Assembly (NCBI RefSeq): GCF_014251815.1
Contig: NZ_CP059202.1
Location: forward strand, 434,001 to 498,000
Direction of reading: 5' to 3'
From: Blattabacterium cuenoti
GTDB taxonomy: Bacteria; Bacteroidota; Bacteroidia; Flavobacteriales; Blattabacteriaceae
DNA: 64,000 nucleotides
In this document: positions 1 through 64,000 of the stretch, in pieces
Layout of the letters: each line of letters starts with the position of its first letter
How positions within the stretch are numbered: position 1 is the first letter of the stretch
The notes under the pieces: generated by a model
The model's database searches: none
Seen by the model: only the letters and a program-made list of their open reading frames with translations
Told to the model about the DNA's origin: nothing
Position numbers and translations under genes: made by a program

Positions 1-84
1 CAAACAACCCATTAAATTACTTTTTTGATTACAAATAATTTCAATAATTCAATTCAAAAAAAATTATATAATAAAAAAAACAAT

Positions 85-480
85 TTAAATATCTTCAAAG
101 TTAAGATTTGTAAAATTTTTTATCTCTGATGTCTTTTTTTGTTGTCCATCCTTAATTTCTTGATTATATGTAGTATGATTTTTAAAATCTTTTTGATGAC
201 GTTCAGAGATGACTTCTCTTCCTTTTTCATTAATAATAAATCGAATCATATCATCAAGTATACTTTGAAATTTTGAAAAATCTTCTTTGTACAAATAAAT
301 TTTGTGTTTCTTATAAGTAACTTCTCCTGTTTCAGTAAAATTTTTTTTACTTTCAGTTATTGTTAAATAATAGTCACCAGCTCTTGTTTCTCTTGCATCA
401 AAAAAATAAGTTCTACTACCAGTTTTTAGAGTGCGTGAACAAATTTCATTTCTTTCTTTTATATTTTCTTTTTCGTCCAT
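85..480 (-). CDS. PUR-family DNA/RNA-binding protein (DUF3276)
   Basis: This 131-residue protein matches the small PUR-alpha-like DUF3276 family common in Bacteroidota. A single PUR repeat spans about residues 18-105 and begins with the recognisable stretch SRTYFFDARETRAGDYYLTI. PUR domains bind single-stranded nucleic acid; the role in Bacteroidota is unknown, so any regulatory function is inference. The C-terminal 25 residues are polar and probably disordered. The gene stands alone, about 100 bp downstream of the 3' end of an ABC exporter gene on the same strand. The 84 bases before it at the window edge show no recognisable feature. Confidence 0.85.
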   Translation of the reverse strand: MDEKENIKERNEICSRTLKTGSRTYFFDARETRAGDYYLTITESKKNFTETGEVTYKKHKIYLYKEDFSKFQSILDDMIRFIINEKGREVISERHQKDFKNHTTYNQEIKDGQQKKTSEIKNFTNLNFEDI

Positions 481-584
481 TTCAAAAAATATTATAATCC
501 TATTAAAGCAAATCTAAACAAAAAAAATGGTCTATACTATTTTTTTTTCAAAATAAATTTTTCACAAAAAAAATATTACGATCA

Positions 585-2306
585 TTATAATTTTCTATTT
601 TTCAATATTTTTCCGTTTTTTAATACAATAAACATATCAAAATCAGAAATATAAGAAATATCATGTGTTATGATAATAATAGTACTGTCTTTCATTTTTT
701 CCTTAATATAATAAATCATTAATTTTCTGGTTCTTTGATCTATAGCAGAAAAGCTATCGTCAAATATAAGAATTCTAGGATTTCTTATAATAGCTCTAGC
801 TATACATATTCTTTGTTTTTGCCCTCCAGATAAAGTAATACCTCTTTCTCCGACAATGGTTTTATATCCATTTCTAAAATTTAGTATATCATTTTCTACC
901 ATAGCTATTCTAGCGGCATCATATACTTTACATGGAGTGACTTCATCAACACTTCCTAAAGCTATATTATTATAAATAGAATCCGAAAAAAGAAAAGATT
1001 CTTGAGGAACATAACCTATGTTATTTCTAAAATTAGATAAATTATGATTTTTTAACGATAAATTATCTATCAATACTTCTCCCTGATACGGATCGTATAA
1101 ACGAGATATTAATCTTCCTATGGTTGTTTTTCCTGATCCTGTTTCTCCTGTTAGGATTAAAGTTTTTCCTTTCATTAGAGTGAAGGATATTTGATTGATT
1201 GTTTTATGATGAGTATTTATATTGTTTTTATAATAAAGAAAACTTACATTTTTAAATTGAACTTTTCCAAATATTTTTGTTTTTATCAAATTATTATTCA
1301 ATATTTCAGGTTGTTCTTTCAAAAATTCACTAATACGAATTTGCGATACTTTAGCTCTCTCTGAAATAGAAACTACCCATCCTAATATAATAAAAGGAAA
1401 AATTAAAACATTTATATATGTGAAAAATTCAGCAATAGTTCCAATTTCTTTGATTTCACCTTCAAAATATTTTTTTCCTCCAAAAAATAGAATTAATAAA
1501 TGACAAGTCCCTATAAAAAATATAATGACAGAAGATAATATTGTATCAATTTTAGCTAATTCTATATTTTTTTTGTGGTATTTCAATATAATTTTTCTAT
1601 GTTTCGCTTTAAAAAAAGGTTCTGATACAAATGATTTAATAACGTGAATTCCTGAAAAAGTTTCTTGTATAAAAGAACAGATAAGAGATTGAAAATTTTG
1701 AACGTCTTCGCTTTTACTAGTAATATAAACACTAATATAATAAACAGAAATAAAAAGAATAGGTATAGGTAACATAACATAAAAAGTCAGTATTTTATTA
1801 ATACGTAACATTTGCATAAAAACCATAAAAAAAAGAATTATAAGATTTAGAAAATACATTATTCCAGGACCTATACACTGTCTTATAAAAGAAACGTCTT
1901 CTGTAAGACGATTCATTAAATCTCCTGTAGAATTCTTTTTATAAAAAGATAAACTTAATTTTTGGTAATGTGAGAAAATTTCGTTTTTTATATCAAATTC
2001 TATCATTCTAGATGTAGTAATTATACATTGTCGCATATGATATTTTACAAATCCACCTATAATTGGAACTATTAATATAATGCCAGTATAAATGCAAATA
2101 TCTTTTTTCAAAGAAAGAGAATTTGATGTATTTGAAAAGTTTGTAAACAGATTTTTTATGGTATTAACAGATTTTCCTATATAAGGAATAGGAAGCAGAG
2201 TTAAAATGTTTGATACTAAAATTAATAAGAATCCTATACACAAACGTAATTTGTACTTTTGACAATATCTTTTGCTAAAAGCAAATAAACCACCCATATA
2301 ACACAC
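585..2306 (-). CDS. ABC transporter, fused permease-ATPase (MsbA-like exporter)
   Basis: The 573-residue protein is a half-size ABC exporter: an N-terminal six-helix membrane domain (about 15-330) followed by a nucleotide-binding domain. Visible motifs are Walker A GETGSGKT (387-394), the signature LSGGQKQR (492-499), Walker B ending FDDSFSAID (about 515-523) and the switch His in THD. The residue after the Walker B Asp is Asp rather than the usual catalytic Glu, as in the degenerate sites of some heterodimeric exporters; here the subunit may pair with another half or simply hydrolyse slowly. The substrate (lipid, drug or peptide) cannot be told. A second ATG at 2297 is an equally possible start. 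Confidence 0.88.
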   Translation of the reverse strand: MCYMGGLFAFSKRYCQKYKLRLCIGFLLILVSNILTLLPIPYIGKSVNTIKNLFTNFSNTSNSLSLKKDICIYTGIILIVPIIGGFVKYHMRQCIITTSRMIEFDIKNEIFSHYQKLSLSFYKKNSTGDLMNRLTEDVSFIRQCIGPGIMYFLNLIILFFMVFMQMLRINKILTFYVMLPIPILFISVYYISVYITSKSEDVQNFQSLICSFIQETFSGIHVIKSFVSEPFFKAKHRKIILKYHKKNIELAKIDTILSSVIIFFIGTCHLLILFFGGKKYFEGEIKEIGTIAEFFTYINVLIFPFIILGWVVSISERAKVSQIRISEFLKEQPEILNNNLIKTKIFGKVQFKNVSFLYYKNNINTHHKTINQISFTLMKGKTLILTGETGSGKTTIGRLISRLYDPYQGEVLIDNLSLKNHNLSNFRNNIGYVPQESFLFSDSIYNNIALGSVDEVTPCKVYDAARIAMVENDILNFRNGYKTIVGERGITLSGGQKQRICIARAIIRNPRILIFDDSFSAIDQRTRKLMIYYIKEKMKDSTIIIITHDISYISDFDMFIVLKNGKILKNRKL

Positions 2307-2313
2307 AAAAATA

Positions 2314-2330
2314 CAAACTTTTTAAGTTTG
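2314..2330 (+). promoter_or_regulatory. Short inverted repeat containing a Bacteroidota-type -7 element upstream of nusB
   Basis: CAAACTT and AAGTTTG form 7-bp perfect arms around TTT in the divergent region between the ABC exporter and nusB. The right arm completes TAAGTTTG (2323-2330), which matches the flavobacterial -7 consensus TAnnTTTG on the plus strand. No clear TTG is seen at the -33 position. A start site near 2336 would give a leader of about 65 bases for the nusB operon. The assignment is by motif only. Confidence 0.35.
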
Positions 2331-2400
2331 ATCTTTTATTTATATAATTGTACAAAAAATTTTGTCGCGCATAAAAAAAATCAACATTATTACAAAAAAA

Positions 2401-3333
2401 ATGTCAATAAGACGGCACTTTAGAATAAGAAGTTTACAATTTTTATATGCTCAACATTTATCTAAAATGGATTCAAATGAAGTTGAAAAAAATATGCTTA
2501 GAAGTATTGAATTTTTACATCATCTATATATTTTCCTTCTTTATTTAATCTTAAAAATTAGAGAAAATGCTTTAAAAAAATACACATGTGATAATGATCA
2601 AACAGACATCATAAAAAAAATTGCATTTAACTCAGTAATAAAAATATTATCTAAAAATAAATATTTAATAGAGGAATGTCGCTATACAAAAAATTTTGTA
2701 GAAATTTTATGGAATCAACAAGACAAATATATTTTTATCTTTCTGAAAGAAATGAAAAAATCAAATTCTTACAAAGAATGTTCTATAAAAACCCGTTCTT
2801 CTTTTGAAGAAGAAAAAAGATTTATAATAAAATGCTATAAAAATTTTGTTATACCGAATAGAACATTAATAGAATACATAGAAGATTTATATTTCTTTCA
2901 TGGAGAAGAAGATCTGTATATTGCTCATAATATGGTATGTAAAACTTTACAATTTATTAATCACTCTACTCCTAAAAATTTCAAATTATATAATATTTAT
3001 AATAATAATGAAAATAAAAAATTTATTATCGATTTATATAGAAATACAATTTTTCATAAAGAAGAATTTAATAATTTAATTAATGATATATCAAATAATT
3101 GGGATATAGAAAGAATAGCAATTATAGATTTAATTATATTGCAAATGGCTATTTGTGAATTTTTATATTTTCCAAATATACCACCTAAAGCAACTATGAA
3201 CGAGTACATAGAAATTACAAAAATATTTTGTATGGAGAAAAGTAAAGTTTTTATAAATGGAATATTAGACCAAATATATAAGTTTTTATATAAAAAAAAT
3301 AAAATATTTAAAATAGGAAAAGGACTCATGTAA
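2401..3333 (+). CDS. nusB: Transcription antitermination protein NusB (long Bacteroidota form)
   Basis: The C-terminal third (about 215-305 of 310 residues) is a recognisable NusB RNA-binding fold: a WDIERIAIIDLIILQMAI helix followed by PPKATMNEYIEITK and the final helix VFINGILDQI. NusB with NusE binds boxA RNA in rRNA antitermination complexes. The N-terminal 200 residues are an extension absent from the ~140-residue proteobacterial protein but usual in Bacteroidota. An in-frame TTG at 2362 would add 13 residues; ATG 2401 is preferred because the family motif RRHFRIRSLQFLYA begins right after it. The gene is first of a plus-strand group with yajC, coaE and bTHX. Confidence 0.88.
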   Translation: MSIRRHFRIRSLQFLYAQHLSKMDSNEVEKNMLRSIEFLHHLYIFLLYLILKIRENALKKYTCDNDQTDIIKKIAFNSVIKILSKNKYLIEECRYTKNFVEILWNQQDKYIFIFLKEMKKSNSYKECSIKTRSSFEEEKRFIIKCYKNFVIPNRTLIEYIEDLYFFHGEEDLYIAHNMVCKTLQFINHSTPKNFKLYNIYNNNENKKFIIDLYRNTIFHKEEFNNLINDISNNWDIERIAIIDLIILQMAICEFLYFPNIPPKATMNEYIEITKIFCMEKSKVFINGILDQIYKFLYKKNKIFKIGKGLM

Positions 3334-3357
3334 AGTGTCTAACTAAAATAATTATAT

Positions 3358-3660
3358 ATGTTTTTTTCATTACAACAAAATTCTATTGCAAACACCATTT
3401 GTATGTTTGTATTGATTTTCATTATATTTTATTTTTTTATGATACGTCCTCAAATAAAAAAACAAAAAATTGAAAAACAGTTTCAGGAAAATTTAAAAAA
3501 AGGAAATTATATAGTGACAAATTCAGGAATACATGGTAAAATTATAGATATAACAGATAATTTTTGTATACTAGAAACTATTACAGGAAAAATAAAACTT
3601 GAAAAAAATACAATTTCAAAAGAATTAACTCAATTACGTTATACTAATAATAGTAAATAG
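3358..3660 (+). CDS. yajC: Preprotein translocase accessory subunit YajC
   Basis: This 100-residue protein has one N-terminal membrane helix (about 13-32) ending in the family hallmark FFMIRPQIKKQK, then a small cytoplasmic beta domain with GNYIVTNSGIHGKIIDI. YajC associates with SecDF in the inner membrane and assists Sec-dependent export. It lies 24 bp after nusB and 12 bp before coaE, so co-transcription is likely; a nusB-yajC-coaE arrangement is common in flavobacteria. Length is normal for the family. Confidence 0.92.
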   Translation: MFFSLQQNSIANTICMFVLIFIIFYFFMIRPQIKKQKIEKQFQENLKKGNYIVTNSGIHGKIIDITDNFCILETITGKIKLEKNTISKELTQLRYTNNSK

Positions 3661-3672
3661 TAATTATATATT

Positions 3673-4278
3673 ATGGCAAAAAAAATAAAATTAATAGGAA
3701 TAACAGGAAGAATAGGATCTGGTAAAAGTTTATTTTCTTCTTTTTTCAAAAAAAAAGGAATACCTGTATATTCCTCAGATCAAAGAGGAAAAATATTAAT
3801 GAATCAAATAGAAATTATAAAAAAAAATATTATAAAATCTTTTGGTCAAGATTCTTATAAAAAAAATAAAATTAATAAAACTTTTTTATCTAAAATAGTT
3901 TTCAAAAATTCTATGGCCCTGAAATTTTTATGTAGCATTGTCCATCCATGGATATCACTTGATTTTAAACAATGGATGTCAGCCCAAAAAAAAAATACAT
4001 ATGCAATAAAAGAATCAGCTGTATTGTTTGAAAGTAGAAGCTACAAAGAATGTGATTTTATTATAACTATAATTTCACGCCAAAAAGACATGATTGAAAG
4101 AATAATAAAAAGAGATAATTTAAATGAAAATCAAATTACAGATCGTCTAAACAATCAAATATCTAATAGAATAAGAGAAAAGAAATCCAACCTAATAATT
4201 AAAAATTACTTATCCACATATCATTTAAAAAATGAAGCAGATAGAGTACATGAATTGTTAAAAAAACTAATTATATAA
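3673..4278 (+). CDS. coaE: Dephospho-CoA kinase
   Basis: The 201-residue P-loop kinase phosphorylates the 3' hydroxyl of dephospho-CoA in the last step of coenzyme A synthesis. Walker A is GITGRIGSGKS (about 9-19), followed by the typical GIPVYSSDQRG substrate region and the VHPW motif near residue 96. The lid region contains ERIIKRD. It is the third gene of the nusB group, 12 bp after yajC. Confidence 0.92.
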   Translation: MAKKIKLIGITGRIGSGKSLFSSFFKKKGIPVYSSDQRGKILMNQIEIIKKNIIKSFGQDSYKKNKINKTFLSKIVFKNSMALKFLCSIVHPWISLDFKQWMSAQKKNTYAIKESAVLFESRSYKECDFIITIISRQKDMIERIIKRDNLNENQITDRLNNQISNRIREKKSNLIIKNYLSTYHLKNEADRVHELLKKLII

Positions 4279-4287
4279 TTAATCAAC

Positions 4288-4395
4288 ATGGGAAAAGGAG
4301 ATAAAAAAACTAGAAGAGGAAAAATAAGAAACAAAACCTATGGAAATCTTCGTCCAAATCCAAGAAATGCTAATAAAAAAAAGAAAAAAAAATAA
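4288..4395 (+). CDS. 30S ribosomal protein bTHX
   Basis: A 35-residue, extremely basic peptide starting MGKGDKKTRRGKIRNKTYGN matches the bTHX family, first found in Thermus and present in Bacteroidota. It sits in a cavity at the top of the 30S head and stabilises it. It starts 9 bp after coaE and its stop codon abuts, with no spacer, the stop codon of the convergent metallopeptidase gene at 4396. The C terminus is a run of lysines, longer in poly-K than usual. The gene is easily missed because of its size. Confidence 0.9.
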   Translation: MGKGDKKTRRGKIRNKTYGNLRPNPRNANKKKKKK

Positions 4396-5094
4396 CTAAA
4401 AATGTTCATCTTTTTTTCCAGTAATAAAAGACAAAAAATACACCAATTGAGCTAAACTACCCAAGGCAGAAATTACATAAGTCATAGCTGCCCAATTTAG
4501 TGATTCTTTTGCTTTATTGTATTCTTGATGATTTACTACATTTTTATTTCTAATCCAAGTCAAAGCTCTATTACTTGCGTCCAATTCTATTGGTAATGTA
4601 ATAAAAGAAAAAACTACAACTAAAAGAAATAATCCTATTCCTAATTTTAGAATCAAAGAATCTTTTCCTCCTGAACTGTAAAAAATAGTTAATCCAGACA
4701 TTATTGCTAAATTTACAAATTTAGAACTTAAATTTAAAATGGGGACTAAATGATTTCGCAATTTTAATAAATGATAACCTAATCTATGTTGCAAAGCATG
4801 TCCACATTCATGGGCCGCTATTGCAATAGAAGCAGCCGTTCTATCATTATAAACTTTTTCACTTAAATTAATTGTTTTATTAATAGGGTTATAGTGATCT
4901 GTCAATTCTCCTTCTACAGAAAGAACATGAACGTCAGATATTCCATGATCCATTAACATTTTTTCTGCTATTTCTTTTCCACTCATATGTGAATGTAAAT
5001 AAAGTTTAGAGTAAGCCCTAAACTTATTTCTTAATATTGCATTGACAATAACACTTGCCAAAAAAGTAGTCCCTATAATAAAATAGTAAGTCAT
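4396..5094 (-). CDS. Membrane zinc metallopeptidase (YugP / Zn_peptidase_2 family)
   Basis: The 232-residue protein has the zinc-binding motif HECGH at 95-99 and four hydrophobic segments (about 1-20, 120-145, 150-172, 205-226), as in the neutral zinc metallopeptidase family represented by YugP. It is expected in the inner membrane; substrates in this family are not established. The conserved stretch HYNPINKTINLSEKVYNDRT precedes the active site. It stands alone between convergent bTHX and divergent ndh. Confidence 0.88.
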   Translation of the reverse strand: MTYYFIIGTTFLASVIVNAILRNKFRAYSKLYLHSHMSGKEIAEKMLMDHGISDVHVLSVEGELTDHYNPINKTINLSEKVYNDRTAASIAIAAHECGHALQHRLGYHLLKLRNHLVPILNLSSKFVNLAIMSGLTIFYSSGGKDSLILKLGIGLFLLVVVFSFITLPIELDASNRALTWIRNKNVVNHQEYNKAKESLNWAAMTYVISALGSLAQLVYFLSFITGKKDEHF

Positions 5095-5165
5095 AAAAAT
5101 CTATTTTTAAACAAAATTATTAATTTATCAATTAAAATGAAAATATATATAAATTAGCTTAGTAT

Positions 5166-5179
5166 GTCAAACTTTTGAC
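5166..5179. repeat. Inverted repeat directly before the ndh start codon
   Basis: GTCAAA and TTTGAC are perfect 6-bp arms around CT, ending one base before the ATG at 5181. Such a site could be an operator or a small hairpin limiting translation initiation. The sequence shows only the symmetry; the function is unknown, and chance is possible in AT-rich DNA. Confidence 0.4.
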
Positions 5180-5180
5180 T

Positions 5181-6488
5181 ATGAATATACCGCCAAAAGT
5201 AAATAACCTAAAAAGAGTCGTTATTATTGGTGCTGGTTTTGCTGGATTACAAGTAGCGAAAAAATTAAGAAGAGATAAGTTTCAAGTAATTCTTATAGAT
5301 AAAAATAATTATCATACTTTTCAACCCTTATTATATCAAGTAGCTACAGCAGGGTTAGAACCAGATTCTATAGCGCATTCTATTAGAAATGTTATTAAAA
5401 AAACAAAAAATTTTTTCTTTAGATTAGCTTTTGTCCATTATATTAATACAAAAAAACAGAAAATTTACACAAATGTGGGGAGTTTATCCTATGATTATTT
5501 AATTCTGGCTACGGGATCAGTTACTAATTATTTTGGAAATAAAAATATTGAATCTTTTGCTTTACCTATGAAATCTATTCCAGAAGCTTTGAATTTAAGA
5601 AGTCTTATCCTACAAGATTTTGAATCTGCATTATTAACAAAAAATGATAAGGAGAAAAAAAGACTTATGACTTTTGTTATTGTAGGAGGAGGACCTACTG
5701 GAGTGGAATTAGCTGGAGCTTTAGCTGAAATGAAAAGATATATATTGCCACATGATTATCCTGATTTAGATATACGATATATGAACATTCACTTATTACA
5801 AGCTACTTCTAGATTATTAGATGGAATGTCCAAAGAGTCCGCTAAACAAGCCTATAAGAATTTAAAAGAATTAGGTGTTATTATTTGGTTAAATTGTTTG
5901 GTAAAAGACTATGATGGAGAAATAGTTTTTATGGAAAAAAATAAAAAAATAGAATCTTCTAATGTAATATGGGCTGCAGGAGTAAAAGGAGCTATTATAA
6001 AGGGTTTTTTAAAAGAAGATATAGAAGGGAATAGAATTTTAGTAGATAACTATCTTAGAGCTAAGAGATATGAAAATATTTTTGCGATTGGAGATATAGC
6101 TTATATGAATGGAAATAAACATTATCCTAATGGTCATCCTATGACGGCTCAACCTGCTATACAACAGGGAAATTACTTAGCTAAAAATTTTAATTGTTTC
6201 TTAGATGATAATAAAAACATGAAACCTTTTATTTATAAAAACTTAGGTTCCATGGCTACTATTGGAAGAAATAAAGCTGTGTGTGATTTCCCTTATTTAA
6301 AATTAAAAGGATTCTTAGCATGGATTGTTTGGATGTTTATTCATTTGGTCAGTTTAGTAGGTTTCAGAAATAGGGTAATAGCTTTAACAAATTGGATTAT
6401 TCAATATTTTCATTACAATAAAAGTGTACGTTTAATTATAAGACCATTTTATAGAAAAAAAAAATTATTTGAAAACAAGTTGAGATAA
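5181..6488 (+). CDS. ndh: Type II NADH dehydrogenase (NADH:quinone oxidoreductase)
   Basis: This 435-residue flavoprotein has two Rossmann fingerprints: GAGFAGLQ near residue 20 for FAD and VIVGGGPTGVELAGALAEM near 165 for NADH. It also has the late FAD-contact motif AIGDIAYM (about 300) and an amphipathic or hydrophobic C terminus for membrane attachment. It oxidises NADH and reduces menaquinone without pumping protons. ATG 5181 is preferred over an in-frame TTG at 5175, since the TTG lies inside a short palindrome. The final 24 bp overlap the 3' end of the convergent isochorismate synthase gene, a menaquinone pathway gene, so respiratory functions cluster here. Confidence 0.92.
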   Translation: MNIPPKVNNLKRVVIIGAGFAGLQVAKKLRRDKFQVILIDKNNYHTFQPLLYQVATAGLEPDSIAHSIRNVIKKTKNFFFRLAFVHYINTKKQKIYTNVGSLSYDYLILATGSVTNYFGNKNIESFALPMKSIPEALNLRSLILQDFESALLTKNDKEKKRLMTFVIVGGGPTGVELAGALAEMKRYILPHDYPDLDIRYMNIHLLQATSRLLDGMSKESAKQAYKNLKELGVIIWLNCLVKDYDGEIVFMEKNKKIESSNVIWAAGVKGAIIKGFLKEDIEGNRILVDNYLRAKRYENIFAIGDIAYMNGNKHYPNGHPMTAQPAIQQGNYLAKNFNCFLDDNKNMKPFIYKNLGSMATIGRNKAVCDFPYLKLKGFLAWIVWMFIHLVSLVGFRNRVIALTNWIIQYFHYNKSVRLIIRPFYRKKKLFENKLR

Positions 6489-7526
6489 AATACTTTTGAT
6501 TTTATTTTCTGTTTCTATGTACTCTTGATGAAGATTACTATCTATAGTAATTCCGCTACCAGCATATAAAGTCATTTCTCTTTTATCTTTTTTGATTCTT
6601 ATACATCTTAAATTAAGATACAATTCCATGTTATTATGGTTTACTGTACCGATATATCCAGTATAAAAATTTCTTTTATATCCTTCATTTTTATGAATGA
6701 AATCTAAAGATTCTTTTTTGGGAAACCCACATATAGAAGGAGTTGGATATAAACGATTTAATAAGTCATAATAATCAGGTTGATTATAAAATAAAAAATG
6801 AATTGGGGTTTCTAAGTGTTTTAAATATCCTATTTTTATAGTTTTAGTATTTTTTATATGAATAGAGCCTTTATAAGATTTTAGTAAATCAAGGATATAT
6901 CTTGTTACAATTTCATGTTCTTCTATTTCTTTTTTAGTCCATTTATTATTTTCCCAAGTAGTTCCTGCTAAAGATGAAACTTTTAATTTATTGTTATAAC
7001 ATTTCATTAGCAATTCAGGAGAACATCCCATCCAAAATCCATGTCTAAAATCATACCAAAAGCTAATTAAAGCATTGGGATAAGCACAAATTAATTTTAA
7101 AAATGTATTTTTGAAGTGAAAATTTCGGAAAGAAATTTTTAGATATCTGGATAAAACGACTTTTTTAAAAAACCCTTTTTTTATATTTTTAATAGCTTTT
7201 TTTATCAAATTTTGATATTCATAAGAATACGTCAAAAAAGAAGAATTCTTTTCCCAAAAAGAAGAATGAAAATCTTGTTTTTTATAAAATCCTTGTATAT
7301 TCACATAATATATTTGTTTTGGGTATATTTTTATGGCATAATCTTGATTGAAATTTTGAATTAAGAAAAAGTTTCCTCTTATAGAGTTACAATCATAATG
7401 GGCATAATGGGAATAAAAAAATATCTTTTTATCATAGGGTTTTCTAAAAAGAATAAAATTATTATGTTTATAATAATTTCTTATAATTTTCTTGTATAGA
7501 GAAAAAACACTAATTTCTATTGACAT
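6465..7526 (-). CDS. menF: Isochorismate synthase (menaquinone pathway)
   Basis: The 353-residue protein is a chorismate-utilising enzyme. The C-terminal two thirds hold the family core, including KKVVLSRYLKI, the GCSPELLMK strand, SSLAGTTW, the substrate region HLETPIHF, and the final YAGSGIT motif with EYIETENKI. It isomerises chorismate to isochorismate, the first committed step to menaquinone. Anthranilate synthase is less likely, because SLAGTTW and the short N-terminal region fit MenF/EntC and the neighbour is a hotdog thioesterase. The first 16 bases overlap the end of that upstream gene. The 3' end overlaps ndh by 24 bp. Confidence 0.85.
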   Translation of the reverse strand: MSIEISVFSLYKKIIRNYYKHNNFILFRKPYDKKIFFYSHYAHYDCNSIRGNFFLIQNFNQDYAIKIYPKQIYYVNIQGFYKKQDFHSSFWEKNSSFLTYSYEYQNLIKKAIKNIKKGFFKKVVLSRYLKISFRNFHFKNTFLKLICAYPNALISFWYDFRHGFWMGCSPELLMKCYNNKLKVSSLAGTTWENNKWTKKEIEEHEIVTRYILDLLKSYKGSIHIKNTKTIKIGYLKHLETPIHFLFYNQPDYYDLLNRLYPTPSICGFPKKESLDFIHKNEGYKRNFYTGYIGTVNHNNMELYLNLRCIRIKKDKREMTLYAGSGITIDSNLHQEYIETENKIKSILSQLVFK

Positions 7527-7959
7527 GGTTTGTTTTTATGATATTAGTCAGTTTACAAAAACTAATGATATTTTTTTTTTTGTCAAAAATATTAACTTGA
7601 ACAAAATGCAAAGTATTTCCTTTATGTAAAATTTTAGCTTCTGCAAACAAAATTCCATTTTTCATGGATCGAACGTGATTTGCAGAAACTTCAATACTAA
7701 AAACATGAAAATTGTTTTTTTTTTCATTTTTCATGTTTACAAAAGAAATAGAACTTCCAACGCTTTCAGCTAGAATCACAACGGCCCCTCCATGTAGATA
7801 TCCAAAAGGCTGATAAACTTTATGAGTTACAGGCATTTTTGCTATCAGAGTGTTTAATTTAGGAGATAAAAAAATAAATTGAATTTGCATTATGTTTATT
7901 AATGTGTTTTTTTTTAAATTATTCAATTCATTTAATAATTCTTGAATTTTTTTTTTCAT
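7510..7959 (-). CDS. Hotdog-fold thioesterase, probable DHNA-CoA hydrolase
   Basis: This 149-residue protein is a PaaI/MenI-type hotdog thioesterase. The signature GYLHGGAVVILAESVGS (about residues 57-73) includes the catalytic Glu of this class. Immediate overlap with menF suggests that it hydrolyses 1,4-dihydroxy-2-naphthoyl-CoA in menaquinone synthesis (MenI role). This is inferred from context, and another acyl-CoA substrate cannot be excluded. ATG 7959 is chosen; an in-frame TTG at 7965 would add two residues. Confidence 0.78.
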   Translation of the reverse strand: MKKKIQELLNELNNLKKNTLINIMQIQFIFLSPKLNTLIAKMPVTHKVYQPFGYLHGGAVVILAESVGSSISFVNMKNEKKNNFHVFSIEVSANHVRSMKNGILFAEAKILHKGNTLHFVQVNIFDKKKNIISFCKLTNIIKTNHVNRN

Positions 7960-8061
7960 AAACAAAAAAAAAGCAAAGAGAATTACTTATCATACTAATT
8001 TACATTATTATTATTTTGTCTTTTCAAAAAAGAAAGAAAATTAATGAGTAAAAAATAAAAT

Positions 8062-8607
8062 ATGAAAATAAAAAGAAAAAATAACGAAGATCTTATTCCT
8101 TTAATAGGAATGAAAAATAAAATTATAGGATTTGAAAAAAAAGAAAAAATTCATATAAAAGGATTGCTACATAGCGCTGTTTCTGTTTTTATTTTTAATC
8201 TAGAAAACAATTTAATGCTACAAAAAAGATCAACAAATAAATATCATTCTTCTTTACTTTGGACTAATACCTGTTGTAGTCATCCTAAAAAAAATGAGTC
8301 TGTTTTAAAAGCAGCACATCGTTGTTTAATAGAAGAAATGGGTTTTGACTGTTTTTTAGAACACAAATTTAATTTTACTTACCATGGACTTTTAAGTAAT
8401 GGTTTAATAGAAAATGAATTAGATCATGTTTTTGTTGGTGTCTATGAAAAATCTCCAATTATAAATTCTCAAGAGGTAGATAATTGGAAATGGATTTCAT
8501 TAAATGAATTAATTGAAAATATTTATGCTTATCCGGATTCCTATACCATTTGGTTAAAAATTATTGTTAAAAATTATTTAAGTCAATTAAAATGTATTAA
8601 AATATGA
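8062..8607 (+). CDS. idi: Isopentenyl-diphosphate delta-isomerase, type I
   Basis: The 181-residue Nudix-fold enzyme interconverts isopentenyl and dimethylallyl diphosphate, supplying precursors for menaquinone and polyprenyl chains. Visible motifs are the catalytic-cysteine region LWTNTCCSHP (about 70-79) and the Nudix-like AAHRCLIEEMGF with the metal-binding glutamates. A downstream ENELDHVFVG segment is also typical. It overlaps the next gene by 4 bp (ATGA), indicating translational coupling. Length matches the E. coli enzyme. Confidence 0.93.
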   Translation: MKIKRKNNEDLIPLIGMKNKIIGFEKKEKIHIKGLLHSAVSVFIFNLENNLMLQKRSTNKYHSSLLWTNTCCSHPKKNESVLKAAHRCLIEEMGFDCFLEHKFNFTYHGLLSNGLIENELDHVFVGVYEKSPIINSQEVDNWKWISLNELIENIYAYPDSYTIWLKIIVKNYLSQLKCIKI

Positions 8608-9014
8608 TAGCAACCATAAATAGAAAAGGATATTTTAGTGCCGCACATAGACTTTACAATGACCATTGGAATGATCAAAAAAATATTGAAATATTTGGAA
8701 AATGTGCGTATTCAAATTATCATGGACATAATTACGAATATATTGTAAGTCTTACAGGAGAGATAGACCCAGAAACTGGATTCGTTTTTAATTTGCAAAA
8801 ACTGAAATATATTCTTTATGATGAGGTGGAAAGAATTTTTGATCATAAAAATATAAATTTAGATATTCAAGAATTCTCATCTATCAATCCCACTATAGAA
8901 AATATAGCTATTTTCATATGGGATAAAATCAATCAAAAAATATCTTCTAATTTAGACTTAAAAATAACTCTGTACGAAACAAAGAATAATTTTGTTGAAT
9001 ATAACGGAAAATAA
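8604..9014 (+). CDS. 6-pyruvoyl-tetrahydropterin synthase family (QueD/PTPS) protein
   Basis: The 136-residue protein has the zinc-binding histidines in SAAHRL and HGHNY and the catalytic Cys in FGKCAYSNYHGHNY. These are spaced as in the eukaryotic-type 6-pyruvoyl-tetrahydropterin synthase rather than the shorter E. coli QueD arrangement. TGEIDPETGFVFNL is also the animal-like form. The substrate is expected to be dihydroneopterin triphosphate. The product could be 6-carboxy-tetrahydropterin (queuosine route) or a pterin feeding folate; sequence alone does not decide. It is coupled to idi by a 4-bp overlap and followed one base later by gcvT. Confidence 0.85.
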   Translation: MIATINRKGYFSAAHRLYNDHWNDQKNIEIFGKCAYSNYHGHNYEYIVSLTGEIDPETGFVFNLQKLKYILYDEVERIFDHKNINLDIQEFSSINPTIENIAIFIWDKINQKISSNLDLKITLYETKNNFVEYNGK

Positions 9015-9015
9015 A

Positions 9016-10128
9016 ATGATGAACAAAGATTTTATAAAAAAAACAATTTTATTTGATAATCACATAGATTTGGGCGCTAAAATGATCTGCTATTCTGGAT
9101 TTTACATGCCTATTCAATATACTTCTTCATTAACAGAACATATGTTTGTAAGAAACAATGCTGGAATTTTTGATGTAAGTCATATGGGAAAATTGATTTT
9201 GAAAGGAAAACATTCCGGGAAACTCATTCAATATCTAACGACAAATGATATTTGTAAAATCCAAATTGGCCAAGCTCAATATACTTGTTTAATTAATGAT
9301 AAAGGGGGGATTATAGATGACTTAGTTATTTATAAAATTTTGGAAAACAAATTTTTACTAATAGTTAATGCAACTAATATTGAAAAAAATAAAAAATGGA
9401 TAAATGATCATATTAAAAAACATGAATATTTCGATACAGAATTAATAGACACTTCTCTAAAATATTCTATTTTAGCTATACAAGGACCTTTATCTTTATT
9501 TTATGCTCAGAAATTAACAAATATTCCATTAAATCGAATTTCTTATTACCACTTTGAAATAGGAGTATTTTCTGGAATAAAAAATGTATTAATTTCTTGT
9601 ACAGGATATACAGGATCTAAAGGAATAGAAATTTATGTTTCCAATGAAAATGTAGAGAAAATATGGAATGATGTTTTAGAGATAGGAAAATCTAAAATCA
9701 TCCCTTGCGGGATAGCTAGTAGAGATTCATTGAGATTAGAAATGGGGTATCGTTTGTATGGACAAGATCTTTCTGAAGAAATAACTCCTATAGAAGCAAA
9801 TTTATCCTGGATAATTAAATTCGAAAAAAAATTTATAGCGAAAAAAATATTACAAAAACAAAAAAAAGAAAAAAAGCATAAAAAATTTATATCCTTTATT
9901 ATTGAAAATAAAAATACAATTCCGAGGAAAGGACATTTATTAATAGATGAAAATGAAACAACTATTGGTTATGTCTCTTCTGGAGGTTATTCTCCAGTTT
10001 TAAAAAAAAGTATTGGATTAGGATATTTAATAAATCAAATCAAAACAAATAAAATATTTGTTCTCATAAGAAAAAAAAGGATTTCCATCAAAACAGTTAA
10101 ATTACCTTTTATTAAAATTCAAAACTGA
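9016..10128 (+). CDS. gcvT: Glycine cleavage system T protein (aminomethyltransferase)
   Basis: The 370-residue enzyme moves the aminomethyl carbon of glycine to tetrahydrofolate, releasing ammonia. Recognisable motifs are FDVSHMGK near residue 50, QYTCLINDKGGIIDDLVIY near 90, SCTGYTGSKGIEIYV near 195 and CGIASRDSLRLEMGYRLYGQD near 235. The last of these is part of the folate pocket. ATG 9016 (or the adjacent 9019) is chosen over upstream TTGs that overlap the preceding gene. Its partners GcvP and GcvH are not in the window, but Lpd, the shared L protein, is at 53683. Confidence 0.92.
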   Translation: MMNKDFIKKTILFDNHIDLGAKMICYSGFYMPIQYTSSLTEHMFVRNNAGIFDVSHMGKLILKGKHSGKLIQYLTTNDICKIQIGQAQYTCLINDKGGIIDDLVIYKILENKFLLIVNATNIEKNKKWINDHIKKHEYFDTELIDTSLKYSILAIQGPLSLFYAQKLTNIPLNRISYYHFEIGVFSGIKNVLISCTGYTGSKGIEIYVSNENVEKIWNDVLEIGKSKIIPCGIASRDSLRLEMGYRLYGQDLSEEITPIEANLSWIIKFEKKFIAKKILQKQKKEKKHKKFISFIIENKNTIPRKGHLLIDENETTIGYVSSGGYSPVLKKSIGLGYLINQIKTNKIFVLIRKKRISIKTVKLPFIKIQN

Positions 10129-10138
10129 ATGTTTCAAA

Positions 10139-11473
10139 ATATATTTAAAACATATTAAAAAAAATTTTTTATTATCGATTCCTGTAATTTTTACACAATT
10201 AGGTGTAATATGTGTAGGGTTATCTGATAATATGATGGTTGGTGTTTTAGGGAAACAAGCTTTAGCTTCAGTTTCATTGGCTAATGCTGTCTTTTTTATT
10301 ACAATCATTTTTGGATTAGGAATATCTACAAGTATTTCTTCTTTAATTGCATCTGTAGATGCAAAACAAGAATATAAAAAAGGGGCTATCATTTTCCATC
10401 ATGGATTAATTATAAATTTTTTTTTATCTGTATTTATGTATGGATTAATACATATATTTTTTTATATTTTTCCTTATTTAGGACAGCCTGAAGACATCTT
10501 GAATGAGACCATCTCTTTTTTGAAAATAGTATCTATTTCTTTTATACCTTGTATGATATTCGAAGTATTTAGAAAATTTTCAGAAGGATTATCTCTAGTA
10601 TTTCCAGGGTTAATTATAACTTGGATATCCGCTAGTTTAAACATTGTATTAAATTATGTATTTCTTTACGGAAAATATGGTTGTCCCAAATTGGGAACTA
10701 TTGGCGTCGCTTATGCGACCTTAATATCTCGTGTTATTATGTTGATAGGAATTTTCATTTTATTGCATAAATACAAAAAAGTACATAATTACTATAATAA
10801 ACTAAAATATTTTTTCTTAGAAAAAAAATATATAAAAAAAATATTAAAAATAGGAATTCCCTCTGGATTACAGATGTTATTTGAAGTAAGTGCTTTTGCC
10901 ATTTCTTCTTTTATATCAGGAAAATGTGGAATTAAAGTATTGGCTGCTCATCAAATAGTTATTAGTTTAGTTTCTTCCACTTTTCTTCTTAGTACAGGCC
11001 TTTCTGTAACTGCTACAATTAGAATAGGAAATCAGTTAGCTTTAAAAAATTATTTAGAATTAAAAAGGATAGGAAAATCTATTTTTTTTATGGGAATTAT
11101 TTTTATGTTAATTTGTAGTTTTTTATTTATTTTCTTTCGAAGTGATATCCCTTATATTTACATAAAAAATGATGATGAAGTTATTCAACTAGCGGAAAAA
11201 ATGATTGTTATTGCTAGCTTTTTTCAATTATCTGATGGATTACAAGGAATTATTCTGGGAGCATTAAGAGGATTACAAGATGTTCATATCCCTATGTGGA
11301 TTAGCTTTTTTTCTTACTGGATTATTGCTATACCTACAGCATGGTTTCTATCCATAAAAATGGGGGGAATAGGAGTGTGGATTGGGTTAGGATTAGGATT
11401 AACTGTATCCGCCATGTTACTATTTATAAGATATAATACTGTAATTAAAAGACTCATAAAAAAAATACAATAA
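10139..11473 (+). CDS. MATE family efflux transporter (start codon eroded or frameshifted)
   Basis: The protein has the twelve-helix layout and internal similarity of MATE antiporters, with SDNMMVGVLGKQALASVSLAN in TM1-loop and AAHQIVISLVSSTFLLS in the second half. These export cations or drugs using Na+ or H+ gradients. The first in-frame ATG (10232) would cut off most of TM1, because the conserved text LSIPVIFTQLGVICVGLSDN is encoded in the same frame upstream. In that frame no ATG, GTG or TTG exists back into gcvT. An ATA at 10139 gives 444 residues, a normal MATE length, and is used here as a nominal start. An ATG at 10129, touching the gcvT stop, is one base out of frame. Confidence 0.8.
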   Translation: MYLKHIKKNFLLSIPVIFTQLGVICVGLSDNMMVGVLGKQALASVSLANAVFFITIIFGLGISTSISSLIASVDAKQEYKKGAIIFHHGLIINFFLSVFMYGLIHIFFYIFPYLGQPEDILNETISFLKIVSISFIPCMIFEVFRKFSEGLSLVFPGLIITWISASLNIVLNYVFLYGKYGCPKLGTIGVAYATLISRVIMLIGIFILLHKYKKVHNYYNKLKYFFLEKKYIKKILKIGIPSGLQMLFEVSAFAISSFISGKCGIKVLAAHQIVISLVSSTFLLSTGLSVTATIRIGNQLALKNYLELKRIGKSIFFMGIIFMLICSFLFIFFRSDIPYIYIKNDDEVIQLAEKMIVIASFFQLSDGLQGIILGALRGLQDVHIPMWISFFSYWIIAIPTAWFLSIKMGGIGVWIGLGLGLTVSAMLLFIRYNTVIKRLIKKIQ

Positions 11474-11579
11474 ACATTTAGTATTCAAATATTATAAGTT
11501 CGTATTTCGTATTTAAATATATATATTTGTTGTGCAATCAATCAAGAAAAATTTTAATAGTATTTTTACTATTCTTTGT

Positions 11580-13232
11580 ATGAAAACATTTAAAGAATAT
11601 AATTTTTTTAACGATAATATAATTCAAGCTATAGAAGATATTGGTTTTAAATATCCAACCCAGATACAAGAAAAAGTAATCCCTTTTTTATTGTCTTCAG
11701 AAAAAGATGTTATAGCATTGGCTCAAACTGGAACAGGAAAAACAGCTGCTTTCGGATTACCAATTATTCAAAAATTAAATTTTAAGTCTACCTTTCCTCA
11801 AGCTTTGATTTTATGTCCTACAAGAGAATTATGTATACAAATAACACGTGATCTTTGTCGTTTTTCAAAATTTTCATCGTTTATAAAAATTGTTTCTTTA
11901 TATGGAGGCGCTAATATCAATTCTCAAATAAAATCTTTAAAAAACAAAATTCATATTATAGTAGGAACTCCAGGAAGAATTATCGATTTAATCAAAAGAA
12001 AAAAATTATTTTTTGATAGCATTCAATATTTAGTGCTTGATGAAGCGGATGAAATGTTGAACATGGGATTTAAAGATGAATTAGATTACATAGTGGAAAA
12101 ATTACCAAAAAAAAGACAAAGTCTTTTATTTTCAGCAACAATGTCTAAATATATGAACGTAATAGCTCATAAATATTTAATAGATCCTGTAGAAATTATC
12201 ACAGGAAAAAAAAATATAGGCCCCGATGATGTTAAACATGTTTATTATATAATAGAAAATTTAAATAAAAAATATTTAGCTCTAAAAAGAATTGTGGACA
12301 TCAATCCTGATATTTATGGGATCATATTTTGTGGAACAAAAAAAGAAACTAAAGAGATATCTGAATCTTTAATTAAAGATGGTTATAATGCTGATGCTTT
12401 ATATGGAGATCTTTCGCAAACACAACGTGAATCTGTTATGAATAGATTTAGAAATAGAAATTTACAATTTCTTGTCGCAACAGATGTTGCCGCTCGTGGA
12501 TTAGATGTGAATAATATTACTCATGTTATTAATTATAATCTTCCGAAGGAAAGTGAGACTTATGTTCATAGAAGTGGTCGTACTGGAAGAGCTGGAAATG
12601 TGGGAATTTCTGTTTGTATTATTCAAACCAAAGAAATTAGAAATTTAAAAGAATTTGAAAAAAAAATAGGAAAAAATTTTGATCGTGTCATGGTTCCTAC
12701 TGGAGAAGAAATATGCGAAAAACAACTATTCCATTTTATAGATAAGATAAAAAAAGTAGTTGTAGATGAAGAACTTATGAAAAAATTTCTTCCTGAAATA
12801 CAAAAAAATTTAGAATTTCTTGATAAGAGAGAATTAATTAAACGTTTTTCCTGGATAGGATTTAATCATTTTATAAATTTTTATAAAAATTCCAAAGATT
12901 TAAATCCTATTTCTTTTTCTTCTAAAAAGAACTATAACTTTTTATACGATAAAAAAAGGATTTTATCAAAGTCAAAAATAAAAAAATCAAAAAAAGAATC
13001 TTTTTCAAAGCTTTTTTTGAATATAGGATATAAAGATAATTTGACAAAATTAGGATTGATAAATTTAATCAACCAAGCTGCAAACAATTCACATATTAAT
13101 ATTGGACACATAGAAATTTTATCAAATTTTTCACTATTTGAAGTGGAAAAACGTTATAGAAAGAAAATATTAATAGGAATGAGCAAAATCAATCATATGG
13201 GAAGACCTATTTCGATAGAAATTAAAAACTAG
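11580..13232 (+). CDS. DEAD-box RNA helicase (DeaD/CsdA-like)
   Basis: The 550-residue helicase has all core motifs: AQTGTGKT (48-55), PTREL (80-84), GTPGR (129-133), DEAD (154-157), SAT, and [10 protein letters not shown] in the second RecA domain. The C-terminal 80 residues, from [20 protein letters not shown] to the end, resemble the DbpA-type RNA-binding domain found in DeaD and DbpA proteins that remodel rRNA. It probably acts in ribosome assembly or RNA turnover at the cytoplasmic ribosome. ATG 11580 starts the conserved domain; a GTG at 11532 would add 16 unconserved residues. Confidence 0.9.
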
Positions 13233-13237
13233 AATTT

Positions 13238-14332
13238 ATGGCAGGTAATATTTTCGGAAATTTATTTCGAGTTAGTACTTTTGGAGAAAGTCATGGAATC
13301 GCATTAGGGGGTATTATTGATGGATGTCCAGCAGGAATAGAATTAAATTTTAAAGAAATTCAATATGAATTAAATAGAAGAAAACCTGGCCAATCATCCA
13401 TAGTGACTCAAAGAAATGAACCTGATGAAGTGAATTTTTTATCTGGAATTTTTGACAATAAAACAACAGGGACACCCATTGGGTTTGTTATTTATAATAA
13501 GGATCATAAATCTAATGATTATAATCATATTAAAGAAGTTTATCGTCCATCACATTCAGATTTTACTTATGAAAAAAAATATGGAATAAGAGATTATAGA
13601 GGAGGAGGACGTTCTTCTGCAAGAGAAACAACATGCAGAATAGTAGCTGGTGCTATCGCTAAACAATTAATAAAAAATATTACAATTATATCTTATGTTT
13701 CTTCTGTAGGGGACATATCTGTAAATAAATCTTATCATGAATTAGATTTATCTAGAGAATCAATAGAAAAAAACCCTATAAGATGCCCTGACCCCAAGAT
13801 TGCGGAAAAAATGATATATAAAATTAAAAAAATAAAAAATCAAGGAGATACAATAGGAGGAATTATTACTTGTGTAATTAAAAATGTACCAATAGGTATT
13901 GGAGAACCTGTTTTTGATAAATTACATGCTGAATTAGGAAAAGCTATGCTTTCAATTAATGCTGTAAAAGGATTCGAATACGGAAGTGGATTTAATGGAA
14001 CTAAATTAACTGGATCTCAGCACAATGATTTATTTCAAAAAAATGGAAGGACCAAAACAAATTTATCAGGAGGAATACAAGGTGGAATTTCAAATGGAAT
14101 GGACATTTATTTTAGAATAGCGTTTAAGCCTGTAGCTACAATAATGAAAAAACAGAAAACTATAGATCAATATGGAAATTTTATCCTTATGGAAGGAAAA
14201 GGAAGACATGATCCTTGTGTTTTACCTCGTGCGGTTCCTATTGTGGAATCTATGACTGCTTTAGTTTTAGCAGATTACTGGATGTACACTAAATTATCTA
14301 AATATTCTTCAATTTCAAATTCAAAAAATTGA
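13238..14332 (+). CDS. aroC: Chorismate synthase
   Basis: The 364-residue FMN-dependent enzyme removes phosphate from 5-enolpyruvylshikimate-3-phosphate to make chorismate. This is the branch point to Trp, Phe, Tyr, folate and menaquinone, relevant to amino-acid provisioning of an insect host. Signature motifs are FGESHG near residue 14, RRKPGQS near 48, [11 protein letters not shown] near 127 and [16 protein letters not shown] near 250. It starts 5 bp after the DEAD-box gene and its stop overlaps the TTG start of miaA. AroE of the same pathway is at 58258. Confidence 0.95.
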
Positions 14333-15261
14333 ATCAAAAATTTCTCATTTTTATTGTAGGGCCTACTTGTGTAGGAAAAACTCAGCTTTCCTTATTTCTA
14401 GCTGAAAAATTTAAAACTGAAATTTTATCTTGCGATTCTAGACAATTTTATAAGGAATTAAAAATAGGAACCTCTATGCCTACTATAGAAGAATTATGTC
14501 GTATCCATCATCATTTTATCGGGCATTTAAGTATACATCAAGATTATAATGCCAAATTATTTGAAATAGATTCCTTAACAAAAATTTCAGAATTATTTAC
14601 TAAATATTCCATATTGATTATGGTAGGAGGATCAAGTTTATATGAAAAAGCAGTAACAGAAGGGTTGTCTGAATTTCCTGAAATTCAGATTAATATTAAA
14701 AATCATTTAATTTATCATTTTAAAAAAAATGGAATTTCATTTTTACAAAATGAATTTTTTAAATTCAAAAAAATAGGTGAATCAATAGATATTTTCAATC
14801 CCAGACGTTTAATTAGATATTTAGAAATTGTAAAGTCTACAGGAAAAAATCCTTCTTTTTTTTATAAGAAAAAAAAGAGAAATTTTATAATTATGAAAAT
14901 AGGATTAACAATACCTAGGGATGAAATTTATTCAAAAATAAATGATAGAGTAGATAACATGGTAAGAATGGGTTTATTAGACGAAGCGAAGCTATATTAT
15001 CATTATAGAAATTTGAATAGCTTAAAAACTATAGGATATCAAGAAATATTCGAATTTCTTTCCGAAGGGAAGAATGATTTAAATAAAAGCATAGAAAAAA
15101 TAAAAAAGAATACTAGAAAATACGCAAAAAGACAATTTACGTGGTATAAGAAAGATACATCAATCACATGGTTCAATCCAAAAGAAAAAGAAAAAATATT
15201 TAGTTTTATTATAAAAAATGTGGGCAATACTGGATTCGAACCAGTGACCTCCTGCTTGTAA
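14329..15261 (+). CDS. miaA: tRNA dimethylallyltransferase MiaA, with a 3' extension into a tRNA gene
   Basis: MiaA adds a dimethylallyl group to A37 of tRNAs reading UNN codons. The P-loop GPTCVGKT (about 11-18), [11 protein letters not shown], the GGSSLY motif and the family region [11 protein letters not shown] are all visible. It starts at a TTG overlapping the aroC stop (TTGA). The final residues, [11 protein letters not shown], are encoded by the strand opposite tRNA-Val (15221-15296). This is the translation typically produced by antisense tRNA sequence, so the original stop codon seems to have been lost and the frame now ends 41 bp inside the tRNA gene. Confidence 0.9.
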
Positions 15262-15296
15262 AACAGATGCTCTAAACCAAACTGAGCTAATTGCCC
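15221..15296 (-). tRNA. tRNA-Val (anticodon TAC)
   Basis: The minus strand folds into a full cloverleaf of 76 nt. The acceptor is GGGCAAT pairing with ATTGCCC, with discriminator A. The anticodon loop is TTTACAA with anticodon TAC, and the T arm contains TTCGAAT. It lies between folC and the convergent miaA, whose reading frame overlaps its 3' half. Confidence 0.95.
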
Positions 15297-15310
15297 TAAT
15301 GTTCGTTTAT

Positions 15311-16579
15311 TCAAATGTAAGAAAAAAAATTCTTATAATATAACAATATTTCAGATACAACAAACGTACTTCCAGATATCAGGATCAAGTCATTTTGACT
15401 AGCTTTACTTTTAGCATGCAAAAAAGCCTTTATCACAGAAGGATAAAAATTTATTCTATCACGATTTTCAAATAATTTATTAATTAATATTATCAAATTG
15501 TGAATTGAGTATTTTCTATCTATACTAGGTTGACAAAAATAATAAAAAGACTCAATAGGAAAATGTTTTAATAATTTATCCACTTTTTTTTCTCTTACAA
15601 AACCCAAAACTAAATGTAATTTTTCATATGATTCTTTTTTTAGCTGTTTATTAACCATATATATGCCTTCTTCATTATGAGCTATATCACAAATAATTTT
15701 GGGATCTTTTTTTTGCAAAATGTGCCAACGCCCTTTTAAGGTTGTATTTTTTATCACATTTTTAAATCCTTTTTTTATTGATTGATCAGATACTATAATA
15801 TTTTTTCTATAATGTAAAATTCTTATAGTTTTTAATACTATACTTCTATTAAAATTTTGATAATCTGCTTTGAAAGGCATTTTATACTGCGAATCTTTTT
15901 TAGATTTTACAGAAAAATAGATTGGAGCATTTTTTTTTAAAGCTTCTTTAAAAAAAAGAAATCGAACATCTCTAGATATTCTTCTTCCTATTATTACTGA
16001 TACATTTTTTTTGATAATTCCAGCTTTTTCTGAAGCGATTTTTAATCGATTTTCACCCAGAATTTCTGTATGATCTATGCTAATATTTGTAATTACAGAT
16101 ATTTCTGGGGTAATTAAATTAGTCGAATCTAATCGACCCCCCATTCCTACTTCAATAATTGCTATATTTACTTTTTTTTCTTTAAAATATTGAAATGCTA
16201 AGGCAGTATTCATTTCAAAAAATGAAATTTTTTCTTTTTCTATAAATTTCTTATTTTTTTTTATAAAATCTACAATAAAATCTTTTTCTATTAAAACGCC
16301 ATTGCAGGTTATTCTTTCTCTAAAATCTATTAAATGAGGAGATGTGAATAGCCCTGTTTTATATTTTTCTTCTTGTAAAATAGAAGACAACATATGTACT
16401 GTGGAACCTTTTCCATTTGTTCCACCTACATGTATACTTTTAAAAAAATTTTGAGGATTTCCTAAATAAGAACAAAAATTTTGTATCCTTTTTAAACCAG
16501 GTTTGTATGATCTAAATCCTATTTTTTGATAGATTGGAAGACGTTTAAAAATCCATTGAATTGTTTCAGTATAATTCAA
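15311..16579 (-). CDS. folC: Folylpolyglutamate synthase / dihydrofolate synthase
   Basis: The 422-residue Mur-ligase-like enzyme adds glutamate to dihydropteroate and to folates. The ATP-binding P-loop GGTNGKGST lies near residues 51-59 and LFTSPHLIDFRERI near 80. EVGMGGRLDSTN, with the metal ligand Glu, is near 143, NISIDHTEILG near 165 and the C-terminal domain ligand region CDIAHNEEG near 292. It is upstream of tRNA-Val on the same strand. The folates it makes would serve GcvT, encoded nearby. Confidence 0.92.
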   Translation of the reverse strand: MNYTETIQWIFKRLPIYQKIGFRSYKPGLKRIQNFCSYLGNPQNFFKSIHVGGTNGKGSTVHMLSSILQEEKYKTGLFTSPHLIDFRERITCNGVLIEKDFIVDFIKKNKKFIEKEKISFFEMNTALAFQYFKEKKVNIAIIEVGMGGRLDSTNLITPEISVITNISIDHTEILGENRLKIASEKAGIIKKNVSVIIGRRISRDVRFLFFKEALKKNAPIYFSVKSKKDSQYKMPFKADYQNFNRSIVLKTIRILHYRKNIIVSDQSIKKGFKNVIKNTTLKGRWHILQKKDPKIICDIAHNEEGIYMVNKQLKKESYEKLHLVLGFVREKKVDKLLKHFPIESFYYFCQPSIDRKYSIHNLIILINKLFENRDRINFYPSVIKAFLHAKSKASQNDLILISGSTFVVSEILLYYKNFFSYI

Positions 16580-16673
16580 ATACTAATTATTAAAATAACA
16601 TAGCAAAAATATATTTTTTTTCAAAAAAATTGATTATATTCGTCCCACAATTGAATTATTATCTGTATATAAT

Positions 16674-18335
16674 ATAAAATCACACTTACATTTTATTGAG
16701 AAAATTATAGAGGAAGATATAAAAAATGGATTTCCCATAAAAAAAATTAGATTTCGTTTTCCTCCTGAACCTAATGGATTTCTTCATATTGGGCATGTGA
16801 AAGCTATATGTTTGAATTTTGAGTTAGGTAAAAAATATAGATCTCCAATTAATTTAAGATTTGATGATACTAACCCTATAGGAGAAAATAGAAATTTTAT
16901 AGAATCTATAAAAAAAGACATTATTTTTTTAGGGTTCCATTGGGATAATGAAAGTTATGCTTCAGATTATTTTCCTAAACTTTATGAATGGGCTATAAAA
17001 TTGATTAAAGAAAACAAAGCTTATGTAGATGATCAATCTCAAAACGTCATTCAAATTCAAAGAAAAAATCCTTTTGAAGTTGGAATTAACAGCGATTATA
17101 GAAATCGATCTATAGAAGAAAATTTATTTCTTTTTGAAAAAATGAAAAACGGGTTTTTTGAAGAAGGATCTTGTGTTTTAAGAGCAAAAATTAATATGAG
17201 CTCATCAAATATGAATATGCGAGATCCAATTATGTATAGAATTTTACGAAAAAAACATCATAGAACTGGATATCAATGGTGTATTTATCCAACTTATGAT
17301 TGGACACATGGTTTATGTGATTATATAGAACAAATATCTCATTCTTTATGTTCTTTAGAATTTGAGAACAGACGTCCGTTATATAATTGGTATTTAGATC
17401 AAATTTATATTGATAATCAAGATAAAATAAGGCCCAAACAAATAGAGTTTTCAAGATTAAATTTAAGTCATACAATAACTAGCAAAAGAAAAATTCAATA
17501 CTTGATTGAAAAAAAAATTATTCAATCTTGGAATGATCCGCGTATTTTAACAATATCCGGATTACGTCGTAAAGGATACACTTCTGTTGCCTTAAAAAAT
17601 TTTATCCATAAAATAGGAATTACAAAAAGAAATAATATTATAGATATATCTTTTTTAGAATTTTGTATTAGAGAACATTTAAACAAAATAGCCCCTAGAG
17701 TTATGGTAGTATTATATCCAATTAAATTAGTTATTGATAATTATTCAAATACTACTGAATGGGTAAAAGTAGAAAACAATCCAGAAGATTCTAATTTTGG
17801 AAACAGAAAAGTTCCTTTTTCCAAATTTATATATATTGAAAAAAATGATTTTTTGGAAAAAGAAGAAAAAAACTTTTTCCGTCTTTGTCTTGGAAAAGAA
17901 GTTAGACTTAAAAATGCTTATATCATAAAAGCAAATTCGGTCATCAGAAATTATGAGGGAGAAATAAAAGAAATACATTGCACCTATGATCCTAAAAGTA
18001 AATCTGGAAAGAAAAACAAAATTGAAGAAAAAGGAAGAGTAAAAAGTACTTTACATTGGGTGTCTATAAAACATTCTTTTCCCATAACAATTAATTTATA
18101 TAACCCTCTTTTTATAAAAAGAAACCCAGATATAGACTTTTATAAATGTATAAATCCCAAGTCAAAAGATAGAATCATTGGATATGCAGAACCATACTTA
18201 AAAAAAGCAAAAAAAGGAGATCGTTTTCAATTTCAAAGAATTGGATATTTTTATGCAGATACAGACTCTAACTCTTTCTCTTTTAATCAAACAGTATCTA
18301 TAAAAAATCAATGGGAAAAAATCTCTTTTTTATAA
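16674..18335 (+). CDS. glnS: Glutaminyl-tRNA synthetase, probable non-canonical ATA start
   Basis: This class I synthetase charges tRNA-Gln. The first ATG, GTG or TTG start in frame is GTG 16797, but it lies directly after the catalytic HIGH-type motif ([12 protein letters not shown]). The frame is open upstream to a stop at 16596 and encodes the expected N terminus [15 protein letters not shown]. No canonical start exists there. ATA at 16674 gives 553 residues, the normal GlnRS length, and is adopted as a nominal start. LRFDDTNP, the KMSKS-type TSKRK and the C-terminal anticodon-binding barrels are intact. The last 6 bp overlap convergent rpoC. Confidence 0.88.
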
Positions 18336-21300
18336 TATTATATCTGGAGAAAGGTCTTCATATTCTCTTAATCCGGTTCCTGCAGGGATTTTGTGTCCCA
18401 CTATTACATTTTCTTTCAATCCGTGTAAATAATCAATCTTGCTACTTATAGCTGCTTCACCTAAAACTTTTGTTGTTTCTTGAAATGATGCTGCAGATAT
18501 AAAAGATTTAGTTTGTAACGCTGCTCTCGTTATTCCTTGTAATATGGGTCTTGCTGTAGCAGGAATTGCATTTCTGGTTTTTATTAATTTTTTATTTTTA
18601 TATTTTAGAACTGCATTTTCGTTTATAAAATCTCTGTCATTGATAATATCACCCTTTTTGAAAACATCAGAATCTCCGGATTCTTCAACCACTTTCATTT
18701 GAGATATTCTATCATTTTCTTCTATAAAATCATCTTTATATTCTATATTCCCTTCCAAAAATTTTGTGTCTCCCCCATCTATAACTTCTACCTTTCTCAT
18801 CATTTGTAAAACAATAACTTCAAAATGTTTATCATTAATTTTCACACCTTGTAAACGATATACATCTTGTATTTCTTTTATTAAATATTCTTGCACTGCT
18901 CTAGGTCCTCTTATATTTAAAATATCATTAGGAGTTACTGCACCGTCTGATAAAGGCATACCTGCTTTTACATAATCATTTTCTTGCACAAGTATTTGAT
19001 TAGATAGTTTTACAAGATATTTTCTGATTTCTCCTGTTTTGGATTCTACGATAATCTCTCTATTTCCTCTTTTTATTTTTCCATGACTAACTATCCCATC
19101 TATTTCTGATACCACAGCTGGATTAGAAGGATTACGCGCTTCAAACAATTCAGATAAACGAGGTAATCCTCCTGTAATATCTCCTGATTTAGCTGTTTTT
19201 CTTGGGACTTTTACCAATATCTTTCCTATATCTATTTTTTCTCCATCTTCTACCATTAAATGAGCACCTACCGGAAGATTATATACTTTTAATTCTTCAT
19301 TTTTTTCATTAATAATTTTTAGTGTTGGTATTAAATTTTTATTTCTAACTTCTGTTATTACTTTTTCTTGAAATCCAGTTTGTTCATCTATTTCTATTTG
19401 AAACGTCACCCCTTGTTCTAAATGTTGATAATATATTATTCCAGAAAATTCTGCAACAATAACTGCATTATACAAATCCCATTTACAAATTGTATCTCCC
19501 TCTTTCAACTGGTCTCCATGTTTTACATATAAATAGGCACCATAAGGAATATTATTTACCATTAAAACGGATGATTTTTTGAAATCAAAAAGTTTCATTT
19601 CTGTAGACCTAGAAACGACAACCCCCACTTGATCAGAACTCTGTTTTGTTTGAACAATTTTTAAATCTTCAAATTCTATGATTCCATTATATTTTGCTTT
19701 TATTTGTGAAGATTCCGTAATATTTCCTGCTGTCCCTCCAACATGAAAAGTACGTAAAGTAAGCTGAGTCCCTGGTTCTCCAATTGATTGTGCAGCAATG
19801 ACACCCACGGCTTCTCCTTTTTGAACAATTTCTCCTGTAGATAAATTACGACCATAACATTTAGAACAAATCCCCATTTTAGCTTCACAAGTTAGAGGAG
19901 ATCTAACTTCTACTATTTCAATTCCAGATTTATCAATAATCTCTGCTATTTTCTCATCGATCATCTCACCTGAAGAAATTATCAATTGATTATCTTTATC
20001 ATAAATATCATTTAAAGATATACGTCCTAAAATTCTATCAAATAAAGTTTCTACAACTTCCTCATTTTTTTTTAATGCATAAATTTCTAGTCCACGTAAA
20101 GTTTTGCAATCTTCTATTTTTATAATGACATCTTGAGCTGCATCTACTAAACGTCTTGTAAGATATCCAGCATCTGCAGTTTTTAATGCAGTATCTGCTA
20201 ATCCTTTTCTAGCTCCATGGGTAGATATAAAATATTCTAAAATAGAAAGTCCCTCTCTAAAGTTCGATAAAATAGGATTTTCAATAATTTCTCCTCCAGA
20301 AGATCCAGTTTTTTGAGGTTTTGCCATTAAACCACGCATCCCTGAAAGCTGACGTATTTGTTCTTTAGAACCTCTGGCTCCAGAATCTAACATCATATAT
20401 ACTGGATTAAATCCTTGTCTATCTTCACGCATATATTTCATGACTTTCTCTGTAAGCATAGCGTTAGTATTTGTCCATATATCAATCACTTGATTATAAC
20501 GTTCATTATTCGTAATCAATCCCATGTTGTAATTGATCTTGACATTATCTACTTGTTTAATTGCATGATAAACCATTTCTTTTTTATTATCAGGTATAAT
20601 AATGTCGCCTAATCCAAAAGATAAACCACCTTTGAATGCGTTATAAAAACCTAATTCTTTAATATCATCTAAAAAATTGGCAGTAGTAGGGACATCTGTA
20701 AAATGTAATATTTTACCTATAATTTCTCTCAGTGATTTTTTTGTTAAGGATTTATTAATAAATCCTACTTTTTTAGGAACTACTTGATTAAATAATACTC
20801 TACCTACAGTAGTTTCTATTATTCTACTAACAAACCCTTCTTTATCACGAAGATTAACTTTTACTTTAATCAATGCATGTAAGTCTACTACGTTTTGATT
20901 ATATGCTATTTCAACTTCTTCTGAGGAATAAAAAACAAGTCCTTCTCCTTTTACTTTTATTTTTGAATTTGACAATAAAGGTTTTGTCATATAATACAAT
21001 CCTAATACCATATCTTGAGAAGGAACTGTAATAGGGGATCCATTAGCAGGGTTTAATATATTTTGAGAAGCTAACATCAAAAGTTGAGCCTCTAATATAG
21101 CACCATGAGATAATGGTAAATGAACTGCCATTTGATCTCCATCAAAATCTGCATTGAAAGCAGCACAAACTAAAGGATGTAATTGAATAGCTTTCCCTTC
21201 TATCAATTTAGGTTGGAAGGCTTGAATTCCTAATCTATGTAATGTAGGAGCCCTATTTAATAATACAGGATGTCCTTTTAAAACATTTTCTAAAATATCC

Positions 21301-22562
21301 CATATCATAGGATCTCTTTTATCAATAATTTTCTTAGAAGATTTTACTGTTTTTACTATCCCTCTCTCAATTAGTTTTCGTATAATAAAAGGTTTATAAA
21401 GTTCTGCAGCCATATCTTTAGGTAATCCACATTCATGTAATTTTAAATGTGGGCCTACTACAATAACAGATCGTGCGGAATAATCGACTCTCTTTCCAAG
21501 TAAATTTTGTCTAAAACGGCCTTGTTTTCCTTTTAATGCATCAGATAAAGATTTTAAAGGACGATTTGCTTCTGATTTTACGGCAGAAACTTTTCTTGAA
21601 TTATCAAAAAGAGAATCTACTGCTTCTTGAAGCATTCTTTTTTCATTCCGTAAAATGACTTCAGGAGCTTTAATTTCTATAAGCCTTTTTAAACGATTAT
21701 TTCTTATAAGTACACGACGATATAAATCAGTCATATCAGATGCGGCATAACGTCCTCCATCTAAAGGGACTAAAGGACGTAATTCTGGAGGAATAACAGA
21801 CAATACATGAATAATCATCCAAGATGGATCTCCTCCGTTTTTTTTTCCTTCTCTAAAAGATTCAATGACCTGTAAACGTTTTAATGCTTCAGCACGTCTT
21901 TGTTTAGAAGTTTCATTCTGGACTTGATTTCTTAATTCCATAGATAACAGATCCAAATCTGTTCGATTTAAAAGATCTTCTATACATTCTGCTCCCATTT
22001 TTGCGATAAACTTATTGGGATCAGAGTTTTCTAATTGTTGATTCCCTTTTGGAAGCTTATTTAAAGCTTGCAAATATTCTTCTTCAGTAAGAAAATCTCC
22101 TTTATGAAAAGAAGACCCGTCTGAACGTAAACCTAACCCCCCTTGAATAACTACATATCGTTCATAATAAATAATCATTTCAAGTTTTTTAGAAGGTAAC
22201 CCCAGTAAATACCCAATTTTATTAGGGGAAGACCTAAAACACCAAATATGAACAACAGGAACTACAAGACTTATATGTCCCATGCGTTCTCTTCTAACTT
22301 TTTTTTCAGTAACTTCAACTCCACATCTATCACAAACAATCCCTTTATAACGAATTCTTTTGTATTTTCCACAGGCGCATTCATAATCTTTTACTGGACC
22401 AAAAATTCGTTCACAAAAAAGTCCATCTCTTTCTGGTTTATGAGTACGATAATTTATTGTTTCAGGCTTTAACACTTCTCCATTAGATTCTTTTAATATT
22501 ACCTCTGGAGAAGCTAATCGAATAGTTATTTTATTAAATCTATTCCTTTTTTTTTTATTCAT
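18330..22562 (-). CDS. rpoC: RNA polymerase beta-prime subunit
   Basis: The 1410-residue catalytic subunit carries the N-terminal zinc ribbon (Cys62, 64, 77, 80) and the absolutely conserved Mg-binding NADFDGDQM at 470-478. It also has bridge-helix and trigger-loop regions (for example [20 protein letters not shown]) and a second zinc site in [14 protein letters not shown]. It follows rpoB by 41 bp and ends the secE-nusG-rplKAJL-rpoBC series. Length and motifs are normal for Bacteroidota. Confidence 0.98.
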
Positions 22563-22603
22563 TTTTATATAAAAAAAATATGTAACTACAAAAGTTTATT
22601 AGT

Positions 22604-25600
22604 TTATTCTTCTAAACGTATATCTAATCCTAATCCTTTTAATTCATAACAAAGAACATTAAAAGATTCTGGATTATTAGGTTCAGGCATTGGTTCTCCT
22701 TTTACTATAGACTCATAAGTTTTGGCCCTACCAACAACATCATCTGACTTAACAGTTAAAATCTCACGTAATAGATTAGAAGCCCCAAAAGCTTCCAAAG
22801 CCCAAACCTCCATCTCTCCGAAACGTTGCCCCCCAAATTGAGCTTTTCCTCCTAGAGGTTGTTGCGTAATTAAAGAATAAGGCCCAATTGAACGTGCATG
22901 CATTTTATCATCTACCATATGACCTAACTTTAACATATATATTACACCTACAGTAGCAGGTTGGTCAAACCTTTCTCCTGTCCCTCCATCAAATAAATAA
23001 GTGGCACCAAAACGAGGGATTTTCGCTTTTTCTGTATACTTGGAAATTTCTTCTATAGTTGCACCATCAAATATAGGTGTTGAAAATTTCATATTTAATT
23101 TATATCCTGCCCATCCCAATACCGTTTCATATATTTGTCCTATATTCATTCTGGAAGGAACCCCTAAAGGGTTTAAAACAATATCTACAGGGCTTCCATC
23201 TTCTAAAAATGGCATATCTTCTTCTCTCAAAATTCTAGCTACAACTCCTTTATTTCCATGTCTTCCTGCCATCTTATCTCCTACTTTTAACTTTCTTTTT
23301 TTAGCAATATATACTTTCGCCATTTTAACAATTCCTGATGGTAATTCATCTCCAACAGTGATTGAAAATTTTTTATGTTTAAAAGTACTATTTAAATCGC
23401 TTACTGCTATTTTATAATTATGTAAAATTTCTGATACAAAATCATTAATTTGAATATCATCAGTCCAATCACTAGAATCAATTTCTACATAATTCTGTAT
23501 ATTATCCAGTATTTTTTTGGTGAATTTAACCCCTTTTTTTACAATTTCCTGTTTTTTATCATTCAAAATAGAATTATAACATAATTTTCCATTTAAAATA
23601 AACTGCAACTTTTTGACCAACAAATTTTTAATATCTAAAAATTTGTTTTCATATTCTTTTTCCAAACGAACTATTTTTATTTTATCTTGAGCTCTAGATG
23701 TTTTATCTTTTATACTTCTAGTAAAAAGCTTTGTATCTATCACGACTCCAAATAATGATGGCTCAGCTCTTAAAGAAGCGTCTTTTACATTTCCTGCTTT
23801 ATCTCCGAAAATAGCTCTTAATAATTTTTCTTCTGGTGTAGGATCAGATTCTCCTTTAGGAGTTATTTTTCCAATAAGAATATCGCCAGGTTTTACTTCT
23901 GCTCCCACTCTTACAATTCCATTTTCATCTAAATCTTTAGTAGCTTCTTCACTCACATTAGGAATATCATTGGTCAATTCTTCCATACCCAATTTCGTAT
24001 CACGAACATCTAAAGAATATTCATCTATATGTATAGAGGTAAACCAATCCTCACTTACTACTTTTTCGGATATCAAAACAGCATCTTCAAAATTATATCC
24101 GTTACACGGAATAAAAGCTGCTTTTAAATTTTTTCCTAAAGCCAATTCTCCATTTTCTGTAGCATAACCTTCACATAGAATTTGTCCTTTAACTACTTTC
24201 ATCCCTCTTCTGACAATAGGTTTTAAGGTTATACATGTATTTTGATTCGTCTTTCTAAATTTAACTAAATTATAAATTTGAACGATAGGATCAAAACTAA
24301 CCAAATTTTCTTTATCTGTTTTATCATAACGAACAACGATTCGATTAGCATCAACATATTCAACAAATCCATTTTTTTTTGCATTAATTAATATACGAGA
24401 ATCTCTTGCTACTTGTTCCTCCAATCCAGTTCCTACAATAGGAGCATCAGGTTTTAATAATGGAACTGCTTGACGCATCATATTAGATCCCATCAAAGCT
24501 CTATTTGCATCATCATGTTCTAAAAAAGGGATCAAAGAAGCGGAGATAGAAGCTATTTGATTCGGAGCTACATCTATATAATCTATTTGACTAGATTTAA
24601 CTATAGGAAAATCTCCATCTTCACGAGATATAATTCTATCGGATAAAAAATTTCCATATTGATCTATAGCATTAGCTTGTGCTATAATTTTTCCTTCTTC
24701 CTCTTCTGCGCTTAAATATTTTACTTCAGATTTTAAATCTACTTTTTGGTGGGATACAATTCTATAAGGAGTTTCAACAAATCCCATATTATTTATTTTT
24801 GCGAAGACAGAAAGAGAAGATATTAATCCTATATTAGGGCCTTCTGGAGTTTCTATAGGACATAATCTCCCATAATGAGAATAATTAACATCTCTTACTT
24901 CAAAACCTGCTCTTTCTCTAGATAAACCACCGGGTCCTAATGCTGAAAGTCTCCTTTTATGAGTAATTTCAGATAAAGGATTAGTTTGATCCATAAATTG
25001 AGATAATTGATTCGTTCCAAAAAAAGTATTTATCACGGAAGACAAAGTCTTAGCATTAATAAGATCTACAGGCATAAAAACTTCATTATCACGAACATTC
25101 ATTCTTTCTCTGATAGTTCTAGCCATCCTCGCTAAACCAATACTAAACTGAGTATAAAGTTGTTCTCCTACTGTTCTTACTCGTCTATTAGATAAATGAT
25201 CAATATCATCCACCTCTCTTTTAGAGTTAAATAAAGCATTCAAATGTTCTATTATTGCAATAATATCTTCTTTAGTTAAAACTAAATAATTAGGATCTAT
25301 ATTTAAACCAAGACGTTTATTCAAACGATATCTTCCTACAGGACCTAAACTATATCTCGCATCAGAAAAGAAAAGTTTATCTATAACCCCTCTAGCAGTT
25401 TCTTCATCTGGAGGTTCAGTATTTCTAAGCTGTCTATAAATATATTCTACTGCTTCTTTTTCAGAATTTGTAGGGTCTTTATGTAAAGTGTTATAAATAA
25501 TAGAATAATCTTTTTTTCTCTCTCCTTTTTTATGCAGTAAAACTGTTTTTATTTCATGATTAATTAAAAGATCAATATGTTCTTCTTTTAAAAGAATATC

Positions 25601-26413
25601 TCTTTCTATAAGAATTTCATTCTTTTCCACAGATAAAACTTCTCCTGTATCTTCATCAACGAAATCCTCATGCCAAATTTTTAATACTCTAGCAGCTAAG
25701 GTTCTGTTTATAATATTATTCTCGTTCCCTTTTATTTTTGTTTCTTCAGATAAATCAAATATTTCCAATATATCTTTATCTCTTTCATATCCTATCGCAC
25801 GTAATAAAGTTGTCATAGGTAATTTTTTCTTTCTATCAATATATGCATACATGACATTATTAATATCTGTCGCAAACTCTATCCATGACCCTTTAAATGG
25901 AATAATTCTAGCGGAATAAAGTTTAGTACCGTTAGCATGATGAGATTGACCAAAAAAAACACCTGGAGAACGATGTAATTGAGATACAATTACTCTTTCT
26001 GATCCATTAAAAATAAAAGATCCAGATGGAGTCATATAAGGACATGTTCCTAAATAAACATCTTGATATACAGTTTCAAAGTCTTCATGTTCAGGATCCG
26101 TACAATATAATTTTAATTTAGCCTTTAAAGGCACACTATAAGTTAAACCTCTTTCTATACATTCTTCTATTGAATATCTAGGAGAATCTATTGAATACCC
26201 TTTAAATTCTAAAACAAAAGAATTTCTAGCATCAGAAATAGGAAAATTTTCTGTAAAAGCTTTGAACAATCCTTCATTTTTTCTATCTTCTGGTTTTGCA
26301 TCTAACTGAAAAAACTCTTTAAATGATTTAATTTGAATATCCAAAAAATCAGGATATTCCACTTGTTTTGCTACTGAAGCAAAAGTGATTCTTTTTTTTT
26401 CTGTATTCACCAA
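22604..26413 (-). CDS. rpoB: RNA polymerase beta subunit
   Basis: This 1269-residue subunit forms the other half of the active-site cleft. The rifampicin-binding region is clear ([20 protein letters not shown] and [18 protein letters not shown]). So are GRHGNKGVV with the active-site lysine region and the C-terminal [18 protein letters not shown] that contacts beta-prime. It lies 42 bp downstream of rplL and 41 bp upstream of rpoC. The site appears rifampicin-sensitive in type, judged only from the sequence around the classical residues. Confidence 0.98.
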
Positions 26414-26455
26414 TTTTAATTTAATGGATAATTAAAAAATAAAAAAATGGATTCT

Positions 26456-26830
26456 CTATTTTAATTCTATTTCAGCTCCTATTTCTTCAAATCTATTTTT
26501 AAAATCTTCTGCTTCTTTTTTATTTACAGATTCTTTGAGAAGACTGGGAATATTATCTACCAAATCTTTAGATTCCTTAAGACCTTTTCCAGTAATTTCC
26601 TTAACTAATTTCACTACAGATAATTTAGAATTTCCAGATGATTTTAAAATTATATTAAAAAAGTTTTTTTCTTCTTTTTCATATGTTTTTTCTTTTTCAG
26701 ACGAAGTATTGTCCATTTTTATTGAAGTAGTCGCAGCTTCTATTCCATATTCTTTTTTTAATAAAATTGCCAATTCATTAACTTGTTTTACAGTTAAATT
26801 GACTAATTGTTCAGCTAGCTTTTCTATCAT
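26456..26830 (-). CDS. rplL: 50S ribosomal protein bL12 (L7/L12)
   Basis: The 124-residue stalk protein has an N-terminal dimerisation helix (about 1-35), a Glu/Lys-rich hinge and the globular C-terminal domain. That domain contains KLSVVKLVKEITGKGLKESKDLVD, which recruits translation GTPases such as the EF-Tu encoded at 29477. The central hinge is lysine and glutamate rich instead of alanine rich, in keeping with AT bias. It lies 24 bp after rplJ. Confidence 0.95.
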   Translation of the reverse strand: MIEKLAEQLVNLTVKQVNELAILLKKEYGIEAATTSIKMDNTSSEKEKTYEKEEKNFFNIILKSSGNSKLSVVKLVKEITGKGLKESKDLVDNIPSLLKESVNKKEAEDFKNRFEEIGAEIELK

Positions 26831-26854
26831 TTTGTTATTTATTTTTTTGAATAT

Positions 26855-27415
26855 TTATAAAGACTTTATACTTTCATCTTTTTTGTAAGATAAAGATTTT
26901 AACATTTCACATATTTTATATTTTGTTACATCCAAAAAAGATGAAATAATGTTATTTATTGAAAATTTGAGTATATTTATGATTTCAGCAATGATATCTT
27001 CTTTGGATTTAAGGTATAATAATATATTCAAATCTTTGTTCCCCCCAAAATAAAAAGATTCTTGTGCGTAAGCTCCTTTTAAATAAGGTTTACTAACTTT
27101 TTCTTCTATATGGAAATTTTTTATGATTTTAGAAGTAATATTTGCTACATTTAAATTTGAAAATAATACAGTTGTATTTCCATTTAAAACAGAATAAAAA
27201 GAATCAAATTTTCTATTTTCTATTATAGCTTTTTTTAGTAAAGTATTTTTCACCATTTTCATCGTAATACCATTTTCATGAAAATTTTTTCTAAGAATAG
27301 ATATTTGATTTGAATTTAAATCAAATATATCAATTAAATATATTGTTTTATTGTTATTTAATATAGATATTAATTCCGATAATTTTTTTTCTTTATCTTT
27401 TTTATTTTTATTCAT
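26855..27415 (-). CDS. rplJ: 50S ribosomal protein uL10
   Basis: The 186-residue protein anchors the L12 stalk to 23S rRNA. The N-terminal KEKKLSELISILNNNKTIYLID and the RNA-binding GITMKMVKNTLLKKAI regions are characteristic; the C-terminal helix binds L12 dimers. Its start overlaps the rplA stop by 4 bp, so translation is probably coupled. The sequence has drifted considerably compared with free-living relatives. Confidence 0.93.
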   Translation of the reverse strand: MNKNKKDKEKKLSELISILNNNKTIYLIDIFDLNSNQISILRKNFHENGITMKMVKNTLLKKAIIENRKFDSFYSVLNGNTTVLFSNLNVANITSKIIKNFHIEEKVSKPYLKGAYAQESFYFGGNKDLNILLYLKSKEDIIAEIINILKFSINNIISSFLDVTKYKICEMLKSLSYKKDESIKSL

Positions 27416-28116
27416 TTCTTCATAAAACTTTTTAAATCTAACGGAAAACTATAACCCATTGTACTAGATAAATAAACACTTTTTATATAAGACCCTTTAG
27501 ATGTAAAAGGTTTATTTCGAATAATTGTTTTCATAAATTCTTTTATATTATCTAATAAACATTGATCTGAAAACGAAATTCTTCCTATAGAAGAATGAAC
27601 AATTCCATAACGATCTGCTTTGAAAGTAATTTTTCCAGATTTAATTTCTTTTACAGATTTTTCTGGATTAATGGAAACTGTTTCCATTTTAGGATTAGGC
27701 ATTAATCCTTTGGGTCCCAATATTTTACCTACATCCCCCAATAACCCCATAATAGAAGGACTCGCAACAATCACATCTACATTTGTCCATCCAGATTTAA
27801 TTTTTTCAATATAATTTAATCCAACATAATCAGCTCCTGCTTTTTTAACTTCTAATTCTTTATCTTTAGGAACTAAAGCTAAAACACAAACATTTTTACC
27901 TGTTCCATGAGGCAATGAAACTGTCCCTCTTACCATTTGATTAGGAAAACGAACATCTACCCCAAGATGCACATAAATGTCAATAGATGCATCAAATTTT
28001 ACGAAATTCGTTTCTTTTATAAGAAGTATTCTTTCTTCTAAAGAAAATTTTTTACTAGAAATCTTACTAATTTTATCTAGTGCTTTCTTTTTATTTTTAG
28101 TTAATTTTTTTGACAT
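27412..28116 (-). CDS. rplA: 50S ribosomal protein uL1
   Basis: The 234-residue protein binds 23S rRNA in the mobile L1 stalk and often represses its own operon. Recognisable segments are KFDASIDIYVHLGVD, RGTVSLPHGTGK, KILGPKGLMPNPKMETV and the C-terminal SSTMGYSFPLDL. The start is ATG 28116 (MSKKLTKNKKK). The longer frame from 28155 would overlap rplK and adds unconserved residues. The gap to rplK is 28 bp. Confidence 0.95.
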   Translation of the reverse strand: MSKKLTKNKKKALDKISKISSKKFSLEERILLIKETNFVKFDASIDIYVHLGVDVRFPNQMVRGTVSLPHGTGKNVCVLALVPKDKELEVKKAGADYVGLNYIEKIKSGWTNVDVIVASPSIMGLLGDVGKILGPKGLMPNPKMETVSINPEKSVKEIKSGKITFKADRYGIVHSSIGRISFSDQCLLDNIKEFMKTIIRNKPFTSKGSYIKSVYLSSTMGYSFPLDLKSFMKK

Positions 28117-28144
28117 ATTATAAAATAGATCTAAATGAGATATT

Positions 28145-28576
28145 TTAATTATCAACTATTTCTATTCCCATAGATCTAGCAGTCCCCGAAACCATGGATA
28201 TAGCAGACTCAATAGAAAAACAATTAAAATCTTCCATTTTATTTTTTGCAATTATTTTAACTTCATTTAAATTTATTTTTCCTATTTTAGAACGATTAGA
28301 TTCTTTCGACCCTTTTTCTTTTTTTAAGATATTCAACAATTGAATAGAAACCGGAGGATTTTTTATTGAAAAAGAAAAAGATTTATCTTCATATACAGTT
28401 ATCCTAACAGGACATATTTCTCCCATTCTATTTTTGGTGATAGAATTGTATTGTTTACAAAATTCAACAATGTTCACTCCAGAGCTACCTAAAATAGGCC
28501 CTACAGGGGGAGCTGGACTAGCTTTCCCTCCATAAATTTTCTGTATTTTTATCCTTTTTATCACTTTTTTTGTCAT
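28145..28576 (-). CDS. rplK: 50S ribosomal protein uL11
   Basis: This 143-residue protein of the GTPase-associated centre has the N-terminal GGKASPAPPVGPILGSSGVN motif and the C-terminal rRNA-binding domain ending SMVSGTARSMGIEI. It lies 16 bp after nusG in the conserved nusG-rplK-rplA order. Confidence 0.96.
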   Translation of the reverse strand: MTKKVIKRIKIQKIYGGKASPAPPVGPILGSSGVNIVEFCKQYNSITKNRMGEICPVRITVYEDKSFSFSIKNPPVSIQLLNILKKEKGSKESNRSKIGKINLNEVKIIAKNKMEDFNCFSIESAISMVSGTARSMGIEIVDN

Positions 28577-28592
28577 TTCAGTTTTAAATTCG

Positions 28593-29147
28593 CTAAATTT
28601 TTTCTATTTGTGTAAAGTTTAATTCTAATGGAGTTTTCCTTCCAAAAATCAAAACGGACAATTCCAATTTCCTCTTTTCTTCATTTATTTTTTCAATTGT
28701 TCCATTGAACCCGGTAAAAGGTCCATCTATAACTTTAATTGTTTCTCCTACTATAAAAGGAATACTAATATTTTCGTTATTTTCATATAATTTATCTATT
28801 TTCCCCAACATTTTATTAACTTCTTCTTTTCTCATAGGAATAGGGACAGCAGAAGCTCCTTTTCCTTCACTTAAAAAATTTATAACACCTGGAACATTTT
28901 TTATTGCATGTGCAGCTTCTCCTTCTAAATTCGCTTCAACCATGACATATCCAGGATAATGAACTTTTTCTCTATGAATTTTTTTTCCTTTCCTCATTTG
29001 TATCACTTTTTCAATAGGAACTAATACTTTTCCTATATGTTCTTGAAATCCATTATCTCTAATTTCATTCTCAATATATGATTTTACCTTATTTTCTTGT
29101 CCACTCATGGTTTTTATGACATACCATTTTCTTTTCAAATTATTCAT
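28593..29147 (-). CDS. nusG: Transcription elongation/antitermination factor NusG
   Basis: The 184-residue factor has the NGN domain (WYVIKTMSGQENKVKSYIE at the start, VHYPGYVMVEA near 65) that binds RNA polymerase. It also has a C-terminal KOW domain (IKVIDGPFTGFNGTIEKI, about 138-155) that contacts ribosomal S10 or Rho. It follows secE by 15 bp. Placement between secE and rplK is the standard bacterial order. Confidence 0.96.
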   Translation of the reverse strand: MNNLKRKWYVIKTMSGQENKVKSYIENEIRDNGFQEHIGKVLVPIEKVIQMRKGKKIHREKVHYPGYVMVEANLEGEAAHAIKNVPGVINFLSEGKGASAVPIPMRKEEVNKMLGKIDKLYENNENISIPFIVGETIKVIDGPFTGFNGTIEKINEEKRKLELSVLIFGRKTPLELNFTQIEKI

Positions 29148-29162
29148 TCATTTATTAGTTTT

Positions 29163-29354
29163 TTATAAAGAAAATAATTTTTTAATCAAAAAAATGAAAA
29201 AACCATCTACTCCATACAAAAATATGGACAGAAATATGGAAAAAAAACATACAATCATTGTTGTAATTTGTAAATCATACCATTTAGGCCATGTAATACA
29301 ATGAAAAAACTCATCATAAATTTCTAAAAAAAAATTATTTTTTTTCATGTCCAT
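29163..29354 (-). CDS. secE: Preprotein translocase subunit SecE
   Basis: A 63-residue protein with one membrane helix (about 30-52), preceded by the conserved amphipathic stretch with ITWPKW. SecE clamps SecY in the translocation channel of the inner membrane. It lies between tRNA-Trp and nusG, as in most bacteria. The sequence fits the minimal single-helix form. Confidence 0.93.
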   Translation of the reverse strand: MDMKKNNFFLEIYDEFFHCITWPKWYDLQITTMIVCFFSIFLSIFLYGVDGFFIFLIKKLFSL

Positions 29355-29385
29355 ATTAATTCTATGTATAATTAAATAATCAATG

Positions 29386-29458
29386 CACGGACGGTAAGGA
29401 TCGAACTTACGACCTTCGGTTTTGGAGACCGATGCTCTACCAACTGAGCTACATCCGT
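29386..29458 (-). tRNA. tRNA-Trp (anticodon CCA)
   Basis: This 73-nt cloverleaf has acceptor ACGGATG pairing with CGTCCGT (one T-G wobble), loop CTCCAAA with anticodon CCA, and discriminator G. It sits between tuf and secE, the usual position in many bacteria. Confidence 0.95.
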
Positions 29459-29476
29459 TAAAATCAAATTTGATTA

Positions 29477-30664
29477 TTAATCCATTATATGAATAACTTG
29501 TCCAGCACCTACTGTTTTCCCTCCTTCACGAATAGCAAAACGTAAGTTTTCACTTAATGCTATAGGTTGATGTAATTCAACTTCCATAGAGATATTATCT
29601 CCAGGCATAACCATTTCTATTCCATCTGGTAGATGAATTTCACCTGTAACATCTGTTGTTCTTAAATAAAATTGAGGACGATATTTATTATGAAAAGGGG
29701 TATGCCTTCCTCCTTCTTCTTTTGTAAGAATATATACTTCTGCTTTAAATTTTTTATGAGGCTTTACAGATCCCGGTTTTCCAATAACCATTCCTCTTTT
29801 AATATCTTTTTTTTCTATTCCACGTAATAATAAACCTACATTATCGCCTGCTTGACCTTTATCTAATATTTTTCTAAACATTTCAACTCCTGTTACTGTA
29901 GATGATAATTTATTTTCTCCCATTCCAATTATGTCAACGACATCACTTGTATTAACTATTCCACTTTCAATACGACCTGTTGCAACTGTTCCTCTTCCTG
30001 TTATGGTAAAAACATCTTCTACAGGCATTAAAAATGGTTTATCCATTTCACGAATAGGTTCAGGAATATAATCGTCTAATACTTTCATCAAATCTTTTAT
30101 TTTATCAACCCATTTTTTTTCTCCATTTAAAGCACCTAAAGCTGATCCTTGTATAATAGGGATATTTTCTCCATCATATTCATACTTAGAAAGCAATTCT
30201 CTAATTTCCATTTCTACTAGTTCTAATAATTCTGGATCGTCGACTTGATCTACTTTATTCATAAACACCACAATTTTAGGGACTCCTACTTGACGAGATA
30301 ATAATATATGTTCTCTAGTTTGAGGCATAGGTCCATCTGTAGCCGCAACAACTAAGATAGCCCCATCCATTTGAGCTGCACCTGTAATCATATTTTTTAC
30401 ATAATCGGCATGTCCAGGACAATCTACATGTGCATAATGTCTTTTCTCTGTTTCATATTCTACATGAGACGTATTGATAGTAATCCCTCTTGCTTTTTCT
30501 TCAGGAGCGTTATCTATTGCATCAAAACTTTTTTCCTCTGCTAATCCAATTTCTGATAAAACCTTTGTAATTGCAGCAGTTAAAGTTGTTTTTCCATGGT
30601 CTACATGACCTGTGGTCCCTATATTTACATGCGGTTTGTCTCGTTTAAATTTTTCTTTTGCCAT
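29477..30664 (-). CDS. tuf: Elongation factor Tu
   Basis: The 395-residue GTPase delivers aminoacyl-tRNA to the ribosome. G1 is GHVDHGKT (19-26), G3 DCPGH near 80 with the catalytic His just after it, and G4 NKVD near 136; domains 2 and 3 are complete to the end (GQVIHIMD). It lies downstream of the tRNA cluster on the same strand. Its codon use is less A/T-extreme than that of neighbouring genes, as expected for a highly expressed protein. Confidence 0.98.
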
Positions 30665-30702
30665 GATTAAATTATTAAATATTGAGCTATAAATAAAAAG
30701 AA

Positions 30703-30774
<72 letters not shown>

Positions 30775-30791
30775 CTATTTCTATCTCATAG

Positions 30792-30864
30792 AGCGGAAGA
30801 CGGGATTCGAACCCGCGACATTCAACTTGGAAGGCTGATGCTCTACCAACTGAGCTACTTCCGC
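30792..30864 (-). tRNA. tRNA-Gly (anticodon TCC)
   Basis: The 73-nt cloverleaf has acceptor GCGGAAG pairing with CTTCCGC and anticodon loop CTTCCAA giving TCC. It is the third of the four-tRNA cluster before tuf. Confidence 0.95.
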
Positions 30865-30885
30865 TATATTATGTTATGTGTGATA

Positions 30886-30969
30886 TGGGGAGAGCAGGAT
30901 TCGAACCTGCGAAGGCAAAGCCAACAGATTTACAGTCTGTCCTCGTTAACCAAACTTGAGTATCTCCCC
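30886..30969 (-). tRNA. tRNA-Tyr (anticodon GTA)
   Basis: The 84-nt cloverleaf has acceptor GGGGAGA pairing with TCTCCCC, a long variable arm as expected for tRNA-Tyr, and loop CTGTAAA giving GTA. Discriminator A is present. Confidence 0.95.
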
Positions 30970-30976
30970 AAAAAAA

Positions 30977-31050
30977 AGCCGATGGAGGGATTCGAACCCA
31001 CGACCCCGAGATTACAAATCACGTGCTCTGACCAACTGAGCTACACCGGC
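30977..31050 (-). tRNA. tRNA-Thr (anticodon TGT)
   Basis: The 74-nt cloverleaf has acceptor GCCGGTG pairing with CATCGGC (one G-T wobble) and loop TTTGTAA giving TGT. The anticodon stem CGTGA/TCTCG and the T stem GTGGG/CCCTC each contain one T-T mismatch, so the structure is weakened relative to typical tRNAs. It is first of the four-tRNA cluster. Confidence 0.92.
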
Positions 31051-31134
31051 TATTCAAATTTTATTCGTACTAATGAAAATCAGGACAATACAAATCTATA
31101 GAGATTTTTATAATTCTCAAAAAAATAATAGACA

Positions 31135-31785
31135 TTACAAAATTTTTACATTTTTAATTTTATGTTTAAATATAAATAATGAAAACACACCAATAGATAT
31201 TACAACATCGGATAAATTAAAAATAGGTTTAAAAAACTGAAAATTATAACCACCAAAAAATGGAATCCAACCAGGAATATAAGTATCTATTATAGGAAAA
31301 TAAAACATATCTACAACACATCCTTCCATAAAAGAGGCATATCCCCCTTTTTTTTCAAAAAAATTAGAGTTTATTTTAGATACACCAATATAAGGAATCC
31401 ATTTTTGATATTCTTTGCTATAAACTGTTCCTGTATCAAATAATAATCCATACAAAGCGCTATCTAAAAAATTTCCCATAGCTCCTGATAAAATTAAACT
31501 AATAGGAATAGTCAAATATTTAGAATATCCTTTTTTTATATTCTTGTAAAGAAAAATAGAAATTAAAAAAATCAAAAAAAACCGTAAAATACTCAATAAT
31601 ATTTTTCCATAATATCCTACACCAAAATTTACCCCATAAGCCATTCCTGGATTTTCAACAAAAAAAATATGAAAAAAAGAAAATATGTCAATTCCACCTC
31701 CTAACTTAAAATGAGTTTTAATATAAATTTTTAAAACTTGATCTATTAATAAAATAGAGAAAATAATTAAAAAGAATTTTTTCAA
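31135..31785 (-). CDS. lspA: Lipoprotein signal peptidase (signal peptidase II)
   Basis: The 216-residue inner-membrane aspartyl protease cleaves the signal peptide of diacylglyceryl-modified prolipoproteins. Four hydrophobic segments are visible. The catalytic aspartates are in GAMGNFLDS (Asp108) and VVDMFYF (Asp159). The region between them is about 25 residues longer than in E. coli, a known Bacteroidota feature. A predicted lipoprotein substrate is encoded at 40215. The gene lies 9 bp after the DksA-like gene. Confidence 0.93.
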   Translation of the reverse strand: MKKFFLIIFSILLIDQVLKIYIKTHFKLGGGIDIFSFFHIFFVENPGMAYGVNFGVGYYGKILLSILRFFLIFLISIFLYKNIKKGYSKYLTIPISLILSGAMGNFLDSALYGLLFDTGTVYSKEYQKWIPYIGVSKINSNFFEKKGGYASFMEGCVVDMFYFPIIDTYIPGWIPFFGGYNFQFFKPIFNLSDVVISIGVFSLFIFKHKIKNVKIL

Positions 31786-31794
31786 TTAAAAAAT

Positions 31795-32199
31795 TTAGTT
31801 TATTAGCTTTTTTCTATATTCTATCAGTCTTTTACCTTCAATACTTAAAGTTGTATGAGGGACCGCCATAAGACGTTCTTTAGGGATTAACTTTTTGGTA
31901 ATACGACAGATTCCATAATCTTTATTTTCCACTCTAATTAAGGCGGTGTTTAAACTATTTATAAATTTTTGTAAATGTTTTAAAATTTGTGCATTTTGTT
32001 CCTTACTCAAAGTTTCTGAACCTTCATCAAAAGCTTTAAAAGTAAAATAAGTATCATCTGTTCCATTATTTTTATTATCAGAAAAAGATTCTTGAAACAT
32101 TGATAAATCTTTTTTTGCTTTTTTTAATTTTTCAAGTATAAGTTTACGAAATTCTTTTCTTTCTTCCATAGAATACCTTTTTTTTACTTCTCCTTTCAT
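31795..32199 (-). CDS. TraR/DksA-family protein with degenerate zinc finger
   Basis: This 134-residue protein has an N-terminal coiled coil (about 10-95) and a C-terminal DksA-like globular part, ENKDYGICRITKKLIPKERL. The canonical four-cysteine finger is reduced to a single Cys: the second cysteine of CxxC is Thr and the distal pair is missing (TTLSIEGK). This degenerate form is usual for Bacteroidota. The family binds the RNA polymerase secondary channel, but function here is inference. It lies between ileS and lspA, an order common in this phylum. Confidence 0.87.
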   Translation of the reverse strand: MKGEVKKRYSMEERKEFRKLILEKLKKAKKDLSMFQESFSDNKNNGTDDTYFTFKAFDEGSETLSKEQNAQILKHLQKFINSLNTALIRVENKDYGICRITKKLIPKERLMAVPHTTLSIEGKRLIEYRKKLIN

Positions 32200-32219
32200 C
32201 TCATCTTTTTTTAATATTT

Positions 32220-35200
32220 TTATACTTTTCGAATCTGCACATGTAATATAAATTTTTCTCCAAAATAGATTTTTTCTTCCGCCCCTTCATACTTTGTCAC
32301 ATTTTTTTGTAAAAAAATATCCATAGCAAGAGTTTCTTTACAAAGAAAACTCTTATTTTTTTGTAAAATAATTTGTATTTTATTTTTTTTAAATTCTTGA
32401 TTTCCTTTTACACTTAGATATACAATTATTTTTTCAGTTACATCATATTTTTGATCTTTTCTTAATTTTTGTATATGTCTGATTAATTCTCTCACAATTC
32501 CTTCTTCCCAAAGAGAATCTGTAATTCGTAAATCTAATGCAATCGTAAATTTAGGATCAAATAAAATAGACCAATCTTTAATATATTCAGTAATTATTTT
32601 AACATCTTCTATAGAAAGTGTGATTTTATTTTTTTTCAGAAAAAAAACACATTTTTTATTTTTTTCTATTTCTCTAATTTTTTCTTGACTAAATTCTTTT
32701 ATAATTTTAGATATTTCTGGGGTTTTATTTCCAAATTTAGGTCCTATAGATTGATAATTAGGTTTGATATATTTTATCAATTCAAGATTTTTATAAGAAG
32801 AAGGAAATTCTATTTTTTTAACATTAGCTTCTTGAAATATAATTTCAATTTCAGATGATTGTTCTAATTGAAGACGCATTTTATTATCAGGAACAATAAT
32901 AAGTAATTTTTGCAAAGGTTGACGAATTTTAATTTTATTCTTTTTTCTTACAGAAAAAACCATAGAAATTATTTTTTGAACACAAAACATTCTACGTTCT
33001 AATTCTTTATTAATAAAATTAGAATTATAAATAGGAAAACTTGTAAAATGAATACTTTTGGATTTATCCTTTTTTGTAATAGAATTTAAATCCACATACA
33101 ATTTTTCTGAAAAAAATGGAGCAATAGGAGAAATTAATTTAGCTACAACAATTAAACATTTATAAAGAATTTGATATGCAGATATTTTATTTTTTGTATA
33201 CTTTTCTTTCCAAAATCTCCTCCTACATAATCTGACATACCAATTACTTAATTGATTTAAAACAAAGGAATGAATTAAACGTGCAGCTTTAGTTGGATTA
33301 TAGTCAGCATAATAGTCATCTGTTTTTTGAATAAGACTATTTAATTCAGAAAGTATCCAAAAATCTAATGTTGTATAAGAACTTGTACATTCTTTTTCTT
33401 TATAAAAAAAACCATCAATATTAGCATATAAAGCAAAAAAAGAATAAATATTATATAATGTACCGAAAAATTTGTTTATGACAGTATGAATATCATTTAC
33501 ATTAAATTTTAAATTATCCCAAGGTTCAGAATTAAACACAATATACCAACGTATGGCATCAGGACCATAATTGTTTATTAAATCAAAAGGATTTATAGTA
33601 TTCCCTTTACTTTTTGACATTTTACGGCCATATTGATCTAAAACCAATCCTGTTGACACAACATTTTTATATGCTACAGAATCAAATAATAAACAACTAA
33701 TAGTATGTAAAGTGAAAAACCATCCTCTTGTTTGATCTATTCCTTCCGAAATAAAATCAGCAGGAAAGAACAAATTTTCATCTATATATTTTTTATTTTC
33801 AAATGGGTAATGGAACTGAGCATATGGCATTGCTCCAGAATCAAACCATACATCAATTAAATCAAATTCTCTTTTCATAGGCTTTCCTCTAGAAGAAACC
33901 AATATGATTTTATCCAAAACATGTTTATGAAGATCTATTTTTTCATAATTATTTTCATTCATATCATCTAATGTAAACCCTTCAAATACATTATGTGACA
34001 TAAAACCATATTTGATAGATTTTTGAATTTCTATAAACAATTCTTTAACTGATCCTACCACAATTTCCTCATCTCCTTTTTCTGTTCTCCAAATAGGCAA
34101 AGGGGTCCCCCAATATCTAGAACGTGAAAGATTCCAATCTTTTATATTTTTTAGCCAAGAAGAAAAACGTTTTTTTCCTATAAAATCAGGATACCATTGA
34201 ATTTTTTCATTCAAACGAATCATTTTATCTTTTATTTCCGTGGTTTTTATAAACCATGAATTTAATAGATAATAAAGTATTGGTTTTTCTGTTCTCCAAC
34301 AATGTGGATAAAAATGAATATGTTTTTCTGTTCTAAATATTTTTTTTTCTTTTTCTAAAAGAAAAATTATTTCTTGATCTACTGAAAAGAAATTCTTTTG
34401 ATCTGGATTAAATTCATTCTTAACATATTTTCCTGATAATCCATAAGGAAAATTTTTTATAAACTTTCCTTGAAAATCGACTAAAGGAACAGGTATATTT
34501 TTATCATTTAAAACCAACATTGGGGGGATATTATATTTTTTAGCAATTACAAAATCATCCATCCCAAATGTGGGAGAAATATGGACAATTCCTGTTCCAT
34601 CATTGACATTCACAAAATCTCCTGTTATAACTTGAAACGCATTTTCTTCGTTAGAATAAGGTTTAAACCAAGGTAATAATTGTTCATACTTACTAAATAT
34701 CAACTCTTTCCCTTTAAATTTTTCTATTATTAAATAAGGAATTTTCAGTTTTTTTTTAATATCTATTTCATTATCATGATAAGCATCTAACTCTATATCA
34801 CTTGAGACAGAATAGTACTCATTGGATAATAATATTTTATGAACTAATTTTTCGGAAAAAATAATGTTCTCTTTTAAAAAAGAGCATCTATTATAAGTTT
34901 GGACTAATACATAATCTATATCGCCCCCAAGAGCTAATGCTGTATTTGAAGGGATAGTCCAAGGAGCGGTTGTCCATGATATAAAATATATATCTCCTGA
35001 AATTTTTCGAAATTTTTCAGGTAAAGTATTTTTAATTGCTTTAAATCTCAAAAATGGAGATAATTGTTTTACTTCTTTGTAGGTTCCAGGCATATTCAAT
35101 TCATGATAACTTAATCCTGTTCCTGCAGCAGGAGAATAAGGTTGAATTTCTAAACCTTTATAAATAAGATTTTTTTTGTATAATTTTTTGATCAACCACC

Positions 35201-35702
35201 AAACACTTTCTATATACTTTGCATTGTATGTGATAAACGAATTCTTTAAATCGATAAAATATCCTATTTTTTCGGTAAATGATTCCCACTCCTTTAATGA
35301 TTTATCAACAAAATTTTTACAAAAATTATTATATTTTTTTACACTGATTTTTTTTCCTATATCATTTTTAGTAATTCCCATATTTTTTTCCACATTCAAT
35401 TCTACTGGAAGTCCATGCGCATCCCAACCAGCTTTTACAAAGATTTTTTTACCTTTAAGTGCGTGATATCTACAAAAAATATCTTTTATGGTTCTAGTTA
35501 GAATATGATGAATTCCTGGATTTCCATTTAAAGATGGGGGCCCCTCATATAAAATATATGAAGTGGTATTTTTTTTATTATTATGAAAATTATAATTATT
35601 TTGAAAAATATTATGTTTTTTCCAGTATTGAGATATTTCTATGGTTATCTTACAAAGATTCAATTTTTTATATTCTTTGAATATTCTTGACATACTTAAC
35701 AT
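32220..35702 (-). CDS. ileS: Isoleucyl-tRNA synthetase
   Basis: The 1160-residue class I synthetase charges tRNA-Ile and edits Val. The ATP site appears as PSLNGNPGIHH (56-66), a HIGH variant. The editing domain includes SWTTAPWTIPSNTALA, the DVWFDSGAMPYAQ and EGIDQTRGWF segments follow, and KMSKSKGN is at about 693-700. Length and the GIHH form fit the IleRS clade shared by Bacteroidota and eukaryotic cytosol rather than the E. coli clade. Start choice between 35702 and the ATG at 35693 is uncertain. Confidence 0.95.
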   Translation of the reverse strand: MLSMSRIFKEYKKLNLCKITIEISQYWKKHNIFQNNYNFHNNKKNTTSYILYEGPPSLNGNPGIHHILTRTIKDIFCRYHALKGKKIFVKAGWDAHGLPVELNVEKNMGITKNDIGKKISVKKYNNFCKNFVDKSLKEWESFTEKIGYFIDLKNSFITYNAKYIESVWWLIKKLYKKNLIYKGLEIQPYSPAAGTGLSYHELNMPGTYKEVKQLSPFLRFKAIKNTLPEKFRKISGDIYFISWTTAPWTIPSNTALALGGDIDYVLVQTYNRCSFLKENIIFSEKLVHKILLSNEYYSVSSDIELDAYHDNEIDIKKKLKIPYLIIEKFKGKELIFSKYEQLLPWFKPYSNEENAFQVITGDFVNVNDGTGIVHISPTFGMDDFVIAKKYNIPPMLVLNDKNIPVPLVDFQGKFIKNFPYGLSGKYVKNEFNPDQKNFFSVDQEIIFLLEKEKKIFRTEKHIHFYPHCWRTEKPILYYLLNSWFIKTTEIKDKMIRLNEKIQWYPDFIGKKRFSSWLKNIKDWNLSRSRYWGTPLPIWRTEKGDEEIVVGSVKELFIEIQKSIKYGFMSHNVFEGFTLDDMNENNYEKIDLHKHVLDKIILVSSRGKPMKREFDLIDVWFDSGAMPYAQFHYPFENKKYIDENLFFPADFISEGIDQTRGWFFTLHTISCLLFDSVAYKNVVSTGLVLDQYGRKMSKSKGNTINPFDLINNYGPDAIRWYIVFNSEPWDNLKFNVNDIHTVINKFFGTLYNIYSFFALYANIDGFFYKEKECTSSYTTLDFWILSELNSLIQKTDDYYADYNPTKAARLIHSFVLNQLSNWYVRLCRRRFWKEKYTKNKISAYQILYKCLIVVAKLISPIAPFFSEKLYVDLNSITKKDKSKSIHFTSFPIYNSNFINKELERRMFCVQKIISMVFSVRKKNKIKIRQPLQKLLIIVPDNKMRLQLEQSSEIEIIFQEANVKKIEFPSSYKNLELIKYIKPNYQSIGPKFGNKTPEISKIIKEFSQEKIREIEKNKKCVFFLKKNKITLSIEDVKIITEYIKDWSILFDPKFTIALDLRITDSLWEEGIVRELIRHIQKLRKDQKYDVTEKIIVYLSVKGNQEFKKNKIQIILQKNKSFLCKETLAMDIFLQKNVTKYEGAEEKIYFGEKFILHVQIRKV

Positions 35703-35751
35703 AAGTCTATAATAAATTCTTCTATTTTTATTTTAATATATTTTTGATAAT

Positions 35752-38301
35752 ATGAATAAAGAAGAAACTCCATTAATCAAGCAATATAATGATATAAAAA
35801 CTAAATATCCAAATACAATTTTATTATTTCAAGTTGGAGATTTTTATGAAACTTTTGGGGAAGATGCCATTAAATGTTCTCAAACATTAAACATTGTTTT
35901 AACCAAACGATCTAATCTACATTTAGCTGGTTTTCCTCTTCATTCTTTAAACACTTACTTGCCAAAATTGATACGTTCAGGATTTCGTGTTGCTATTTGT
36001 GATCAATTAGAAGAACCCAAAAAAGGAAAAAATATTGTAAAAAGAGGAGTAACAGAACTTGTGACTCCAGGAATAACTATAAATGAAAATATTATACCCC
36101 CCAAATCAAATAATTTTTTAGCTTCTATTCATGTCGAAAAAAAAAATCAAAATTTTGGTTTAAGTTTTTTAGATGTTTCTACTGGAGAATTTTTTGTAAC
36201 AGAAGATACAAAAGATAACATTTTACAATATTTGAAACATTATAATCCTAGTGAAATTCTTTTTCAAAGAAAAGAAAAAAAATTATTAGATCAATTATTA
36301 AAAGGAAAATATTATACTTTTTTAATGGAAGATTGGGTTTTCGATTATTCATTTGCATACGAAAAATTAACATCACACTTTAAAATTAATTCCTTAAAAG
36401 GATTTGGAATCAATGATTTAAAATTAGGAATTATTTCCTGTGGAGTGATTTTATCCTATTTACATAATACATTACATTTTGATATAAAACATGTTTCTAA
36501 TATACGAAGAATAAAAAAAGAAGAACATATGTGGATAGATGATTTTACTTTCAGAAATTTAGAAATATTTACTCCTTTGAATAAAGAAGGAGTTTCTTTA
36601 ATAAATATATTAGACCATACTATAACCCCTATGGGGGGAAGATTATTAAAAAATTGGATTCTTTTTCCCTTGAAAAATATATTTCATATAAAAAAACGAC
36701 ATCAAATAGTACAAGAATTATGTACTAACAGTACAATACGTTTTTTTGTAGAAACAAAACTTAAAAGAGTTTATGATATAGAAAGGATAATCTCTAAAAT
36801 AGCTATTGGAAAAATTTCACCACGGGAAATGTATACGTTATATAAATCTTTAGTTTCTATAAAAGAAATCCAAAAAAAATTTTTACATCAGAAATATAAA
36901 ATTTTTATAAGTATTGGAAATTCTTTCTCAAATTGTGATTTTATATGTGAAAAAATCTCTAACACAATACAAGAAAATCCACCCTATCAAATTGAGAAGG
37001 GGAAAGGAAATGTTATAATTAAAGGATTTTCTAAGGAATTAGACGAAATCCGTATGATGTACTTTTCTCAAAAAGAATATTTAGAAAAACTTTGCTCAAT
37101 AGAGCAATTAAAAACAGGAATTAATAATTTAAAAATTGGATTTAACAATATTTTGGGTTATTTTTTTGAAGTTAAAATTTCTAAAAAAAAAAAAGTACCA
37201 TCTCATTGGATACAAAAACAAACATTAACAAATTCTATTCGATATATTACTGAAGAATTGAAAAATTACGAATTAAAAATTTTTAATGCAGAACAAAAAA
37301 TATTTTTATTGGAAAAAGAAATATTTAACAACCTAGCCCAAAAAATATTATATAATATAAAAATTTTACAGAAAAACGCAAGAACAATTGCAAAATTAGA
37401 TGTGTTATGCTCTTTTTCTAGCTTATCATTAAAAAATAATTACATAAAACCAAAAATAAATGATTCTTTAAAAATATCAATAATAAAAGGACGACATCCA
37501 GTTATTGAAAGACAATTTATTGACAAAGCTTCTTATATTCCTAATGACATTATTTTAAATAAATCAAATCAACAAATTTTAATCATCACAGGACCAAACA
37601 TGTCAGGAAAATCGGCTATTTTACGTCAAACCGCTATTATTATATTAATGGCTCATATTGGAAGTTTTGTTCCTGCTAAACAAGCAGAAATTGGATTGGT
37701 AGACAAAATATTTAGTAGAGTTGGAGCGTCTGATAATATTTCTTTAGGCGAATCTACTTTTATGGTAGAAATGAATGAAACAGCAAACATATTAAATAAC
37801 CTTTCAAAAAGAAGTTTTCTTATATTAGATGAAATAGGAAGAGGAACAAGTACTTATGATGGAATTTCAATAGCAAAATCTATCATAGAATTTTTACATG
37901 AAAAAAATTTTCGTCCTATAACCTTATTTGCTACACATTATCATGAACTAAATGAAATGTGTTCTTTCTTCAAAAGAATAAAAAATTATCACATATCTGT
38001 AAAAAAAACAAATGATAATATTATTTTTATGCGAAAACTAATAGCTGGAGGAAGCGAACATAGTTTTGGTATTTATGTAGCTAAAATATCAGGTATGCCG
38101 ATAGAAATTATTGAAAGAGCAAATAAAATATTGGATACATTAAAATCAAAAAAAAATAAAACAGAAATAAACAAAAAAAAGGTTTTTTCTTTGTTAAATA
38201 AAATAATTTTATCCTTAAAAAAAATAAGGAATATCGAATCTTTATCATTACAAGACGCTACTATAAAAATTCATGAAATTAAAAATTTGTTAGATTATTA
38301 A
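35752..38301 (+). CDS. mutS: DNA mismatch repair protein MutS
   Basis: This 849-residue MutS1 has the mismatch-wedge motif FYETFGEDA (near residues 29-37), the core and clamp domains, Walker A GPNMSGKS (about 614-621) and Walker B LILDEIGRGTSTYDG. It also has the ATHYHEL switch. It recognises base mismatches and small loops; MutL is not in this window. An uninterrupted run of 12 A (37183-37194) lies inside the coding sequence, encoding four lysines. Two tRNAs follow on the same strand. Confidence 0.96.
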   Translation: MNKEETPLIKQYNDIKTKYPNTILLFQVGDFYETFGEDAIKCSQTLNIVLTKRSNLHLAGFPLHSLNTYLPKLIRSGFRVAICDQLEEPKKGKNIVKRGVTELVTPGITINENIIPPKSNNFLASIHVEKKNQNFGLSFLDVSTGEFFVTEDTKDNILQYLKHYNPSEILFQRKEKKLLDQLLKGKYYTFLMEDWVFDYSFAYEKLTSHFKINSLKGFGINDLKLGIISCGVILSYLHNTLHFDIKHVSNIRRIKKEEHMWIDDFTFRNLEIFTPLNKEGVSLINILDHTITPMGGRLLKNWILFPLKNIFHIKKRHQIVQELCTNSTIRFFVETKLKRVYDIERIISKIAIGKISPREMYTLYKSLVSIKEIQKKFLHQKYKIFISIGNSFSNCDFICEKISNTIQENPPYQIEKGKGNVIIKGFSKELDEIRMMYFSQKEYLEKLCSIEQLKTGINNLKIGFNNILGYFFEVKISKKKKVPSHWIQKQTLTNSIRYITEELKNYELKIFNAEQKIFLLEKEIFNNLAQKILYNIKILQKNARTIAKLDVLCSFSSLSLKNNYIKPKINDSLKISIIKGRHPVIERQFIDKASYIPNDIILNKSNQQILIITGPNMSGKSAILRQTAIIILMAHIGSFVPAKQAEIGLVDKIFSRVGASDNISLGESTFMVEMNETANILNNLSKRSFLILDEIGRGTSTYDGISIAKSIIEFLHEKNFRPITLFATHYHELNEMCSFFKRIKNYHISVKKTNDNIIFMRKLIAGGSEHSFGIYVAKISGMPIEIIERANKILDTLKSKKNKTEINKKKVFSLLNKIILSLKKIRNIESLSLQDATIKIHEIKNLLDY

Positions 38302-38303
38302 AA

Positions 38304-38330
38304 TTTACTATATTATATTATAGTGTAAAA
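38304..38330 (+). terminator. AT-rich hairpin just after mutS
   Basis: ACTATA (38307-38312) and TATAGT (38319-38324) form a 6-bp stem around a 6-base loop, extended by TTT/AAA with a two-base bulge and followed by an A-rich stretch. It starts three bases after the mutS stop. There is no strong T run, so terminator function is only a possibility. Confidence 0.25.
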
Positions 38331-38374
38331 AAATATGAAGTTAAAAATTATTCATTAAAACATTAAAAATCAAC

Positions 38375-38447
38375 GCGAGAATAGCTCAGTTGGTAGAGCA
38401 CGATCTTGCCAAGGTCGGGGCCGCGGGTTCAAATCCCGTTTCTCGCT
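38375..38447 (+). tRNA. tRNA-Gly (anticodon GCC)
   Basis: The 73-nt cloverleaf has acceptor GCGAGAA pairing with TTCTCGC, stem CGATC/GGTCG and loop TTGCCAA giving GCC. It is 12 bp upstream of tRNA-Leu; the pair resembles the Gly(GCC)-Cys-Leu(UAA) order of E. coli without Cys. Confidence 0.95.
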
Positions 38448-38459
38448 TTCAAGAAAACT

Positions 38460-38544
38460 ACCCGGATGGTGGAATAGGTAGACACACAGGACTTAAAATC
38501 CTGTGATCATTGTGATCGTACGGGTTCAAATCCCGTTCCGGGTA
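38460..38544 (+). tRNA. tRNA-Leu (anticodon TAA)
   Basis: The 85-nt class II tRNA has acceptor ACCCGGA pairing with TCCGGGT, a long variable arm (TGATCATTGTGATCG) and loop CTTAAAA giving TAA. Discriminator A is present. Its 3' end lies 5 bp from the convergent guaB stop. Confidence 0.95.
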
Positions 38545-38549
38545 TTTTT

Positions 38550-40025
38550 TTATTTACTATAATTAAAATAATTAGGTGATTCTTTAGTAATATTTACACT
38601 GTGCGGATGATTCTCTTTTAATCCTGAATTGGTAATTCTTACAAATTTTCCCGTTTTCATAAGTTCAGTAATACTGGAAACTCCACAATACCCCATTCCT
38701 GAACGTAATCCTCCACAAATCTGATAAATCACATCTTTCATTTTTCCTTTATAAGGAACTATAGCTTCTATTCCTTCCGGAACTGATTTTTCATTGAACT
38801 GAAAATAACGATCGTTACTTCCTCTTTTCATAGCTATTAGGGATCCCATTCCCACATAAGTTTTAAATTTTCTTCCTTGAAAAATGACTTCCTCACCTGG
38901 AGCTTCGTCTGTGCCTGCAAATAAACTTCCAATCATAACAGAACTAGCTCCAGCAGCTATGGCTTTTACTACATCACCTGAATATCGAATCCCTCCATCA
39001 GAAATAACACTAACATTTCTTTTTTTAGCATATTCATACACATCATTAATGGCTGTTATTTGTGGCATTCCTACTCCAGCTATCACTCTCGTTGTACAAA
39101 TAGAGCCAGATCCAATTCCTACTTTTAAAACCGTAGAACCAGCTTCTATTAAATCTTTAGCCCCTTCCATAGTTACTACATTTCCTGTCAATAATGTTAT
39201 TTTGGGAAAAGAATTTCTAATTAATTTTATTGTGTCGAGTATCCTAGAAGAATGACCATGCGCTGAATCTATAGCTAAAATATCAGCCCCGACTCTAATT
39301 AAAGATTCTACTCTTTCTAAAGTTTTTTTATTATCTATTCCAATAGCTGCTCCTACACGTAATCGTCCTTTAGAATCTTTACAAGCATTAGGATATTCAA
39401 TCAAATTATCAATATCTCTAATTGTAATTAATCCTACTAATTTGTTACAATCATCCACAATAGGCAATTTTTCAATTCTTTCTTTTAATAAAATATTTTT
39501 AGCTTTTTCCAGAGTTATATTTTTTTTTTTAGATATAATTAAATTCTCTTTTGTCATTACATCTTCAACTAAAGAATCTAAATCTGTACGATATTTTATA
39601 TCTCTTCTAGTAATAATTCCAACTAATGAATAATCTTTTTCTATAACAGGTAACCCAGAAATTTTGAATTTTTCCATAAGATATTGAGCATATTTTAATG
39701 TAGAATCTCTAGAAAGAGTTATAGGATCATCTATCATTCCACTCTCACTCCTTTTGACTCTATAAACTTCTTCGGATTGATTTTTTATATTCATGTTTTT
39801 ATGAATAATCCCTATTCCTCCTTCTCTAGCTATAGATATAGCTAGAGAAGATTCAGTCACTGTATCCATAGCAGCACTTAATATGGGAATATTCATAGTA
39901 ATATCAGGTGTAAGATAAGTTTTAAGAGAAACTTCTGATGGAAGAACTGAAGAGAAAGAAGGAACGAGCAATACATCATCAAAAGTAAGAGCTTCTTTTT
40001 TTAAAATCTTTTTGTTTAAAGACAT
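38550..40025 (-). CDS. guaB: IMP dehydrogenase
   Basis: The 491-residue enzyme oxidises IMP to XMP, the committed step to GMP. The barrel carries DSAHGHS near residue 255 and the catalytic loop GIGSGSICTTR with the active Cys at about 309. ISDGGIRYSGD and GSLFAGTDEAPGE follow. Two CBS domains (about 95-205) sit inside the barrel and usually mediate nucleotide regulation. The gene is divergent from the small lipoprotein gene. Confidence 0.96.
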   Translation of the reverse strand: MSLNKKILKKEALTFDDVLLVPSFSSVLPSEVSLKTYLTPDITMNIPILSAAMDTVTESSLAISIAREGGIGIIHKNMNIKNQSEEVYRVKRSESGMIDDPITLSRDSTLKYAQYLMEKFKISGLPVIEKDYSLVGIITRRDIKYRTDLDSLVEDVMTKENLIISKKKNITLEKAKNILLKERIEKLPIVDDCNKLVGLITIRDIDNLIEYPNACKDSKGRLRVGAAIGIDNKKTLERVESLIRVGADILAIDSAHGHSSRILDTIKLIRNSFPKITLLTGNVVTMEGAKDLIEAGSTVLKVGIGSGSICTTRVIAGVGMPQITAINDVYEYAKKRNVSVISDGGIRYSGDVVKAIAAGASSVMIGSLFAGTDEAPGEEVIFQGRKFKTYVGMGSLIAMKRGSNDRYFQFNEKSVPEGIEAIVPYKGKMKDVIYQICGGLRSGMGYCGVSSITELMKTGKFVRITNSGLKENHPHSVNITKESPNYFNYSK

Positions 40026-40084
40026 AAATTTTTATTTTAATAATTTTGTTATAGTTATAATAAATAACATAATATTCTTATTTT

Positions 40085-40092
40085 CAAACCTA
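40085..40092 (-). promoter_or_regulatory. Candidate -7 element for guaB
   Basis: On the minus strand this reads TAGGTTTG, matching the Bacteroidota -7 consensus TAnnTTTG, 60 bp before the guaB ATG. No clear TTG lies at the expected -33 distance. The call rests on motif and position only. Confidence 0.3.
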
Positions 40093-40172
40093 AAAAGAAA
40101 ATTATAATTTAGTTATACTCTATTTTAAAAAAATACAAATAATGATATATTTTTTCATTCCAAATTTTTATA

Positions 40173-40180
40173 TAAATTTG
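40173..40180 (+). promoter_or_regulatory. Candidate -7 element for the lipoprotein gene
   Basis: TAAATTTG matches the Bacteroidota -7 consensus TAnnTTTG, 35 bp before the ATG at 40215. The -33 box would fall in a T-rich stretch near 40151 without an exact TTG. The rest of the 190-bp divergent region (40026-40214) shows nothing else recognisable. Confidence 0.35.
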
Positions 40181-40214
40181 CCCAGAATATGTAATAACTG
40201 AAACACTATCGATT

Positions 40215-40502
40215 ATGATGAAAAAATTAAGAATTACAGTCACTACGATCTTGTTGGCAATATTTTTATTTACCATTAGTTGCAACAACAAAAATAAAAA
40301 TGAGAGTAACTCTACTACAACAGAAGAGGAAAAAACAGCTAATAACAATGAAAATCAAACAGATTCCACTACCACAAACACACCTCCTACAACTAGCGAG
40401 GAATCCTCAAAAAACAATAATGAGGAAAACAATAATAACAACAATACATCATCTGAAAAAGAAAAAGTAACAACTGAAGAAAACGATAAAAATAATAAAT
40501 AG
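40215..40502 (+). CDS. Small low-complexity lipoprotein of unknown function
   Basis: I do not recognise a family. The 95-residue product begins with a textbook lipoprotein signal: two lysines and an arginine, a hydrophobic stretch ILLAIFLFTI and a lipobox TISC with the acceptor cysteine near residue 23. The mature 72 residues are almost wholly Asn, Thr, Ser, Glu and Lys, with (NNNNNN) and repeated TTTEEE/TTSEES patterns, and are predicted disordered. The gene is single, with its own candidate promoter and a strong hairpin after it. It carries more C and G in its codons than neighbours (ACC, TCC, GAG). ATG 40218 is an alternative start. The signal peptide is seen; surface location is inferred. 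Confidence 0.7.
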   Translation: MMKKLRITVTTILLAIFLFTISCNNKNKNESNSTTTEEEKTANNNENQTDSTTTNTPPTTSEESSKNNNEENNNNNNTSSEKEKVTTEENDKNNK

Positions 40503-40530
40503 AATTTTAAAAGTAAAGTAAAGCAGAAAA

Positions 40531-40569
40531 AAAGCGAAAAAAGAATACATGTACTCTTTTTTTCGCTTT
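40531..40569. terminator. Bidirectional terminator between the lipoprotein gene and rplS
   Basis: A long hairpin: left arm AAAGCG, six A, GA, TAC; loop AT; right arm GTA, TC, seven T, CGCTTT. There is one mismatch and one bulge. The A tract on the left and the T tract on the right would give a U run on either strand. It separates the convergent lipoprotein and rplS genes and touches the rplS stop codon. Confidence 0.75.
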
Positions 40570-40914
40570 TCAACTTTTTACTCTTGCTTTTTTTCCTTTT
40601 AGATTTCTAAAATAATAAATTTTAGATCTTCTAACTTTTCCTTTTTTGTGAACCTCTATTTTTCGTATATTAGGTTGATTGAAAATAAAAATGCGTTCAA
40701 TTCCTATACCTGAACTTATTTTACGAAGAGTAAATGTCTTTGTTAACCCTTTTCCTTGTTTTTTGATAACTACTCCTTTAAAAGATTGAATTCTTTTTTT
40801 TTCTCCTTCTTTAATTTCAAAAAAAACAGTAATAGTATCCCCTGAATGAAAAAGGGTAAAATGATTTTTAGACAAGAATTTCTCTTCTACATATTTTAGA
40901 ATATTTTGAAACAT
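40570..40914 (-). CDS. rplS: 50S ribosomal protein bL19
   Basis: The 114-residue protein lies at the 30S-50S interface. Family segments are FHSGDTITVFFEIKEGEKKR, QSFKGVVIKKQGKG, the central TFTLRKISSGIGIERIF and the C-terminal GKVRRSKIYYFRNLKGKKAR. It lies 19 bp after glmM on the same strand. Confidence 0.95.
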   Translation of the reverse strand: MFQNILKYVEEKFLSKNHFTLFHSGDTITVFFEIKEGEKKRIQSFKGVVIKKQGKGLTKTFTLRKISSGIGIERIFIFNQPNIRKIEVHKKGKVRRSKIYYFRNLKGKKARVKS

Positions 40915-40933
40915 AATTTGATTTTTTAATAAG

Positions 40934-42331
40934 TTAATTAATCATGATTTTTTTTATTTCATGTATGATATTTTTTGATAAAAAATCAGCTCTTTTCTTT
41001 GAAACACTTTCTGTGTGTATTCTAATAATATTTTCTGTATTCGATTTTCTTATATGTATCCATTCATTATGTTTCAAATAAATTTTAATTCCATCATTCA
41101 AATCTGTTTCTTTTCCTTTATATTTTTTTGTTATTGTTTTTAATAACATTTTAACTTTTTCATGAGAAGAAAATCGAATTTTTTTTTTCGACATAAAATA
41201 ATTAGAATATCTTTTTTTTAATTTAGATAATGAAATATTATCTAATTTAGCTATTTGAGTTAAAAATAATGCAATTCCAATTAACGCATCTCTTCCATAA
41301 CGGAAATCAGGATAAATAATTCCTCCATTTCCTTCACCTCCAATAACAGCATGAATTTCTTTCATTTTTTGTACAACATGTGTTTCTCCAACAGGAGAAA
41401 AATAATGAGGGACTCCTTTTTTAATGGAAAGATCTTTTAATGCATGAGAAGATGATAGAGTGGAGACAACAGGACCCAATTGATTTTCCAAAACATAATC
41501 TGCTATTGATACTAAAGTATATTCTTCTCCAAAAAAATCTCCGTTTTCGCATATAAATACCACGCGATCTACATCAGGATCTACAGAAATCCCTAAATCT
41601 GCTTTTATGTTCGGAACTTTTTTACAGATTTCTCTTAAGTTTTTTTTTATAGGTTCTGGATTATGAACAAAATCACCATGAGGTTCACAATACATTTTAA
41701 TAACATGAACTCCCAAATATTTTAATAAAATAGGAACTGCTATCCCTCCTGTAGAATTAATTCCGTCTACTACAATTTTTAGTTTAGCTTTTTGAATAAT
41801 GTTTTTGTCTATAATAGGTAATGAAAGAATTTTTTCTATATGTTTTTGAATATAATTTTCTTTATAAAAAATATTTCCTAATTTTTTATAAGAAGAAAAA
41901 CTAAAATATTTTTTTTTTGATAAAGAAAACAGTTTTTCAAAATCTTTTTCAGATAAAAATTCTCCATAAGAATTAAATATTTTTAATCCATTCCAGTTTT
42001 TAGGATTATGACTTGCCGTTAACATTACACCTCCATCTGCTTTTTCATTCATGACGGATATCCCAATGGTAGGAGTTGTAGATAATCCGATGTTGATAAC
42101 ATCTATTCCAAGACTTTGAAAAGTAATTATTAAAAATTGTTGAAATAAAACAGAAGAAATTCTACCATCTCTACCTAATATTATAAGAAATTTTTTCTTA
42201 TTCTTATATTTCCTTTTCATCCAGGAAACATATCCTGCTGAAAATTGAATTATATCTATGAGGGTAAGACTATTTCCAACTTTTCCTCCTAATGTTCCCC
42301 TTATTCCAGATGAAGATTTTACAAGCGTCAA
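40934..42331 (-). CDS. glmM: Phosphoglucosamine mutase (phosphohexomutase family)
   Basis: The 465-residue mutase has the phosphoserine loop TASHNPKNWNG (Ser107), the metal-binding DPDVDR near 256, the sugar-binding GEGNGG near 330 and the phosphate-binding IRIHTES at the C terminus. It most likely converts glucosamine-6-phosphate to glucosamine-1-phosphate for peptidoglycan. The family also contains phosphomannomutases, so substrate is inferred from the usual Bacteroidota annotation of this single-copy form. Confidence 0.85.
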   Translation of the reverse strand: MTLVKSSSGIRGTLGGKVGNSLTLIDIIQFSAGYVSWMKRKYKNKKKFLIILGRDGRISSVLFQQFLIITFQSLGIDVINIGLSTTPTIGISVMNEKADGGVMLTASHNPKNWNGLKIFNSYGEFLSEKDFEKLFSLSKKKYFSFSSYKKLGNIFYKENYIQKHIEKILSLPIIDKNIIQKAKLKIVVDGINSTGGIAVPILLKYLGVHVIKMYCEPHGDFVHNPEPIKKNLREICKKVPNIKADLGISVDPDVDRVVFICENGDFFGEEYTLVSIADYVLENQLGPVVSTLSSSHALKDLSIKKGVPHYFSPVGETHVVQKMKEIHAVIGGEGNGGIIYPDFRYGRDALIGIALFLTQIAKLDNISLSKLKKRYSNYFMSKKKIRFSSHEKVKMLLKTITKKYKGKETDLNDGIKIYLKHNEWIHIRKSNTENIIRIHTESVSKKRADFLSKNIIHEIKKIMIN

Positions 42332-42386
42332 AAACTAATTGAATTTTTCTTATCACAAACAAAAATACAAAATTAAATTTTTTGAT

Positions 42387-43598
42387 TTATTCAAATTCTA
42401 TGACTTTTATGGGATATATTTTATTAATAAAAAATAAAGAAGGAAAAAATAGCGTTATAAAACAAATAAAAATAATAGATAAATTGATAATGATAACATG
42501 ATGGATGTTTATAGAAATGGGAACAAAATCAATGAAATATTCCGTTTTATTTAATGATATTAAATGATATTTTTTTTGTATTATTGACAAAATAATTCCG
42601 ATTCCGTTCCCTATTATTAATGGAGGCGTCAATACTTGTATAATATAATATAAAAATATTTTATGTATAACTTTATTTTTTGCTCCTAAAGTTTTCAAAA
42701 TTCCTATAGTTCGGATTCTTTCTAAAAGAAGTATTAAAATAAATACAACTGTATTAATAGTCACGGAAACAAAAATAATAAGAATAATAACAATAATATT
42801 TATGTCAAATATATTTATCCATTTTATAATATCACGGCTATTTTGAATAGTTTTTATTGAAAATTGATTAGGTATTTTATTATAAATTTTTTTATTGATA
42901 TTTTCATAGGATACAAAAACTTCAAATTTTTCTACTAAATCTTTTTTCCATCCGGAAATTTTTTGAATAGATTCTATATTTCCAATAATATATACATTAT
43001 CAAATTCTGGTATTCCTGTTTCATATAAATCAGAAATTCTAAATTTTTTAGAAATAATAACAGGATTTCCTTTTTTATCTTTTGATAAAAAACCAATTTT
43101 AACATTGGATCCAATATTTAATCCTAATGATAAGGATATTTTTTTGGATAAAATAATATTATGACTATACAAAAATTTTTTATGAAAAAAATTTTTTCTA
43201 ATTAAGAAATATTGAAAAAAAACAGGATTATAATCTTCGTATAATCCTTTAAATATATACCTATCTGTTTTTTGATTTGTAGAAATAATAACATCATTTT
43301 CGGCAATTCCATGAATTTGTCTAACTAAATTAGATTGAAAAAAATTTTTTTTCTTAATAGAAAAGGAAGAATAATTTCCTTTCAAATTCTCTTTCTGCAA
43401 AATAATTTGTCCTTTAACATTTAATAGTTTATTTTTTATAATTTCCTTAAATCCAAATCCAATAGAAAAAGTCAAAATAGCTACAATTAAGCTAAAAATT
43501 ATTGTTGTTTGCGTTATGATTACTATCGTACGGAGAGTTTTATTTCTTCTACAATCTTCCCAAATTGTTTTTTTGGAAAAAAACCATTCAAAATTCAA
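42387..43598 (-). CDS. FtsX/LolC-E-like ABC transporter permease
   Basis: The 403-residue protein has the MacB/LolC topology: one N-terminal membrane helix (about 22-48), a large periplasmic domain (50-260) and three C-terminal helices. The conserved FtsX region RIRTIGILKTLGAKNKVIHKI follows the second helix. Such proteins work with a separate ATPase, often to extract lipoproteins from the inner membrane. A LolE-type role would fit the lipoprotein at 40215 and LspA, but the ATPase is not in this window, so the role is inferred. The gene starts 10 bp after dnaB. Confidence 0.8.
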   Translation of the reverse strand: MNFEWFFSKKTIWEDCRRNKTLRTIVIITQTTIIFSLIVAILTFSIGFGFKEIIKNKLLNVKGQIILQKENLKGNYSSFSIKKKNFFQSNLVRQIHGIAENDVIISTNQKTDRYIFKGLYEDYNPVFFQYFLIRKNFFHKKFLYSHNIILSKKISLSLGLNIGSNVKIGFLSKDKKGNPVIISKKFRISDLYETGIPEFDNVYIIGNIESIQKISGWKKDLVEKFEVFVSYENINKKIYNKIPNQFSIKTIQNSRDIIKWINIFDINIIVIILIIFVSVTINTVVFILILLLERIRTIGILKTLGAKNKVIHKIFLYYIIQVLTPPLIIGNGIGIILSIIQKKYHLISLNKTEYFIDFVPISINIHHVIIINLSIIFICFITLFFPSLFFINKIYPIKVIEFE

Positions 43599-43608
43599 TT
43601 TTATTTTT

Positions 43609-45147
43609 TTAATCTATAATTTTTTCATTAGAAATGTCTTCATCATTAAAATCTATATAAGGGGGAGACATAAGAAAATTTTCTTTATCAAGAACATTTT
43701 TTTTATAATCTTCTTCCCAAGCTAATGAAGTTTCTTCTTTTTCTTCTAAATTTACAAATTGAGCTTGATCACTTATAAATTTTAAACGAAATTTATCTAA
43801 CCCCCCATTTCTATGTTTTGCAATTATAATTTCTGCTTGTCCTATGCAAGAGTCATTATCTTCATCTGAATCCCAAATTTTAAATCCATAGTATTCAGGC
43901 CTATAAATAAATAAAACTATATCTGCATCTTGTTCAATAGCTCCTGATTCCCGTAAATCAGATAATACAGGTCGTTTACTTCCTCCTCTAGTTTCTACCG
44001 CTCTAGATAATTGAGATAAAGCTATTATTGGTATATCAAGTTCTTTAGCTATAGATTTCAGACTTCTAGAAATAACTGATATTTCTTGTTCTCTATTTTG
44101 GATTCTAGAACCAGAACCAGGATCATGAATTCCCATCAATTGCATATAATCTATAAATACCAATTTAATTCCATGTTGTGATATTAACCGACGACATTTT
44201 GCACGTAAACCAAATATAGATAAAGAAGGTGTATCATCTATAAATAAAGGGGCATTTTTCAATGTTTTTGTTTTTTTTAGCAAATGTTCCCAATCTAATT
44301 GAGATAAATTTGCTCTTTTCATTTTTTCTGAAGAAATGCCGGTTTCTGACGAAATTAACTTTGTAATCAATTGAATAGAAGACATTTCTAATGAAAAAAT
44401 TATAATGGGAATCTTTTGATCTACTACTACATTTTTCACCATAGATAACATAAAAGTGGTTTTACCCATTCCAGGTCTAGAAGCTAATATGATTAAATCA
44501 GAATTCTGCCATCCAGAAGTAATATTATCTAGTCTATGAAATCCAGAAGAAATTCCGCTTAACCCTTCTTTTTCCGTTTTTTTTATTTTTTCAATAGCTT
44601 TTTGTATAAGACCTTGAGTCGTTTCATATTTTTTTGTTATTAAATATTTTTGATTTATTTCAAATAATTTTGATTCAGCATAATCTAAAAGATCAAAAAC
44701 ATCTGTACTATCTTCATAACATTTTTTAATAATATTAGAAGATATACTAATTAATTTTCTTAAAATAAATTTTTGGATAACTATACGACTGTGATATTCT
44801 ATATGTGCAGAAGAAATAACTTTTTGTGTTAATCCAATTAAATATAATTCTCCTCCTATTGATTCCAGTTTTTCTATTTTTCTAAGTTCATTCAAAACAG
44901 TATACAAATCTACTGGTTTAGAATTATGATACAATTTTTGTATTGCAAAAAATATTTCTTGATGTTCTTTTTTGTAAAAAATTTCTGGAAAAAGGATATC
45001 AATAACTTCATCCAAACCTTTTTTATCTATCATAATAGCCCCTATTATAGCCTCTTCTAAATCTAATGCTTGAGGAGGAATTTTCCCTTTTTTCATTATT
45101 GAATCTAAATAAAATTGATTTGTTTTTTCCTGTCTAATATTATTCAT
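43609..45147 (-). CDS. dnaB: Replicative DNA helicase DnaB
   Basis: The 512-residue hexameric helicase has the N-terminal primase-interacting domain (about 25-130), a linker and the RecA-like domain. Walker A is ASRPGMGKTT (222-231). IFSLEMSS, the Walker B region VFIDYMQLM, ALSQLSR and SDLRESGAIEQDADIVLF follow. It unwinds DNA at the replication fork. The acidic C-terminal tail is short. No intein is present. Confidence 0.97.
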   Translation of the reverse strand: MNNIRQEKTNQFYLDSIMKKGKIPPQALDLEEAIIGAIMIDKKGLDEVIDILFPEIFYKKEHQEIFFAIQKLYHNSKPVDLYTVLNELRKIEKLESIGGELYLIGLTQKVISSAHIEYHSRIVIQKFILRKLISISSNIIKKCYEDSTDVFDLLDYAESKLFEINQKYLITKKYETTQGLIQKAIEKIKKTEKEGLSGISSGFHRLDNITSGWQNSDLIILASRPGMGKTTFMLSMVKNVVVDQKIPIIIFSLEMSSIQLITKLISSETGISSEKMKRANLSQLDWEHLLKKTKTLKNAPLFIDDTPSLSIFGLRAKCRRLISQHGIKLVFIDYMQLMGIHDPGSGSRIQNREQEISVISRSLKSIAKELDIPIIALSQLSRAVETRGGSKRPVLSDLRESGAIEQDADIVLFIYRPEYYGFKIWDSDEDNDSCIGQAEIIIAKHRNGGLDKFRLKFISDQAQFVNLEEKEETSLAWEEDYKKNVLDKENFLMSPPYIDFNDEDISNEKIID

Positions 45148-45213
45148 AAAATTATTTTAAATAAACATAATAAATAGAACAGCTATGGATATGGATAAAG
45201 TAATTATAAAAAT

Positions 45214-46170
45214 TTATTCATCAAAAAAACCAATAGAAATATACTTATTTTTCCTTTTTTCAATAAGAGTTTCTATATTCATTTCAGATAATTGCTTATA
45301 ATACTTAACAATTTGTTTTTTAACAAATTTAAAAGCTTTTTCTGGACAAAAATGAGCTCCTCCTAAAGGTTCTTTAATAACATCATCTATAAGATTTAAT
45401 TTATACATGTTTTCTGCTGTCAATTTTAATGCTTCTGCTGATTTTTCTTTATTATCACGATTTCCCCAAAGTATTGTAGAACAACTTTCAGGAGAAATAA
45501 CAGAAAACCAGGAATTTTCCATCATCGCCACTTTATCTCCTATCCCTATCCCCAAAGCACCTCCACTAGCTCCCTCTCCTATAATCAACACAATAATAGG
45601 TACTTTTAAACACATCATTTCATAAATATTTTTACCTATGGCTTCTCCTTGGCCTCTTGTTTCCGCTTCAATTCCCGGAAAAGCTCCTGGTGTATCAATA
45701 AAAGTCACTACAGGTTTTTCAAATTTTTCTGCTAATTTCATAAGACGTAAAGCTTTTCTATATCCTTCAGGATTAGGCATCCCAAATCTTCTATACTGTC
45801 TTTCCTTAGTATTTTTTCCTTTTTGAGTACCAATTAGCATAAAAACATGATTCTCTATTTTTCCAAAACCTCCGACCATAGCTTTATCATCACCAAAATG
45901 ACGATCTCCATGTAATTCTATAAAAGAATCTTTTTTCGTTATATAAGAAATATAATCTAAAGTATAAGGTCTGTTTGGATGTCTTGATAATTGTACTCTT
46001 TGCCAAGGAGTTAGATTACTATGTAGTTTTTTAATGGTTTTTTCCAATTTCAATTGCAATTGACTGCAAACTTCTTTCATATTTATTCCACTCTTTTTCT
46101 CTATTAATACACAATTAATATATTGATCCTGAATTTCTTGTATCGGTTTTTCAAAATCTAGATATTCCAT
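45214..46170 (-). CDS. accA: Acetyl-CoA carboxylase carboxyltransferase subunit alpha
   Basis: The 318-residue subunit transfers CO2 from carboxybiotin to acetyl-CoA with AccD, making malonyl-CoA for fatty acids. Characteristic text is [41 protein letters not shown] and [15 protein letters not shown], the oxyanion-hole glycines. It starts 2 bp after sdhB, so it is probably read from the sdhCAB transcript. Confidence 0.95.
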
Positions 46171-46172
46171 AA

Positions 46173-46937
46173 TTAAGTAATAAATGATCGAATATATTCA
46201 CGATTTGTTAAAGAAATATATTCTGTAGATATTCCTTTTGGACATTCAACTTCACATGCTCTAGTATTAGTACAACTTCCAAACCCTTCTTCATCCATTT
46301 GATTTATCATATTCATAACTCTTTTTTTTCTTTCTATTTTTCCTTGAGGCAATAAAGCAAGTTGTGAAACTTTTGCTGAAACAAACAGCATGGCCGATCT
46401 ATTTTTGCATGCAGCTACGCATGCCCCGCAACCAATACACGTAGCTGCATCAAAAGATTTATCCGCTTGATCTTTTGGAATTGGAATCATATTCCCATCT
46501 ATTGTCTTTCCAAATGTATTTACAGATATATATCCACCTGATATAATAATTCTATCAAAAGAAGATCTATCTACAATAAGATCTTTAATTATAGGAAATG
46601 GTTTCGCCCTCCAAGGTTCCACATATATAGTTTCTCCATCATGAAAATGACGCATGTGAAGTTGACAAGTGGTAATTAAATTATCGGGACCATGAGCTCT
46701 ACCATTAATATACAAAGAACACATTCCACAAATTCCTTCACGACAATCGTGATCAAAAGATATAGGTTCACTCTCTTTTTTATTGCATAATAATATTTGA
46801 TTATTCAAAAGATCTAACATTTCTAAAAATGAACTATTAGGAGATATATTGTCTATTTGATAAGTTTTAAAATATCCCTTTTCCTTACAATTTTTTTGTC
46901 TCCATATTTTTAACTTAAACTTCATAAGTTTATTCAT
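46173..46937 (-). CDS. sdhB: Succinate dehydrogenase iron-sulfur subunit
   Basis: The 254-residue subunit carries the N-terminal [2Fe-2S] site (Cys65, 70, 73 and 91), then [12 protein letters not shown] for [4Fe-4S] and [14 protein letters not shown] for the third cluster. It passes electrons from SdhA to menaquinone through SdhC. The gap to sdhA is 13 bp. ATG 46925 is an alternative start closer to homologues. Confidence 0.96.
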
Positions 46938-46950
46938 AGAATATTATGTT

Positions 46951-48966
46951 TTATTTATAAGAACGTGATTCTACTTTTACAAAAGTAAAATCTAAATCTT
47001 CTTTATGTATCATTTCATCACTAATAGGATGATTTTCCTTATGTTCCCATATAGATACATACTTATAATGAACATCATCACGAAGAGCTTCTCCTTCCTT
47101 TGTTTGATATTCTTCACGAAAATGACTTCCACAAGATTCTTTTCGATTTAAAGCATCCATAGCCATCAATTCTCCCAATTCTAAAAAATCCGCTACACGT
47201 CCAGCTTTTTCTAATTCATAATTTAATCCATCATCAATATTTCCGGGAACAAAAACATTTTTCCAAAATTCATTTCTAAGTTCTTGTATATTTTTTATAG
47301 CTTTACATAAATTCATATGATTTCTACTCATTCCTACATATTTCCACATAATATTTCCAAGTTTTTTATGAAAAAAATCAACAGGAACATTTCCATTATT
47401 TTGAATAAATTTTTGAATTCTATTTTTTACATTTTTTTCTGCTAATTGGAAAGCTATATGTTTTGTAGAGATTTTCTCTGCAATAGATTCAGATAAATAA
47501 TCCGCTATGGTATATGGTAAAATAAAATATCCATCAGCCAATCCCTGCATCAATGCAGAAGCTCCAAGTCTATTGGCTCCATGATCAGAAAAATTAGCTT
47601 CTCCTATAACATAACATCCAGGAATAGATGACATCAAATTGTAATCAACCCATAATCCACCCATTGTATAATGTACTGCTGGATAAATTTTCATAGGAGC
47701 TTGGTAAGGATCACTATTGGTTATTTTTTCATACATATGAAATAAATTTCCATATTTAGATTCCATTATTTCTTTTCCTAATTTATTTTTATTGGGTTGT
47801 TTAATTCCGAGCTCATTTGCTCTTTCTTTCCCATACTTTTTTATAGAAAAACTGAAATCTAAAAACACACCTTCTTGATTTTCATTATTTTCTATTCCAA
47901 AACCTTTATCACAACGTTCTTTAGCTGCTCTAGAAGCTACATCTCTTGGGACAAGATTTCCAAATGAAGGATAACGTCTTTCAAGATAATAATCTCTATC
48001 TTCTTCATTTATATCCTCAGGTTTTTTGTCCCCATTTCGTATGGAAACTGCATCTTCCAATTTTTTGGGTACCCATATTCTACCATCATTTCTTAACGAT
48101 TCAGACATTAACGTTAATTTGGATTGATAGTTTCCATGTACGGGAATACAAGTAGGATGTATTTGAGTATAACAAGGATTTGCAAAAAATCCTCCTTTTT
48201 TATGAACTTTCCATATAGCACTTGCATTAGATCCCATTGCATTAGTAGACAAAAAAAATATATTTCCGTATCCCCCTGAAGCTATGACTATGGCATGCGC
48301 AGCATGTCTCTCAATTTCTCCAGAAATAAGATTTCTGGCAATAATCCCTTTAGCTGCTCCATCCACAATAACTAAATCTAACATTTCATGACGATTGTAC
48401 ATTTTGATTCTCCCTATTCCTATTTGTCTAGACATAGATGAATAGCATGCTAATAAAAGTTGCTGTCCTGTTTGTCCTTTAGCATAAAAAGTTCTAGAAA
48501 CTTTAGTCCCACCAAAAGATCTAGTCTCCAAATACCCGGCATAATCACGAGCAAATGGAACACCTTGAGCCACACACTGATCTATTATATTAGAAGATAT
48601 TTCTGCTAAACGATAAACATTTTCTTCTCTAGATCTATAATCTCCACCTTTAATTGTATCATAAAAAAGTCGATAAACAGAATCGTTATCTCCTTTATAA
48701 TTTTTAGACGCATTAATTCCCCCTTGTGCAGCTACAGAATGAGCTCTTCTTGGGGAATCTTGGTAACAAAAAGCTTTTACCTTATATCCTAATTCTGATA
48801 AAGAAACAGCGGCTGAACCTCCAGAAAGACCTGTTCCCACAACAATGATTTCTATATTTGATCTGTTGTTAGGGGATACTAATTTTAAAGTGGATTTATG
48901 ATTTTTCCATTTATGATCTAATGACCCTACTGGAATTTTTGAATTCAACTTAAAGGTAGTTATCAT
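46951..48966 (-). CDS. sdhA: Succinate dehydrogenase flavoprotein subunit
   Basis: The 671-residue subunit oxidises succinate. FAD is bound by [10 protein letters not shown] near 44-53, and the covalent-flavin His is in [10 protein letters not shown] (His76). The substrate region IHPTC and the capping-domain [18 protein letters not shown], with FAD contacts, are present. It belongs to the long, menaquinone-linked Bacteroidota type. It lies between sdhC and sdhB on one transcript. Confidence 0.97.
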
Positions 48967-48990
48967 CGAAAAAATATTATAAAAACAGAT

Positions 48991-49644
48991 TTATTCATTC
49001 ATTAAAAAAAACCAAATGGCAATAATAGAAAAACCGATACAAATAAACCATATATATAAAAACCCTAATCTTTGTATCCAAATCAATCTTTTTTCATTAG
49101 ATAGGCCTAAAGATTGAAAAGAAGACTGAAATCCATGATTCAAATGAATGCCTAAAATTAAAAATGAAAATACATATACAAATGTATAAAAAGGATTTTT
49201 GAATAAAGAAACAACTATATTGTAATCAGAAATTAAATAATTATGATTTGAAAACTTCATAGGAATCATAAAATGGATAAGATGTAAGATCAAAAAACAT
49301 AAAATTAAAATTCCTGTATATACCATTGTACGACTACTAAATGTCGTATTAGAATAAGAATTCATGGCATAATCAACTTCTCCTTTTATTTTTTTATTAT
49401 CCAAATGTAATTTAACTCCTAATAAAATATGAACAATAAAACCTGTAGCAAGAACATATTCCATTATTCGAATAATAATATTTTTTCTCATAAAAAAAAC
49501 AGCTTGATTAAAAGCTTTTTCTCCTGAAAAAAGAAATAGATTCACACTCAAATGCAATAATAAAAAAATCATTAAAAAAAATCCTGTAATAGCCATAACT
49601 GTTTTTCTTCCAACAGAAGAAGAAAAAAAATTGTAATGATTCAC
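48991..49644 (-). CDS. sdhC: Succinate dehydrogenase cytochrome b subunit
   Basis: The 217-residue membrane anchor has five hydrophobic segments and spaced histidines (in LLLHLSVNL, FIVHILLGVKLHL, LILHLIHF, ILGIHLNHGF), as in the single-subunit, di-heme b558 type used with menaquinone. It anchors SdhAB to the inner membrane. It is first of the sdhCAB-accA series; no sdhD is present or expected. Confidence 0.92.
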   Translation of the reverse strand: MNHYNFFSSSVGRKTVMAITGFFLMIFLLLHLSVNLFLFSGEKAFNQAVFFMRKNIIIRIMEYVLATGFIVHILLGVKLHLDNKKIKGEVDYAMNSYSNTTFSSRTMVYTGILILCFLILHLIHFMIPMKFSNHNYLISDYNIVVSLFKNPFYTFVYVFSFLILGIHLNHGFQSSFQSLGLSNEKRLIWIQRLGFLYIWFICIGFSIIAIWFFLMNE

Positions 49645-49702
49645 AAATTATAGTTTGTTTTTACGTTGAAATATATGAAATATTTATTTCACAAATATTA
49701 TT

Positions 49703-50860
49703 TTAATTTCTAATTTTTCGCAATGCTTTTATGAGTAAATCTACATCTTTTTTTTCATTAAAAATTCCAAAAGAAATTCTTATAGGCATTGTTTGGTTTA
49801 ATAAATATTTATTTGTTATTATAGATTGAATCACATGAGATACTTTTTGATTACTGCTATTACAAGAACTACCTTTAGAAACAGAAACACCCATTAGATC
49901 TAAATGAAAATAGAACAAATAATCTTTTTTTGTAGGAAATAAAAAATTCAATATAGAAGGAATACTCTTGTCAGGAGAACATGATAATCCATTAAAAATA
50001 ACATTGGGAATTATTTTTTTCAATTCTGAAATGCAATAATATTTTAAATTTTGTATTTTTTTTATATGACTAGAAAAATTACAATAAGATAATCGTAAAG
50101 CTTCTGATAATCCGGAAATTCCATATATGTTTTCTGTCCCTGAACGAATTCCATGTTCTTGAACTCCACCTGTTATAAAAGGTTTCATTTTTTTCAAAAT
50201 GTCACTTCTTATAAAAGCAAAACCTATTCCTTTTGGTCCATAAAACTTATGTGCACTTGCAGTAGCAAAATCAAAGGATGATTCCTCCATATTAATAGGA
50301 ATATTTCCTATAACTTGTATAGTATCTGAATGAAAATAAGCATTATATTTTTTACATAAAAAGAATACTTGATTTACTTCTAATAAATTTCCAATTTCGT
50401 TATTAGCATACATTAAACTTACAAGTGTTTTTTTCCATATATTCTTTTTTAACATTTCTTCCATATTATTAAAATCTAATATTCCTTTTTCATTATTTGA
50501 AACGAAACTTACAGAGATTTTGTGTCTCACAGAGAGATCTAAAATTGTTTGTAAGACAGATGGATGTTCTAGTTTAGAACTTATAATATGTTTTATTCCT
50601 AAATCTAATATCGAAGATCTTAATACGAGATTATTGGCTTCAGTTCCTCCTGAAGTAAAAATAATCTCAGAAGGAGATGCTTTAATATTTTTAGCAATAC
50701 AAACTCTAGATTCCTCTAAAATTGAACGAGCATCTCTTCCATAACTATGTTGCATAGAAGAAGGATTTCCCGGGGAGTATTTTAATGTGTTTATCATAAC
50801 TTTCAAAACTTCCTTTCTTATTGGAGTAGAAGCTGCATTATCCAAATATACTCGTTTCAT
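49703..50860 (-). CDS. Cysteine desulfurase (NifS/IscS type)
   Basis: The 385-residue PLP enzyme begins VYLDNAASTPIRKEV and has FTSGGTEANN (68-77) and the PLP lysine in SAHKFYGPKG (Lys205). The sulfur-carrying Cys is in SKGSSCNSSN (near 335). It moves sulfur from cysteine to Fe-S cluster or tRNA acceptors. It is shorter than E. coli IscS at the C terminus and lacks the C-terminal scaffold-binding tail, closer to the NifS-like group of Bacteroidota. It is single, with no isc or suf genes adjacent. Confidence 0.9.
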   Translation of the reverse strand: MKRVYLDNAASTPIRKEVLKVMINTLKYSPGNPSSMQHSYGRDARSILEESRVCIAKNIKASPSEIIFTSGGTEANNLVLRSSILDLGIKHIISSKLEHPSVLQTILDLSVRHKISVSFVSNNEKGILDFNNMEEMLKKNIWKKTLVSLMYANNEIGNLLEVNQVFFLCKKYNAYFHSDTIQVIGNIPINMEESSFDFATASAHKFYGPKGIGFAFIRSDILKKMKPFITGGVQEHGIRSGTENIYGISGLSEALRLSYCNFSSHIKKIQNLKYYCISELKKIIPNVIFNGLSCSPDKSIPSILNFLFPTKKDYLFYFHLDLMGVSVSKGSSCNSSNQKVSHVIQSIITNKYLLNQTMPIRISFGIFNEKKDVDLLIKALRKIRN

Positions 50861-50883
50861 CTATCTATGATAAAATTTTTAAA

Positions 50884-50891
50884 CAAATATA
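50884..50891 (-). promoter_or_regulatory. Candidate -7 element for the cysteine desulfurase gene
   Basis: The minus strand reads TATATTTG here, matching TAnnTTTG, 24 bp before the ATG. A TTG lies 26 bp upstream of it, longer than the usual ~19-bp spacing. Motif evidence only. Confidence 0.3.
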
Positions 50892-50986
50892 TAATATAAT
50901 GTATTATATAATGTATTCAAATTCCGTTTGTTAAAAATATATCTTAATAAAAAAACTCATCTTTAATTTTGTATATTTATTGGGGG

Positions 50987-51016
50987 TTAATGAAAATATT
51001 TTAAAGTCTTCATTAA
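50987..51016. repeat. Inverted repeat in the rny upstream region
   Basis: TTAATGAA and TTCATTAA are perfect 8-bp arms around a 14-base loop, 75 bp before the rny ATG. In RNA this forms a stem-loop in the likely leader. The surrounding 224-bp region (50861-51084) also holds a 12-codon mini-ORF (51046-51084) ending right before the in-frame GTG at 51085. I see no other feature there. Confidence 0.5.
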
Positions 51017-51090
51017 AGATAAATTTTATAGCTTTTGTGAGATAAATGTTATTAAAATGTCTATTTTATTTTTATTTAAATTGAGTGAAT

Positions 51091-52662
51091 ATGAAAATAA
51101 ATGTTGGATTTTCGGTTTTAATGGGGGTTATGATTGGAATTATTACATGTTATTTTTTTGGAAAAAAAACTATATTAAAAAAATATATTCAATTATTAGA
51201 AAAAGCTAACTTTCAAGCAAAAAAAATTATAAAAAATGCAGAAAAAGAAGGAGAATCTATAAAAAAAAAGAAGATCCTTCAAGCAAAAGATAAATTTACA
51301 GAACTTAAATCTAAACATGAAAAAGATGTTTATTTAAGAGAACAAAAAATAATTGATATAGAAAATAAAACAAGAGAAAAAGAAAATAGATTATCGAAAG
51401 AAATAGAAATTTATTTTAAAAAAAATAACCGTTTAGAAGCACAAATACATGATTACGAAAAAAAATATAAAATTCTTAAAAAAAAACAAGAAGAATTTGA
51501 ATATATGCATATTCAACAAGTAGAATTACTTGAAAAAATATCCAATTATTCTTCTGAAGAAGCTAAAAACGAATTAATTGAAATTCTTAAAGGAGAAGCC
51601 AAAGTAAAAGCACAAACCCATATACAAAATATTATAGAAGAATCACAATTGACCGCAAAAATGGAGGCTAAAAAAATTGTTATTCAAGCTATTCAAAGAA
51701 TTGGAACAGAACAAGCCGTTGAAAATGCTGTATCCGTTTTTAATATAGAATCAGATGATGTTAAAGGTCGTATAATTGGACGGGAAGGAAGAAATATAAG
51801 AGCCTTGGAAAAAGCAACTGGAGTAGAAATTATTGTAGATGATACTCCAGAAGCAATTCTTTTATCTTGTTTTAATCCTATACGAAGAGAAATAGCTAGA
51901 TTAGCTCTTCATAAATTAGTTATAGACGGACGAATACATCCAGCTAGAATCGAAGAAATAGTGTCAAAAACAGAAAAACAAATTGAAGAAGAAATAATAG
52001 AGGTAGGAAAAAAAAACATTATAGATTTAGGGATTCATGGAATACATCCAGAATTGATCAGAATGGTAGGAAGAATGAAATATCGTTCCTCTTATGGACA
52101 AAATCTTTTACAACATTCTCGTGAAGTAGCCCATTTATCAGGAATATTAGCTTCTGAATTAGGATTAAACTCTAAATTAGCAAAACGTGCTGGATTATTA
52201 CATGATATAGGAAAAGTCCCTGAAAATGAATCTGAACTTCCTCATGCAATTCTAGGAATGCAATGGGCAGAAAAATACGGAGAAAATATAGAAGTTTGTA
52301 ATGCGATCGGATCACATCATGATGAAATAGAAATGAAAGTATTAATATCGCCCATAGTACAAGTTTCAGATTCTATTAGTGGAGCTCGTCCTGGAGTAAG
52401 AAGAAATTCTTTTGAATCTTATTCAAAAAGGTTAAAAAATTTGGAAGATATAGCGTTAAGTTTTGATGGAGTCAACAAAGCTTTCGCTATACAAGCAGGA
52501 AGAGAATTACGTGTATTAGTTGAAAGCGATAGAATTGATGATAAAAAGGCTTTTCAATTATCTTGTGATATAACAGAAAAAATAAAAAACGAAATGACTT
52601 ATCCTGGTCAAATTAAAGTAACAGTGATTAGAGAAACTAGAGCTGTACAAATAGCTAGATAA
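51091..52662 (+). CDS. rny: Ribonuclease Y
   Basis: The 523-residue endoribonuclease starts mRNA decay at the inner membrane. Order: one N-terminal membrane helix (about 4-24), a long Glu/Lys-rich coiled coil (25-190), and a KH domain ([21 protein letters not shown]). The HD domain follows, with LLHDIGK near 371 and SHHDE, whose His/Asp pair binds metal. An in-frame GTG at 51085 is an alternative start; ATG 51091 begins the membrane helix directly. Confidence 0.95.
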
Positions 52663-52675
52663 AATAATAAAAACT

Positions 52676-53650
52676 ATGAAAGACTCTCCTATTACTTATT
52701 TTATTAATAAATATTTTCTTCATTTTAACGCTTTGACTTTATCAAAAGCAGCTAAGGCATATAAATATCATATTCAGAATAATGGAAAAATGATGATCAC
52801 ATTGGCGGGAGCGATGAGTACTGCAGAAATAGGAAAAATATTATCCGAAATGATACGAAGAAATCAAGTCCATATTATTTCTTGTACAGGAGCTAATTTA
52901 GAAGAAGATATATTAAATTTAATAGCTCATTCTTATTATAAAAAAATTCCTCATTATAGAGATTTAACTCCTGATGATGAAAAAAATTTTTTAAAAAAAG
53001 GTTATTATAGGGTAACAGATACCTGCATACCAGAAGATGAAGCTTTTAAAGAATTACAAAAACATATGTTAAAAGTATGGATGAGAGCTAAAGAAAAATC
53101 AAAACGTTATTTTCCTCATGAATACATTTATCAACTATTATTAGAAAATATTTTAAATCCTTATTATAACATAGACCCAAAAGACAGTTGGGTATTAGCT
53201 GCAGCAAAAAAAAATATCCCTATAATAGTTCCAGGATGGGAAGATAGTACAATAGGAAACATTTTTGCTTCTTTTTGTATAAAAAAAATATTTCAACCTA
53301 TTCTTGTAAAAAATGGAATAGAATATATGATGTATTTAGCGAAATGGTATCAAAAAGAATCAATCAAACATAAAATAGGTTTTTTCCAAATTGGAGGTGG
53401 AATCTCAGGTGATTTTCCTATTTGTGTAGTTCCTATGTTATCTCAAGATATAGGATTTCATCCTACTCCATTTTGGTCTTATTTTTGTCAAATTTCTGAT
53501 TCAACAACTAGTTATGGATCTTATTCCGGGGCTATTCCTAATGAAAAAATAACTTGGGGGAAACTAGATAAAGATACCCCAAAATTCATCATTGAGTCAG
53601 ATGCAACTATAGTTGCTCCACTTATCTTCGCGTATGTGTTAAATATGTAA
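52676..53650 (+). CDS. Deoxyhypusine-synthase-like protein
   Basis: The 324-residue protein has the deoxyhypusine synthase fold: NNGKMMITLAGAMSTAEIGKIL near the start, ISCTGANLEED, PIIVPGWEDSTIGN and a C-terminal GGGISGDFPICVVPML (about 239-254). The catalytic lysine of true eIF5A-modifying enzymes (in GGGxxKHH) is absent; ISGDF occupies that place, as in other bacterial homologues. Bacteria lack eIF5A, so the reaction is unknown; a polyamine or NAD-linked transfer is possible. It lies 13 bp after rny and 32 bp before lpd. Confidence 0.85.
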   Translation: MKDSPITYFINKYFLHFNALTLSKAAKAYKYHIQNNGKMMITLAGAMSTAEIGKILSEMIRRNQVHIISCTGANLEEDILNLIAHSYYKKIPHYRDLTPDDEKNFLKKGYYRVTDTCIPEDEAFKELQKHMLKVWMRAKEKSKRYFPHEYIYQLLLENILNPYYNIDPKDSWVLAAAKKNIPIIVPGWEDSTIGNIFASFCIKKIFQPILVKNGIEYMMYLAKWYQKESIKHKIGFFQIGGGISGDFPICVVPMLSQDIGFHPTPFWSYFCQISDSTTSYGSYSGAIPNEKITWGKLDKDTPKFIIESDATIVAPLIFAYVLNM

Positions 53651-53682
53651 TGTTATGTAACTTTATGTAAAATATTTTTGTA

Positions 53683-55104
53683 ATGAATAATTTATATGAT
53701 CTCGTAGTTATTGGTTCTGGACCAGGAGGATATGTTTCAGCAATTAGGGCAAGTCAATTAGGCCTTCGTACTGCCATTATAGAAAAATATCAAGAATTAG
53801 GTGGAACATGTTTAAATGTAGGTTGTATTCCTTCTAAATCTCTTCTAGATTCTTCAAAATATTTTTTTTTAGCTAAAAATAATTATCATTCACATGGTAT
53901 TTTTTTTGAAAAATTATTTTTTGATTTCAAAAAAATAATGGATAGGAAAAATGAAGTTGTAAGAAATATAAATAATGGAATAAAATATTTAATGAAAAAA
54001 AACAAAATTGATTTATATCAAGGGATAGGTTCATTTAAAACAGAAAACATTCTGGATCTAACAGATAGTGAATCGTTGCAAAAAAAAGAAGAAATACAAT
54101 TTAAATATTGTATAATATCCACAGGATCTAAACCTTTATGTTTCCCTTACTTGAATTTTGATATAAAAAATAGAATTATTTCTTCCACAGAAGCTGTTCA
54201 TTTAAAAGAAATTCCAAAAAAATTAATAATCATTGGAGGGGGAATAATTGGATTAGAGTTAGGTTCTATTTTTAATAGATTAGGAAGTAAAATTATTATT
54301 ATAGAAACTATGGATAAAATCATATCAAATATGGACGATTCCTTGAGTAAAGAAATGCAAAAAATATTAGAAAAATCTTCCATACAAATAGAAACCTCAT
54401 TATCTGTTACCAATATTTTAAAAGAAAATCATGAAGAAATATCTGTTGTTGCAAAGTATCATGATGGAAAAAAAATTAAACTAACAGGAAATTATTGTTT
54501 ATTATCAATAGGAAGAATTCCGTATACAAAATATCTAGGTTTAGAAAACATAAGAATTGAAACAAGTAAAAAAGGATTTATACTTGTAAATGATGATCTA
54601 CAAACTTCTATTGACAACATATATGCTATAGGAGATGTTGTAGGAGGAAAAATGTTGGCTCATAAAGCTGAAGAAGAGGGACTATATGCAGTAGAACATA
54701 TAGTAGGACAAAAACCAAGTAAATTAAATTATGATTTAATCCCATCAGTAATTTATACTTATCCTGAAGTAGCCAGTGTTGGACAATCAGAAAATGAAGT
54801 TCAAAAAAATAAAATAGCCTATAACATAGGAATTGTTCCTATGAAAATATTAGGACGAGCTCGTACAAGTGGCTGCACAGATGGTTTTCTAAAAATGATT
54901 TCTCACAAAAATACAGATGAAATATTAGGGGTTCATATCATTGGAGATCATGCAGCAGACATGATTATGGAAGCATCTGTCGCTATGGAATTTAGATCTT
55001 CTTCAGAGGATATTTATAGAATATGTCACCCCCATCCTACTCTCAGCGAAGCATTCAAAGAAGCAGCTCAACTAAATTTTGAAAATCGCTCCATACATAC
55101 ATAA
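53683..55104 (+). CDS. lpd: Dihydrolipoamide dehydrogenase
   Basis: The 473-residue flavoprotein reoxidises the lipoyl arms of 2-oxo-acid dehydrogenases and of the glycine cleavage system (GcvT is at 9016). The FAD fingerprint GSGPGGY is at 11-17, the redox cysteines are Cys43 and Cys48 in GGTCLNVGCIPSK, IIGGGIIGLELGS is the NAD site and HPHPTLSEAFKEAA carries the catalytic His-Glu. It lies 32 bp after the deoxyhypusine-synthase-like gene. Confidence 0.96.
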   Translation: MNNLYDLVVIGSGPGGYVSAIRASQLGLRTAIIEKYQELGGTCLNVGCIPSKSLLDSSKYFFLAKNNYHSHGIFFEKLFFDFKKIMDRKNEVVRNINNGIKYLMKKNKIDLYQGIGSFKTENILDLTDSESLQKKEEIQFKYCIISTGSKPLCFPYLNFDIKNRIISSTEAVHLKEIPKKLIIIGGGIIGLELGSIFNRLGSKIIIIETMDKIISNMDDSLSKEMQKILEKSSIQIETSLSVTNILKENHEEISVVAKYHDGKKIKLTGNYCLLSIGRIPYTKYLGLENIRIETSKKGFILVNDDLQTSIDNIYAIGDVVGGKMLAHKAEEEGLYAVEHIVGQKPSKLNYDLIPSVIYTYPEVASVGQSENEVQKNKIAYNIGIVPMKILGRARTSGCTDGFLKMISHKNTDEILGVHIIGDHAADMIMEASVAMEFRSSSEDIYRICHPHPTLSEAFKEAAQLNFENRSIHT

Positions 55105-55111
55105 ATATATG

Positions 55112-55801
55112 TTAATTCCAACAAATAGTTTTTTTTCCTATTTTTTTTAAAAAACTGTTAGTTTTTTCAAAGTGTTTTGATCCAAAAAACCCCATATGAA
55201 CGGAAAAAGGGGAAGGATGTGAAGTTTTTAAAATATAGTGATGCTGATGAGAATTAATTAAAGGTATTTTTTTCTGAGCATATTTTCCCCACAAAAGAAA
55301 AACAATATTTTTTTTTCGATTAGAAATAGTTTGTATTATTTGATCTGTAAAAAATTCCCATCCTATATTTTTATGAGATAAAGGGCAGTTTTTTCTAACT
55401 GTTAATATTGAATTTAATAATAACACTCCTTGTTTAGCCCAACGAATTAAAGATCCACTAACTGGATATAAATTTTTTTTCAAATTCAAACAATTATTTA
55501 CTTCTATAAATATGTTTTTCAATGAAGGAGGAAAAGAAACTCCATGTGATACAGAAAAACAAAGACCATCAGCTTGATTCTCTTTGTGGTAAGGATCTTG
55601 TCCTATAATAACTACTTTTAACTTTTGAAAAGAACAATATTTTAAACAAGAAAGTATATTCTCTTGTTTAGGAAAACAAACAAAATTATTATATTCAATT
55701 TTTATAATTTTTAATAATTTTATAAAATAAGGTTTACGATATTCTTGATTTAAAAATAAATTCCAATGAAAATTGACATCTGATTTCCCTGTTTCTTCCA
55801 T
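55112..55801 (-). CDS. ung: Uracil-DNA glycosylase
   Basis: The 229-residue family 1 enzyme removes uracil arising from cytosine deamination. The water-activating loop GQDPYH is at 67-72 (Asp69) and the DNA-intercalation loop HPSPFSVHMGF near 194 carries the catalytic His. FLLWGKYAQKK is also typical. It converges on lpd with a 7-bp gap. It is part of the repair set with MutS, RecG and UvrD. Confidence 0.95.
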   Translation of the reverse strand: MEETGKSDVNFHWNLFLNQEYRKPYFIKLLKIIKIEYNNFVCFPKQENILSCLKYCSFQKLKVVIIGQDPYHKENQADGLCFSVSHGVSFPPSLKNIFIEVNNCLNLKKNLYPVSGSLIRWAKQGVLLLNSILTVRKNCPLSHKNIGWEFFTDQIIQTISNRKKNIVFLLWGKYAQKKIPLINSHQHHYILKTSHPSPFSVHMGFFGSKHFEKTNSFLKKIGKKTICWN

Positions 55802-55826
55802 TATGGATGTATGACATTATAAATTT

Positions 55827-56165
55827 TTAATTAAACCCCTCGTGCAGAAAATTCTTTTTTTTAATAAGTTCCTTTTTATTTTCATAATTATCTTGATCTT
55901 GTACACAACATTGAACTGGACAAATCATCATACATTGTGGCTCATCATAAAATCCTACACATTCAGTACATTTTTCTGGGACAATAAAATATATATCTTT
56001 TTTTTTGGGTTCGTAAAATATAGTAGGATCCGATATTTCATTCTTCTTCAAAGAAGTACCATCTGACATTCTCCATTTTTTTCCTCCTTCATAAATAGCT
56101 TGATTAGGACACTCAGGTTCACAAGCTCCACAGTTTATACATTTTTCTGTAATTTTTATAGACAT
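55827..56165 (-). CDS. Ferredoxin with two [4Fe-4S] sites
   Basis: This 112-residue protein has CINCGACEPECP (Cys9, 12, 15, 19) and a second motif CTECVGFYDEPQCMMICP, in which the extra loop between cysteines marks the Allochromatium-type ferredoxins. A 40-residue insert between the motifs (GGKKWRMSDGTSLKKNEISD) is usual in Bacteroidota. It is divergent from the acyl-CoA reductase gene, with 36 bp between, so an electron-transfer link is possible but not shown. Confidence 0.9.
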   Translation of the reverse strand: MSIKITEKCINCGACEPECPNQAIYEGGKKWRMSDGTSLKKNEISDPTIFYEPKKKDIYFIVPEKCTECVGFYDEPQCMMICPVQCCVQDQDNYENKKELIKKKNFLHEGFN

Positions 56166-56178
56166 GAAAATAAAAATA

Positions 56179-56224
56179 ATGATTAAAACTTTTGATAAAA
56201 AATGATTAAAACTTTTGATAAAAT
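56179..56224. repeat. Tandem duplication of 23 bp at the start of the acyl-CoA reductase gene
   Basis: The unit beginning ATGATTAAAACTTTTGATAA occurs at 56179-56201 and again at 56202-56224, differing at one base at the end. The second copy is the start of the gene. The first copy encodes MIKTFDKK then TGA, and that TGA overlaps the real ATG. Confidence 0.9.
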
Positions 56225-57248
56225 AGGATCTTTTTTAAGAGAAGTTAATGAATTTTATGTACATAAAAAGTGTTTATCTAAATATTCCCAAAAGTTTTTT
56301 TCTTCTTTTCAAAAAACTATCAATAAAGTAACTACTACAAATGATTGGTTTAGAATGGAAGATTTATTGATAACATTTAGTCAATGGAGCAAAAATCTTA
56401 AAAAAGAAAAATTAGAATATTGGATGAGTAAATATTCTATTACAAAAAAAAAAACTAAAAAAATTCTTGTTATTATGCCCGGAAATGTTCCTATGATAGG
56501 ATTACATGATTTTTTGTGTGTTATTTTATCAGGGCACAAAATCATAATTAAATTGTCTGAAGAAGATAATTTGTTACTTCCATTTTTGTGTAATATGATG
56601 ATATATGAAAAACCTATGTTAAAAAATAAAATAAAGTTTACAAAAAATATTTTTCATGAAAAATTTGATTGTGTAATAGCTACTGGAAATAATAATACAG
56701 CTCGTTATTTTGAATATTATTTTAGAAAATTTCCTGTTTTACTTAGAAAAAGTAGAAGCTCTATAGCTGTATTACAAGGAAATGAAACTGAAGAAGAATT
56801 AATTTCTTTAAATAAAGACATGTTAACTTATTCAGGAAGAGGATGTCGGAATGTAGGAAAAATATTTATACCTTATAATTACAACCTTAATTTGATATTA
56901 AAAAAATCATTTATATCTGAATATATTACAAAAAACTATAAGTATACAGATAACTATAAATATTATTCATCTATCTATACTATGAATAAAATATCTTTTC
57001 AAAAAAATCATTTTCTTATTTTCAAAGAAGAAAATAATTTTTATAATCCAATATCTGTAGTTTATTATGAATTTTATAATGATTTAAATCAGTTAAAAAA
57101 AACAATTTTAAATTTAAAAAATAAGAATAATCTACAATGTATAGTCTCTAAAAACTTTTTAGAAAAAGAAATCCTTTTTGGAAAAACACAATATCCAAAA
57201 TTAGAAGACTATGCAGATGAAATCGATACAATTCAATTTTTAAATTGA
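56202..57248 (+). CDS. Acyl-CoA reductase (LuxC-like family)
   Basis: The 348-residue protein matches the Bacteroidota acyl-CoA reductase family related to LuxC and aldehyde dehydrogenases. Seen are IMPGNVPMIGLHDFLCVILSG near 92, a cofactor-loop IATGNNNTARYFEYYF near 164, and YSGRGCRNVGKIFIP near 205, where the Cys is the likely thioester-forming residue. It would reduce a fatty acyl-CoA or related thioester to an aldehyde; the physiological product is unknown. It starts in a 23-bp tandem duplication and its last 9 bp overlap convergent ribD. Confidence 0.82.
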   Translation: MIKTFDKIGSFLREVNEFYVHKKCLSKYSQKFFSSFQKTINKVTTTNDWFRMEDLLITFSQWSKNLKKEKLEYWMSKYSITKKKTKKILVIMPGNVPMIGLHDFLCVILSGHKIIIKLSEEDNLLLPFLCNMMIYEKPMLKNKIKFTKNIFHEKFDCVIATGNNNTARYFEYYFRKFPVLLRKSRSSIAVLQGNETEEELISLNKDMLTYSGRGCRNVGKIFIPYNYNLNLILKKSFISEYITKNYKYTDNYKYYSSIYTMNKISFQKNHFLIFKEENNFYNPISVVYYEFYNDLNQLKKTILNLKNKNNLQCIVSKNFLEKEILFGKTQYPKLEDYADEIDTIQFLN

Positions 57249-58268
57249 CAATTTCATAATAAGTTGATCTTTATTTAGATTCATTTTTTTTGATACAATT
57301 CCTTCTATTTTGGGGGCTTTTAGTCCGCTTTTTAATACAATATCGCATACGAAAATACGACATTCATCCCAAATATTTTCTTTTATAAAGTTTTCTAAGG
57401 TTTTTTTTCCTCCTTCCACTATCAAAGATAATATTTTCTTTTTATACAAAAAATTCAATATTTGATTTATTATTTTTTCTTCAAAAGAAATTTGAACATA
57501 TTCTATATTCTCTTGGTTTTCCTTATTTTTTTCTGTAAACACAATAGTATATTGGGTCCCATCTAAAATGAAATGAGAATTGGAAATACTCAATTTTCGA
57601 TCAATAAAAATTCTAACAGGATTTTTTCCGAACCATTTTCTAACATTTAACTTAGGATTATCATTTAATACAGTTTTTCTTCCTACTAAAATTCCATCTT
57701 CTTCAGATCTCCATTTATGATTTAATTGCCTAGCATATATTCCACTGATCCAGTGTCCTTTATTATTTTCTGAATGAATAAAACCATCATTACTTTCTGC
57801 CCATTTTAATATAATATAAGGACGTTTTTTTTCATGAAAAGTAAAAAATCGCTTATTTAAAATACGACATTGATCTATCAAAACATTTTCTATAACTTCA
57901 ACTCCATATTTTCTTAATTTTTTTATTCCTAATCCTTTCACTTTATCACAAGGATCTTGTATTCCCACTACTACTTTTGGTATATTGTTTCTAATAATTA
58001 AATCAACACAAGGTGGTGTTTCTCCAAAATGAACACATGGTTCCAGTGTAACATATAGAGTAGAATCAAAAAATAAATATTTATTTTTTACATTATTAAT
58101 AGCTAAAAATTCAGCATGATATATTTCTTTTTTGTAATGCCATCCTTCCGATAAAACGATCCCATTTCTTTCTATCACACAACCTACCATAGGATTTGGA
58201 GATGTAAACCCTAACCCGTTTTTAGCCAGTTGTATGGCTCTTTCCATAAAAATTTCTTTATATTTCAT
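57240..58268 (-). CDS. ribD: Riboflavin biosynthesis bifunctional deaminase/reductase RibD
   Basis: The 342-residue enzyme deaminates and then reduces the pyrimidine intermediate of riboflavin synthesis. The N-terminal deaminase domain has the zinc ligands His51 (HAEFLA), Cys78 and Cys87 (EPCVHFGETPPC). The C-terminal reductase domain starts near 145 (RPYIILKWAESNDGF) and includes VEGGKKTLENFI. The start overlaps the aroE stop by 11 bp; an internal ATG at 58247 is an alternative. Confidence 0.94.
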   Translation of the reverse strand: MKYKEIFMERAIQLAKNGLGFTSPNPMVGCVIERNGIVLSEGWHYKKEIYHAEFLAINNVKNKYLFFDSTLYVTLEPCVHFGETPPCVDLIIRNNIPKVVVGIQDPCDKVKGLGIKKLRKYGVEVIENVLIDQCRILNKRFFTFHEKKRPYIILKWAESNDGFIHSENNKGHWISGIYARQLNHKWRSEEDGILVGRKTVLNDNPKLNVRKWFGKNPVRIFIDRKLSISNSHFILDGTQYTIVFTEKNKENQENIEYVQISFEEKIINQILNFLYKKKILSLIVEGGKKTLENFIKENIWDECRIFVCDIVLKSGLKAPKIEGIVSKKMNLNKDQLIMKLSI

Positions 58269-59028
58269 GAATTTTATTTATCCATATATTCCAAGATTCC
58301 TCAGCTTGAATATATAACATTTCTAATCCATTTCTGATTAAAGCTCCATTTTTTTCTGCTTTTTTTAAAAATAGAGTTTTATTGGGATTATAAACGAGAT
58401 CATAAAAATAATGTTGGGAAGAAATATATTGATATGGTAAAGATGGACATGAATTTATATTAGGATATGTTCCTATAGGAGTACAATTAATAATAATTTT
58501 GTACTCTTTCAATAAATTTTTATTGATGTCTTCATAAACTAAAAAACCCATATTTTTTTTTCTTGAAACATATTGATGTGAAATTTGTAATTTGGTTAAA
58601 ACAAATGAAATCGTTTTAGAAACACCTCCAGTTCCCAAAATTAACGCTTTTAAATTTTTTTTATTTGTCAATTTTTTTAGATCTTCTTTAAAAGAATGTT
58701 CAAAACCTAAAACATCTGTATTAAAACCAATTTTGCGTTTTTTATTAATTTTTACCACATTCACAGATCCTATAGATTTTGCTTCAGGCATGACTTTATT
58801 TAAAAAAGGAATAACACTTGTTTTGTATGGAATAGTTACATTACATCCTTTCAAATAAGGATTTTGAAATATAAACAATATGTTTTCTATTTTTGGAATA
58901 TCAAAAATTTTATAATCTGCATTAGCAATAAATTCTTTTTTAAATTTTTTTAAAAAAAACCTTCTTGAAAAAGAATATTTAATATCTTTTCCTATCAAAC
59001 CATAAATTCTTGTTTTTTTATGTATCAT
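58258..59028 (-). CDS. aroE: Shikimate dehydrogenase
   Basis: The 256-residue enzyme reduces 3-dehydroshikimate with NADPH. Shikimate-binding residues are in SFSRRFF near the start, GCNVTIPYK (catalytic Lys near 68) and NTDVLGF (Asp near 103). The nucleotide loop is LGTGGVSKTISFVL. It feeds AroC (13238). It lies 15 bp downstream of rpsU. Confidence 0.93.
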   Translation of the reverse strand: MIHKKTRIYGLIGKDIKYSFSRRFFLKKFKKEFIANADYKIFDIPKIENILFIFQNPYLKGCNVTIPYKTSVIPFLNKVMPEAKSIGSVNVVKINKKRKIGFNTDVLGFEHSFKEDLKKLTNKKNLKALILGTGGVSKTISFVLTKLQISHQYVSRKKNMGFLVYEDINKNLLKEYKIIINCTPIGTYPNINSCPSLPYQYISSQHYFYDLVYNPNKTLFLKKAEKNGALIRNGLEMLYIQAEESWNIWINKIHEI

Positions 59029-59043
59029 AAAATAAAAGAAAGT

Positions 59044-59241
59044 CTATTCTTCTTTTTTCAATTTCATACGTTCTCTATATTTCGCCCTTAATATTTCATT
59101 TCTTCTCCCTTCAGATGGTTTGATATATTGTTGCTTTTCTCTAAATTCTTTTAAAATGCGAGTTTTGTCAAATTTTTTTTTACATTTTTTTAAAGCTTTA
59201 TCAATTGATTCTCCTTCTCTAACAATAGTAATTAAGATCAT
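59044..59241 (-). CDS. rpsU: 30S ribosomal protein bS21
   Basis: The 65-residue basic protein shows the family pattern: REGESIDKALKKCKKKFDKT, then FREKQQYIKPSEGRRNEILRAK. It binds the 30S platform near the anti-Shine-Dalgarno end of 16S rRNA. It lies 35 bp downstream of tRNA-Val(GAC) on the same strand. Confidence 0.95.
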   Translation of the reverse strand: MILITIVREGESIDKALKKCKKKFDKTRILKEFREKQQYIKPSEGRRNEILRAKYRERMKLKKEE

Positions 59242-59276
59242 AAAAAACTTAATAAATAATTATGTATTATATTATA

Positions 59277-59352
59277 TGGACATTATCGGATTTGAACCGA
59301 TGTCCTCTACTCTGTCAAAGTAGCGCTCTAAACCTATCTGAGCTAAATGTCC
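59277..59352 (-). tRNA. tRNA-Val (anticodon GAC)
   Basis: The 76-nt cloverleaf has acceptor GGACATT pairing fully with AATGTCC, stem CTACT/AGTAG and loop TTGACAG giving GAC, with discriminator A. With tRNA-Val(TAC) at 15221 it covers all Val codons. Confidence 0.93.
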
Positions 59353-59422
59353 TTCAAAATCAACAAAATTAAGTATTTTTTGTGATAACTATAACGGATT
59401 ATAAATAATTTACACTTCTTTT

Positions 59423-61507
59423 ATGTTCTGTAATATTCTAAAAAAATCTTTAAAGTATTTAAAAGGATTAAGTTTGAATAAAGCATATTTATTAAATACT
59501 GAGTTGAACCTTTACACATATGAAGATTTACTTTTTTTTTATCCAAAAGGATATATGCATTTGTTCACGTTGAACAATATATCAGAATTATCAAATAATA
59601 ACAATAATGATTTTATACGAGTGTTAGGAAAAATAACCAATGTAGAAGAAATAAATTATAAAAATAAAAAAGGAAAAATGTTAATAGCATATTTGGAGGA
59701 TAAAACAGGTTTTGTTGAATTAGTTTGGTTTAAAAAAAATAATTTTATAAGAAGCATAACAAAAAATATTACAGTAATGGTTTATGGTAGAGTAAAATAT
59801 TTTCAAAAAAAAATTCAAATTATTCATCCAAACATTAAAGAATTTTATTCTTCATCTTCAATATGTTCAACTAAGAGTTATTCTATATTCCCTATATATT
59901 CTATACCTAAAAATTTAAAGGAAAAAGGAATAAGTAATTCCTTTATGATCAATTTATTACAAAATCTTATCAGAGAATTAAGAAATAATATAAACGATTT
60001 TTTTTTTCAAGATTTTCTTAATAAAAAACTAATGCCAAGAAAAAAAGCTTTAATTCAAATTCATTTTCCAGAATCTTGGGATTTATTGCTACAAGCACAA
60101 TATTCTTTGAAATTTGAAGAATTATTTCTATTAAAATTATTTTTTTTATATAAAAAAAAAGTTACATATAGTTATCCTTTTACAAAATTAGGTAAGAATT
60201 TTCATACTTTTTACAAGTATTTTTTACCTTTTTCTTTAACAGGAGAACAAAAAAAAGTATTTAAAGAAATATGGCATGATTTGAAAAAACCAACTCAAAT
60301 GAAGCGATTATTACAAGGAGAAGTGGGATGTGGAAAGACGATTATAGCTGTATTATCAATGCTAGTCGCTTTGGATAATGGCTTTCAGTCTTGTTTAATG
60401 GCTCCTACTGAAGTTTTAGCTATACAACATTATTATTATATAAGTAAAATGTTTTCAAAAATAGGAATTAAAGTAGCTTTATTGACAAGTTCTATTTCTA
60501 ATTCTATACGAAAATCTCTTTATCGCGATATATTGAAAAAAAAGATTTCTATTGTAATCGGAACACATTCTTTAATTCAAGAAAGACTTCAGTTTAAAAA
60601 TCTGGGATTAGCAATAATAGATGAAGAACAACGTTTTGGAGTAGAACAAAGAGAAAAAATTTGGAAAAAAGACAATAAACCTCCTCATATTTTAATTATG
60701 ACTGCTACTCCTATTCCTAGAACATTAGCAAAAATTATTTATCATGATTTAAATATTTCTATTATAAAAAAATTGCCTTTAGGAAGAAAACCTATTCAAA
60801 CTGTTCATTTTTGGAATAAAAATCGGGATAAAGCTTTAAAAATAATAGAAGATCAAATCTCAAAAGGTAGACAAATTTATATTATATATCCTACTATAAA
60901 TACTTCTTTAAAGTATAAAAATTTAATGAAAGGATATCAAGAAATTAGGGAAAGATTTAAAAATTTCAAAAATGAAATTGGAATTTTACATGGAGAAATG
61001 AATTTTCAGGATAAAAATATCCAAATTGATCGATTCTTACGTGGAAAAACTAAAATTTTAATATCAACTACAGTTATAGAAGTGGGAGTCAATGTCCCCA
61101 ATGCATCAGTTATTTTGATAGAAAATGCAGATTGTTTTGGTTTATCTCAATTACATCAATTAAGAGGAAGGGTAGGAAGAGGGGGTCATCAAAGTTATTG
61201 TATTCTTATTACTAATCATAAAATCAGTGTAGAAGGTGTTTTCAGAATCAAAAAAATGTGTGAAACAAATAAAGGATTAGAAATAGCGAAAGAAGATCTA
61301 AAATTACGTGGTGGTGGAGATTTAATAGGAACTAAACAAAGTGGAAAAAGTCATTTCCGCATCATAGATTTAATCAAAGATTATAAATTAATCAAGGAAG
61401 TTTTTCCAATCGCTAGAAATTTTTTTAAAGAAAACCCTAATTTTTTGAATAACGAAAAAAATATTTTTTATGAATACTATAAAAATAAATTAAAAATTTA
61501 TAAATAA
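59423..61507 (+). CDS. recG: ATP-dependent DNA helicase RecG
   Basis: The 694-residue helicase remodels stalled forks and Holliday junctions. The wedge OB domain is about 55-160. Walker A GEVGCGKT is near 298, the DEEQRFG box near 399, MTATPIPRTLA near 430, and the C-terminal motifs ISTTVIEVGVNVPNA and QLRGRVGRGGHQSYC follow. The TRG motif region near the end is present. It lies 8 bp before uvrD. Confidence 0.95.
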   Translation: MFCNILKKSLKYLKGLSLNKAYLLNTELNLYTYEDLLFFYPKGYMHLFTLNNISELSNNNNNDFIRVLGKITNVEEINYKNKKGKMLIAYLEDKTGFVELVWFKKNNFIRSITKNITVMVYGRVKYFQKKIQIIHPNIKEFYSSSSICSTKSYSIFPIYSIPKNLKEKGISNSFMINLLQNLIRELRNNINDFFFQDFLNKKLMPRKKALIQIHFPESWDLLLQAQYSLKFEELFLLKLFFLYKKKVTYSYPFTKLGKNFHTFYKYFLPFSLTGEQKKVFKEIWHDLKKPTQMKRLLQGEVGCGKTIIAVLSMLVALDNGFQSCLMAPTEVLAIQHYYYISKMFSKIGIKVALLTSSISNSIRKSLYRDILKKKISIVIGTHSLIQERLQFKNLGLAIIDEEQRFGVEQREKIWKKDNKPPHILIMTATPIPRTLAKIIYHDLNISIIKKLPLGRKPIQTVHFWNKNRDKALKIIEDQISKGRQIYIIYPTINTSLKYKNLMKGYQEIRERFKNFKNEIGILHGEMNFQDKNIQIDRFLRGKTKILISTTVIEVGVNVPNASVILIENADCFGLSQLHQLRGRVGRGGHQSYCILITNHKISVEGVFRIKKMCETNKGLEIAKEDLKLRGGGDLIGTKQSGKSHFRIIDLIKDYKLIKEVFPIARNFFKENPNFLNNEKNIFYEYYKNKLKIYK

Positions 61508-61515
61508 GTAAATTC

Positions 61516-63666
61516 ATGAATTATTTAAATAGTTCTCAACGAAAGATTATAGAAACCATTAATGGGCCAGTATTAGTTATTGCTGGAGCAGGGGCAGGAA
61601 AAACTCGTGTTATTACACATCGTATTGTTCATATGATTCAAAACATAGGAATATCTCCTTCCAGGATATTGGCTTTGACCTTTACCAAAAAAGCTGCTAT
61701 AGAAATGAAAAATCGTATTTATAATATGATGGTGGATAAAACAAATTTTGATCAAATAACCATAGGGACTTTTCATTCTATATTTTCGGGTATTTTAAGA
61801 AAAGAATCTCATTGGTTAGGATTAAAATCGAATTATACTATTTATGACCACAAAGATTCAGAAAGTATTATAAAAAAAATATTAGAAAACATAAATATAA
61901 ACACATACTTGAATTATAAAAATATAAGAAAAAAAATTTCTGAGTATAAAAATAATTTGTACTACTTTAATTTTAATAAAAAAAAGTTAGAAAAAGACAA
62001 GGAATTAGAGCTTTTTACAAAAATTTATAAATCTTATACAAAACGTTGTTTTCAAGCAAATGTATTAGATTTCGATGACATATTACTTCATACGAATCAT
62101 TTATTTTTTTATTTTCCAAATGTTCTTAAAGCATATCAAAAAAAATTTCAATACATATTAATTGATGAATATCAAGACACCAATTTTTCTCAATATACTA
62201 TTATAAAAAATTTAGCTTTTCAGCATAAAAATATTTTTGTAGTAGGAGATGATGCTCAAAGTATTTATGCTTTTCGTGGTGCTAACATTTCAAATATTTT
62301 AAATTTTCATCTTGATTATAAAAATGTTAAAATTTTTCGTCTTGAACAAAATTATCGCTCTACTAATCACATAGTACAAGCTTCTAATAACATTATTTCT
62401 TTTAATAAAAATCAAATTTTAAAAAAAATATGGACAAATAATGAAAAAGGAGAAAAAATAAAAATATATTGTGCTAATTCTGAATTAGAAGAAGCAGAAT
62501 ATGTTGCTTCTTCTATTCTTTTAATAAAAGAAAAAACAAATTTTCAATTTGAAAATTTTGCTATTCTTTATAGAGCTAATATACAATCACATATTATAGA
62601 ATATTCACTAAAAAAAAAAAATATTCCATATCATGTATATGGATCTATATCATTTGAAAAACGAAAAGAAATTCGAGATTTTTTAGCTTATCTTAGAGTT
62701 ATTGTGAACCCCAATGACGAAGAATCTTTATTCCGTATTATAAAAAAAGGAAACCCCAAAATAGTAAATAATATATTAAACTTATCTAAAAAAAAAGGGA
62801 TCACAGTTTATAACATCATAAAGAATATCGAAAATTATCAATATTTATTAAAAATTAATAATAAAACAAAAAACAGATTTATAAGTGTAATTTCTACAAT
62901 AGAAAAATTACGGATAGAACAAGATAACGCATATATAATAGCAAAAAATTTGGTAAGTTTTTTATTGAAAGAAAATTCTAAAAATTATGATAATAACGAT
63001 TTTCAATACATACTTCATAATATATATCAACACGTAAAAGAACAAAAAGAATTGAAAAAAAATGGAGATACAAGTTTGTCTGGTTTTTTGCAATGTTTTT
63101 ATTTGGAAATGAATGAAAATATTGATCATAAAAAAAATGAAACAAATAAAGTTTCATTAATGACAGTTCACTTATCTAAGGGTTTAGAGTTTCCCATTAT
63201 TTTTATTGTTGGATTAGAAGAAAATTTATTTCCATCTAAATCAAATTTTGAAAATCCTACAAAAATAGAGGAAGAACGTCGTTTATTTTATGTTGCTTTA
63301 ACTAGAGCTCAAAAAAAAGCAATACTCACTTATGCAAAATATAGATTTATATGGGGAGAAAAAAAAAAAAATCTTCCTAGTCGTTTCATTAACGAACTTA
63401 ATAAAAATTTTGTTGATATAGAAAATCATATCATATCAAAAAAAAAAGAAATTCGTTCTTTAAATCATTTTCATAATCATGAAAATGAAAATTATAAATA
63501 TTTAGGAATTAAAAAAGGAGTAAAAATTTTTCACAAAGATTTTGGAGTAGGGACCATTCTAGATATAGAACTACAAAATCAAAATAAAATAGCCTTAATA
63601 AAATTTCAAAAACTGGGAGAAAAAAGAATTTTGATAAAATTGAATAAACTTGTTATTTACTCATAA
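61516..63666 (+). CDS. uvrD: UvrD/PcrA-type superfamily I DNA helicase
   Basis: The 716-residue 3'-5' helicase works in excision and mismatch repair. Motif I is GAGAGKTRVITHRI (about 24-37), Ia ILALTFTKKAA, II DEYQDTN near 217, III GDDAQSIYAFRGA and IV RLEQNYRSTNHI. V is VSLMTVHLSKGLEF and VI FYVALTRAQKK. The C-terminal tail ends with a PcrA-like HKDFGVGTI segment. The gene carries runs of 12 and 13 A (62610-62621, 63359-63371). Confidence 0.95.
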   Translation: MNYLNSSQRKIIETINGPVLVIAGAGAGKTRVITHRIVHMIQNIGISPSRILALTFTKKAAIEMKNRIYNMMVDKTNFDQITIGTFHSIFSGILRKESHWLGLKSNYTIYDHKDSESIIKKILENININTYLNYKNIRKKISEYKNNLYYFNFNKKKLEKDKELELFTKIYKSYTKRCFQANVLDFDDILLHTNHLFFYFPNVLKAYQKKFQYILIDEYQDTNFSQYTIIKNLAFQHKNIFVVGDDAQSIYAFRGANISNILNFHLDYKNVKIFRLEQNYRSTNHIVQASNNIISFNKNQILKKIWTNNEKGEKIKIYCANSELEEAEYVASSILLIKEKTNFQFENFAILYRANIQSHIIEYSLKKKNIPYHVYGSISFEKRKEIRDFLAYLRVIVNPNDEESLFRIIKKGNPKIVNNILNLSKKKGITVYNIIKNIENYQYLLKINNKTKNRFISVISTIEKLRIEQDNAYIIAKNLVSFLLKENSKNYDNNDFQYILHNIYQHVKEQKELKKNGDTSLSGFLQCFYLEMNENIDHKKNETNKVSLMTVHLSKGLEFPIIFIVGLEENLFPSKSNFENPTKIEEERRLFYVALTRAQKKAILTYAKYRFIWGEKKKNLPSRFINELNKNFVDIENHIISKKKEIRSLNHFHNHENENYKYLGIKKGVKIFHKDFGVGTILDIELQNQNKIALIKFQKLGEKRILIKLNKLVIYS

Positions 63667-63674
63667 CAACAATT

Positions 63675-64000
63675 ATGGATGATTCAGAAAAAGTTAAATT
63701 AAATTTTTATTATCAGAAAATAATTTGTTTTGTGGCGATTATTTTCTTTTTCATAAAACTAATCACTTGGAATATAACTTCTTCTCTATCTATATTTAGC
63801 GATGCGATAGAAAGTTTCATTAACATTATTAGTGGTTTTATTGGATTATGTAGTCTTTATATATCCTCTTTACCTAAGGATAAAAATCATCCATATGGAC
63901 ATGGTAAAATAGAATTTATATCAACAGCTATAGAAGGTGTTTTAATTTCTATAGTCGGGGTTACTGTTTTTACAAACACTTTTATACGTATTAAATATAA
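63675..64000 (+). CDS. Cation diffusion facilitator transporter (partial, cut by window end)
   Basis: The first 108 residues are present and the frame is open to the window edge. Membrane helices are visible, and the signature SLSIFSDAIESFINI contains the Asp of the transport site. HPYGHGKIEFIS carries the conserved histidine and glycine motif of CDF proteins. They export Zn, Mn, Fe or Cd ions by exchange with protons; metal specificity cannot be judged from the fragment. It begins 8 bp after uvrD. Confidence 0.85.
   Translation, partial: MDDSEKVKLNFYYQKIICFVAIIFFFIKLITWNITSSLSIFSDAIESFINIISGFIGLCSLYISSLPKDKNHPYGHGKIEFISTAIEGVLISIVGVTVFTNTFIRIKY

Follow-up and report, generated by a model that had tools for sequence, protein, structure and literature searches.

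The window, a 64-kb stretch of the 624-kb genome of Blattabacterium cuenoti, contains between guaB and rplS a short open reading frame that encodes a predicted lipoprotein precursor of 95 aa. guaB diverges from this frame and rplS converges on it, which bears out the initial annotation's description of an isolated single-gene unit. The features of the locus are as follows.

38550-40025, minus strand: guaB, diverging from the lipoprotein gene
40145..40184, plus strand: conserved upstream block, probable promoter region including an upstream AT-rich element (93% mean pairwise identity, 21 genomes)
40173..40180, plus strand: predicted -7 promoter element TAAATTTG (TAnnTTTG, flavobacterial sigma-A), exact in 27 of 27 sequences
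40215..40502, plus strand: lipoprotein precursor gene, 95 codons, starting ATG ATG
40215..40280, plus strand: predicted signal peptide, codons 1-22 (MMKKLRITVTTILLAIFLFTIS), with a lipobox ending before C23 and an AlphaFold helix at residues 3-23
40281..40301, plus strand: C23 and the basic, non-acidic segment CNNKNKN, nearly invariant
40302..40499, plus strand: polar acidic tail, predicted to be disordered, conserved in charge, with the recurrent islands TEEEKTANN and KEK...EEN(D/E)K
40527..40572, no strand assigned: hairpin with A-tract and T-tract, predicted terminator common to the lipoprotein gene and the convergent rplS
40570-40914, minus strand: rplS, converging on the lipoprotein gene

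The frame is a real gene under selection. Its pN/pS values (Nei-Gojobori-type proportions) are 0.04-0.19 for the signal peptide, where synonymous sites vary freely, 0.01-0.06 for CNNKNKN and 0.36-0.55 for the tail; the N-terminus is therefore under strong purifying selection. In the tail codons T occupies 43% of third but 1.8% of second positions; the scarcity of hydrophobic residues is thus due to selection on the protein, not to the make-up of the DNA. The pN/pS values and the second-position depletion of T rule out a chance frame or antisense coding. An RNA element at the locus was also rejected, because matches to Rfam are sub-threshold only and synonymous sites vary freely. No Pfam or NCBIfam family matches the protein above its curated cut-off (the best, PF21827, reaches 22.4 of 31 bits), and similarities to glue, mucin and mycoplasma lipoproteins in these collections also fall below cut-off and are probably compositional. 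The literature searched yielded no proteome or transcriptome of Blattabacterium that could be used for the gene.

The gene is intact in all 25 Blattabacterium genomes aligned by locus, always within a few hundred bases of rplS, and guaB adjoins it in all seven named loci fetched by guaB. The strain EUPHYsp, with a genome of 511 kb (G040/L060), keeps it beside guaB. When 396 genomes of the order were searched with a profile, it was recovered, with intact frames, from 49 of 49 Blattabacterium genomes, and the rplS neighbourhood holds wherever the position was checked. Positional orthologues between guaB and rplS, whose loss or disruption the initial annotation had named as counter-evidence, were found in intact form throughout the genus. 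G314, from a sister genus in the same family that has undergone less reduction (g20; 1.3 Mb, 37% GC in the stretch read), encodes a 90-residue lipoprotein (profile E 5.7e-8) that is convergent to rplS in a glmM...rplS context and has its own terminator. Its tail of 68 residues holds 10 basic residues (K) and 19 D/E, ends in KK, and is rich in Glu, Ala and Lys, not in Asn and Thr. Searched in reverse, the G314 protein led back to the Blattabacterium gene (best E 1.5e-6) and had no match in any other family. Among the 396 genomes of the order there was no profile match at E 1e-6 beyond Blattabacteriaceae; weak matches in other families were rejected as homologues, being other lipoproteins or compositional. 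The 200-300-kb family members sampled gave no match to the profile, and some of them still keep lspA. The gene has the properties by which we define the Blattabacteriaceae rplS-linked lipoprotein: a lipobox, a (predicted) disordered tail of 66-82 aa and an orientation convergent to rplS.

The candidate -7 element, and with it a promoter of the gene's own, had been proposed from the single sequence and is upheld by the comparison. The element TATAAATTTG is exact in 27 of 27 upstream regions, usually 34 nt ahead of the ATG, and places a predicted transcription start near 40185; it fits the flavobacterial sigma-A -7 box consensus TAnnTTTG (PMC9723704). No -33 TTG is visible upstream of the gene, and an upstream block, TTTTTTCATTCCAAATTTTTA, is conserved instead. 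The 40 nt at -70 to -30 are 93% identical (21 genomes), compared with 66% on the guaB side of the same intergenic region and 54-84% for those upstream regions of other protein genes that allowed clean scoring. Only upstream stretches that include a tRNA or a likely coding sequence (those of tuf, rny and gltX) exceed these values. For rny, the 40 nt ahead of the listed start (51045-51084 of the window, and relatives) are 97% identical in 14 genomes; this may reflect a misassigned start or a conserved leader. The genome holds no second full copy of the upstream block, which rules it out as a repeated regulatory motif. Downstream, the bidirectional terminator of the initial annotation is supported by folding: the stem folds at -15 kcal/mol in the window, and the hairpin shared with rplS is present in most relatives. 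Its sequence changes quickly, with a clear hairpin in about 24 of 27 genomes; in two of the others the arms lie far apart and in one the hairpin is weak. A generic terminator scan missed it because of the scan's GC and loop limits.

The N-terminus carries the expected features of a signal peptidase II substrate: the sequence MMKKLRITVTTILLAIFLFTIS-C combines Lys/Arg in the n-region, a hydrophobic core and a lipobox Cys (FTIS-C23), and C23 is invariant among the aligned orthologues. We infer that the precursor is a bacterial lipoprotein that is first lipidated and then cleaved by this enzyme. The lipobox signal followed by about 72 low-complexity polar residues was correctly described at the outset. 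The 72 residues after the signal peptide and C23 are 97% N, T, S, E, K, D, Q, P or G, with one hydrophobic residue; the most polar 72-aa stretch in any other large protein of the window reaches 65%. Across 72-residue stretches of the 39 larger window proteins, hydrophobic residues average 39% and never fall below 23%.

Comparison of signal peptide and tail shows that the former is nearly fixed, whereas the letters of the latter turn over freely with charge and polarity kept. Across orthologues the tail stays between 66 and 82 residues, with 6-10 basic residues (K/R, about 8 of them K) and 13-19 acidic ones (D/E, about 15), and its net charge is mostly -5 to -7, with two outliers at -9 and -13. 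In permutations of alignment columns that ignore phylogeny, the basic-residue count proved less variable than in shuffled columns (5 of 2000 permutations were as low) and net charge showed the same trend weakly (0.048). Tail length is more variable than in such shuffled columns (again ignoring phylogeny), and a precise molecular ruler is therefore unsupported. Small islands recur among the tails, TEEEK near the start and KEK...EEN(D/E)K near the end, and 25 of 27 orthologues end in Lys, the remaining two in KQ. AlphaFold, run with 20 orthologues, places the sole helix at residues 3-23 and gives a low-confidence tail (mean pLDDT 56.6, pTM 0.25), mostly below pLDDT 60, as expected for disorder. 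The Asn bias is largely mutational. The GC-richer G314 does not share the enrichment in Thr, Ser and Asn, which we therefore read mainly as the shape that AT-biased mutation gives to a tail under selection for polarity and acidity.

The genome holds lgt, and two genes for lipoprotein maturation and release lie in the window:

31135..31785, minus strand: lspA, signal peptidase II for lipoprotein maturation (G000:C1:465171-465767, PF01252)
42387..43598, minus strand: LolC/E-like lipoprotein-releasing permease (TIGR02212 at E 1.3e-29, below the curated cut-off; FtsX, PF02687, above cut-off)

lspA is retained in the genus members searched and broken in at most one. In that genome (G001:C1:459117-459700) it lies in two overlapping pieces, one with a stop codon, reflecting either a sequencing error or a broken signal peptidase II; the lipoprotein gene is intact there.

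Surface lipoproteins of Bacteroidota carry an acidic export signal just after the Cys, C-X-K-(D/E)2 in Capnocytophaga, with related acidic signals in Bacteroides and Flavobacterium, and Capnocytophaga SiaC, which has no export signal, lies on the periplasmic side of the outer membrane (PMC5080379). In the Blattabacterium protein the residues after the Cys are basic and read C-N-N-K-[NS]-K in nearly all 27 sequences. None of the 27 has K-(D/E)2, Q-A-(D/E)2 or S-(D/E)n directly behind the Cys, or any D or E at +2 to +5, which sets the protein apart from the LES-bearing surface lipoproteins of the same phylum (PMC5080379). With the sorting rule taken from other genera, a lipoprotein facing the periplasm is the simplest reading. 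A second Blattabacterium lipoprotein (G000:C1:203636-204232, locus L221; relatives L216-L235) belongs to a fast-evolving family with a low-complexity segment and a helical-looking C-terminal half; 7 of 26 Blattabacterium genomes yielded no match to it. This second protein shares with the rplS-linked one a signal peptide, C-N at +1/+2 and a low-complexity polar segment; it differs in its acidic, export-signal-like C-N-D-D/E (C-N-D-N in one genome) and its charged, helical-looking C-terminal part. The similarity between the two is weak and N-terminal or compositional, and the second protein is a candidate surface lipoprotein.

Basic residues after C23 would equally suit a lipoprotein held at the inner membrane with its tail reaching into the periplasm, for instance where Lol release is degenerate in some strains. 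Two Periplaneta symbionts are reported to carry lolD as a pseudogene (PMC6039017), and transport to the outer membrane may fail in them; the lipoprotein is kept in all genomes examined. We nevertheless regard retention at the inner membrane as unlikely, given that B. cuenoti keeps the LolC/E-like permease and that SiaC, also devoid of an export signal, sits at the outer membrane facing the periplasm (PMC5080379).

The initial annotation had left the choice between a host-facing surface component and a spacer-type envelope protein. The host-facing alternative, a surface-exposed lipoprotein whose glycosylated, Thr/Ser-rich disordered tail shields the symbiont inside the bacteriocyte, draws on the predicted disorder and the Ser/Thr/Asn richness of the tail, and on precedent in the Bacteroidota, where many lipoproteins reach the surface and exported proteins are O-glycosylated (PMC5080379, PMC12871550). 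It does not fare well against the absence of an acidic residue at +2 to +5 (0 of 27). The O-glycosylation motif of the phylum, D-S/T-A/L/V/I/M/T (PMC12871550), occurs 0-2 times per tail and in just 12 of 25 tails, and G314 lacks the Thr/Ser enrichment; a conserved glycosylation role of the tail, which had also been suggested, is unlikely. We consider a shielding surface protein rather improbable, while the spacer alternative fits the evolution of the tail.

The conservation of the N-terminus raises another issue. Identity over the first 18 residues, measured in one set of 16 genomes, is 92% for this signal peptide, 71% for that of OmpA and 51% for that of the second lipoprotein. A plain spacer role does not explain this extra conservation, which high expression or a specific N-terminal role could. 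The 29 N-terminal residues might themselves be the working part: they could stay uncleaved as a transmembrane peptide, or a product of the signal peptide could be released and act on a partner in the membrane, and the tail would do no more than add solubility. The signal peptide's high identity next to freely varying synonymous sites and the poorly conserved tail would agree with this; the complete lipobox with its invariant C23, the retention of lspA and the constraint still seen on the tail (its pN/pS and conserved charge) argue against it, and we think it improbable. A related proposal, in which the near-invariant signal peptide and CNNKNKN have a sequence-specific membrane function and the protein is a membrane-acting lipopeptide found only in Blattabacteriaceae and indispensable in reduced symbionts, is a long shot.

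Lpp, Braun's lipoprotein of Enterobacteria, is a tiny, monocistronic product with its own promoter and terminator, a C-terminal Lys and a structural envelope role, and forms a trimeric coiled coil. The protein described here is likewise tiny and monocistronic, with its own promoter and terminator, a C-terminal Lys and a presumed structural envelope role. Unlike Lpp, it is predicted to be disordered, without heptads and without a helix after residue 23 (AlphaFold), and the two show no sequence relationship. A Braun-type tether, with the C-terminal Lys joined to peptidoglycan by an L,D-transpeptidase, would suit a small single-gene lipoprotein with conserved promoter and terminator and Lys-terminated tails, but is very improbable because the genome has no match to the YkuD L,D-transpeptidase family (PF03734), Lys is in any case common in the tail and two orthologues have KQ at their end. 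Other parallels are Pal of E. coli, in which a disordered lipoprotein segment acts length-dependently, and outer-membrane lipoprotein linkers, which are also lipid-anchored disordered segments whose length matters as a spacer (PMC12826056). In Pal a folded OmpA domain follows the linker, whereas here the tail is the whole mature protein.

Non-covalent contact between outer membrane and peptidoglycan can be provided by an OmpA-family protein, which is present in the genome (L147, G000:C1:245382-246545); a linker with repeated DSVSDSEKEK precedes its OmpA domain. Among relatives the surrounding open frame ranges from about 236 to > 1200 codons. A query with the N-terminal part of the OmpA-family protein matched every genus member sampled except one (G016), which still keeps the lipoprotein gene.

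We tentatively favour, at somewhat less than even odds, a periplasm-facing, lipid-anchored and disordered polyelectrolyte tail that works in the envelope as a spacer or brush, resembling Lpp in its economy but lacking a covalent link. The precursor would be lipidated by Lgt and then cleaved by LspA before C23. The mature protein would consist of about 70 intrinsically disordered residues that form a polyelectrolyte tail on a lipid anchor, most likely in the outer membrane (or kept at the inner membrane) with the tail toward the periplasm. With a contour length of about 26 nm, the flexible, net-negative tail could act as the proposed spacer or brush. Membrane, orientation and spacer function are deduced from sequence features and comparison with other genera. 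The small protein is probably constitutively expressed, and the conserved promoter suggests that it is probably abundant.

Genes of unknown role are few in highly reduced symbionts. That this one is kept even in the most shrunken of the cockroach-symbiont genomes examined suggests a structural task in the envelope that is important yet unremarkable, not a host-facing one, and makes the lipoprotein a definite candidate for an envelope component that Blattabacterium requires. Kept in 49 of 49 genomes with a nearly free tail sequence, it offers a clean case of selection on charge and disorder, not on residues. Because the two Blattabacterium lipoproteins carry opposite N-terminal signals (CNNK versus CND[DE]), the pair also makes lipoprotein sorting testable in a reduced member of the Bacteroidota.
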